DNA of 31,624 nt, taken from the IMG/VR virus record IMGVR_UViG_3300025276_000124, positions 1-31,624 of that record; one strand, written 5' to 3'. The notes under the pieces are model-generated. The model was not told the DNA's origin, ran no database searches, and was given only the letters and a program-made list of their open reading frames with translations. The stretch comes from a virus. Below are positions 1-31,624 of the stretch, in pieces (positions within the stretch are counted from its first letter, which is position 1; every line of letters begins with the position of its first letter). A program made the position numbers and the translations under genes.

Positions 1-52
1 GTTTCGAAGGCTTGCTTACAGTCTACTTAATATAAAGTGGGAACTGAAAAGG

Positions 53-170
53 TCATAACTACTCTTTATAAACTCTATGCAAAAAAGTAATGATCTTTTT
101 TGAGTTTATTGATAAAAGTCATAACTAATTTATATAAATAAAAGTGAGTCGCTTTCGAGGGCTCATAACT
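53..170 (+). repeat. Three copies of TCATAACT in the leader of the Hsp20 gene
   Basis: The octamer TCATAACT occurs at 53-60, 119-126 and 163-170. The first two copies are each followed after a few bases by a TATAAA-like stretch (TATAAACT at 67-74, TATAAATA at 133-140). Between them lies a bulged inverted repeat, arms ATAAACTC 68-75 and GAGTTTAT 102-109, with an inner AAAAAAG/CTTTTTT stem at 81-87 and 95-101. I see no convincing reading frame in 1-198; one frame closes at 28-30 and could be the tail of an upstream gene. This may be duplicated promoter or leader sequence; its function is unknown. Confidence 0.5.
133..140 (+). promoter_or_regulatory. T4-type late promoter
   Basis: Exact TATAAATA, the octamer recognised by the T4 late sigma factor gp55. 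It lies 58 bases before the Hsp20 start codon. The same octamer precedes several virion-type genes in this window, which supports its use here. Confidence 0.7.
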
Positions 171-198
171 TTAACCCTTGCTTAACAGGAGGTCTATA

Positions 199-657
199 AT
201 GACTTACATGCAAACAAAATATGATCCATTCACGACAGTTGGATTTGATCGAATCTTTAATCGCATCGAACAGATGCACTCAGCTACGGCTAAAACTGTC
301 ACATACCCGCCTTATAATATCACGAAAGAAAGTGATACTACTTTCATGGTCGAAATGGCTATCGCAGGTTTCACTGACGATGACATTGATATCCATGTAA
401 AAGAAAGTGTGTTGACAATAGTCGGCAGTGTTAGCGATACCGATGAGAAGGAATACCTTCATAAAGGCATTGCCGCAAGAGCGTTTGAAAGAACGTTTAC
501 TCTAGCCGAAACAGTGGTAGTTAAAGATGCCGCACTCAGTAATGGAATGCTGAGAATTTTGTTAGAAGATGTCATCCCAGAGGATAAAAAAGCACAGAAG
601 ATTGTGATCAATAAGTCCTTTAAAGGGGTAGACACAAAAGAACTACTCACAGAGTAA
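199..657 (+). CDS. hsp20: Hsp20 / IbpA-like small heat shock protein
   Basis: A 152-residue alpha-crystallin-type small chaperone, a holdase that binds unfolding proteins without ATP. The N-terminal arm (FTTVGFDRIFNRI) and the core (PPYNI, then MVEMAIAGFTDDDIDIHV, then GIAARAFERTFTLAE) match the IbpA layout, and the C-terminal IPEDKKAQKIVI holds the tail that caps neighbouring subunits. The start is the ATG at 199 because AGGAGG at 187-192 lies at ideal distance; an in-frame TTG at 178 has no such site. Hsp20 genes are common in marine T4-like phages, where a role in capsid assembly or host stress is often proposed but not settled. A T4-type late promoter upstream favours late expression. Confidence 0.95.
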   Translation: MTYMQTKYDPFTTVGFDRIFNRIEQMHSATAKTVTYPPYNITKESDTTFMVEMAIAGFTDDDIDIHVKESVLTIVGSVSDTDEKEYLHKGIAARAFERTFTLAETVVVKDAALSNGMLRILLEDVIPEDKKAQKIVINKSFKGVDTKELLTE

Positions 658-664
658 TGACACG

Positions 665-686
665 GGTGGGAGCTTCGGCTCTCACC
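665..686 (+). terminator. UUCG-capped hairpin after hsp20
   Basis: GGTGGGAGC (665-673) pairs with GCTCTCACC (678-686) around a TTCG loop, with one G-T wobble. This is an extra-stable cUUCGg tetraloop hairpin of the kind frequent between T4 genes. The downstream TTAATATTAACTT is only weakly T-rich, so it may stabilise the 3' end or pause polymerase rather than terminate fully. Confidence 0.65.
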
Positions 687-722
687 TTAATATTAACTTC
701 TTCTATAGGAGTATAAAAACTG

Positions 723-845
723 ATGAAGAATGCAACATCTTTTTTAAAGAGTTGCGATGGTGATTTCTGCGATACAGTATCCTTTTTGATACTATTCTCG
801 CTAAGTACCTTTGTAATCGCTAGTTGTTTGACCCAACTAGTATAA
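723..845 (+). CDS. Putative 40-residue membrane peptide
   Basis: A short frame lying between two hairpins. The protein starts MKNATSFLKSC and contains one long hydrophobic segment at about residues 19-35 (VSFLILFSLSTFVIASC), so one membrane span or an uncleaved signal anchor is likely. The IASC at 32-35 resembles a lipobox, but only five residues would remain after processing, so a lipoprotein is doubtful. AGGAG at 707-711 could serve as ribosome site, though its spacing to the ATG is long (11 bases). No family recognised. A role at the host membrane is an inference from the span alone. Confidence 0.5.
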   Translation: MKNATSFLKSCDGDFCDTVSFLILFSLSTFVIASCLTQLV

Positions 846-858
846 CGTCTTGTTGACG

Positions 859-886
859 AAAAGAGAGCGAAAGTTCTCTTTTTTTT
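859..886 (+). terminator. Rho-independent terminator before the ligase promoter
   Basis: AAAAGAGAGC (859-868) pairs with GTTCTCTTTT (873-882) around a GAAA tetraloop and runs into a T tract to 886. It separates the hsp20 unit from the early promoter that starts three bases later. Confidence 0.85.
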
Positions 887-888
887 GC

Positions 889-917
889 TTGACAATTGCA
901 CTAAACAGTGCTATAAT
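889..917 (+). promoter_or_regulatory. Sigma70-type early promoter for the ligase
   Basis: TTGACA (889-894), 17-base spacer, TATAAT (912-917): a perfect consensus pair. The predicted RNA start near 924 leaves about 30 bases of leader before the ATG at 954. Confidence 0.9.
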
Positions 918-953
918 GTATACATCAAATGAATAATTGTGAGAGACTATATT

Positions 954-2096
954 ATGCAAACTATACAAAGCCTACCCACCCTCTACAAACGTGACAGTAA
1001 AGGTAAGATACGAGTACTGACTATAGAAGTCGGGCTAGTCGAACATGGTTTTCCTACTAATACTGAAGACCTATTTGGAACCAGATCAATAGCTGGATTG
1101 CAAGAAGGTAAGTTAGTTACCTCTGGATGGAAAATCAGCGAACCTAAGAATGTCGGCAAAATCAATGGCACGACATCACGCACTCAAGCCGAATCAGAAG
1201 CCCAAGCTAATTGGGACAAGAAGGCAGAGAAAGAGTACTTCCCAAAAATAGAAGACGTAGATTCCTACGAACGATTCAAGCCCATGCTTGCTGGCGACTA
1301 CACAAAGCGTCATCAATCTGAGGGATTCAGTCAGCCTAAGTTAGACGGCATTCGCTGTATTGCTGATAAGAATGGTCTATGGACACGTCAAGGCAAACCA
1401 ATCAATAGCTGTCCACACATCTGGGAATCAGTTAGGTCTATCATAGAGAATAGTCCTGATATCGTTCTAGACGGAGAGTTGTACAACCATGACTTGAAAG
1501 AAGACTTCAATAAGATCACTAGCCTTGTTCGTAAAAGTAAGTCTACGCCTGAAGATATTCTTGAAGCAGAGAAGATGGTACAATATCATGTGTACGATAT
1601 GTTTAGCAGTGTTGGTCCCAGTCTTCTTTTCGCACAACGTACTCATGTACTAGAGGCTATTATCAAATCAGAGGGATGCACTCGACTAGTTCCCACTACT
1701 TACTGCCCAGATCAAGAATCGCTTGATGCTATGTATGGACAATACATGACTGACGGTTATGAAGGTCAGATGGTCCGTAACGACATCGTGTATGAGAACA
1801 AGCGTAGTAATGGATTACTGAAGCGTAAAGAGTTCATCACTGAAGAGTTCGAAGTCGTTTCTATGGAGCAAGGACAAGGTAACTGGCATGGACATACGAA
1901 GCGTTTTATCCTACGTATGCCAAATGGTGAGACGTGTGGTTCTGGTGTTAGAGGCAAACAAGACGTTCTTAAAGCACTTTGGGAATCACAAAAATCTCCT
2001 ACGTGGGCAACACTGAGATACTTTGGATTAACGCCTGATGGTGTACCACGTTTTCCTGTAGTTGTAGATTACGGAACTGGTGAGCGATCTGATTAA
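954..2096 (+). CDS. ATP-dependent DNA ligase
   Basis: A 380-residue ligase that seals nicks through an enzyme-AMP intermediate; it is the counterpart of T4 gp30 in role. The adenylation motif I is PKLDGIR, with the acceptor lysine at about residue 129. Motif III is LDGELYNHDL, and motifs IV/V are DGYEGQMVR and GLLKRKEF. The first ~90 residues form a separate N-terminal domain ending in NVGKINGTTSRTQAESEAQ, a WGR-like layout seen in other phage ligases (inferred). It is much shorter than T4 gp30 and lacks that enzyme's long N-terminal domain. I start at ATG 954, since the GTG at 939 would leave almost no leader after the promoter; GAGAG at 941-945 is a modest ribosome site. It is the first gene of the early replication block. 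Confidence 0.95.
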   Translation: MQTIQSLPTLYKRDSKGKIRVLTIEVGLVEHGFPTNTEDLFGTRSIAGLQEGKLVTSGWKISEPKNVGKINGTTSRTQAESEAQANWDKKAEKEYFPKIEDVDSYERFKPMLAGDYTKRHQSEGFSQPKLDGIRCIADKNGLWTRQGKPINSCPHIWESVRSIIENSPDIVLDGELYNHDLKEDFNKITSLVRKSKSTPEDILEAEKMVQYHVYDMFSSVGPSLLFAQRTHVLEAIIKSEGCTRLVPTTYCPDQESLDAMYGQYMTDGYEGQMVRNDIVYENKRSNGLLKRKEFITEEFEVVSMEQGQGNWHGHTKRFILRMPNGETCGSGVRGKQDVLKALWESQKSPTWATLRYFGLTPDGVPRFPVVVDYGTGERSD

Positions 2097-2101
2097 TCCG
2101 C

Positions 2102-2130
2102 TTGACAAAGTGTTTCTTATCGTGTACAAT
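2102..2130 (+). promoter_or_regulatory. Sigma70-type early promoter for DNA polymerase
   Basis: TTGACA (2102-2107), 17-base spacer, TACAAT (2125-2130), directly after the ligase stop codon and 33 bases before the polymerase start. Confidence 0.85.
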
Positions 2131-2162
2131 GTAAACTATACCATACAAAATGAGGTTATAAA

Positions 2163-4670
2163 TTGAGTTTTTACACTTGCGTTAACCGATACGGTAATAA
2201 AATTCTGTATCGAGGCTATAATGATAATGGCGAACGGATTCAAACTAAGATCCCTTTCAAGCCAACTATGTATCTTCAATCTAACAAACCATCGAGTGAC
2301 TGGAAAGCATTCGATGGTACTGGTATCGAGCCTATAGAACTTGACTCTATGAGTGAAGCGACTGAGTTTGTTAAGAAGTATGAAGGTATTGACAATTTCA
2401 AAATACATGGTAACAACAACTTCGTTGCACAGTTTATTGCTGAGAAGTTTCCTGGTATCGTCCCATACAGTCTGAAGAAGATCGAAGTCGGTAATATCGA
2501 TATCGAGGTTATGTCTGATGAGGGTTTCCCAGAGCCAGACGTTGCTAACTATCCAATCATATCTATTGCCTATAAGAGCAGTCTGCATAATGTATTTCAT
2601 GTGTGGGGTCTTGGTGATTATGATGCCTCGAAGTCTGAACTAGAACTAGATGGTGCTATGATCCAGTATCGACATTGTACTAGCGAAGATGACCTTATGT
2701 TGAAGTTCTTAACATTCTGGTCACACAACTGTCCTGACATCATCACTGGTTGGAACTTACGTTTCTTTGACATACCTTATATGATCAATCGAACTACAAA
2801 GATTCTTGGCAATGATGTCGTTAAGAAGTTCTCTCCGTTTGGTGTTGTGAAGCACCGTCAGATTAATGTTAAGGGTAAGAACTTAGATGCATACGAGATG
2901 TATGGTGTCCAGCAAATGGATTACTATGATCTATTCACTAAGTTTGGCTACTCTTATGGTACACAAGCATCTTATACTTTAGATCACATTGCCTCAGTTG
3001 TCTTAGGCAAGAAGAAGCTTTCATATGCAGAATATGGTAGCCTTCACACTTTATACAAACACAATCACCAGAAGTTTATTGACTACAATATTCGAGATGT
3101 TCAAGTTGTAGATCAAATCGACAAGCAGACAGGTCTTATGGACTTAGCTTTGATCGTAGCTTACAAGGGTGGTGTGAACTACATGGAGACGTTTGGTACG
3201 ACTTCTATCTGGGACTCTATCATTTATCGATATTTGAATGAGCGAAAGATCGCTGTACCACCTTCTGCACGTAAACACAAAGAGTCATATCCTGGTGGCT
3301 ATGTAAAAGATCCACATGTCGGCATGAGCAAGTGGGTAACATCATTCGACCTCAACTCTCTATATCCAAACTTGATTGTTCAGTACAATATGTCACCCGA
3401 AACTTTGCTCAATGATCCTGGTGATTTCACAGCAAGTGGTGTCGAGTATTACATGAAGAATGGCATCGATGATGAATTGCGTGAAAGAAACGTATCGGTA
3501 GCAGTAAACGGTTCTATGTATCGTAACGACAAGCGTGGTGTATTGCCTGAAATCATTATTGGTCTGTACAATGAGCGTAAAGAAGTCAAACGTGGCATGC
3601 TCGTTTTAATGCAAGATTATGAGAAGAATAAGACTCCAGAACTCAGTCGAGAGATAAATAGACTTGAGAATACGCAAATGGCTATTAAGATTTTACTTAA
3701 CTCCCTTTATGGTGCGTTAGGTAATCAGTACTTCCGTTACTTTGATATGCGTATTGCAGAGGGTATTACACTATCTGGTCAGTTAGCAATTAAGTGGGCT
3801 GAACAGGCTATGAATGATGCGATGAATGGTATTCTCAAATCTGATGATAAAGACTACGTGATTGCTATGGACACTGACTCATTATACGTGAACATGGAAC
3901 CTCTGGTCAATGCTGTGAATCCTAAAGATCCAGTAAAATTTATCGACCAAGCCTGTGAGCAAAAGATCGTTCCTATTCTGGCTAAAGCTTATGATAGAAT
4001 GTTTACACAAATGAATGCTTTTGAAAATCGTATGGTTATGGCACGTGAGGCTATAGCTGATAAGGGCATATGGATGGCTAAGAAGCGTTACATCTTGAAC
4101 GTTCACAATAACGAGGGTGTGCAGTACGCAGAGCCAAAGCTTAAAGTGATGGGCATCGAAGCTGTTAAGTCTTCTACGCCTCAAGTTGTACGTGATAAGT
4201 TTGTTAAGGCATATAAGTTGATGTTGAACTCTACTGAAGCAGAACTACAAAAGTTCGTAGCAGAGTTCTTTGAAGAGTTTAAGACTTTGCCACCAGAAGA
4301 CGTTTCGTTTCCTCGTGGTGTGAGTGACATTGCTAAGTGGAAAGATAAGCATATAACTTATAAAAGTGGCACACCGATTCATGTTCGTGGAGCATTACTA
4401 TATAATCAGCAACTAAAGAAAGCTAAGTTGAATACCGAAGAGATCAAGAACGGTACCAAAGTGAAGTTCTGTTACATGAAAATGCCTAATCCAATTATGG
4501 AGAATGTTATATCATTTGCACAGTTCCTACCAGAAGAGTTCGGACTGCACCAATATGTAGATTATGAAACACAATTTAACAAGACGTTCAAAGAACCCTT
4601 GAAGTTGGTATCTGATGCCATCAACTGGGAACTAGAATACATAAACTCATTGGAGGGTTTTTTCTCATGA
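2163..4670 (+). CDS. 43: Family B DNA polymerase, T4 gp43 type
   Basis: The 835-residue replicative polymerase with 3'-5' proofreading. Exonuclease motifs: NIDIEV with D113 and E115, GWNLRFFD with D203, and YNIRD with Y308 and D312. Polymerase motifs: A, FDLNSLYPNL with D396; B, KILLNSLYGALGN near 509-521; C, MDTDSLY with D570 and D572. All catalytic residues are present, so it should be active. The start is TTG at 2163, because GAGG at 2152-2155 sits seven bases before it and the N-terminus then aligns with gp43. The C-terminal SLEGFFS resembles the sliding-clamp-binding tail of RB69 polymerase. The next gene overlaps by four bases, and its own promoter lies upstream. Confidence 0.98.
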   Translation: MSFYTCVNRYGNKILYRGYNDNGERIQTKIPFKPTMYLQSNKPSSDWKAFDGTGIEPIELDSMSEATEFVKKYEGIDNFKIHGNNNFVAQFIAEKFPGIVPYSLKKIEVGNIDIEVMSDEGFPEPDVANYPIISIAYKSSLHNVFHVWGLGDYDASKSELELDGAMIQYRHCTSEDDLMLKFLTFWSHNCPDIITGWNLRFFDIPYMINRTTKILGNDVVKKFSPFGVVKHRQINVKGKNLDAYEMYGVQQMDYYDLFTKFGYSYGTQASYTLDHIASVVLGKKKLSYAEYGSLHTLYKHNHQKFIDYNIRDVQVVDQIDKQTGLMDLALIVAYKGGVNYMETFGTTSIWDSIIYRYLNERKIAVPPSARKHKESYPGGYVKDPHVGMSKWVTSFDLNSLYPNLIVQYNMSPETLLNDPGDFTASGVEYYMKNGIDDELRERNVSVAVNGSMYRNDKRGVLPEIIIGLYNERKEVKRGMLVLMQDYEKNKTPELSREINRLENTQMAIKILLNSLYGALGNQYFRYFDMRIAEGITLSGQLAIKWAEQAMNDAMNGILKSDDKDYVIAMDTDSLYVNMEPLVNAVNPKDPVKFIDQACEQKIVPILAKAYDRMFTQMNAFENRMVMAREAIADKGIWMAKKRYILNVHNNEGVQYAEPKLKVMGIEAVKSSTPQVVRDKFVKAYKLMLNSTEAELQKFVAEFFEEFKTLPPEDVSFPRGVSDIAKWKDKHITYKSGTPIHVRGALLYNQQLKKAKLNTEEIKNGTKVKFCYMKMPNPIMENVISFAQFLPEEFGLHQYVDYETQFNKTFKEPLKLVSDAINWELEYINSLEGFFS

Positions 4671-4930
4671 CAAAAGACATTTTTGACTTTGGTTTCACGG
4701 CAGTAGATGAAGACGAATTACAGTCGGTAAAGGAACTTAAAACCACAGCTACTACAGTAGCATCTAACGCAGAGGGTACGCAAAAGAGACTAGATGATCT
4801 CTACAATGCTATAGTGCCTTTGCTTAATAATCTAAAGGCAAATCCAGAGAAAGAGTACATCCTCTGGCCAAACCGCACAGATAAAATTGAACAATTTGAA
4901 AAGAAACTGTTTGACATCTACAATGATTAG
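4667..4930 (+). CDS. Conserved small phage protein, unknown function
   Basis: An 87-residue acidic protein whose ATG overlaps the polymerase stop (ATGA), so translation is probably coupled. It begins MTKDIFDFGFTAVDEDEL, has a helical, probably coiled middle (residues ~18-60) and ends with NPEKEYILWPNRTDKIEQF. I recall similar small proteins beside replication genes in marine T4-like phages, but no function is known to me. Its position between polymerase and UvsX suggests a replication or recombination accessory role (inference). The promoter for uvsX starts inside its last codons. Confidence 0.8.
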   Translation: MTKDIFDFGFTAVDEDELQSVKELKTTATTVASNAEGTQKRLDDLYNAIVPLLNNLKANPEKEYILWPNRTDKIEQFEKKLFDIYND

Positions 4931-4939
4931 TGTTATACT
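4911..4939 (+). promoter_or_regulatory. Sigma70-type early promoter for uvsX
   Basis: TTGACA (4911-4916), 17-base spacer, TATACT (4934-4939). The -35 box is embedded in the end of the upstream gene. A second TATAAT at 4955-4960 lacks a good -35. Confidence 0.8.
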
Positions 4940-4973
4940 AGTCAGACTAAAGTATATAATAGAGGAGTAAATT

Positions 4974-6050
4974 ATGTCATCATTAATGGAGAAGCTGGCG
5001 AGAAATTCGACAGTTAAATTAACAGCATCTATCATGGATTCTAAAGTCTATGGTAAGAAAGAAATGTCACCGACACCTGTGCCTATGGTAAACGTAGCAT
5101 TGTCTGGTCGTGTAGACGGTGGTTTGACACCTGGCTTGCTTATGCTTGCAGGTCCATCAAAGCATTTTAAATCTGCATTTGCGTTGCTTATGGCAGCCGC
5201 ATATCAAAAGAAGAATAAAGATGCTGTAATCTTATTTTATGATTCTGAGTTTGGTACACCTCAAGCTTACTTCGAATCGTTTGGTGTAAACATGGATCAA
5301 GTTATCCATACACCTATTACGAATGTCGAAGAGTTAAAGTTTGATATTATGAAGCAGTTAGAGGGTATAACCAAAGACGATAAAGTCTGTATCGTTATCG
5401 ATTCTATTGGTAACCTTGCTTCTAAGAAAGAAGTTGATGACGCTATGGACGGTAAGTCTGTTGCAGATATGTCACGTGCAAAGCAGATGAAGTCTTTGTT
5501 CCGTATGATCACACCGCATTTGAATTTGAAAGATATTCCACTTGTGGCAGTAAATCACACGTACAAAGAGATTGGCTTGTATCCTAAAGACGTTGTGTCT
5601 GGTGGTACTGGTGCTTACTATTCTGCTGATTCTATTTGGATTATTGGTCGTCAACAAGAGAAGGTTGGCACTGAGATTAAGGGCTACCACTTTATCATCA
5701 ATATCGAGAAGTCTCGTTATGTTCGTGAGAAGTCTAAGATCCCTGTTACTGTTACATTTGAAGGCGGTATCTCTAAGTGGTCTGGGTTGATGGATGTTGC
5801 AGAGGCTGGCGGTTATCTAGTTAAGCCAAATGTTGGTTGGTATGAGGCTGTTAATCCAGCTACTGGTGAAGTCCTTATGCCTTCTAAGATGAGAGCCAAA
5901 GAGATACATGATAACAATGAGTTCTGGTTAATGATGTTTGAAAAGACTGACTTTGCTACCTACATTAAGAATAGTTACACTATGGCTAATGGTCCTATGT
6001 TAGATGACCAAAGTAATGTTAAGATCGAGGAGGTCTTAGTAGATGATTGA
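4974..6050 (+). CDS. uvsX: UvsX RecA-like recombinase
   Basis: A 358-residue strand-exchange ATPase that drives recombination-dependent replication and repair in T4-like phages. Walker A is GPSKHFKS (residues 60-67), close to the T4 UvsX form, and Walker B is KVCIVIDSIGNL (~137-148). The MSRAKQMKSLFRMITPHL and VAVNHTYKEIGLYPKDV segments match the RecA-type core loops. GAGGAG at 4962-4967 gives a clear ribosome site. It overlaps the helicase gene by eight bases, and that gene's ribosome site (AGGAGG) lies inside the uvsX end, so the two are translationally linked. It has its own early promoter. Confidence 0.97.
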   Translation: MSSLMEKLARNSTVKLTASIMDSKVYGKKEMSPTPVPMVNVALSGRVDGGLTPGLLMLAGPSKHFKSAFALLMAAAYQKKNKDAVILFYDSEFGTPQAYFESFGVNMDQVIHTPITNVEELKFDIMKQLEGITKDDKVCIVIDSIGNLASKKEVDDAMDGKSVADMSRAKQMKSLFRMITPHLNLKDIPLVAVNHTYKEIGLYPKDVVSGGTGAYYSADSIWIIGRQQEKVGTEIKGYHFIINIEKSRYVREKSKIPVTVTFEGGISKWSGLMDVAEAGGYLVKPNVGWYEAVNPATGEVLMPSKMRAKEIHDNNEFWLMMFEKTDFATYIKNSYTMANGPMLDDQSNVKIEEVLVDD

Positions 6051-7479
6051 GAACACTGTCCTTGCGGGCTTATTACATAATGAAGATTACATGCGAAGAG
6101 TTGTACCGTTTCTAAGTGAAGATTACTTCGGTGACTTTACTGACAAAACAATATTCAAATCTATCGTCAAGTATATCTCTGATTACAACGGGATTCCCAC
6201 TCGGGAAGCCCTGCGTATTTCTATCGAAGAGAAGGACAATATCAGCGATGATCAATATAAGAACATCGTAGAAACTATTGATGCTTTAGAGTATGATGAT
6301 AAAACTGATATTGACTGGATCGTAGATAAGACTGAGAAGTTCTGCCAAGATAAGGCAGTCTTCAATGCAGTTCGTGAAGCTATTCTCGTACTGGACGGTG
6401 CTCATCAGGAGCTAGACAAGGGGTCAATTCCTGATCTTTTGTCTACTGCTCTTGGTGTTTCTTTTGATCAAGCAATTGGTCACGATTTTCTAGAAGACAC
6501 TGAAGGCCGATATGAGTTCTATCATAGTAAAGAAGACAAGGTTGGTTTCGACCTCGATCTCTTCAACAAGATTACTAAGGGTGGTTTATCTAGAAAGTCT
6601 CTTAGTATCTGTCTAGCTGGTACTGGTGTTGGTAAGACACTATTCATGACGCACTGTGCGGCAGCCAATCTGATGGACGGTAAGAATGTACTATATATTA
6701 CTATGGAAATGGCTGAAGAGAAAATCTCTGAGCGTATCGATGCTAACTTAATGAATACAACTATGGACAGTCTACAAGATATGCCTAAAGATGTGTTCAT
6801 GAAGCGTATCAATAGAGTGAAAGCTAAGACTACAGGTAAGTTGATTGTTAAAGAGTATCCTACTGCTAGTGCGGGTTCTTCACACTTTAGACACCTCTTG
6901 AATGAGTTGAAACTAAAGAAGAACTTTATGCCAGATATCATATACATTGATTATCTAAATATATGTACAAGTGCTAGAATGAAAGCCGGTGGTAATGTCA
7001 ACTCTTATACGTTGATCAAAGCTATTGCTGAAGAACTTCGTGGACTAGCTGTAGAGTTTAACGTGCCTATTCTTAGTGCTACGCAGACAACTCGTACAGG
7101 TTATAGTAGTTCTGATTTGAACCTCGAAGATACGTCTGAGTCGTTCGGTCTACCAGCTACTGCTGACTTTATGTTCGGTCTGATATCTACAGAAGAACTT
7201 GAGGGTCTAGGGCAGTTGATGGTAAAGCAGTTGAAAAATCGTTGGGGTGACACAAACACACTTAAGCGATTTGTGATCGGTGTAGATCGATCTAAGATGA
7301 AGCTATATGATGCTGAAGAGTCTGCTCAACAAGGTCTAGTTAATGATGGTCCTGTTGCAGATAAGGGCGCTTTTGGAGAGAGAATGAAAGCAGAGCGAAA
7401 TGATGGTAACAGTAATAATGTTCTATCGTATCGTAACAATAAACCCAAGAGTAAGCCAGATTTTGGTGGACTAAAATAA
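6043..7479 (+). CDS. 41: Replicative DNA helicase, T4 gp41 (DnaB) type
   Basis: The 478-residue hexameric 5'-3' helicase that unwinds the fork and works with the gp61-type primase encoded at 24644. The N-terminal domain (residues ~1-150) is DnaB-like, beginning with IENTVLAGLLHNEDYMRRVV. The RecA-type domain carries Walker A GTGVGKT (193-199), the MEMAEEKISERIDANL segment and Walker B PDIIYIDYLNI (~297-307), with a Q-containing sensor loop LSATQTTR. The tail (RNNKPKSKPDFGGLK) is basic and probably flexible. AGGAGG at 6028-6033 within uvsX supports the ATG at 6043. Confidence 0.97.
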   Translation: MIENTVLAGLLHNEDYMRRVVPFLSEDYFGDFTDKTIFKSIVKYISDYNGIPTREALRISIEEKDNISDDQYKNIVETIDALEYDDKTDIDWIVDKTEKFCQDKAVFNAVREAILVLDGAHQELDKGSIPDLLSTALGVSFDQAIGHDFLEDTEGRYEFYHSKEDKVGFDLDLFNKITKGGLSRKSLSICLAGTGVGKTLFMTHCAAANLMDGKNVLYITMEMAEEKISERIDANLMNTTMDSLQDMPKDVFMKRINRVKAKTTGKLIVKEYPTASAGSSHFRHLLNELKLKKNFMPDIIYIDYLNICTSARMKAGGNVNSYTLIKAIAEELRGLAVEFNVPILSATQTTRTGYSSSDLNLEDTSESFGLPATADFMFGLISTEELEGLGQLMVKQLKNRWGDTNTLKRFVIGVDRSKMKLYDAEESAQQGLVNDGPVADKGAFGERMKAERNDGNSNNVLSYRNNKPKSKPDFGGLK

Positions 7480-7489
7480 GGAGAAACAT

Positions 7490-7756
7490 ATGTGGATGTG
7501 GATAGTTAGTAACGTTGCGGGTGCACTATTAGGTGCGGCATCAACGAAATGGTTTAAAGATACTCGTGCAGGAATCTGGTGTTATGATCGTTTCGATGAC
7601 ATAGCGAGTTGGGCAAGTAAGCGATATGGCATTGATATTCTGGACAAAGAAGGTATTGCATGGAAAAGAAAGTATCCCAATGTTTCAAACGAGATCGAAT
7701 TGCTACGCAGAGATGTGGATAAATTGGCAAATAAGATCAAGGAGATGACTGAGTGA
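7490..7756 (+). CDS. Small membrane-anchored protein, unknown function
   Basis: An 88-residue protein with an N-terminal hydrophobic segment (WMWIVSNVAGALLGAAS, residues 2-18), a central part rich in W and charged residues (WCYDRFDDIASWASKRYGI), and a C-terminal helix with coiled-coil character (IELLRRDVDKLANKIKEM). AAGGAG at 7479-7484 is a good ribosome site. Its stop overlaps the GTG of the next gene. I do not recognise a family. It sits between the helicase and the Fe-S genes, transcribed with them. Confidence 0.75.
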   Translation: MWMWIVSNVAGALLGAASTKWFKDTRAGIWCYDRFDDIASWASKRYGIDILDKEGIAWKRKYPNVSNEIELLRRDVDKLANKIKEMTE

Positions 7757-7947
7757 AATATACGGTAACCGATAAAGGTACTGAGTATTGTGTGTTAGAG
7801 AAGCCTAGTGGATTGACAGTGTATTATACTGGCACCCAAGAACTAGCCACACGAATGGTCGAACTACTGAACAATGGGGCAGGCTTTGATGGCAATACTC
7901 CAACGTTCTTTGCTGATAAGAAGATAACATTGAGTTTGGTAAAGTAA
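7753..7947 (+). CDS. Small hypothetical protein
   Basis: A 64-residue protein that starts with GTG inside the GTGA overlap with the upstream stop; GGAG at 7741-7744 supports this start. The sequence MKYTVTDKGTEYCVLEKPSG followed by LTVYYTGTQELATRMVELLN suggests a small alpha/beta domain. Nothing in it identifies a reaction. It ends one base before the A-type Fe-S carrier gene, so it may be co-translated with it, but a role in Fe-S chemistry is only a guess from position. Confidence 0.7.
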   Translation: MKYTVTDKGTEYCVLEKPSGLTVYYTGTQELATRMVELLNNGAGFDGNTPTFFADKKITLSLVK

Positions 7948-7948
7948 G

Positions 7949-8275
7949 ATGATCACTATAGGGGAATCTGCATACGAACCGTTGATTCGAAAACTGGCAT
8001 CTCAGCCAGATTGTGAAGGTATTAGAGTAGGAGTTCGTACAGTTGGTTGCAGTGGTTTAGCATATGTGCTAGAATATACATATGGCGAGGTCTATAGAGA
8101 TGACACTGTTATAGCCGATAGAGGTGTGACGATAGTGATAGATGAGAAGAGTAAAAATTATCTAGCTGGATCTGAGTTAGTGTATTTAAAAGAGGGATTG
8201 AACGAAGGCTTTAAATTCGTCAACCCAAATGTTACAGCCGAGTGTGGCTGTGGAGAGTCTTTCTACGTAGAATAA
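7949..8275 (+). CDS. A-type Fe-S cluster carrier (IscA/ErpA/SufA family)
   Basis: A 108-residue protein that receives Fe-S clusters and delivers them to apo-proteins. The three family ligands are present: C34 in VGCSGLAY, and C99 and C101 in the signature NPNVTAECGCGESF. Length and layout match bacterial IscA and ErpA. It directly precedes an IscU scaffold, giving a two-gene Fe-S unit in a phage early operon. No cysteine desulfurase, ferredoxin or HscA/HscB chaperone is visible in this window, so sulfur and energy presumably come from the host. The family is certain; assignment to IscA versus ErpA is not possible by eye. The ribosome site is weak. Confidence 0.95.
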   Translation: MITIGESAYEPLIRKLASQPDCEGIRVGVRTVGCSGLAYVLEYTYGEVYRDDTVIADRGVTIVIDEKSKNYLAGSELVYLKEGLNEGFKFVNPNVTAECGCGESFYVE

Positions 8276-8285
8276 GAGGTGCCAC

Positions 8286-8663
8286 ATGGCATATAGTAAG
8301 AAAGTATTAGATCATTATGAGAATCCTAGAAATGTCGGCACAATGGATCCAAACGACCCAACTGTAGGCACTGGCATGGTAGGAGCACCAGCATGTGGTG
8401 ATGTTATGAGACTACAGATAAAGGTAGAGAATGATATAATCACTGATGCGAAGTTCAAGACTTACGGCTGTGGAAGTGCTATTGCATCTTCTAGTCTTCT
8501 TACTGAATGGGTCAAAGGCATGAATCTTACTGATGCGAACTTAGTAAAGAATACTGAACTAGCCGAAGAACTTGCTTTACCACCAGTTAAGATACATTGT
8601 AGTGTGTTAGCTGAAGATGCTATTAAGTCTGCGATTAAAGATTACAAGGACAAGGGTTTATAG
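8286..8663 (+). CDS. iscU: IscU/NifU-type Fe-S scaffold
   Basis: A 125-residue scaffold on which [2Fe-2S] clusters are built from cysteine-desulfurase sulfur. All expected ligands are seen: C37 and D39 in APACGDVM, C62 in TYGCGSAIASSS, and H104-C105 in KIHCSVLAEDAI. The LPPVK peptide recognised by the HscA chaperone is present at 98-102, which suggests it can use the host chaperone cycle. The N-terminal SKKVLDHYENPRNVG is also standard. It follows the A-type carrier by ten bases with GAGGTG as ribosome site, and a strong terminator follows. Fe-S genes are known among marine viral auxiliary genes; the client protein here is unknown. Confidence 0.96.
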   Translation: MAYSKKVLDHYENPRNVGTMDPNDPTVGTGMVGAPACGDVMRLQIKVENDIITDAKFKTYGCGSAIASSSLLTEWVKGMNLTDANLVKNTELAEELALPPVKIHCSVLAEDAIKSAIKDYKDKGL

Positions 8664-8666
8664 ACG

Positions 8667-8700
8667 AAAAAAAAGACAATCTGTGAAGACTGTCTTTTTT
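8667..8700. terminator. Probably bidirectional terminator after iscU
   Basis: AAAAAAGACA pairs with TGTCTTTTTT around a short imperfect inner stem (TCT/AGA at 8680-8682 and 8687-8689). Because both arms carry A/T tracts, it should terminate transcription from either side. On the minus strand it begins at the stop codon of the candidate gene at 8699-8815. Confidence 0.85.
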
Positions 8701-8815
8701 AAATAGTTTGCGTGACTGGTAGGAACCCCACCTGCATACTTGATGCTACACCAGTTATTCCTTCTGTGAGTTGTTTATAAACGATCACACTTGCCTCTTG
8801 TCTAATTAAAAACAT
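8699..8815 (-). CDS. Candidate minus-strand 38-residue late gene
   Basis: On the minus strand an ATG at 8815 opens 38 codons, closing with TAA at 8699-8701. The protein begins MFLIRQEASVIVYKQLTEGI and ends SMQVGFLPVTQTI; its mix of hydrophobic and polar residues looks protein-like, and I recognise no family. Three signals fit together: an exact TATAAATA at 8842-8835 on the same strand, a GGTG (8826-8823) seven bases before the ATG as a possible ribosome site, and the terminator at 8700-8667 directly after the stop. It is the only minus-strand gene I can support in the window. A structured RNA is the alternative, since ACTGGT/ACCAGT arms (8715-8720, 8750-8755) lie inside. Confidence 0.6.
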   Translation of the reverse strand: MFLIRQEASVIVYKQLTEGITGVASSMQVGFLPVTQTI

Positions 8816-8834
8816 TAACACGCACCCATACTGC

Positions 8835-8842
8835 TATTTATA
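8835..8842 (-). promoter_or_regulatory. T4-type late promoter on the minus strand
   Basis: The + strand reads TATTTATA, so the minus strand carries exact TATAAATA. The predicted RNA start is near 8829, about 14 bases before the minus-strand ATG at 8815. It is the only minus-strand copy of the octamer I found. Confidence 0.6.
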
Positions 8843-8867
8843 CAATTAAAAAACCCGAAAGTGACAT

Positions 8868-9302
8868 ATGTTATATTCTACCTATAGGAAACCGAGAAAA
8901 TTAACAAAAAAGATACTAGATGACACTCTAGCTTTTGCTGAGGCGTACCTAGATTTACCATACTCCACATACCTCAGCATAGACTTTCTAGTTCAAGAGC
9001 ATGATCAGCACTTTGGATTCTGTATGGATATGGATAAGAAAGAGTTAGAATTCTCTATAGAGATAAATAGGAACACCAGCACAGAGCAGATGCAAGCAAC
9101 ACTGTTTCATGAGTTAGTCCATGTTAAACAATACATCGACGGAAGACTTGTGTCGGGTGAAGGAAGAAGTCCTTCTACGTGGTTCGGTATACCAATTGAT
9201 GACGAATATGATAAATTGCCATGGGAGATCGAAGCATTCGCCTTAGAGAAAGAAATGTTAAAGGAGTTTATGTTTGGAGGTAGAATACCTAATGGACATT
9301 GA
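8868..9302 (+). CDS. HExxH zinc metallopeptidase-like protein
   Basis: A 144-residue protein with the zinc-peptidase motif HELVH at 81-85, preceded by QMQATLF, and a downstream acidic helix LPWEIEAFALEKEM whose E120 or E122 could be the third ligand. The layout resembles small SprT- or ImmA-like minimal metallopeptidases. No signal peptide is seen, so it should act inside the cell. There is no clear ribosome site before the ATG at 8868. It is the first of several small genes with tight overlaps; no clear promoter was found just upstream. The substrate is unknown. Confidence 0.8.
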   Translation: MLYSTYRKPRKLTKKILDDTLAFAEAYLDLPYSTYLSIDFLVQEHDQHFGFCMDMDKKELEFSIEINRNTSTEQMQATLFHELVHVKQYIDGRLVSGEGRSPSTWFGIPIDDEYDKLPWEIEAFALEKEMLKEFMFGGRIPNGH

Positions 9303-9609
9303 ATTTTTAGATATTGTGGACGGTGACATCAACATGGCAATACCATTGTACATAATGGCATTGCATTCACATTACGAATCGGATAACCCACTTATAACGG
9401 ATTCGTACTTCGAAAAATTAACAAAGAAAGTGCTTGACAATTGGGACAAATTAGTGCATAATCATAAGTATAGAATCGCAAATGAAAGTGGGCGATTAAA
9501 GTTTTCGGGTGAGTATCCGAGAGGAATTGAGAACGTTATTAGATCATTAAAGGAAGCATATTATGGGAAAGACTCGACTAGAAACAGCAGTAGACGAAGC
9601 ATTACATGA
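9292..9609 (+). CDS. Small acidic protein, unknown function
   Basis: A 105-residue protein overlapping the upstream gene by 11 bases. GGAGG at 9276-9280 lies rather far (11 bases) before the ATG at 9292; a TTG at 9274 in the same frame is the alternative but has no ribosome site. It begins MDIEFLDIVDGDINMAIPLY and is mostly helical by composition, with DKLVHNHKYRIANESGRLKF later and a serine/arginine-rich end. No family recognised. A possible sigma70 promoter (9434-9462) lies inside it. Confidence 0.65.
   Translation: MDIEFLDIVDGDINMAIPLYIMALHSHYESDNPLITDSYFEKLTKKVLDNWDKLVHNHKYRIANESGRLKFSGEYPRGIENVIRSLKEAYYGKDSTRNSSRRSIT
9434..9462 (+). promoter_or_regulatory. Possible sigma70 promoter inside a gene
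   Basis: TTGACA (9434-9439), 17-base spacer, CATAAT (9457-9462). It lies inside the reading frame at 9292-9609 and would serve the small genes from 9563 onward. The match is good but could be partly coincidental. Confidence 0.5.
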
Positions 9610-9745
9610 AGCTAGAATACTTGAATGCGCTTATGATAAATATGACGAAGAGAACGTAAAGAAGACTGCAATTCGTTTATCTGGCGCACCAGCAGAGTTT
9701 GTGAATATGATATTCAATCAGAGTTATAGGCGACTATCTCTGTGA
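9563..9745 (+). CDS. Small helical hypothetical protein
   Basis: A 60-residue protein starting inside the end of the upstream gene, with AAGGAAG at 9550-9556 as ribosome site. The sequence MGKTRLETAVDEALHEARIL and later KKTAIRLSGAPAEFVNMIF looks helical and soluble. It ends in a GTGA overlap with the next gene. No family recognised. The overlaps on both sides support a real coding unit. Confidence 0.6.
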   Translation: MGKTRLETAVDEALHEARILECAYDKYDEENVKKTAIRLSGAPAEFVNMIFNQSYRRLSL

Positions 9746-10158
9746 GTATGCACATGATCAAGGGCATTTATGCACCATCTAGCAAGAAGCGCAAAGCCAA
9801 GAAGTTGGATATGGCAAAGATGGAAATTGAATGGCGTAGGTACAATAAAGAAATGCGTAGGGGTAACCTACACAGACTTCAGTTTGCAAGTGTTGACGAA
9901 TACGTAATGTATCGTTCAGGAAAGCTAAAACTTAAAAAGAAGGATTTTGTACCCTATGCCCCGAAAGAGACGTATCGCCAACAAACAAAAGATTATGCAA
10001 GCCTCTCGGAGGAGACAATTCCGGATGTCTGTGCAAAAAAGGAGCGACCCGTCTATACAGGAAGCTATATTATTGGAATCGCAACGATGCACAAATCGAA
10101 TGCAGTCCCAGTCGGAAGAGGTGACGACCCAAAACACTACGCCCAAATGAGGAGATAA
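9742..10158 (+). CDS. Basic hypothetical phage protein
   Basis: A 138-residue basic protein. Its N-terminal third is lysine/arginine-rich (SSKKRKAKKLDMAKMEIEWR), followed by VDEYVMYRSGKLKLKKKDF and a C-terminal part TGSYIIGIATMHKSNAVPVG then RGDDPKHYAQMRR that reads like a conserved module. The start is uncertain: GTG at 9742 overlaps the previous stop, and ATG at 9748 or 9754 is also possible, with no strong ribosome site for any. A shorter frame at 9947-10150 overlaps it in another phase but looks less protein-like. Function unknown; the basic N-terminus could bind nucleic acid (inference). Confidence 0.65.
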   Translation: MSMHMIKGIYAPSSKKRKAKKLDMAKMEIEWRRYNKEMRRGNLHRLQFASVDEYVMYRSGKLKLKKKDFVPYAPKETYRQQTKDYASLSEETIPDVCAKKERPVYTGSYIIGIATMHKSNAVPVGRGDDPKHYAQMRR

Positions 10159-10159
10159 G

Positions 10160-10318
10160 ATGATGACAGTAACAGTAAAGAAAGGTTTAAAGTATTACGA
10201 AAGTGATGTGAGTCAAGACGATCAAAAGTACACTGGATGGTATTGGTGTAGTGATAGAAAGGCTTTCTATCGTTGGGATCAAATGCGTAATGAACCTGCT
10301 TTTAAAAACAAGGATTAA
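10160..10318 (+). CDS. 52-residue tryptophan/tyrosine-rich protein
   Basis: A short gene with GGAG at 10151-10154 five bases before its ATG. The protein begins MMTVTVKKGLKYYESD and contains YTGWYWCSDRKAFYRWDQM, a strongly aromatic stretch suggesting a small compact beta domain. It ends two bases before the next gene's ATG. I do not recognise the family. Spacing and ribosome site make it a likely real gene. Confidence 0.6.
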   Translation: MMTVTVKKGLKYYESDVSQDDQKYTGWYWCSDRKAFYRWDQMRNEPAFKNKD

Positions 10319-10320
10319 TT

Positions 10321-10506
10321 ATGAATGATAAATTAGAAATGACGGATGCACAGATGTTAAGTAGACTAAGATCAATGGCATACTGGGTATCTAAAGAGCC
10401 GTGGGGACCAATCGCTGATAGATTTGAAGAGATGTCTCTGAAACAACTCATGGATTTAGAAGTTAAAGTGATGTCAACACGAGCTAATAGCCTCAGTAAG
10501 GGCTAA
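10321..10506 (+). CDS. Small hypothetical protein
   Basis: A 61-residue protein, MNDKLEMTDAQMLSRLRSMA followed by YWVSKEPWGPIADRFEEMS, probably two or three helices. It sits two bases after the previous gene, with AAGGA at 10310-10314 as ribosome site. It is the last gene before the late promoter at 10515, so it probably closes the early-type unit starting at 8868. No family recognised. Confidence 0.6.
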   Translation: MNDKLEMTDAQMLSRLRSMAYWVSKEPWGPIADRFEEMSLKQLMDLEVKVMSTRANSLSKG

Positions 10507-10514
10507 CAGCATAT

Positions 10515-10522
10515 TATAAATA
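10515..10522 (+). promoter_or_regulatory. T4-type late promoter
   Basis: Exact TATAAATA, 41 bases before the ATG at 10563. It opens the block of virion-type genes. Confidence 0.8.
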
Positions 10523-10562
10523 ATAACATACAGACTATAATCCTAATTAAAGTGTAGATGGA

Positions 10563-11690
10563 ATGCAGAAATTCAAAAGGTGGCTAAACGAAGTGGCAAC
10601 ATTCAGTCCTAAAAACTTTCCCTCAGGACCTGGTAACAATAAAGATTTTACTGGTGCCGGAGAAAGAACTACGTATGCCCCAACCTCTCTAAACGACTAT
10701 AAATTCAAAGAAGGGTTTGTGGTTTCTAAGCCTACTAATATGTACCGAGAAGATGGTAGTATCAGACGGCAAATGAAGAAAGATGAGAAGGTATGGTTTA
10801 CTCTGCCTGCAACACTACATCGTTCAACAGAGTTTGGAATCACTAAACGCTCAACTCTTGCACCAGCTTCTCTTGTAGGATTTGATCAGAAGCCAGACGG
10901 CTACATAGCAATTAGTTCAGTTATTAAGCCAGCAGGTGCCAATCAGGGACGTGTAGGATCTGGTTCAGCTACGCAAGATATGGTAGCACAGCATGTTAAA
11001 GATATGGCATACAAGAAAGGTATTGAGGTAGAATCGGAGTTCAAAACTGCAAAGCCTGGTTCAACTATTCCCGATCTAGTAATGACTATCGCTAAGTCTG
11101 TCGTACAGTTCGAGATTAAGGGTGCTAATAATAGAACAGCTCCTATTACATTCTTTGACAAGTCAGTGAAAAGAGCAGGACGTAAAATTGATCTGATAGA
11201 AGAGATCGCTGATGTTTATATCAAGTTCTTGAAGGTCAAGAAAGAAAAGCCTGTGATTACTAAGTTCAGCGAAAAGGGTGACTTCTCTCAAGCTGGTAGT
11301 GTTAGTACTCTTATGAAAAGAGGCAAGTTTCCTCTAACCTTTGTAGGACTCATAGACTTTTTTCATGCACGTGACCCATCTATCGGATTAGCAGGTGATG
11401 AAGGTGTAGTAAAGTCTGGTAAACTTCCAAAAGAGTTTGCTATCAACGACAGCACGACTTTAACAGGTTTACGACAAGTTATCCTAGATCACTTCAAAGA
11501 CGGTGGAGATGATTACTTCGTCATACATAATAGATCAGGAGATGATGTTGAAATATATTATGTCGGAGGCGGCAAAGCAAAGAATGTTTTAAAAGCGCCA
11601 GCTCTTCCTAAGTTCAAATCATTTGTGTTAGCAACATACGGTGGTGCCTCTGGTGGCGCTACAAGAGTAGGATTAAAGATAAAACTATGA
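10563..11690 (+). CDS. Capsid-tagged protein with a PD-(D/E)xK nuclease-like core
   Basis: A 375-residue protein. The first ten residues, MQKFKRWLNE, fit the T4 capsid-targeting pattern with cleavage expected after E10. Near the middle, STIPDLVMTIAKS followed by VVQFEIKGAN gives P170-D171, then E184-x-K186, the spacing of PD-(D/E)xK nucleases; this is inference from a short motif. The C-terminal part (~255-375) ends with SFVLATYGGASGG and TRVGLKIKL, probably beta-rich. It is driven by a late promoter and overlaps the next gene by four bases (ATGA), so the two are probably made in fixed ratio. It could be a packaged nuclease or an anti-defence effector; a structural role with a chance motif is the alternative. 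Confidence 0.75.
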   Translation: MQKFKRWLNEVATFSPKNFPSGPGNNKDFTGAGERTTYAPTSLNDYKFKEGFVVSKPTNMYREDGSIRRQMKKDEKVWFTLPATLHRSTEFGITKRSTLAPASLVGFDQKPDGYIAISSVIKPAGANQGRVGSGSATQDMVAQHVKDMAYKKGIEVESEFKTAKPGSTIPDLVMTIAKSVVQFEIKGANNRTAPITFFDKSVKRAGRKIDLIEEIADVYIKFLKVKKEKPVITKFSEKGDFSQAGSVSTLMKRGKFPLTFVGLIDFFHARDPSIGLAGDEGVVKSGKLPKEFAINDSTTLTGLRQVILDHFKDGGDDYFVIHNRSGDDVEIYYVGGGKAKNVLKAPALPKFKSFVLATYGGASGGATRVGLKIKL

Positions 11691-12919
11691 AACGTTTAGC
11701 AACATATATAACCGAAGACAAAAATGTTCATATGGAACACCTCGAAGACAATCTGCTAAATGCTGGTGTTGATGGTGCCCGTGAGTCTATTAACTATCTA
11801 CGTGCATTGCGTGATATGTTAGCAGGTGATTCGAAAGCCGCTGTAAATGTCACAGTGAAGTGGGATGGTGCACCCGCAGTATTTGCAGGCAAAGATCCTT
11901 CTGATGGCAAGTTCTTTGTTGCTAAGAAGGGAATCTTTAATAAGAATCCTAAGGTCTATAAGACTATGAAGGATATCGATGATGATATCGCAAAGGGTGA
12001 TTTGAATGTTAAAATGAAGTTGGCACTGAAGCATTTGCCAGCATTGAATATTAGAGGGGTGATTCAAGGTGATTTCCTATATGCGAAGAAAGATTTACGA
12101 AAAACGAATATTGATGGAGAATCGTATATTACTTTCCATCCTAATACCATTGTTTATGCGATACCAGCGAAAAGCAAACTTGCTACACAAATCCTCGGAT
12201 CCGAGATCGGTGTGGTTTGGCACACTGAATACAGAGGTAAATCTTTTGAATCAATGTCTGCAAGTTTTGGAAAGGAGATCGCAAGCAATCTCAAAACGAA
12301 CAAATCAGTATGGTCAGTAGACGCAATATACAAAGACTTATCAGGCACAGCCACAATGACTAAAGCTGAGACTGCTCTAGTTACTGCTAGCCTATCTAAG
12401 GCAGGCAAACTGTTTAACACAATTAAACGAGCAACATTCGATGGCATTACAGAAAATCCAGAGTTGTTGGTTCGTACAAAGACCTTCATGAATGTTCAAG
12501 TTCGTGCAGGCGCAAAGATTGAAAATCCCTCAAAGTTCGTAACTGAGTTAATGGATTACATCTATGCATACTATCAGAAAGAGATTGATAAACTGAAGAC
12601 CGAGAAGGGTAAAGCTGGTAAAGAAGCAAAGCGCAAGGAAATATTATCCTATTTCTCTAATACTGACAAAGCACAGATCGTGGCTCTGTTTACTCTATAC
12701 AACCAGATCATAGATGCTAAGTTGACTATCATACGTAAGTTAGATAAAGCAAAGAACGTAGGTACATTCCTCAAGACTGCTGATGGTTACAAAGTGACGG
12801 AGCAAGAAGGTTTTGTTGCTATTGATCGTATGGGTAAGAATGCGGTTAAGCTAGTCGATAGACTACAGTTCTCTAAAGCCAACTTCAATGCTGATGTCAT
12901 AAAGGGCTGGCAGAAGTAA
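11687..12919 (+). CDS. Capsid-tagged protein with KxDG nucleotidyltransferase/ligase-like motif
   Basis: A 410-residue protein starting MKRLATYITE, which fits the capsid-targeting pattern. It then has a conserved-looking block (EHLEDNLLNAGVDGARESI) followed by VTVKWDGAPAVFAGKDP. The K58-W-D60-G61 matches motif I of covalent nucleotidyltransferases (DNA/RNA ligases). GVIQGDFLYAKKDL (124-137) could be motif III, and LLVRTKTFMNVQVR (~264-277) a later lysine motif. I recall this family as a conserved hypothetical of marine T4-like phages; ligase activity is an inference. It is coupled by an ATGA overlap to the nuclease-like gene upstream, which would suit a cut-and-seal or repair pair. Confidence 0.75.
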   Translation: MKRLATYITEDKNVHMEHLEDNLLNAGVDGARESINYLRALRDMLAGDSKAAVNVTVKWDGAPAVFAGKDPSDGKFFVAKKGIFNKNPKVYKTMKDIDDDIAKGDLNVKMKLALKHLPALNIRGVIQGDFLYAKKDLRKTNIDGESYITFHPNTIVYAIPAKSKLATQILGSEIGVVWHTEYRGKSFESMSASFGKEIASNLKTNKSVWSVDAIYKDLSGTATMTKAETALVTASLSKAGKLFNTIKRATFDGITENPELLVRTKTFMNVQVRAGAKIENPSKFVTELMDYIYAYYQKEIDKLKTEKGKAGKEAKRKEILSYFSNTDKAQIVALFTLYNQIIDAKLTIIRKLDKAKNVGTFLKTADGYKVTEQEGFVAIDRMGKNAVKLVDRLQFSKANFNADVIKGWQK

Positions 12920-12988
12920 TAGTTACCAAACGCATAACGAGTATGCCCAAAATTCATTGTTAAAAGCGATGCAAATTTAGTTTTCCTG

Positions 12989-12996
12989 TATAAATA
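12989..12996 (+). promoter_or_regulatory. T4-type late promoter
   Basis: Exact TATAAATA, 46 bases before the ATG at 13042 of the DUF1127-like gene. Confidence 0.75.
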
Positions 12997-13041
12997 TATG
13001 TGTTAGAACAGTCTAACAACGACATATACAGGAGAAAAATA

Positions 13042-13263
13042 ATGTCACAACTAACTACGGTGTTATCTGATTGGTTCAGCATCACAGACACATTCAAAAG
13101 AATCTCGGCTAAACTATCAGAAGCAAGTCGCACTCGTAAGACAATCAACACGCTCAATAAACTTACCGATAGAGAACTAAAAGACATTGGTTTGCATAGA
13201 GGAATGATTCATACAGTTGCTAATCAAGTACACACTAATCCTAATTTAGGTGGGTGGGTATAA
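13042..13263 (+). CDS. DUF1127-like small protein
   Basis: A 73-residue protein. Its C-terminal half contains INTLNKLTDRELKDIGLHRG, the arginine-rich DUF1127 signature (L-x-D-R-E-L-x-D-I-G-L-x-R). Bacterial members, common in Proteobacteria, have been linked to RNA binding and phosphate or carbon regulation. I start at ATG 13042, with AGGAG at 13030-13034. A longer reading from 13000 is unlikely because it starts before the ribosome site. A late promoter lies upstream. A phage copy under late control could be a captured host regulator or a small virion protein; the sequence does not decide. Confidence 0.8.
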   Translation: MSQLTTVLSDWFSITDTFKRISAKLSEASRTRKTINTLNKLTDRELKDIGLHRGMIHTVANQVHTNPNLGGWV

Positions 13264-13442
13264 TGACTACTATGAATGTATACTATTGCACTTTTTGTTC
13301 CTCGCTATCACGTAGACTAGATGGCATATACGCTACACTTGAATCAGTGGGTGCCGCAAGAGCCGCTTCTCAGTTAGCTAGAATGGGATATCACGAACAG
13401 GCAAAGGCTTTGATGTTGATGCGCCAAAATGGGAAGCTGTGA
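13263..13442 (+). CDS. Small DUF1127-partner-like protein
   Basis: A 59-residue protein overlapping the DUF1127 gene by one base (TAATG). It begins MTTMNVYYCTFCSSLSRRLD and ends with VGAARAASQLARMGYHEQAK then ALMLM, a helix-rich pattern seen in short bacterial proteins that accompany or resemble DUF1127 members. YCTFC could bind a metal but has only two cysteines. The tight coupling suggests both act together. Assignment is by resemblance only. Confidence 0.6.
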   Translation: MTTMNVYYCTFCSSLSRRLDGIYATLESVGAARAASQLARMGYHEQAKALMLMRQNGKL

Positions 13443-13558
13443 ATAGACTAATAATAATACTAATGATCGTGACCATAATGAGTGATTCATCATCTGCTAG
13501 ACAGAAGAAACTCTTACTTCAGCCAGCTCGGTTAACTTCTCATATAAATAGACTATAA
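13439..13558 (+). CDS. Possible 39-residue membrane peptide
   Basis: A frame of 39 codons starting with GTG in a GTGA overlap with the previous stop. The N-terminus MNRLIIILMIVTIMSDSSS has one short hydrophobic segment, and the rest is basic (ARQKKLLLQPARLTSHINRL). GGGA at 13431-13434 is a weak ribosome site; an internal ATG at 13463 would remove part of the hydrophobic stretch. The next late promoter lies over its last codons. It may be a real small gene of the DUF1127 unit or a chance frame. Confidence 0.35.
   Translation: MNRLIIILMIVTIMSDSSSARQKKLLLQPARLTSHINRL
13543..13550 (+). promoter_or_regulatory. T4-type late promoter
   Basis: Exact TATAAATA, 71 bases before the ATG at 13621. A hairpin (13571-13593) begins about 20 bases after it. 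Confidence 0.75.
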
Positions 13559-13570
13559 GAGTCTAATATA

Positions 13571-13595
13571 AAGCAGGCTTTTAATGCCTGCTTTT
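13571..13595 (+). terminator. Hairpin with short T tract
   Basis: AAGCAGGC (13571-13578) pairs perfectly with GCCTGCTT (13586-13593) around TTTTAAT, followed by TT. It would end transcripts from the DUF1127 unit, but it also lies in the leader of the transcript from the late promoter at 13543. Confidence 0.65.
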
Positions 13596-13620
13596 CGCAT
13601 TTTAAAAAAGGAGAAATAAT

Positions 13621-13782
13621 ATGAATTGGTTAAAAGGAAGATTTTTAGAAAGAACCAGTCTAGACGCTGGTGTTATTGTAGCTGGTTGTGTAGCAATCAT
13701 TCTATTTGGTGGTATCGTTAAGATTGCAGCCTGGGCTGGTCTAGCATACGGTATCTGGACATTTGTTAAATCGGAGAAATGA
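13621..13782 (+). CDS. 53-residue membrane protein
   Basis: A short gene with AAGGAG at 13608-13613 as ribosome site. The protein starts MNWLKGRFLERTSLD; residues ~16-48 are strongly hydrophobic (VIVAGCVAIILFGGIVKI, then AAWAGLAYGIWTFV) and could form two close membrane spans or one long hairpin; it ends KSEK. No enzyme motif. Small proteins of this kind occur among late genes of marine T4-like phages. A holin-like role is conceivable, since an endolysin is encoded at 17591, but this is inference only. Confidence 0.7.
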   Translation: MNWLKGRFLERTSLDAGVIVAGCVAIILFGGIVKIAAWAGLAYGIWTFVKSEK

Positions 13783-13784
13783 AA

Positions 13785-14324
13785 ATGAGTACGTTTGAAG
13801 AAATGACTAAGAAAGAACTAGAGGCTTATGGACGTGAGATGGGCATTGAACTAGATCGCAGATTCAGCAAGTCGGATTTAATCGCTGAACTAGAAGCTTT
13901 TGAAATGTTTGATGAGCCAGCTGTCATAGACGAGATCACTGTCGATATCGAAACAGAACTTGACGAGATTGATGCTCTTGATCATCCATTATTTGGTGAC
14001 GTAGCTAGAGTAGATGAAGTAGGATTTCGTGTTGATACTGATCTACCACATGGTGGTCCAGAGAATGATCCATTAATACAAGACACTATTGATATTCCTA
14101 TCCCTGCTCCTATCATCGATGAAGTAGATCCAGCTATAGCCGAACAAGAACAAAAAGATCGAGCCCGTGCCCTTCAGAACATAAATGAAGACGCAGTACA
14201 AGCTGAAGCTAGAACAATTGCTTCACGTCTGGGTCTAGAAGAAGCACAGACAGAATATGATATGCTTAAAGCTCACTCAGAAACGTTGAGAGCCGCATAC
14301 AATGTTGCAGTTGAAGACCTGTAA
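13785..14324 (+). CDS. Acidic protein with N-terminal SAP/HeH-like motif
   Basis: A 179-residue strongly acidic protein. The first ~38 residues (MTKKELEAYGREMGIELDRR then FSKSDLIAELE) look like a SAP- or HeH/LEM-type helix-extended-helix module, often used to bind DNA or protein. The middle (~40-120) is rich in D, E, I and P (IPIPAPIIDEVDP) and probably extended. The last ~60 residues form helices, with coiled-coil character near the end. I use ATG 13785 because GGAG at 13773-13776 lies eight bases before it; the ATG at 13779 is too close. It follows the membrane protein by two bases. Function unknown; late context suggests a virion or assembly role. Confidence 0.7.
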   Translation: MSTFEEMTKKELEAYGREMGIELDRRFSKSDLIAELEAFEMFDEPAVIDEITVDIETELDEIDALDHPLFGDVARVDEVGFRVDTDLPHGGPENDPLIQDTIDIPIPAPIIDEVDPAIAEQEQKDRARALQNINEDAVQAEARTIASRLGLEEAQTEYDMLKAHSETLRAAYNVAVEDL

Positions 14325-14339
14325 GTAGTTACCTTATTA

Positions 14340-14347
14340 TATAAATA
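14340..14347 (+). promoter_or_regulatory. T4-type late promoter
   Basis: Exact TATAAATA, 84 bases before the ATG at 14431. The predicted RNA start falls at the foot of the hairpin at 14353. Confidence 0.75.
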
Positions 14348-14352
14348 AAGAT

Positions 14353-14378
14353 GAGTCACCACGATTGGTGACTCTTTT
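14353..14378 (+). terminator. Hairpin directly after a late promoter
   Basis: GAGTCACC (14353-14360) pairs perfectly with GGTGACTC (14367-14374) around ACGATT, followed by TTTT. It can terminate the upstream unit; for the late promoter at 14340 it would instead form a 5' hairpin on the mRNA. Confidence 0.7.
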
Positions 14379-14430
14379 ACACCAAACGTTTGTAGTTAGA
14401 CTCAGGTAAACCTACGATAAAGAGGAAATA

Positions 14431-17169
14431 ATGGAAAAAGTAATTGGACAAAAGTCAGACGAAAAGGCTATCGCTGATGAGCCCGAAGAAGAAAAGCCAG
14501 TAAAGACAAAAAAGAAAAGCGTAAAACAATCTAGTGAGGACGAACTCCTCAACAAGAACTCTATAGAAATCAATCCAAAATTGGAAGAAGCTGTCATGAG
14601 AACTGTTGTTCTCGGTTGGGGCAGAATGAATCCTATTACATCTGGACATGGAATTCTAGTAGATAAGATCAAAGACGTTGCTAGAAAGAACAAAGCAACT
14701 CCTCTCGTTTACATATCACACAGCCAAGACCCTAAGAAAAATCCACTCGATTATGACGATAAGATCATGATCGCAAAGAAGGCGTTTGGCAACAACATAA
14801 TTCAAAAATCCAAATCTAGAACTATTATCCAGATCATGCAAGAACTGGAAACTAGGTTTGAGAAGGTCATCCTCGTTGTAGGTGACGATAGAGTTAAACA
14901 ATTCGAAACTCTACTCAACAAGTACAACGGCAAAGACTACACACTAAAAGAGATCGAAATACAGTCTGCTGGTAAAAGAGCAGATCCAGATTCCGACTCA
15001 GCTAAAGATTTATCCGCTGCCAACATGTCTGCTTCTGTAATGCGTAAACTGGCATCCGAAGGTGACTTAGCTGGATTCAGTAAAGGTCTACCAAAGAAAC
15101 TTAAATCTGATGCACAAGATATCTACGACATGGTTCGTGGTGGCATGAAGATCGCTGAGATGATGGAAATTGACGAACTCGATGAAGCAATGGACATGCA
15201 ACAAAGGCGTGCCCGTTCACTACTAATGCGTAAGTACAAAGGTAAGATTGCCGCTGGTCGTAAGCGTATGGCTAAGAAAGCCGCTACTATGGACAAGCTA
15301 AGATCAAGAGCAAGAAAAGCCGCTATTAAAATTATTCGTAAGAAAATCGCAGGCAAGAAGGGCGTGAACTATGCCAAGCTTGGACCTGGCGAGAAGATGA
15401 TGATTGACAAACGTGTAGAGAAGAAGAAGTCTGCCGTTGATAAGATTGCTAAGAGACTCCTACCTATAGTGAGAAAAGCTGACATAGCAAAGAGAAGCAA
15501 GGTCAAAAAAGAAGATTTTGATATGGAGTTTGACAACTTTTTGAACGAGTCATTTAACAAGGACTTCGAACAGTTCATAGAAGAACATGCTACAAAGCGA
15601 CACCACAAGATGTTAAACGCAGACGGTACTATCAAAATAGACAAACGTTTTCGTGCATTCCGTGCTAAGAAGGACGCAGAGACTCAAATTGATGAGATTA
15701 CTATTAATACCGATGCAGAGAGAACTCTAAAGAAACAGCACAAAGATGATCGCCAGAACATGAGTCGAGATCATGAGCGTGAGATGGACGGGTTACTAAC
15801 ACGTGAACTGCGTAAGAAAGTGCGTCAAGTCAATAACAACAAAGAAGAGTTCGTAGACGAAAATGCTTTGATCAATTTTATTGAAGAGACCGCTAACGAT
15901 ATCTTTGACCAAGTAACATTAGATGAGCAGAAGATTGAGCAAAGTTTAGAAGCCAAGTCGATTAAGTCTGGAGTTGAATTAGAAATCATTCAGCACGTAT
16001 ACGAAGAGGCTATGGAAACATACGTTGAATCGGATACTATGGACATTCATCAATGGGCATTCTCATGCGTTAACGCTAGTATTGCTAACATGGACGAAGG
16101 CAAGAAGGGTGGACTATGGGATAACATTCATAAGAAGCGTAAGCGAATTAAGGCTGGCTCTAAAGAGAAAATGCGTAAGCCTGGTACAGACGGTGCTCCC
16201 ACTAATGACGATTTCGAGAACGCAAGATCAGAGGGATATTCATCTGACAGAAGTAAGAAGACTAAAGATACTCTTGCAAAACATGATAAGAGAATGATTA
16301 ACAAGTCTAGAGAATCTATCAAGAAGTACGGCAAGAAGGAAGATCAAGAAGTTGAAGAAGCTTGCTGGGATTCTCATAAACAAGTGGGCATGAAGAAGAA
16401 GAACGGTAAACAAGTTCCAAATTGTGTGCCTAAAGAAGATGTCAACGAAGCATTCGAAGCAATGTTATCCGAGAGAAGTCCCGCAGACATGATAAAAGAT
16501 AAGATGGGCAAAGTTGTACACAAGAAAGCTTACACACATGCACTAAAGACTCTTATGGATTTACTAGATCGTAAGAAGAAAGAAGCTAAAGGCAAAGGTA
16601 TGAGGCATGATGTTGCATACTATGCCGCACAAATTGCTAGAACCTATCCTAATTTCATTAGAGATAAAGTGTTAGCGTCTATGTTGCCAAAAAGCTACAT
16701 GCGAGAAGAGGGCGGTGCTGGTGATCAATCTACAGACAAAGTAACTAAACGTTACAAGAAAGACACTCCTGGTGAAAGCGTAAACGAAGCATTCGAGGCT
16801 ATGTTCAGTGAAGAAGTAACGCAGAAGCAGTTGAATGACTTAGAAAAGTTTGGTGATCGCCTACTTGCTAAATACGGTATTGACATCGAATTCACTCGAC
16901 ACTTCGCTGATCGTATGAATGATGCACGTAACAAGCCAGCTATTACTGTAGCAGAGTTACAGAAAGTATTTAAGAAGATCGCTAAAAGAAAAGCAAAAGA
17001 GATCAGACAGAACCCTGACAGTGAAGCAGTGTTGAAAGACATGCAAGCTGATTTGAATCTGCCTATCGTTATAAACTATGACAAGAAGAAAGACGAATAC
17101 GAAGTGGTTAACAAGACCATCATGCGTAAGAAGAACTTCGGTACTAGCGATAAAGTGATTGAAGTATGA
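14431..17169 (+). CDS. Multidomain head polyprotein with nucleotidyltransferase domain
   Basis: A 912-residue modular protein. Residues ~57-230 form a complete HxGH-type nucleotidyltransferase: GRMNPITSGHGIL (64-75, TSGH at the HxGH place) and the distal MSASVMRK (199-206), equivalent to ISxTxxR. (L/I)-x-E sites flank it: KLEE|A (cut after 53) and ELDE|A (after 252). Next comes a very basic segment (~255-360, RSRARKAAIKIIRKKIAGKK). Then come tag-like peptides FDNFLNE (367-373), FEQFIEE (379-385), INFIEE (481-486), NEAFEAMLSE (672-681) and NEAFEAMFSE (785-794). A small module, CWDSHKQVGMKKKNGKQVPN (645-664), precedes a helical module (685-757). The C-terminal ~100 residues (EFTRHFADRMNDARN onward) are a module I recall from other phages. 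I infer a head protein cut by the prohead protease. Confidence 0.8.
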   Translation: MEKVIGQKSDEKAIADEPEEEKPVKTKKKSVKQSSEDELLNKNSIEINPKLEEAVMRTVVLGWGRMNPITSGHGILVDKIKDVARKNKATPLVYISHSQDPKKNPLDYDDKIMIAKKAFGNNIIQKSKSRTIIQIMQELETRFEKVILVVGDDRVKQFETLLNKYNGKDYTLKEIEIQSAGKRADPDSDSAKDLSAANMSASVMRKLASEGDLAGFSKGLPKKLKSDAQDIYDMVRGGMKIAEMMEIDELDEAMDMQQRRARSLLMRKYKGKIAAGRKRMAKKAATMDKLRSRARKAAIKIIRKKIAGKKGVNYAKLGPGEKMMIDKRVEKKKSAVDKIAKRLLPIVRKADIAKRSKVKKEDFDMEFDNFLNESFNKDFEQFIEEHATKRHHKMLNADGTIKIDKRFRAFRAKKDAETQIDEITINTDAERTLKKQHKDDRQNMSRDHEREMDGLLTRELRKKVRQVNNNKEEFVDENALINFIEETANDIFDQVTLDEQKIEQSLEAKSIKSGVELEIIQHVYEEAMETYVESDTMDIHQWAFSCVNASIANMDEGKKGGLWDNIHKKRKRIKAGSKEKMRKPGTDGAPTNDDFENARSEGYSSDRSKKTKDTLAKHDKRMINKSRESIKKYGKKEDQEVEEACWDSHKQVGMKKKNGKQVPNCVPKEDVNEAFEAMLSERSPADMIKDKMGKVVHKKAYTHALKTLMDLLDRKKKEAKGKGMRHDVAYYAAQIARTYPNFIRDKVLASMLPKSYMREEGGAGDQSTDKVTKRYKKDTPGESVNEAFEAMFSEEVTQKQLNDLEKFGDRLLAKYGIDIEFTRHFADRMNDARNKPAITVAELQKVFKKIAKRKAKEIRQNPDSEAVLKDMQADLNLPIVINYDKKKDEYEVVNKTIMRKKNFGTSDKVIEV

Positions 17170-17591
17170 AGAAGTTTAAATCATACATCTCTGAGTTAAA
17201 AGTTGAGATACCATCCATGACACTTGGTATCAGTAGAGATAAGATGCCTCAAGTCAAGTCTAAAGACTACGATGAGTTGATTAAGCATCTAAATAAGAAT
17301 GGTGTACGTGTGACGAAGAAATCTGTTAAGGCTAGTACGTTAAAAGCTACACAGAAAGACTTCAACGTAGACAAAATTGTCGGAGCTATTTCCAAGATTA
17401 AAACCATTGGTACAGCAAAGCCACTCATAGTGAGTTCAGATAATTATATTATCGATGGGCATCACAGATGGCTAGCGGCAAAGAATGTAGGTGACAGCAT
17501 ATCTATTATGCAGTCTAACGTTAAAGTGAAAGAACTATTGAAGCACGTTTACAGTTTCCCGAAAACTTTCGCAAAAGGAATAAATGAATAA
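17166..17591 (+). CDS. Capsid-tagged ParB/Srx-like protein
   Basis: A 141-residue protein overlapping the polyprotein gene by four bases (ATGA). It begins MKKFKSYISE, fitting the capsid-targeting pattern with a cut after E10. The rest looks like a ParB/sulfiredoxin-type domain: KMPQVKSKDYDELIKHL near 26-42 and the core NYIIDGHHRWLAAKN at 93-107, where D97-G98-H99-H100-R101 is the family signature. Such domains bind nucleotides (CTPase, Srx-like) or act as nucleases. No partition partner is visible, so chromosome segregation is unlikely; a packaged enzyme is my inference. Confidence 0.8.
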   Translation: MKKFKSYISELKVEIPSMTLGISRDKMPQVKSKDYDELIKHLNKNGVRVTKKSVKASTLKATQKDFNVDKIVGAISKIKTIGTAKPLIVSSDNYIIDGHHRWLAAKNVGDSISIMQSNVKVKELLKHVYSFPKTFAKGINE

Positions 17592-18487
17592 TGTTTTGGA
17601 AAAAGAAAAATAAAATGGATAAGATACTAACTAAAGATATGCTTGCCGCAATGATACCTGGTAATGATAAGGTGGATATGTGGTTTGAAGCAATCGAAGA
17701 AGTCTTCCCTAAGTATGAAATTAATACAATGGAAAGAGTTGCGGGCTTTATCTCGCAGTGTGCCCACGAGTCAAATAACTTTAGGTCTCTTGAAGAGAAT
17801 CTGAACTACAGCGAAGATGCTCTCGGAAGAGTATTTGGTCGTTACTTTGGCACTGGTGGTACAAAGAGAAATGCCGCAGAATACGCACGTAACCCTAAGA
17901 TGATTGCTAACTATGTCTATATGGATGAGTTCCGCAAATACAAAATGGGTAACGTAAAAGAAGGAGACGGTTGGTTGTTTAGAGGTCGTGGACTGAAGCA
18001 ACTTACTGGTCGTGAGAACTATACCAAATTCGGTAAGTCGATTGATATGACAGCAGAAGATGCCGCTGAATATGTTTCTACTGAAAAGGGCGCTATTGAA
18101 AGTGCTTGCTGGTTCTGGAGCAACAAGAAATTGAATGCTATTGCAGACACAGGTAACGTAAAGAAATTGACTAAAGTCATTAACGGTGGAGATATTGGTC
18201 TAGCTGACCGTACTTCTCGTTATGAAAGTGCAATAGAAATACTGGGTGGTAAAGTAAGTAAGAAGTCACCTAACTGGGGAGCATCTAAAACAACTACAGC
18301 GCATGTAACAATATCAGTAGGCGACAACAATGATACTGTTAAAGCAGTTCAGCTTAAACTAGGTCTAACAGGTGATGGAATATTTGGACCAGGTACTAAA
18401 AGAGCCATAAAAGCGTATCAAGCAAAAAATGGTTTAACCGCTGACGGCATTGCCGGTCCAGCCACACTCAAAAAACTATTAGGATAG
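17591..18487 (+). CDS. Endolysin: GH19 glycosidase plus peptidoglycan-binding domain
   Basis: A 298-residue cell-wall hydrolase. The N-terminal ~220 residues are a glycoside hydrolase family 19 (chitinase/lysozyme-like) domain. It has the catalytic glutamate E60 in SQCAHESNNFRSLEENL, the second acid E69, and the substrate loop GWLFRGRGLKQLTGRENY (127-144). The C-terminal ~60 residues (VKAVQLKLGLTGDGIFGPGT then KRAIKAYQAKNGLTADGI) are a PG_binding_1 domain. There is no signal peptide, so release needs a holin. The ATG at 17591 overlaps the previous stop by one base; ATG 17615 is an alternative. It could serve host lysis or act in the virion at entry, since it sits among head-type genes. Confidence 0.92.
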   Translation: MFWKKKNKMDKILTKDMLAAMIPGNDKVDMWFEAIEEVFPKYEINTMERVAGFISQCAHESNNFRSLEENLNYSEDALGRVFGRYFGTGGTKRNAAEYARNPKMIANYVYMDEFRKYKMGNVKEGDGWLFRGRGLKQLTGRENYTKFGKSIDMTAEDAAEYVSTEKGAIESACWFWSNKKLNAIADTGNVKKLTKVINGGDIGLADRTSRYESAIEILGGKVSKKSPNWGASKTTTAHVTISVGDNNDTVKAVQLKLGLTGDGIFGPGTKRAIKAYQAKNGLTADGIAGPATLKKLLG

Positions 18488-18491
18488 AACG

Positions 18492-18779
18492 ATGAAAACA
18501 TTCAGCAAATTTGTTTTAGAAGAGAAAGACCCAAGCGAGTATGATAACGAAGGTAGAATGGCAGAAGGCCAACTTACCACTATTATCGATGCCGCTGAAG
18601 ACTTAATTGACATGATCGAAGATGAAGATAATCTTCCTGAATGGTGTCAAAGCAAAATCACTAAAGCTACAGACTATATAGATTCCGTTAGGGATTACAT
18701 GAAGTCTGACAAGCGTGATGATGCTAATGAGTCTTTTGAATTTGCTTTTGGTGAGAGTGCTGATGAAGTCATTTCGTAA
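18492..18779 (+). CDS. Small capsid-tagged protein
   Basis: A 95-residue acidic protein starting MKTFSKFVLE, the closest fit to the T4 capsid-targeting sequence MKTYQEFIAE in this window. The body (GRMAEGQLTTIIDAAEDLID then LPEWCQSKITKATDYIDSVR) is a helical module that I recall as recurring in marine phage proteins. The end, ANESFEFAFGESADE, resembles the NEAFEAM(L/F)SE tag inside the polyprotein at 14431. It follows the endolysin by four bases. It probably belongs to the internal head protein group; no enzymatic motif is seen. Confidence 0.75.
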   Translation: MKTFSKFVLEEKDPSEYDNEGRMAEGQLTTIIDAAEDLIDMIEDEDNLPEWCQSKITKATDYIDSVRDYMKSDKRDDANESFEFAFGESADEVIS

Positions 18780-19095
18780 TTACATAAAAGAAGATTGCAA
18801 TTGCGAAGAACTCGTTCTAGAAGAGAGTGAGTATGAAGGACGTAAGGTTACGCTGAATGACCCTTTTCGTCTTCCTACTGGCTCAAAGAAAAAATTTGGA
18901 GTTTATGTCAATAATGAAAAAGGCAATGTTGTTAAGGTAACCTTTGGTGATCCTAACATGGAAATAAAGCGAGACGATCCAGGTCGCCGTGCTTCGTTTC
19001 GTGCCCGTCATGGATGTGATACTCCTGGTCCAAAGTGGAAAGCCAAGTACTGGTCGTGCTATCAATGGCGTGCTGGATCTAAGGTAGATAACTGA
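18763..19095 (+). CDS. Capsid-tagged protein with FRARH...YWSC module
   Basis: A 110-residue protein overlapping the previous gene by 17 bases. I start at ATG 18763 because this gives MKSFRNYIKE, again the capsid-targeting pattern; the longer frame from 18715 adds only a hydrophobic stretch read from the neighbour. After the tag, residues ~26-104 carry VTLNDPFRLPTGSKKKFGVY, KVTFGDPNMEIKRDDPGRR, then FRARHGCDTPGP and KYWSCYQW. I recall this module from many phage head proteins and protease-linked proteins; its C, H and C residues could bind a metal. The exact role is unknown; it is inferred to be packaged. Confidence 0.75.
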   Translation: MKSFRNYIKEDCNCEELVLEESEYEGRKVTLNDPFRLPTGSKKKFGVYVNNEKGNVVKVTFGDPNMEIKRDDPGRRASFRARHGCDTPGPKWKAKYWSCYQWRAGSKVDN

Positions 19096-19101
19096 TAAAT
19101 A
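19094..19101 (+). promoter_or_regulatory. Variant late promoter candidate
   Basis: GATAAATA, one base off the TATAAATA octamer, placed 38 bases before the ATG at 19132 and overlapping the end of the previous gene. The same variant occurs inside coding regions (for example 3653-3660), so the evidence is modest. Confidence 0.4.
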
Positions 19102-19131
19102 GTATTAACAATCAAATAAAGGAGAAACATA

Positions 19132-19911
19132 ATGTTTAAAAAAGCGAAAGATATAACCCCACTGCACCCAGGTATGGCAGATGCTATGGGCGCACAACTA
19201 GCCAAACAAGGGTTTAAATCACCTGAAGCACCCGCTGTTGTAGAAGAGCCTGCTGTTGAAGTGTCACCAGAGCCAATCGAAGAAGCGACAGATGGACATA
19301 AAGACAGACATGCTGATAAAAAAGACGGTGATAAGAAGAAGCCAGTAGTGACAGACGTTACTCCTGAGATCGGCTTAATCGGCGATAAAGACAAGGCTGC
19401 AAAGTCTGTAATGACTGCTGTTAAAGGCGCATCTAAGGCTACAGAAATTAAAGCAAGCTACGAATCTACAGAGCATAGCGATGAGATGACTGAAGCGACT
19501 ATCACTGTAAAAGATTTCACTGGTAAAGCACCAGCTGGTATCAAGATGAAGAAGCTTGGCTCTTCAAGCTTTGGCGGTGATGACGTAGAGATGTCTGGTC
19601 CAGATGCAAAACTCATTGCATACGCAAAGAAGAGTCTTGGTTGTGATGCTAAGTGTAAAACAATCGCAGACGTTCAAAAGTCTATAAGCGAAATGTACGA
19701 GAGTAAGTGCTCCAGCGAAGACGTTGCTGAAGATAACACTAACAAGAAATCTGATGATGGCGAAGGATTGGACAAAGTTCAGCCTAAAGCTGTTAAGAAG
19801 AAGTTCGTCAACCGTCTAGATAAAGATATCGACAACGATGGCGACACTGATGACTCGGATGAATATTTGCACCGTCGCCGTAAAGCCGTAGCCAAAGCAC
19901 TGGAGGATTAA
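19132..19911 (+). CDS. Probable head protein with EF-hand-like calcium loop
   Basis: A 259-residue modular protein. The N-terminus (MFKKAKDITPLHPGMADAMG) is followed by an acidic, proline-rich linker with one (L/I)-x-E site, PIEE|A (cut after 51). A short domain at ~122-190 contains ITVKDFTGKAPAGIKMKKL and SLGCDAKCKTIADV. The C-terminus carries DIDNDGDTDDSDEY (232-245), which fits an EF-hand or dockerin-type Ca2+ loop with D232, D234, D236, G237 and E244, then a basic helix (LHRRRKAVAKALED). I recall this C-terminal block from other marine phage proteins. GGAG at 19120-19123 supports the ATG. Its neighbours suggest an internal or accessory head protein; calcium binding is inferred from the motif. 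Confidence 0.7.
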   Translation: MFKKAKDITPLHPGMADAMGAQLAKQGFKSPEAPAVVEEPAVEVSPEPIEEATDGHKDRHADKKDGDKKKPVVTDVTPEIGLIGDKDKAAKSVMTAVKGASKATEIKASYESTEHSDEMTEATITVKDFTGKAPAGIKMKKLGSSSFGGDDVEMSGPDAKLIAYAKKSLGCDAKCKTIADVQKSISEMYESKCSSEDVAEDNTNKKSDDGEGLDKVQPKAVKKKFVNRLDKDIDNDGDTDDSDEYLHRRRKAVAKALED

Positions 19912-19913
19912 TA

Positions 19914-21839
19914 GTGACTGACAATATGCAAGAAAAGTTTGATCCAGCGGATCACGATCTAGTAGCCACTGATAAGGATAAAGCATCAGCTAAGTTGAAT
20001 ATTGTCATGCAGTTGCGTAAGGCAATGGATGTCAGAGGTAATATGGCTATTACCTTTGCTGACGGTAAGAAGCAGAAGATCCCAATGAACATCATGAAGA
20101 TCGCTTTGGACAAGTTTGCTGGTGTACGTAAGCCAGCTTCCAAACAGAAGATGCAGGATGCTATGGGCAAATCATACAAAGACATGATCATGACACTTAA
20201 GACTTTCAAAGAAGAAGTTGAACTAGACGAAGCTGCCCAAGCAACATGGGAAGTTACAGTTGCTAAGGGAATCAATAAGCTAAAGAAGGGTCAGACTGTT
20301 AAAGTTAAAGCTCGTAATACAGCAGAAGCTTTGACCAAAGGCGCTAAAGCTTTAGGTGATCCAATGGCAAATAAAGGTCCAACAGGAACTCTTACAGTCA
20401 AAAAGTTGAATGAGTCTAATCTTGATGAGTATGGCTATCAGGACACGTTGTCTGCTAACGTAGATAAAGTAAAAATCCAGAAGCAGATCGATCAAGCTGA
20501 GAAGTACATGAAGACCTTCTTTGGTAACACATCTTCAGTTAAAATGAAGAAAGTTGCTATCCAGAAGAAAATCGAAAAACTTAAGGCACAGCTAAAAGAA
20601 GAGAATAGTCTTGATCACGAGATGATCATGGTAGAAGCCATGAAGCATAAGATGGTCAAAGGTGTTGCTCATATTAGCAAAGCAAACTTCCGTAAGACGC
20701 ACAATGACTTTAAAGGCACTGCAAAGGGCAAAGAAAGTCTTCTAGTATTTGATCCTAAGAGAGGCACTATCTCTGTCCCAGTACATTTTACTGAAGAAGT
20801 AGAATTAGACGAAGGCAGGATGAAAGAACTTCATGGCTATATCAGCAAAGGTAAGACTGCTGAGTGGATTGCTAAGAAGATGGGCTTCGATGTTAAAGAT
20901 ATTCAATCTTTAATGGATGAAGAAGTCGATCTAGAAGAAGGGTTCTCTCCTAGAGAAGTTAAGATGGCAATTGGTGTTGCATCAGATAAGAGATATGCTG
21001 GTGGTAACATGACAGGTGCTATTAACGCTATTGAGAAGATCAAGAAGGGTTTGTCTGATCAACCACAAGTTAAAGCTGTTCTTAAAAGACAGAACGAATC
21101 ACTTGACGAAGCAAAGGAATTAACGTATACTGTAGTTCATGCTAAGAAAGGTAAATTGGTTGTGAAAGCTACTACGTCATACGATGCCGCAATGAAGGGT
21201 GCTAAACAGTGGAAATTAAAGTCTACTGCTGGGATTGATTCACATCTCATGAAAGAAGAGTACCTAACAGCAAAGAAGGCATCTGTTAAGCAACAAAAAG
21301 CAGTCAAAGCATTGACTAAGCTTGCTCTAGGTGGTAAGAATCCTGGAGTTGGATACACATCATCAGTTGCTAGTAATGGCGACTATGTTGTATATGACGG
21401 TGGAATGCGTATCATGGGTCGTCTTGCAAAAGGCAAATTCAAAGATCCTTTGAGTGAAGCAGTAAAGCCTGGCATATGTGAAGATTGTGGTTGCGAAATT
21501 GCAAACCCAGATCCAGCATGTAATTGTCAGACACACGCACACGATGAAAAAATGAACGAGTCTATTGATTTAGACGAAGCACCTAGTTATAAGCTATATC
21601 ACAACACATTTTCAGCGGCAGTGCAAGAAGCTATTGCAGTTGCTAAGAAGAAAGGTTTTGATGTAGATGAAGATGATTGGTCTAATAAAGTAGCAACAGG
21701 ACCTAGAAAGCCAGGCAAAGACAAGACTAATAGCTATTCTATTAAATTGTTAAAGAATGGTAAGGCTGTTAAGCAACTCTTACAGATACAAGTCTATAAC
21801 ATGGGCGCAAAATACGAACTGAACTGTTACGTACAGTAA
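19914..21839 (+). CDS. Modular head polyprotein with repeated (L/I)xE cleavage sites
   Basis: A 641-residue protein from a GTG start, supported by GGAGG at 19902-19906. Prohead-protease-type sites recur between modules: ELDE|A (cut after 106), NLDE|Y (172), ELDE|G (300), DLEE|G (342), SLDE|A (399) and DLDE|A (555). The modules between them differ: 107-165 beta-like, 173-228 helical and basic, 301-342 short, 343-399 helical, and 400-445 ending WKLKSTAGIDSHLM. Next is a cysteine cluster, CEDCGCEIANPDPACNCQTH (522-541), that could bind metal. The last module, 556-641, ends IQVYNMGAKYELNCYV. The usual x-x-(L/I)-(D/E)-E context and A or G after the cut match T4 gp21 specificity. I infer that it is processed into several peptides packed in the head. 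Confidence 0.8.
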   Translation: MTDNMQEKFDPADHDLVATDKDKASAKLNIVMQLRKAMDVRGNMAITFADGKKQKIPMNIMKIALDKFAGVRKPASKQKMQDAMGKSYKDMIMTLKTFKEEVELDEAAQATWEVTVAKGINKLKKGQTVKVKARNTAEALTKGAKALGDPMANKGPTGTLTVKKLNESNLDEYGYQDTLSANVDKVKIQKQIDQAEKYMKTFFGNTSSVKMKKVAIQKKIEKLKAQLKEENSLDHEMIMVEAMKHKMVKGVAHISKANFRKTHNDFKGTAKGKESLLVFDPKRGTISVPVHFTEEVELDEGRMKELHGYISKGKTAEWIAKKMGFDVKDIQSLMDEEVDLEEGFSPREVKMAIGVASDKRYAGGNMTGAINAIEKIKKGLSDQPQVKAVLKRQNESLDEAKELTYTVVHAKKGKLVVKATTSYDAAMKGAKQWKLKSTAGIDSHLMKEEYLTAKKASVKQQKAVKALTKLALGGKNPGVGYTSSVASNGDYVVYDGGMRIMGRLAKGKFKDPLSEAVKPGICEDCGCEIANPDPACNCQTHAHDEKMNESIDLDEAPSYKLYHNTFSAAVQEAIAVAKKKGFDVDEDDWSNKVATGPRKPGKDKTNSYSIKLLKNGKAVKQLLQIQVYNMGAKYELNCYVQ

Positions 21840-21844
21840 ATTTT

Positions 21845-21852
21845 TATAAATA
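21845..21852 (+). promoter_or_regulatory. T4-type late promoter
   Basis: Exact TATAAATA, 39 bases before the ATG at 21891. Confidence 0.8.
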
Positions 21853-21890
21853 CTACTAAGTAAAATATCCATTTAATAAGGAGAAAGAAA

Positions 21891-23036
21891 ATGGCATTAT
21901 GGGGAACAGTAGATACTTTGGCAGCAACGCCGAATGTATATACAAAAACGACAATTTTTGATGCAACAAGCACCGCAGTGGTAATTGCCGCATCAAATAC
22001 AATTAAACTAACAGCACACGGTTACTTAACAGGTGATGCAGTTGTATATAACGATGCAGGTGGAACCGTTATCGGTGGCTTGACAGATGCGGGTACCGTA
22101 TTCGTTAACCGAGTCGATGGCGACACTATTAAGTTATACACAACTAAAGCACATGCGGTAACTGGCCATGCATCAAACGGACTGAAAAGTATTAGTGGTG
22201 TCGGTGTAGGTGCAGGACATAACTTTGTTAAAGTGCCAGATGATTTGTACTTCGTTGATACAACGGAAGCAACTCAAGCGGCTAACACAGTTAAGGGAAT
22301 GAAAACTCCTGGTTGGAACAGGTACTCTACTAAGACAGTACCAGCAACAGTATTATCTTTTGATTCTACTGCTGTATCTCTAACCGATAACGTTGTTTTC
22401 GTTGGTAATCAACAAGTACTAATTAACGGCACATCAGTGGTTTACTCTAGAGGCGGTCAAACAATCGTAACTGGTTTAACAGACAACGCCGCAGTGTTTG
22501 TACATAACGTTGGTGCTGGCATGATTAAGCTATACGATACAGGCGCACGAGCTATTACTGGTGGAGCAACAGGTCTTAAGAACTTATCTGTCGTAGGTGT
22601 AGGATCACACACGCTTACAGCTTCAGACTCAGTAGTACGTGACGTTGTTGAATCAATTGTACCAATGAAGGTATCAGCCGCAACTGCTGGCGATGTCGGT
22701 GTTGACGGTACAGATGATGCATTGTTGTATGATAGAACAGTCAAAATTACAACTCAGCCTACGCAAGCTTCAGCAACAGTTAACTTAGCTGGCGATGCTA
22801 ACATCGTTCTAGCTGTAGTTGCTACAGCACTACCTGGTAACACAGGACTAGCGTATCAGTGGCAAGAAGATGGCTCGAACATCTCTGCAAGTGGTATTTA
22901 CACCAACGTAACAACTGCTACTATGACTATCACTGGAACCACTAATAACTTAGCTGGTAAAGTGTATCGTTGTGTAGTAAGTGCTACAGCGGCAGTCGAT
23001 CTAGCTTCTAGCGGCGTAACAGCAACACAGTCTTAA
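21891..23036 (+). CDS. Virion decoration/fibre-like protein with duplicated domain and Ig domain
   Basis: A 381-residue protein with low charge and many T, V, G and A residues, typical of phage surface proteins. Residues ~36-111 and ~166-241 are an internal duplication: each holds a VVY...(I/V)xGLT stretch, then (T/M)IKLY and A(V/I)TG, then a VGVG segment before H. The C-terminal ~100 residues form an Ig-like domain, with AYQWQEDGSNIS carrying the core tryptophan (W324) and GKVYRCVVSAT the C-terminal YxC strand (C361). Ig domains on phage heads, as in T4 Hoc, are thought to bind surfaces or glycans. It has its own late promoter and is followed by a terminator, so it is a single-gene unit, probably highly expressed. 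Confidence 0.8.
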   Translation: MALWGTVDTLAATPNVYTKTTIFDATSTAVVIAASNTIKLTAHGYLTGDAVVYNDAGGTVIGGLTDAGTVFVNRVDGDTIKLYTTKAHAVTGHASNGLKSISGVGVGAGHNFVKVPDDLYFVDTTEATQAANTVKGMKTPGWNRYSTKTVPATVLSFDSTAVSLTDNVVFVGNQQVLINGTSVVYSRGGQTIVTGLTDNAAVFVHNVGAGMIKLYDTGARAITGGATGLKNLSVVGVGSHTLTASDSVVRDVVESIVPMKVSAATAGDVGVDGTDDALLYDRTVKITTQPTQASATVNLAGDANIVLAVVATALPGNTGLAYQWQEDGSNISASGIYTNVTTATMTITGTTNNLAGKVYRCVVSATAAVDLASSGVTATQS

Positions 23037-23058
23037 TAATAGACTGACTGAAAATATG

Positions 23059-23098
23059 ACGTTGATTGGGGTTTAATCTCTCCAATCAACGTTAATAT
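23059..23098 (+). terminator. Terminator after the decoration protein
   Basis: ACGTTGATTGG (23059-23069) pairs perfectly with CCAATCAACGT (23082-23092) around a 12-base loop and is followed by TAATATTTT. Confidence 0.75.
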
Positions 23099-23104
23099 TT
23101 TAGT

Positions 23105-23137
23105 TATAAATATATTTGAGAGCAGAGACTTGCTCTT
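23105..23137 (+). promoter_or_regulatory. T4-type late promoter followed by a 5' hairpin
   Basis: Exact TATAAATA at 23105-23112, 62 bases before the ATG at 23167. GAGAGCA (23118-23124) and TGCTCTT (23131-23137) can pair around GAGACT, so the predicted mRNA would start almost at a hairpin. Confidence 0.75.
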
Positions 23138-23166
23138 CATTGTATTAAACTAAAGGTGAATAAAAT

Positions 23167-23541
23167 ATGAAACTTGAGGAAGATAGCTTTTTGCTCTATG
23201 CGGCTAAGTATTATGATATACGAATGGCGGCAAGTGCTGACGAATTCTATGACGATCTAAAACGATTTCAACATTTGAAGAGATTGTTTAAAAGGTATGA
23301 GGAAGATGACGATCTTAAGGTAAGATTGATTATCAACCATTTGACGGTAATTTTTAATTGTTTCGGCAAAGAAGCTACACCAATGTTATTCTTCAAACTA
23401 GAAGACTATCATAGATCACTCAAGCCTTTTGTTATTATGTTGGGTTATATGCCTGACCTTATAGAATACGGAACTAACAAAATAATCAGTTCAGAGATAC
23501 CTCTGGACAATCATATTATAAAAGAGTTAAGAGCATTATGA
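23167..23541 (+). CDS. Conserved T4-like phage protein, unknown function
   Basis: A 124-residue protein (MKLEEDSFLLYAAKYYDIRM, then EEFYDDLKRF-type helix DEFYDDLKRFQHLKRLFKRY, then LKVRLIINHLTVIFNCFGKE). I recall close relatives throughout marine T4-like phages, always as a conserved hypothetical near structural or replication genes. It is mostly helical, with no catalytic motif and no membrane segment. It has a late promoter and overlaps the next gene by four bases (ATGA), which suggests the two proteins work together. Confidence 0.8.
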   Translation: MKLEEDSFLLYAAKYYDIRMAASADEFYDDLKRFQHLKRLFKRYEEDDDLKVRLIINHLTVIFNCFGKEATPMLFFKLEDYHRSLKPFVIMLGYMPDLIEYGTNKIISSEIPLDNHIIKELRAL

Positions 23542-24104
23542 TAGTTGACCTATTTTTAGTCTTTCAGTTTATTAAGCGTTTAAGTACTCCGTTCGTGGAA
23601 TGGAAGGCATACAAGCTTGGTATCATTGACGAAAGTGGCAAGCAACTAATCAAACGTACAAAGTTTACTACAAGAGAGCAGAAGGATGCATTCGGCATCT
23701 TTGATATAATGATTATGAAACTCAAGAGATTGCTAGAGAAGGTACCTGGTGGTAAATCCAGAATCGGCTCATATGCGGCTGCCTTATATCTTATCAAAGA
23801 ACATGATGAGATAGTAGATCAAGGAGAAATTCTCACGGAAGAGCAACTTGAGGTTAAACTAAACCTTTACATGGAACAAGTAAGTTCTAAAGACCCACAG
23901 ATGGTCAACCCAGATATGGATGCATTATTCGAAGCTATGTGGGACGAAGATGCACCAGCAAACAGCGCAGGCAGCGGTAACATTGCAGGCATTGGAGTTG
24001 GATCAGACGGAGAACCTGGCAGGCTGCCGAAGTTCCAGAAGAAAAAAAAGAGTAGCGTATTGAAGAGATTCAAAGACACTATTCCAACCACACCTAAAGG
24101 TTAA
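23538..24104 (+). CDS. Conserved phage protein with glycine-rich tail
   Basis: A 188-residue protein coupled to the previous gene. Residues ~1-90 are helical (LVFQFIKRLSTPFVEWKAYK then GIIDESGKQLIKRTKFTTRE and VPGGKSRIGSYAAALYLIKE). After ~125 it becomes a flexible tail, ANSAGSGNIAGIGVGSDGEP, then a basic end KKKKSSVLKRFKDTIP. I recall the NSAG-x-GNIAGIGVG-type tail from T4-like virion-associated proteins. No enzyme motif is seen. Late promoter control and the tail favour a virion or assembly role. Confidence 0.75.
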   Translation: MIVDLFLVFQFIKRLSTPFVEWKAYKLGIIDESGKQLIKRTKFTTREQKDAFGIFDIMIMKLKRLLEKVPGGKSRIGSYAAALYLIKEHDEIVDQGEILTEEQLEVKLNLYMEQVSSKDPQMVNPDMDALFEAMWDEDAPANSAGSGNIAGIGVGSDGEPGRLPKFQKKKKSSVLKRFKDTIPTTPKG

Positions 24105-24112
24105 GTACTAGA

Positions 24113-24577
24113 ATGGCACAAGACGATTTAAACCTAGTCCGTACGGACGTGGAAATACTCAAGAAGGACGTAACCAACATTCAAGGTCTGATGACAAGGT
24201 TGGATTTAGCTATAGATAAAATCGCTGATTCCTCAAATGGCATTGCTTCAATCCTTGCTGTGCATGAAGCTAAACACGTAGCGACTGCCTCAGAAATTAT
24301 TGAACGTACCCGAGTAGAAGAAAAGGCTGTTGATTTACTACACTCTCGTATAACCTCTAAGGAAGTTGAGTGGAAGCAGTTGATGGACGATCAACATGAC
24401 GAACTAATGTTATTCCTCAAAGATCACGATAGTCGTAGCTATGTCGTACTCGATAAGCTGTCTGAGAGAGTCGCATCACTAGAACTCTGGAAATGGGCTG
24501 TAGTTGGCGGTGCTTGGGCTATCGGTGTTATGATCGGTTTCGAGTCTGAGATATTAATGGAGTTTTTGACAAAATAA
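24113..24577 (+). CDS. Coiled-coil protein with C-terminal membrane span
   Basis: A 154-residue protein. Residues ~1-115 have heptad-like spacing (DLNLVRTDVEILKKDVTNIQ and later LDKLSERVASLELWK), consistent with a long coiled coil. Residues ~126-142 (WAVVGGAWAIGVMIGF) form a likely membrane segment. The layout, a cytoplasmic coil tethered by one C-terminal span, resembles conserved proteins of marine T4-like phages whose role is unknown. The coil could scaffold replication at the membrane or act in lysis; nothing in the sequence decides. It lies eight bases after the preceding gene. Confidence 0.7.
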   Translation: MAQDDLNLVRTDVEILKKDVTNIQGLMTRLDLAIDKIADSSNGIASILAVHEAKHVATASEIIERTRVEEKAVDLLHSRITSKEVEWKQLMDDQHDELMLFLKDHDSRSYVVLDKLSERVASLELWKWAVVGGAWAIGVMIGFESEILMEFLTK

Positions 24578-24580
24578 GAC

Positions 24581-24608
24581 TTGACATCCAGCTCCATCCG
24601 TGTATAAT
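24581..24608 (+). promoter_or_regulatory. Sigma70-type early promoter for the primase unit
   Basis: TTGACA (24581-24586), 16-base spacer, TATAAT (24603-24608), just after the previous stop codon. Confidence 0.88.
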
Positions 24609-24643
24609 AGACTTAACAGTTGAATTACTACATCGGAGTTGTT

Positions 24644-25687
24644 ATGAATGTTACAGACTTAAAGTTTACTGGTATCTTATCTACAAGACTTGATAGATTC
24701 GCAGTAAAGGCTAGTGCTCCTTATAGAGCGAACTTCAGATGTCCAATCTGCGGTGATTCCCAAAAGAACAAGACTAAAGCTAGAGGCTGGATTCTAGAGA
24801 AAGAGAATTCGGCCATTTACTATTGCCATAACTGTAACGCATCTCATAGCTTGCGTAACTTTTTGAAATTCTATGACCACAATTTATACAATGAATATAT
24901 AATAGATACAGCGATGGACAGAGAGAAGAAGCGGGAACTATACAGTACCAAACCTGCTCCCATTAAGCCGTTAGATAAGTTGCAGATGAAAGCTCCAAAC
25001 TTTCGTAAGAAGGGCTCACCTCTGCTGAAAATTAAGAAAGTGTCTCAGTTACATCATGACCACTCGGTCAAGATTTATTTGCAGAGACGGCTAATCCCAG
25101 CTTCGGTTCAGTATAAATTATACTATGCTCCTAAGTTTAATGAGTGGGTAAACTCTATCATTCCAGGTAAACTTCCTGTTATGGTTAAAGATAGACCTAG
25201 ACTTATTATGCCCTTTATAGACAAAGGTGGTAATGTATTCGGATTTAATGCTCGTTCACTGGGTAGTGAGCCATTACGCTATATAACTATAATGATTGAT
25301 GATTCTATGCCAAAGATGTTTGGTCTGAATGATGTTGACTTTACGAAGAAGTATTATGTAGTTGAAGGACCTATAGACAGTCTCTTCTTGAACAATGCTG
25401 TTGCTATGGCAGGTGCAGACGGTAATGCAAGTGGACTAAATAACACTGAGAACGCTGTATTCATATTTGACAATGAGCCTCGAAACAAAGAGATCGTTGC
25501 TCGTATGGAGAAGTGTATTGATAAAGGATATAAAGTTTGCATTTGGCCAGAGAAACTACTTGACAATGACATCAATGATATGATATTATCTAATATGAAT
25601 CAAGCTGATTTAGAGTTGATCATAGACAACAACACGTTCCACGGATTGGATGGTAAACTACAACTCAGCTACTGGAGAAAATGTTAA
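24644..25687 (+). CDS. 61: DNA primase, T4 gp61 type
   Basis: A 347-residue primase that makes RNA primers with the gp41-type helicase (6043). The N-terminal zinc ribbon has CPICGDSQKNKTKARGW and YYCHNCNASH, four cysteines in two CxxC pairs. The Toprim catalytic domain has YVVEGPIDSLFL (glutamate motif) and AVFIFDNEP (the DxE-type motif), and a loop MAGADGNASGL. I begin at ATG 24644, with GGAG at 24635-24638; the upstream in-frame ATG at 24620 lies before the ribosome site. Its own early promoter lies upstream, and the next gene overlaps its stop. Confidence 0.95.
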   Translation: MNVTDLKFTGILSTRLDRFAVKASAPYRANFRCPICGDSQKNKTKARGWILEKENSAIYYCHNCNASHSLRNFLKFYDHNLYNEYIIDTAMDREKKRELYSTKPAPIKPLDKLQMKAPNFRKKGSPLLKIKKVSQLHHDHSVKIYLQRRLIPASVQYKLYYAPKFNEWVNSIIPGKLPVMVKDRPRLIMPFIDKGGNVFGFNARSLGSEPLRYITIMIDDSMPKMFGLNDVDFTKKYYVVEGPIDSLFLNNAVAMAGADGNASGLNNTENAVFIFDNEPRNKEIVARMEKCIDKGYKVCIWPEKLLDNDINDMILSNMNQADLELIIDNNTFHGLDGKLQLSYWRKC

Positions 25688-26115
25688 TGAATAAAGAAGA
25701 ATTAGTAAAGAGCCTCGGAAAGAAATTTAAGTATAGATATGATACTGAGCAATATGCGTCAAGAGATGCTTGGTTCATAATGAGAGAAGAGACAGCTAAA
25801 GGTAAGTTAGAAGGTGACTGTGAAGACTTCGCACTTACTCTACTTTGGCACATCTCAGGAGAGAGTTATGTGAAGTTCTGGTGGAACCTCATATCACGTA
25901 AGGCAAAGATATGCTATTGTTATATTGACACAACAGATCGTGGTCATGCTGTGTTGAGATATGATGGCGATCAGTATGCTGACAACATTCAAAAGAAGTT
26001 TGTTAGTAAAAGAGAAATGGAAAACAAAAAATACGTATTCTCAAGATGGATGTTTTTACCTAGCACTGTAGCTATAAAACTTCTCATGGGAAAATTTATT
26101 AAATCTAGATTATAA
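25687..26115 (+). CDS. Transglutaminase-like cysteine peptidase
   Basis: A 142-residue protein of the bacterial transglutaminase-like superfamily. It shows the expected triad in order: Cys in LEGDCEDFALTLLW (C45), His in DRGHAVLRYDG (H87) and Asp in YADNIQKKF (D99). Such folds act as thiol peptidases, amidases or cross-linking enzymes. The C-terminal part contains a basic, partly hydrophobic stretch (WMFLPSTVAIKLLMGKF) that might touch the membrane. The ATG at 25687 overlaps the primase stop (TAATG), with GGAG nine bases before; ATG 25681 is an alternative. It sits between replication and nucleotide genes in an early unit, so host remodelling is a possible role (inference). Confidence 0.85.
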   Translation: MNKEELVKSLGKKFKYRYDTEQYASRDAWFIMREETAKGKLEGDCEDFALTLLWHISGESYVKFWWNLISRKAKICYCYIDTTDRGHAVLRYDGDQYADNIQKKFVSKREMENKKYVFSRWMFLPSTVAIKLLMGKFIKSRL

Positions 26116-26129
26116 GGAAACACTAGAAG

Positions 26130-26810
26130 ATGAAAGCAAAATTGATTGGTCATACACAGCCTGTACCCTACGCTGTCGGTGAAATAGAAGATGGGTTAAA
26201 GAACATAGAGGACCTTATTGCGTACTGTGCTAAGGTATCTAATCCGCAAGGACAGATGAACTTAGCAACTAGCGAGAAGCTACTGAAGTATTTGGTAAAA
26301 CATAAACATTGGAGTCCATTCGAGATGGCATCTGCCACTATTGAAGTAGAGACTACACGTGATATTGCTCGACAGTTTCTACGTCACAGGTCTTTCTCGT
26401 TTCAGGAGTTTTCTCAGCGATACGCTGATCCAGAAGCTATGGATAACTCGTTTGTCATTCGTGAAGCTAGACTACAAGATCCAGTAAACAGACAGAACTC
26501 GATTGAATGCGATGATGATGAGATTTCGAAGATGTGGATAATGAAACAGCAGATGATCATTCATGAATCTAAACTCGCTTACAAGTGGGCTATAGATAAT
26601 GGCATCGCAAAAGAGCAAGCAAGATCAGTCTTACCTGAGGGTAATACAATATCTCGTTTGTACGCTAATGGCACTATTAGATCATGGATTCACTATGTAG
26701 AATTGCGATCTGGACACGGTACCCAAAAAGAACACATGGAACTTGCAAGAGAAATTGGCATGGCAGTGTCACGCATTTTTCCAATGATTAAACAATATAT
26801 CAATAATTAG
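26130..26810 (+). CDS. thyX: FAD-dependent thymidylate synthase ThyX
   Basis: A 226-residue flavin-dependent enzyme that makes dTMP from dUMP with methylene-tetrahydrofolate and NADPH. The ThyX signature is RHRSFSFQEFSQRY (85-98). HKHWSPFEMASATIEVE (58-74) and the C-terminal RSVLPEGNTISRLYANGTIR and RSGHGTQKEHMELAREI also match the family. It replaces the ThyA type found in T4 itself. It follows the peptidase gene by 14 bases and leads into the ribonucleotide reductase genes, making a deoxynucleotide supply block. Confidence 0.96.
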   Translation: MKAKLIGHTQPVPYAVGEIEDGLKNIEDLIAYCAKVSNPQGQMNLATSEKLLKYLVKHKHWSPFEMASATIEVETTRDIARQFLRHRSFSFQEFSQRYADPEAMDNSFVIREARLQDPVNRQNSIECDDDEISKMWIMKQQMIIHESKLAYKWAIDNGIAKEQARSVLPEGNTISRLYANGTIRSWIHYVELRSGHGTQKEHMELAREIGMAVSRIFPMIKQYINN

Positions 26811-26816
26811 GATTTG

Positions 26817-26853
26817 CAGGACTGACTGTCAGGCATGATGGTCCGTCCTGTTT
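26817..26853 (+). terminator. Possible terminator between thyX and nrdA
   Basis: CAGGAC (26817-26822) pairs with GTCCTG (26845-26850), followed by TTT. A three-pair inner stem (26824-26826 with 26841-26843) may extend it after one mismatch. It ends only 26 bases before the nrdA start, so partial read-through is likely. Confidence 0.5.
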
Positions 26854-26875
26854 ATATATGAAACAGGAAGATCAA

Positions 26876-29179
26876 ATGATACAAGTTAATAAGCGAAACG
26901 GCACTAAAGAAACACTCGATATTGAAAAGTTACACAAGGTTGTATTTCACGCATGTGAAGGCATCACTGGTGTTAGCCCTAGTGAAGTGGAGATTAAGAG
27001 TCAAATACAATTCTATAATGGAATGACTTCAAAAGAAATACAGGAAACTCTTATTAAGGCAGCCGCGGATCTTATTAGCGAAGAGACTCCTAACTACCAG
27101 TACGTTGGTGGAAGGCTTATAAACTATTCACTACGTAAAGAAGTATATGGTAGATACACACCATGTCCAGTTATTGAGTTAGTTGAGCGTAATACAACTA
27201 ATGGATTCTATGATGAAGAGTTGATTACAAAATACAACCTTGAAGAGTGGGCAAAGATTGATACCTTCGTTAAGCATGAGAGAGATGAAAATCTTACTTA
27301 TGTGGCTATGGAACAATTACGTGGTAAATATCTAGTACAAAACAGAGTAAGTGGAGATATCTTCGAAACTCCTCAGATGTGTTATATTCTTATAGCATGT
27401 TCTTTGTTTCAAGATTACCCAGTCTATACACGAATGAGTTGGATCAAAGAGTATTATGATGCTATTAGTTTGCATGATATTAGTCTACCCACTCCCGTTA
27501 TGGCAGGTGTAAGAACACCGCAGAGACAGTTTAGTAGTTGTGTTCTTATTGAAACTGATGATAGCCTTGATAGCATCAACGCTACTGCGGCATCTGTGGT
27601 AAAATATGTGAGTCAGAAAGCTGGTATCGGTATCGGTGGTGGTAACATTCGTGCGATTGGTTCTCCCATTCGTAAGGGTGATGCTTTTCACACAGGCATC
27701 ATTCCATTCTATAAGCATTTTCAATCTGCTGTTAAGTCATGTTCACAAGGTGGTGTCCGTGGTGGTGCCGCTACTATCTATTACCCGATCTGGCATCTTG
27801 AAGTTGAAGATATGCTAGTATTGAAGAACAATAAGGGTACAGAAGAAAATCGTGTCCGTCACATGGATTACGGTGTACAGTTCAATAAACTAATGTATGA
27901 GCGTTTGATCAGTGGTGGTGATATCACATTGTTCTCACCTAGTGATGTGCCAGGACTATTCGATGCATTCTTTGTGGATCAAGATAAGTTCCGTGAACTA
28001 TATGAACGTGCAGAACGCAACACACGACTACGTAAGAAGGTTGTCAAAGCAAGTGATCTATTCAGTTCATTCATGGAAGAGCGTAAAAACACTGGTCGTA
28101 TCTATCTACAGAACGTAGACAATGCTAACGATCATGGTAGCTTTATTGCTAGACTAGCACCTATTCGCCAGTCGAACTTATGTGCAGAGATTGATCTACC
28201 CACTAAGCCTCTTAAATCATTAGATGATCCAGAAGGTGAAATCTCATTGTGTACATTGAGTGCTATCAATTGGGGCAATATCAAATCACCCGCAGACTTC
28301 GAACGTGTATGTCGTTTAGCAGTACGTGGACTTGATGCACTGTTAAGCTATCAGAACTATCCTATTCTTGCCGCTCAACTGAGTACAGAAAAGCGTAGAC
28401 CTCTTGGTGTTGGTATTATTAACTTTGCATATTGGCTTGCTAAACATGATCTAACATATCAGAACATCGGTAGTGAAGGATTACAGTTAGTTGATGAGTG
28501 GGCAGAAGCATGGTCATATTACCTAATCAAAGCAAGTGCTGATCTAGCAACTGAATTTGGTGCACCTTCAGGTAACATGGAGACTAAATATGGACATGGC
28601 ATTACGCCTAATCAGACTTATAAGAAAGACCTTGATGAGTTGATTCCACATGTTGAACGTATGGACTGGGTAACATTACGTGAACAGTTAAAGGATACAG
28701 GCATACGTAACAGTACATTGATGGCTCTTATGCCAGCTGAGACTTCAGCACAGATTGCTAACGCCACAAATGGTATTGAGCCACCTCGTTCGCTTATATC
28801 AGTAAAGCAATCTAAGCATGGTGTATTGAAGCAAGTTGTACCAGAGTACAAGCGTTTAAAGAACAAGTATGATCTTCTATGGGAACAAGAGTCACCAGAG
28901 GGATACTTGAAAATCATGGCAGTATTACAAAAATATATCGATCAGGGCATTAGTATCAACACTAGTTATAATCCCATTTTCTTTGAAGATGAGAAGATAC
29001 CTATGAGTACTATGCTACAACACATGTTGATGTTCTACAAGTACGGCGGTAAGCAGTTGTACTATTTCAATACCAATGATGGTCAAGGTGAACTTGATGT
29101 CAGTAAGATGATGGGCGAATTGCCAGAACTAGAGCAGTCGGACATCGATGACGAAGATTGTGAGTCATGCAAGATATAG
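26876..29179 (+). CDS. nrdA: Class Ia ribonucleotide reductase large subunit
   Basis: A 767-residue catalytic subunit that reduces ribonucleoside diphosphates. The N-terminal ATP-cone (VNKRNGTKETLDIEKLHKVV) suggests allosteric control. Active-site residues are present: C222 in RQFSSCVL, N434, C436 and E438 in SNLCAEI, and C459 in ISLCTLS. The radical-transfer tyrosine pair is in KQLYYFN near the end, and the C-terminal DCESCKI supplies the redox pair that glutaredoxin regenerates. I choose ATG 26876, since AGGAAG at 26865-26870 lies five bases before it and MIQVNKRNG is the usual beginning; ATG 26858 adds six residues. No intron or intein is seen. Confidence 0.96.
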   Translation: MIQVNKRNGTKETLDIEKLHKVVFHACEGITGVSPSEVEIKSQIQFYNGMTSKEIQETLIKAAADLISEETPNYQYVGGRLINYSLRKEVYGRYTPCPVIELVERNTTNGFYDEELITKYNLEEWAKIDTFVKHERDENLTYVAMEQLRGKYLVQNRVSGDIFETPQMCYILIACSLFQDYPVYTRMSWIKEYYDAISLHDISLPTPVMAGVRTPQRQFSSCVLIETDDSLDSINATAASVVKYVSQKAGIGIGGGNIRAIGSPIRKGDAFHTGIIPFYKHFQSAVKSCSQGGVRGGAATIYYPIWHLEVEDMLVLKNNKGTEENRVRHMDYGVQFNKLMYERLISGGDITLFSPSDVPGLFDAFFVDQDKFRELYERAERNTRLRKKVVKASDLFSSFMEERKNTGRIYLQNVDNANDHGSFIARLAPIRQSNLCAEIDLPTKPLKSLDDPEGEISLCTLSAINWGNIKSPADFERVCRLAVRGLDALLSYQNYPILAAQLSTEKRRPLGVGIINFAYWLAKHDLTYQNIGSEGLQLVDEWAEAWSYYLIKASADLATEFGAPSGNMETKYGHGITPNQTYKKDLDELIPHVERMDWVTLREQLKDTGIRNSTLMALMPAETSAQIANATNGIEPPRSLISVKQSKHGVLKQVVPEYKRLKNKYDLLWEQESPEGYLKIMAVLQKYIDQGISINTSYNPIFFEDEKIPMSTMLQHMLMFYKYGGKQLYYFNTNDGQGELDVSKMMGELPELEQSDIDDEDCESCKI

Positions 29180-29182
29180 TAC

Positions 29183-29211
29183 TTGACATGTCCTTCGGGG
29201 CATGTTATATT
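29183..29211 (+). promoter_or_regulatory. Sigma70-type promoter for nrdB with a palindromic spacer
   Basis: TTGACA (29183-29188), 17-base spacer, TATATT (29206-29211). The spacer is almost wholly a hairpin: ACATGTCC (29186-29193), TTCG loop, GGGCATGT (29198-29205), one G-T wobble. RNA reading through from nrdA would carry a cUUCGg hairpin here. Confidence 0.75.
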
Positions 29212-29243
29212 AACGAGATAGAACATATTTTAGAGGGATATAG

Positions 29244-30371
29244 ATGAGTGTTTTCGATACTGCTAACAAGGCAGACCACACTAAAGTTTTAGCGTTTTTC
29301 GATCCGACTGGTGGACCTACAATCCAGCGGTACGATACGTTAAAGTATAAAACGTTTGACAAACTGACTGAGAAGCAGTTAGGCTTTTTCTGGCGACCAG
29401 AAGAAGTAGATGTTACACAAGACAGTAAGGACTTTAGAGGACTTACCGAACATGAGCAACACATCTTTACGAGTAATCTAAAGCGACAGATATTACTTGA
29501 TAGTGTTCAAGGTAGAGCGCCAGTTGAGGCATTCTCTCCTATCGTATCTTTACCAGAGATTGAGAACTGGATTCAAACTTGGACGTTCAGTGAAACTATC
29601 CACTCACGTTCTTACACACATATTATTCGTAACGTGTATAGTAATCCTAGTAAAATCTTTGATGAGATGATGGACGTTCAAGAGATTATGGACTGTGCAG
29701 GCGACATCTCTAAGTATTACGATGGTCTAATCACACAGAGCAGTTGGTACAATCTATTAGGTGTAGGCACACATACAGTAAATGGTGAAGAAGTTGTTGT
29801 TGATCTGTATGAATTGAAGAAGCTATTATGGCTTACATTGATGAGCGTTAATATCCTCGAAGGTGTTCGTTTCTATGTATCATTCGCTTGTTCGTGGGCA
29901 TTCGCTGAACTGAAGAAGATGGAAGGCAATGCTAAGATTATCAAACTGATTGCACGAGATGAGAACTTACACTTAGCGTCTACGCAGATGTTACTGAAAG
30001 TCCTTAAGCAAGATGATCCAGACTTTATCAAGATCGCAGAAGAGACTGAGGATGAATGTATCCAGATGTTTATTGACGCAGTAGATCAAGAGAAAGCATG
30101 GGCAGAGTATCTGTTCAAAGATGGTTCAATGATTGGTCTCAACACTGAGTTACTGTCTAACTATATCGAGTTTATCTGTCAACGTAGAATGATGAACGTT
30201 GGTCTTAAGTGTCCATATGCTAAGACAAGTAACCCATTGCCATGGACTGAGAAGTGGATCAGTGGAGCAGAAGTTCAAGTTGCACCGCAAGAAACTGAGA
30301 TCACTAGCTACGTAAGTGGTGGTACTAAACAAGATGTTAGCACTGATACTTTTAAAGGCTTCTCTTTATGA
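29244..30371 (+). CDS. nrdB: Class Ia ribonucleotide reductase small subunit
   Basis: A 375-residue di-iron subunit that generates the tyrosyl radical for NrdA. Ligands and radical site: D86 in ILLDSVQGR, E117 and H120 in FSETIHSRSY, the radical tyrosine Y124 in that segment, and E and H in ARDENLHLAS. The spacing E-x2-H-x3-Y matches the E. coli E115/H118/Y122 set, so it is the tyrosyl-radical type rather than a Mn/Fe variant without tyrosine. GAGGG at 29232-29236 supports the ATG. The end overlaps the glutaredoxin gene (ATGA). Its iron demand is a possible link to iron handling in infected cells. Confidence 0.96.
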   Translation: MSVFDTANKADHTKVLAFFDPTGGPTIQRYDTLKYKTFDKLTEKQLGFFWRPEEVDVTQDSKDFRGLTEHEQHIFTSNLKRQILLDSVQGRAPVEAFSPIVSLPEIENWIQTWTFSETIHSRSYTHIIRNVYSNPSKIFDEMMDVQEIMDCAGDISKYYDGLITQSSWYNLLGVGTHTVNGEEVVVDLYELKKLLWLTLMSVNILEGVRFYVSFACSWAFAELKKMEGNAKIIKLIARDENLHLASTQMLLKVLKQDDPDFIKIAEETEDECIQMFIDAVDQEKAWAEYLFKDGSMIGLNTELLSNYIEFICQRRMMNVGLKCPYAKTSNPLPWTEKWISGAEVQVAPQETEITSYVSGGTKQDVSTDTFKGFSL

Positions 30372-30586
30372 TAGAGATTTATGGTAAGGAACAATGCGGA
30401 TATTGCGACATGGCTAAAAAGCTGTGTGAGTCAAAGATGCTTGAGTACAACTACTACCAGCTGAATAGGGAATTTACACGTGAGGAAATGCTAGAAATGT
30501 TTCCAGATGCAAAGTCCTTTCCACAAATAAAGGTAGACAATAAGTCTATCGGTGGATACCAGCAGTTGTGGTCCATATATGGATAA
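30368..30586 (+). CDS. Glutaredoxin
   Basis: A 72-residue thioredoxin-fold protein with the CGYC active site (C10, C13) in YGKEQCGYCDMAKKLCES, then SFPQIKVDNKSIGGYQQLW with the cis-proline (P52) and GG loop that binds glutathione. It most likely re-reduces ribonucleotide reductase, in line with its ATGA overlap with nrdB. The length is short even for a glutaredoxin but the fold is complete. It overlaps the next gene by eight bases. Confidence 0.93.
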   Translation: MIEIYGKEQCGYCDMAKKLCESKMLEYNYYQLNREFTREEMLEMFPDAKSFPQIKVDNKSIGGYQQLWSIYG

Positions 30587-31058
30587 ATGGCAAGAAGCCT
30601 ACATGAAAACAGCGGAGACCTTTGGGTCTCTTTCTCATGCTATACGACTGAAAGTAGGCGCAATTGTCGTTAAAGAGAATCGTATAATTAGTATAGGTTA
30701 TAACGGTACTCCATCTGGTTGGGATAACTCATGCGAGACCCGAGATAAACCAGACTGGATGACGTGGGAACCTGCTGATGATGCCTTAGAGCAAGTGATA
30801 CTAACGACTAAGGTAGAAGTGATTCACGCAGAAGCAAATGCTATCTCTAAATTAGCCCGCTCTACAGAAAGCGGTTTAGGAGCAGACATATATATTACTC
30901 ACGCACCTTGTGTTGAATGTGCCAAACTTATTTACGGTGCAGGAATAGACAACGTGTTTTATAAACAGAAGTACAGAGATGATGATGGAGTACGATTCCT
31001 AGTTGCCTGTGGTATAAAGGTGGAGCAGTTAAATGAAGAGACAAGATATAGTTTGTAA
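30579..31058 (+). CDS. dCMP deaminase
   Basis: A 159-residue zinc enzyme that converts dCMP to dUMP, the substrate of ThyX. The metal site is VIHAEANAI (HAE) and HAPCVECAKLI (PCxxC). LSHAIRLKVGAIVVKENRII and IGYNGTPSGWDNSCE are also typical of the dCMP/ComEB family. I start at ATG 30579, inside the glutaredoxin end; the longer frame from 30552 adds a stretch read from that gene. It completes the pathway from ribonucleotide reductase to dTMP. Confidence 0.93.
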   Translation: MDKWQEAYMKTAETFGSLSHAIRLKVGAIVVKENRIISIGYNGTPSGWDNSCETRDKPDWMTWEPADDALEQVILTTKVEVIHAEANAISKLARSTESGLGADIYITHAPCVECAKLIYGAGIDNVFYKQKYRDDDGVRFLVACGIKVEQLNEETRYSL

Positions 31059-31197
31059 ATATTGTGATAGTGAGTGTACAGTAGAAACGATTAATATGGA
31101 AGATCCAATTATGTATTGTCCTATATGTGGATCTGAGGTCGATATTGATGAAGGTGAAATAGGTGATTGGGACGAAGAAATAGATTCTTGGGATTGA
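31033..31197 (+). CDS. 54-residue zinc-ribbon protein
   Basis: A short gene overlapping the deaminase end, with GGAG at 31022-31025 seven bases before the ATG. The protein carries two CxxC pairs, DIVCKYCDSECTVETI and MYCPICGSEVD, a zinc-ribbon layout, followed by a very acidic tail (DEGEIGDWDEEIDSWD). Such small acidic zinc-ribbon proteins occur in T4-like phages; they may mimic DNA or bind RNA polymerase, but nothing here proves that. It ends one base before the next gene. Confidence 0.75.
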   Translation: MKRQDIVCKYCDSECTVETINMEDPIMYCPICGSEVDIDEGEIGDWDEEIDSWD

Positions 31198-31198
31198 T

Positions 31199-31621
31199 AT
31201 GTGGACTTTAAATGATGTAGAGTTCACTAGCGAGATGATTGACAAGTACGTTGGATTTGTATATGTCATAACACAATTGCACAACGGTAAGAAGTATGTA
31301 GGCAAGAAGTTGTTTCAGTCTAAGCGTACTTTGCCAGCACTTAAAGGAAAGACAAGAAAGCGAAAGGTAACCAAAGAGTCAGATTGGATGACTTACTACG
31401 GGTCAAGCGAAGAAGTGAAGTTACTTGTAGAAGAGCAAGGACCTACGGCATTCAAGCGAGAGATTATTCACTTGTGTAACAGTCGTGGCGAAATGGGATA
31501 CTTAGAAGCTAAGGAGCAGTTTGACAGGGAAGTCCTTTTGTCTGATGAGTATTTCAACGGAATAATAAACTGCAAGATTCATAGAAACCACGTGAAGGGA
31601 TTAAAGAATGAAAATGGATAA
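31199..31621 (+). CDS. GIY-YIG-like putative endonuclease
   Basis: A complete 140-residue protein. GFVYVITQLHNGKKYVGKK (19-37) resembles the GIY...YIG core (FVYVI and KYVGKK at the two motif places). It is followed by a basic stretch, KGKTRKRKVTKESDWMTYYG, and by TAFKREIIHLCNSRGEM with a possible R/E of the active site, then NCKIHRN. Phage enzymes of this type nick DNA, some as homing endonucleases. There is no fused DNA-binding module, so a mobile homing role is not shown. It overlaps the start of a further gene at the window edge. Confidence 0.6.
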   Translation: MWTLNDVEFTSEMIDKYVGFVYVITQLHNGKKYVGKKLFQSKRTLPALKGKTRKRKVTKESDWMTYYGSSEEVKLLVEEQGPTAFKREIIHLCNSRGEMGYLEAKEQFDREVLLSDEYFNGIINCKIHRNHVKGLKNENG

Positions 31622-31624
31622 ACG
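31608..31624 (+). CDS. Start of a further gene, cut by the window edge
   Basis: ATGAAAATGGATAAACG begins at 31608 in a different frame and runs off the window. The spacing and overlap style match the preceding genes, but only five codons are visible, so neither product nor start can be confirmed. Confidence 0.35.

Follow-up and report, generated by a model that had tools for sequence, protein, structure and literature searches.

A likely gp21-processed, cassette-built internal-head polyprotein precursor in a marine T4-like virus

The locus and its modules

The DNA analysed here, referred to as the window, is a 31.6-kb fragment (31,624 nt) of the IMG/VR virus record IMGVR_UViG_3300025276_000124, and its genes are Kyanoviridae-like (marine T4-type): DNA polymerase B, DnaB, primase, NrdA/NrdB and endolysin. 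It carries an open reading frame (ORF) of 641 aa that divides into modules M1 to M9 (Table 1). The nearest isolate relatives across the ORF region are the cultured, T4-like Methylophilales phage Melnitz (EXVC039M/043M/044M) and phage C48C1, and a near-identity search of phage records with the region gave zero matches. Neither the whole protein nor its single modules matched anything in Pfam and PHROGs above cut-off, and only weak sub-threshold matches were seen, for M2 (phrog_30573, E 0.046) and M4 (HTH families, E 0.07-0.2).

Table 1 Features of the locus in window coordinates (↓, predicted cut)
Feature	Position	Strand	Description
375-aa protein	10563..11690	+	leader MQKFKRWLNE↓V
410-aa phrog_455 protein	11687..12919	+	possible leader MKRLATYITE↓D; conserved across Kyanoviridae
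Sister multi-module protein, NTase (NMNAT/cytidylyltransferase-like)-RR-RGW-CW-AAD-DRM	14431..17169	+	several LxE junctions
141-aa ParB-like protein	17166..17591	+	leader MKKFKSYISE↓L
Small protein	18492..18779	+	leader MKTFSKFVLEE↓K
YEG module as own gene	18763..19095	+	leader MKSFRNYIKE↓D
259-aa protein, DxDNDGD (EF-hand/dockerin-like) module	19132..19911	+	immediately preceding gene
641-aa modular ORF, candidate gp21-processed polyprotein	19914..21839	+	GTG start
M1 (1-106)	19914..20231	+	all-helical domain 20-107, pLDDT mostly 85-97
M2 (107-172)	20232..20429	+	basic; ends LNE167↓S / LDE172↓Y
M3a/M3b (173-300)	20430..20813	+	helical hairpin and poorly predicted part; ends ELDE300↓G
M4 (301-342)	20814..20939	+	HTH-like three-helix mini-domain (predicted), pLDDT mostly >90; ends DLEE342↓G
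M5 (343-399)	20940..21110	+	most widespread module; ends SLDE399↓A
M6 (400-446)	21111..21251	+	small beta-beta-alpha piece
M7 (447-515)	21252..21458	+	only in this ORF; ends LSE515↓A; absent L006/L007
M8 (516-555)	21459..21578	+	cysteine cluster, acidic, predicted disordered; ends DLDE555↓A
M9 (556-641)	21579..21836	+	alpha/beta domain; pLDDT 89 alone, mostly >90 in full model
Weak phrog_613 'head protein'	21891..23036	+	same gene-order position as S-SZBM1_136, virion-detected

Several neighbouring genes carry N-terminal sequences comparable to the T4 leaders MKTYQEFIAE (ipII and ipIII) and MKTFKEF (ipI). A capsid-targeting leader, that is, 10-19 aa ending at a site for the prohead protease gp21, is found on the genes starting at 10563, 17166, 18492 and 18763. 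A strict form of this leader pattern gave four matches in the window, all of them between 10.5 and 19.1 kb, and one among 589 Melnitz ORFs, at the same locus. The 641-aa ORF does not meet this definition: M1 opens with a short leader ending MQE7↓K, and the N-terminus as a whole, MTDNMQE↓KFDPAD, lacks the MK[TS][FY]xxF pattern. The endolysin gene (17591-18487), in the middle of the putative internal-protein cluster, is also without a targeting leader.

The same modules are found in different gene contexts. For M2, RR, RGW, YEG, DRM and NTase there are also versions in which the module is a gene of its own behind an MK[ST]F/MKxF-type leader; M2, for example, is a stand-alone gene of 67-68 aa at two other loci (L122 and L128), with an N-terminus, MK(S/T)FKE(L/I)RNE↓G, that resembles the T4 capsid-targeting sequence. 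The YEG module, its own gene in the window, forms the C-terminus of the NTase protein in other phages, including Melnitz, and the DxDNDGD module, here the separate preceding gene, shares one polypeptide with M5/M9 in other phages. Most modules are basic (pI 9-10, and above 9 in 8/10), which would fit DNA-associated internal proteins. A distant M1-like helical domain was also noted in a separate family near the primase gene (L002:21431-21949 and L105:4699-5106), of which 23538-24104 in the window is a candidate member.

Predicted cleavage sites and structure

T4 gp21 cleaves after L/I-X-E (PMC9026906). Judged by sequence alone, the 641-aa ORF has the (L/I)-x-E processing sites of a T4-type internal head protein. 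The motif L[DE]E occurs six times, as ELDE106↓A, LDE172↓Y (NLDE↓Y), ELDE300↓G, DLEE342↓G, SLDE399↓A and DLDE555↓A, against a mean expectation of 0.36, and none of 20,000 composition shuffles reached six. Likewise, [LIVM]xE[AG] was observed 8 times against a mean of 1.62 (8 reached in 2/20,000 composition shuffles), and EEV[ED]L[DE]E three times against a shuffle mean of ~0. This site-rich pattern is confined to the 641-aa ORF and the nearby NTase protein, and most remaining ORFs of the window have zero sites. Further sites of like type are MQE7↓K, LNE167↓S, LKE229↓E, MVE241↓A, MKE448↓E, LSE515↓A and MNE549↓S; those at 7, 167, 241, 448, 515 and 549, among others, are weaker than the six. Given that LxE matches at 229, 241, 305, 336 and 572 lie within predicted helices, the motif by itself is insufficient to define cuts.

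We predicted the structure of the whole ORF with AlphaFold2 from a 33-row alignment. The whole-ORF model has a pTM of 0.32. It shows confident separate domains at 20-107, 108-165, part of 177-251, 300-340 and 557-641, is of low confidence outside them, and predicts a compact domain of 40-110 aa for at least five of the pieces. In the model, sites 172, 342, 399 and 555 lie in coil, and sites 106 and 300 lie at helix ends on domain edges. All six are thus in coil or within two residues of coil, compared with 68% for all bonds, which is only weakly above expectation and is a matter of consistency rather than proof. A Foldseek search with the whole model gave no significant match, only scattered HTH-like matches.

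An initial annotation, made before any comparison with relatives, had described a 641-residue ORF with six sites after residues 106, 172, 300, 342, 399 and 555, and this held exactly. Its cysteine cluster is also present, in M8 at residues 522-538 (CEDCGCEIANPDPACNC), and recurs in phage Melnitz, where M8 is at a different position. The suggestion that the pieces are separate small domains is supported by the AlphaFold model for part of the protein, with low confidence elsewhere, and none of the six predicted cuts falls inside a compact fold in that model.

Two modules invite comment on their folds. The 42-aa M4 may be a minimal helix-turn-helix, a possibility that rests on sequence pattern and weak fold matches; if so, the head would contain a packaged protein that binds DNA sequence-specifically. 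For M9 no fold name was adopted: the best VIA-align Z was 5.2, to cystatin-like and PAS-like rows, which is too low and leaves only a distant cystatin-like arrangement.

Module borders, shuffling and the protease

Relatives at two loci (L006/L007) encode an 82% identical, 500-aa version that is without residues 301-342 and about 447-553. The deletion ends are at predicted sites, ELDE↓G(RMK..DLEE↓G)FS and LMKEE..LEE↓APSY, such that the whole of M4 is missing between its two flanking sites. In Melnitz, the modules are split across two adjacent genes (QZI94974/QZI94975) in a different order. Across 18 modules taken from this ORF and its neighbours we found 393 ORFs, 164 of them multi-module, with 81 distinct orders. 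A site is present at the junction in 335/425 embedded contexts (79%; sums over listed rows), compared with a null of 25%. The M1, CW, DRM and EF modules have lower junction-site rates than the others, probably in part because their models do not start at the true border.

The 53-aa module at residues 343-395 (M5) is present at no fewer than 235 IMG/VR loci. Upstream of it, in 44 distinct contexts, P1 is Glu in 44/44 and P3 is L/I/V/M in 43/44, with W in the remaining one, while P2 is mixed (D, R, E, A, Q, K, N, T, G). P1 was by definition the final Glu in the four residues before M5, and hence the informative figures are P3 and the free P2: P3 is L/I/V/M in 98% before M5, compared with 27% for the Glu residues of these proteins in general. 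The pattern of a hydrophobic P3, a free P2 and a P1 Glu is that of the T4 gp21 rule, an inference from sequence alone. At unrelated junctions (IRE, VRE, VAE, VQE, LNE, LGE), the hydrophobic P3 and P1 Glu are all that is kept, and P2 varies.

Borders were also examined without reference to individual modules. We located 1,411 homology breakpoints across a set of 57 non-redundant proteins; [LIVM]xE lay nearby in 54% compared with 24% at random positions, and L[DE]E in 23% compared with 8%; the controls [LIVM]xK, xD, xA and xQ showed no enrichment at these breakpoints. The breakpoints are non-independent, so z-scores cannot be read as probabilities, and the figures come from stricter BLAST settings, loose settings giving a weaker signal. 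The initial annotation had proposed a modular polyprotein cut by a prohead-type protease. Comparison with relatives supports this, given that, as modules appear, disappear and change order, their borders still fall at the sites; the cleavage itself and the presence of the products in virions remain inferred.

The DNA of the EEVEL[DE]E linkers (window 20202-20231, 20793-20813 and 20919-20939, and related loci) is unusually uniform: 2.3 of 21 bases differ between proteins, compared with 3.8 predicted from codon use, and the commonest form is GAAGAAGTTGAACTTGATGAA. Hence, recombination at linkers held in common may account for some of the signal at module borders, and it is possible that EEVELDE sites serve as both protease sites and recombination patches. 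One alternative explanation is that EEVELDE-type junctions are merely acidic flexible linkers and recombination seams that permit domains to shuffle, and that the multidomain protein functions without being cut, whether in the cell or in the virion. The linker uniformity (2.3 against 3.8 differences) speaks for this, as does the fact that linkers are often copies of one sequence. However, a copied seam does not explain why P3 and P1 are kept while P2 changes at unrelated junctions, and the same pattern is found at the end of the leader where a module is a single gene, and at the end of the gp23 propeptide. We therefore regard the seam explanation as very unlikely, and processing by the prohead protease as the better account of the junctions.

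The S77 protease gp21 (PF03420) is encoded by 7/12 of the longer module-bearing contigs, all seven of which also carry gp23, and by Melnitz, as QZI95154; the window fragment itself is without gp21. At several loci an LxE-type site closes the gp23 propeptide, examples being LSE↓A in Melnitz and LGE↓A at one further locus (L175).

These observations bear on a second alternative, in which the ORF is a polyvalent-type protein injected whole, with processing, if any, in the host or by another protease. Multidomain injected phage proteins with diverse domain orders are known (PMC5512222), and the ORF fits the description of polyvalent proteins as having 2-15 distinct domains per polypeptide in a variable architecture. 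With no Pfam domain above cut-off, it does not show their disparate enzymatic domains and often fused MPTase, although the neighbour at 14431-17169 has a nucleotidyltransferase. Against this alternative, a Pfam scan found no fused peptidase in the ORF, the sites follow the cleavage rule of the prohead protease, and gp21 is encoded on the contigs that carry the modules. Injection as an uncut polyvalent protein is therefore also very unlikely in our view.

Evidence from virions comes from a syntenic locus in cyanophage S-SZBM1, situated between the DNA primase/helicase gene and primase/NrdA. Three of its products, S-SZBM1 _136, _139 and _140, were identified by mass spectrometry in CsCl-purified virions (PMC9146016 Table 1). 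S-SZBM1_140 is a cytidylyltransferase with the leader MRFRQFIIE↓A, and NMNAT/cytidylyltransferase-like proteins have been reported in other cyanophage virions too (PMC10665884). S-SZBM1_139 contains a CW module; the CW type is the sole module it shares, though it is syntenic, and its cut sites are not given in the virion study (PMC9146016). These data support the locus as one of internal-head genes, but only through synteny, and they do not speak to the 641-aa protein directly. S-SZBM1_139 (L161, S-SZBM1 74000-85000) was noted to finish in a long histone-H1-like tail rich in Ala, Lys and Ser.

A third alternative is that the ORF encodes a core or scaffold component like T4 gp22, gp67 and gp68, which gp21 would shred so that the pieces exit the prohead to make room for DNA; the modules would then act before cleavage and not be delivered. 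In T4, gp22, gp67 and gp68 are broken down into small peptides, and these are presumed to escape (PMC9958956), and the missing capsid-targeting leader of the 641-aa ORF also favours this reading. However, the predicted compact domains are unlike degraded scaffold, some modules stand alone behind targeting leaders, most modules are basic and products of the syntenic locus persist in mature S-SZBM1 virions. Melnitz has its own gp22 as a separate gene, and the 641-aa ORF has no Pfam or PHROG match to T4_CASP/gp22. A degraded scaffold is thus unlikely, given that the pieces are predicted to fold, that they recur, and that some of them exist as single genes with targeting leaders.

A proposed internal-head precursor and known systems

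The explanation we favour is that the 641-aa ORF is likely a gp21-processed, cassette-built internal-head polyprotein precursor. In this model, the precursor would enter the prohead core, where gp21 would cut it after (L/I/V/M)-x-E during head maturation, releasing about 6-10 small, mostly basic modules. These would stay with the DNA as internal head proteins and would probably be ejected along with it. The modules would be exchangeable cassettes with a protease site at every junction, and any one cassette could reside within a precursor or be encoded on its own behind a capsid-targeting leader. The sites, their coincidence with borders, the shuffling, the leader-bearing stand-alone genes and the presence of gp21 on the same contigs are observed directly in the sequences. 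Prohead entry, cutting, retention, ejection and module roles are inferred, and there are no proteomics for the protein or a close homologue. The missing N-terminal leader remains a point against the model, given that the neighbours match the capsid-targeting consensus.

A bolder reading, towards which the evidence leans only slightly, is that marine T4-like phages draw on a common pool of small injectable head-protein cassettes, each with prohead-protease sites at its borders. By recombination, polyproteins would be built from these or single genes freed, refitting the early-injected set in one step, and the protease site would double as the domain-exchange junction. The internal head proteins of a phage reach the host before any of its other proteins, and T4 IPI can defeat host defences. 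If the model is true, many multi-module unknown proteins of marine T4-like viruses would be explained by protease-delimited shuffled cassettes, a cut after hydrophobic-x-Glu at module borders would be a sequence rule for the delivered pieces, and the cassettes would be a source of candidate anti-defence or host-takeover modules.

Multi-site prohead-protease cutting, capsid-targeting leaders and multidomain injected proteins are each already known separately. We found no description of gp21-delimited exchangeable cassettes that are interchangeable with single targeted genes in the open literature searched, which leaves out subscription papers. In the head proteins of the giant phages phiKZ, 201phi2-1 and SPN3US, too, cleavage follows a short x-x-E motif, and in some of them it occurs more than once (PMC10052503, PMC9026906), but this mostly takes N-terminal propeptides off one mature protein (13/14 SPN3US sites), and no cassette exchange has been reported. 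Polyvalent proteins (Iyer et al. 2017, PMC5512222) have in common many domains per polypeptide, combinatorial architectures, proposed delivery with DNA and proposed processing. However, their processing is proposed to occur via fused zincin-like or assemblin-like peptidase domains, whereas here it would occur in trans by gp21 at short sites, and they are large enzymes, whereas the modules here are small and of unassigned function.

Closer parallels are found in T4. With gp22, gp67 and gp68, the common element is one precursor with many (L/I)-x-E sites inside the prohead, although cutting is inferred here; those proteins are degraded scaffold, whereas the 641-aa ORF has recurring folded modules with sites at junctions, not interiors. 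With IPI, IPII, IPIII and Alt, the system would share the protease family and cut rule, the leader type, found on neighbours and stand-alone modules, and mostly basic products. The T4 internal proteins have a capsid-targeting leader, whereas the 641-aa ORF is without a clear one, and each T4 gene gives one mature protein by one N-terminal cut, whereas here there are many modules per ORF, with a site at each junction.
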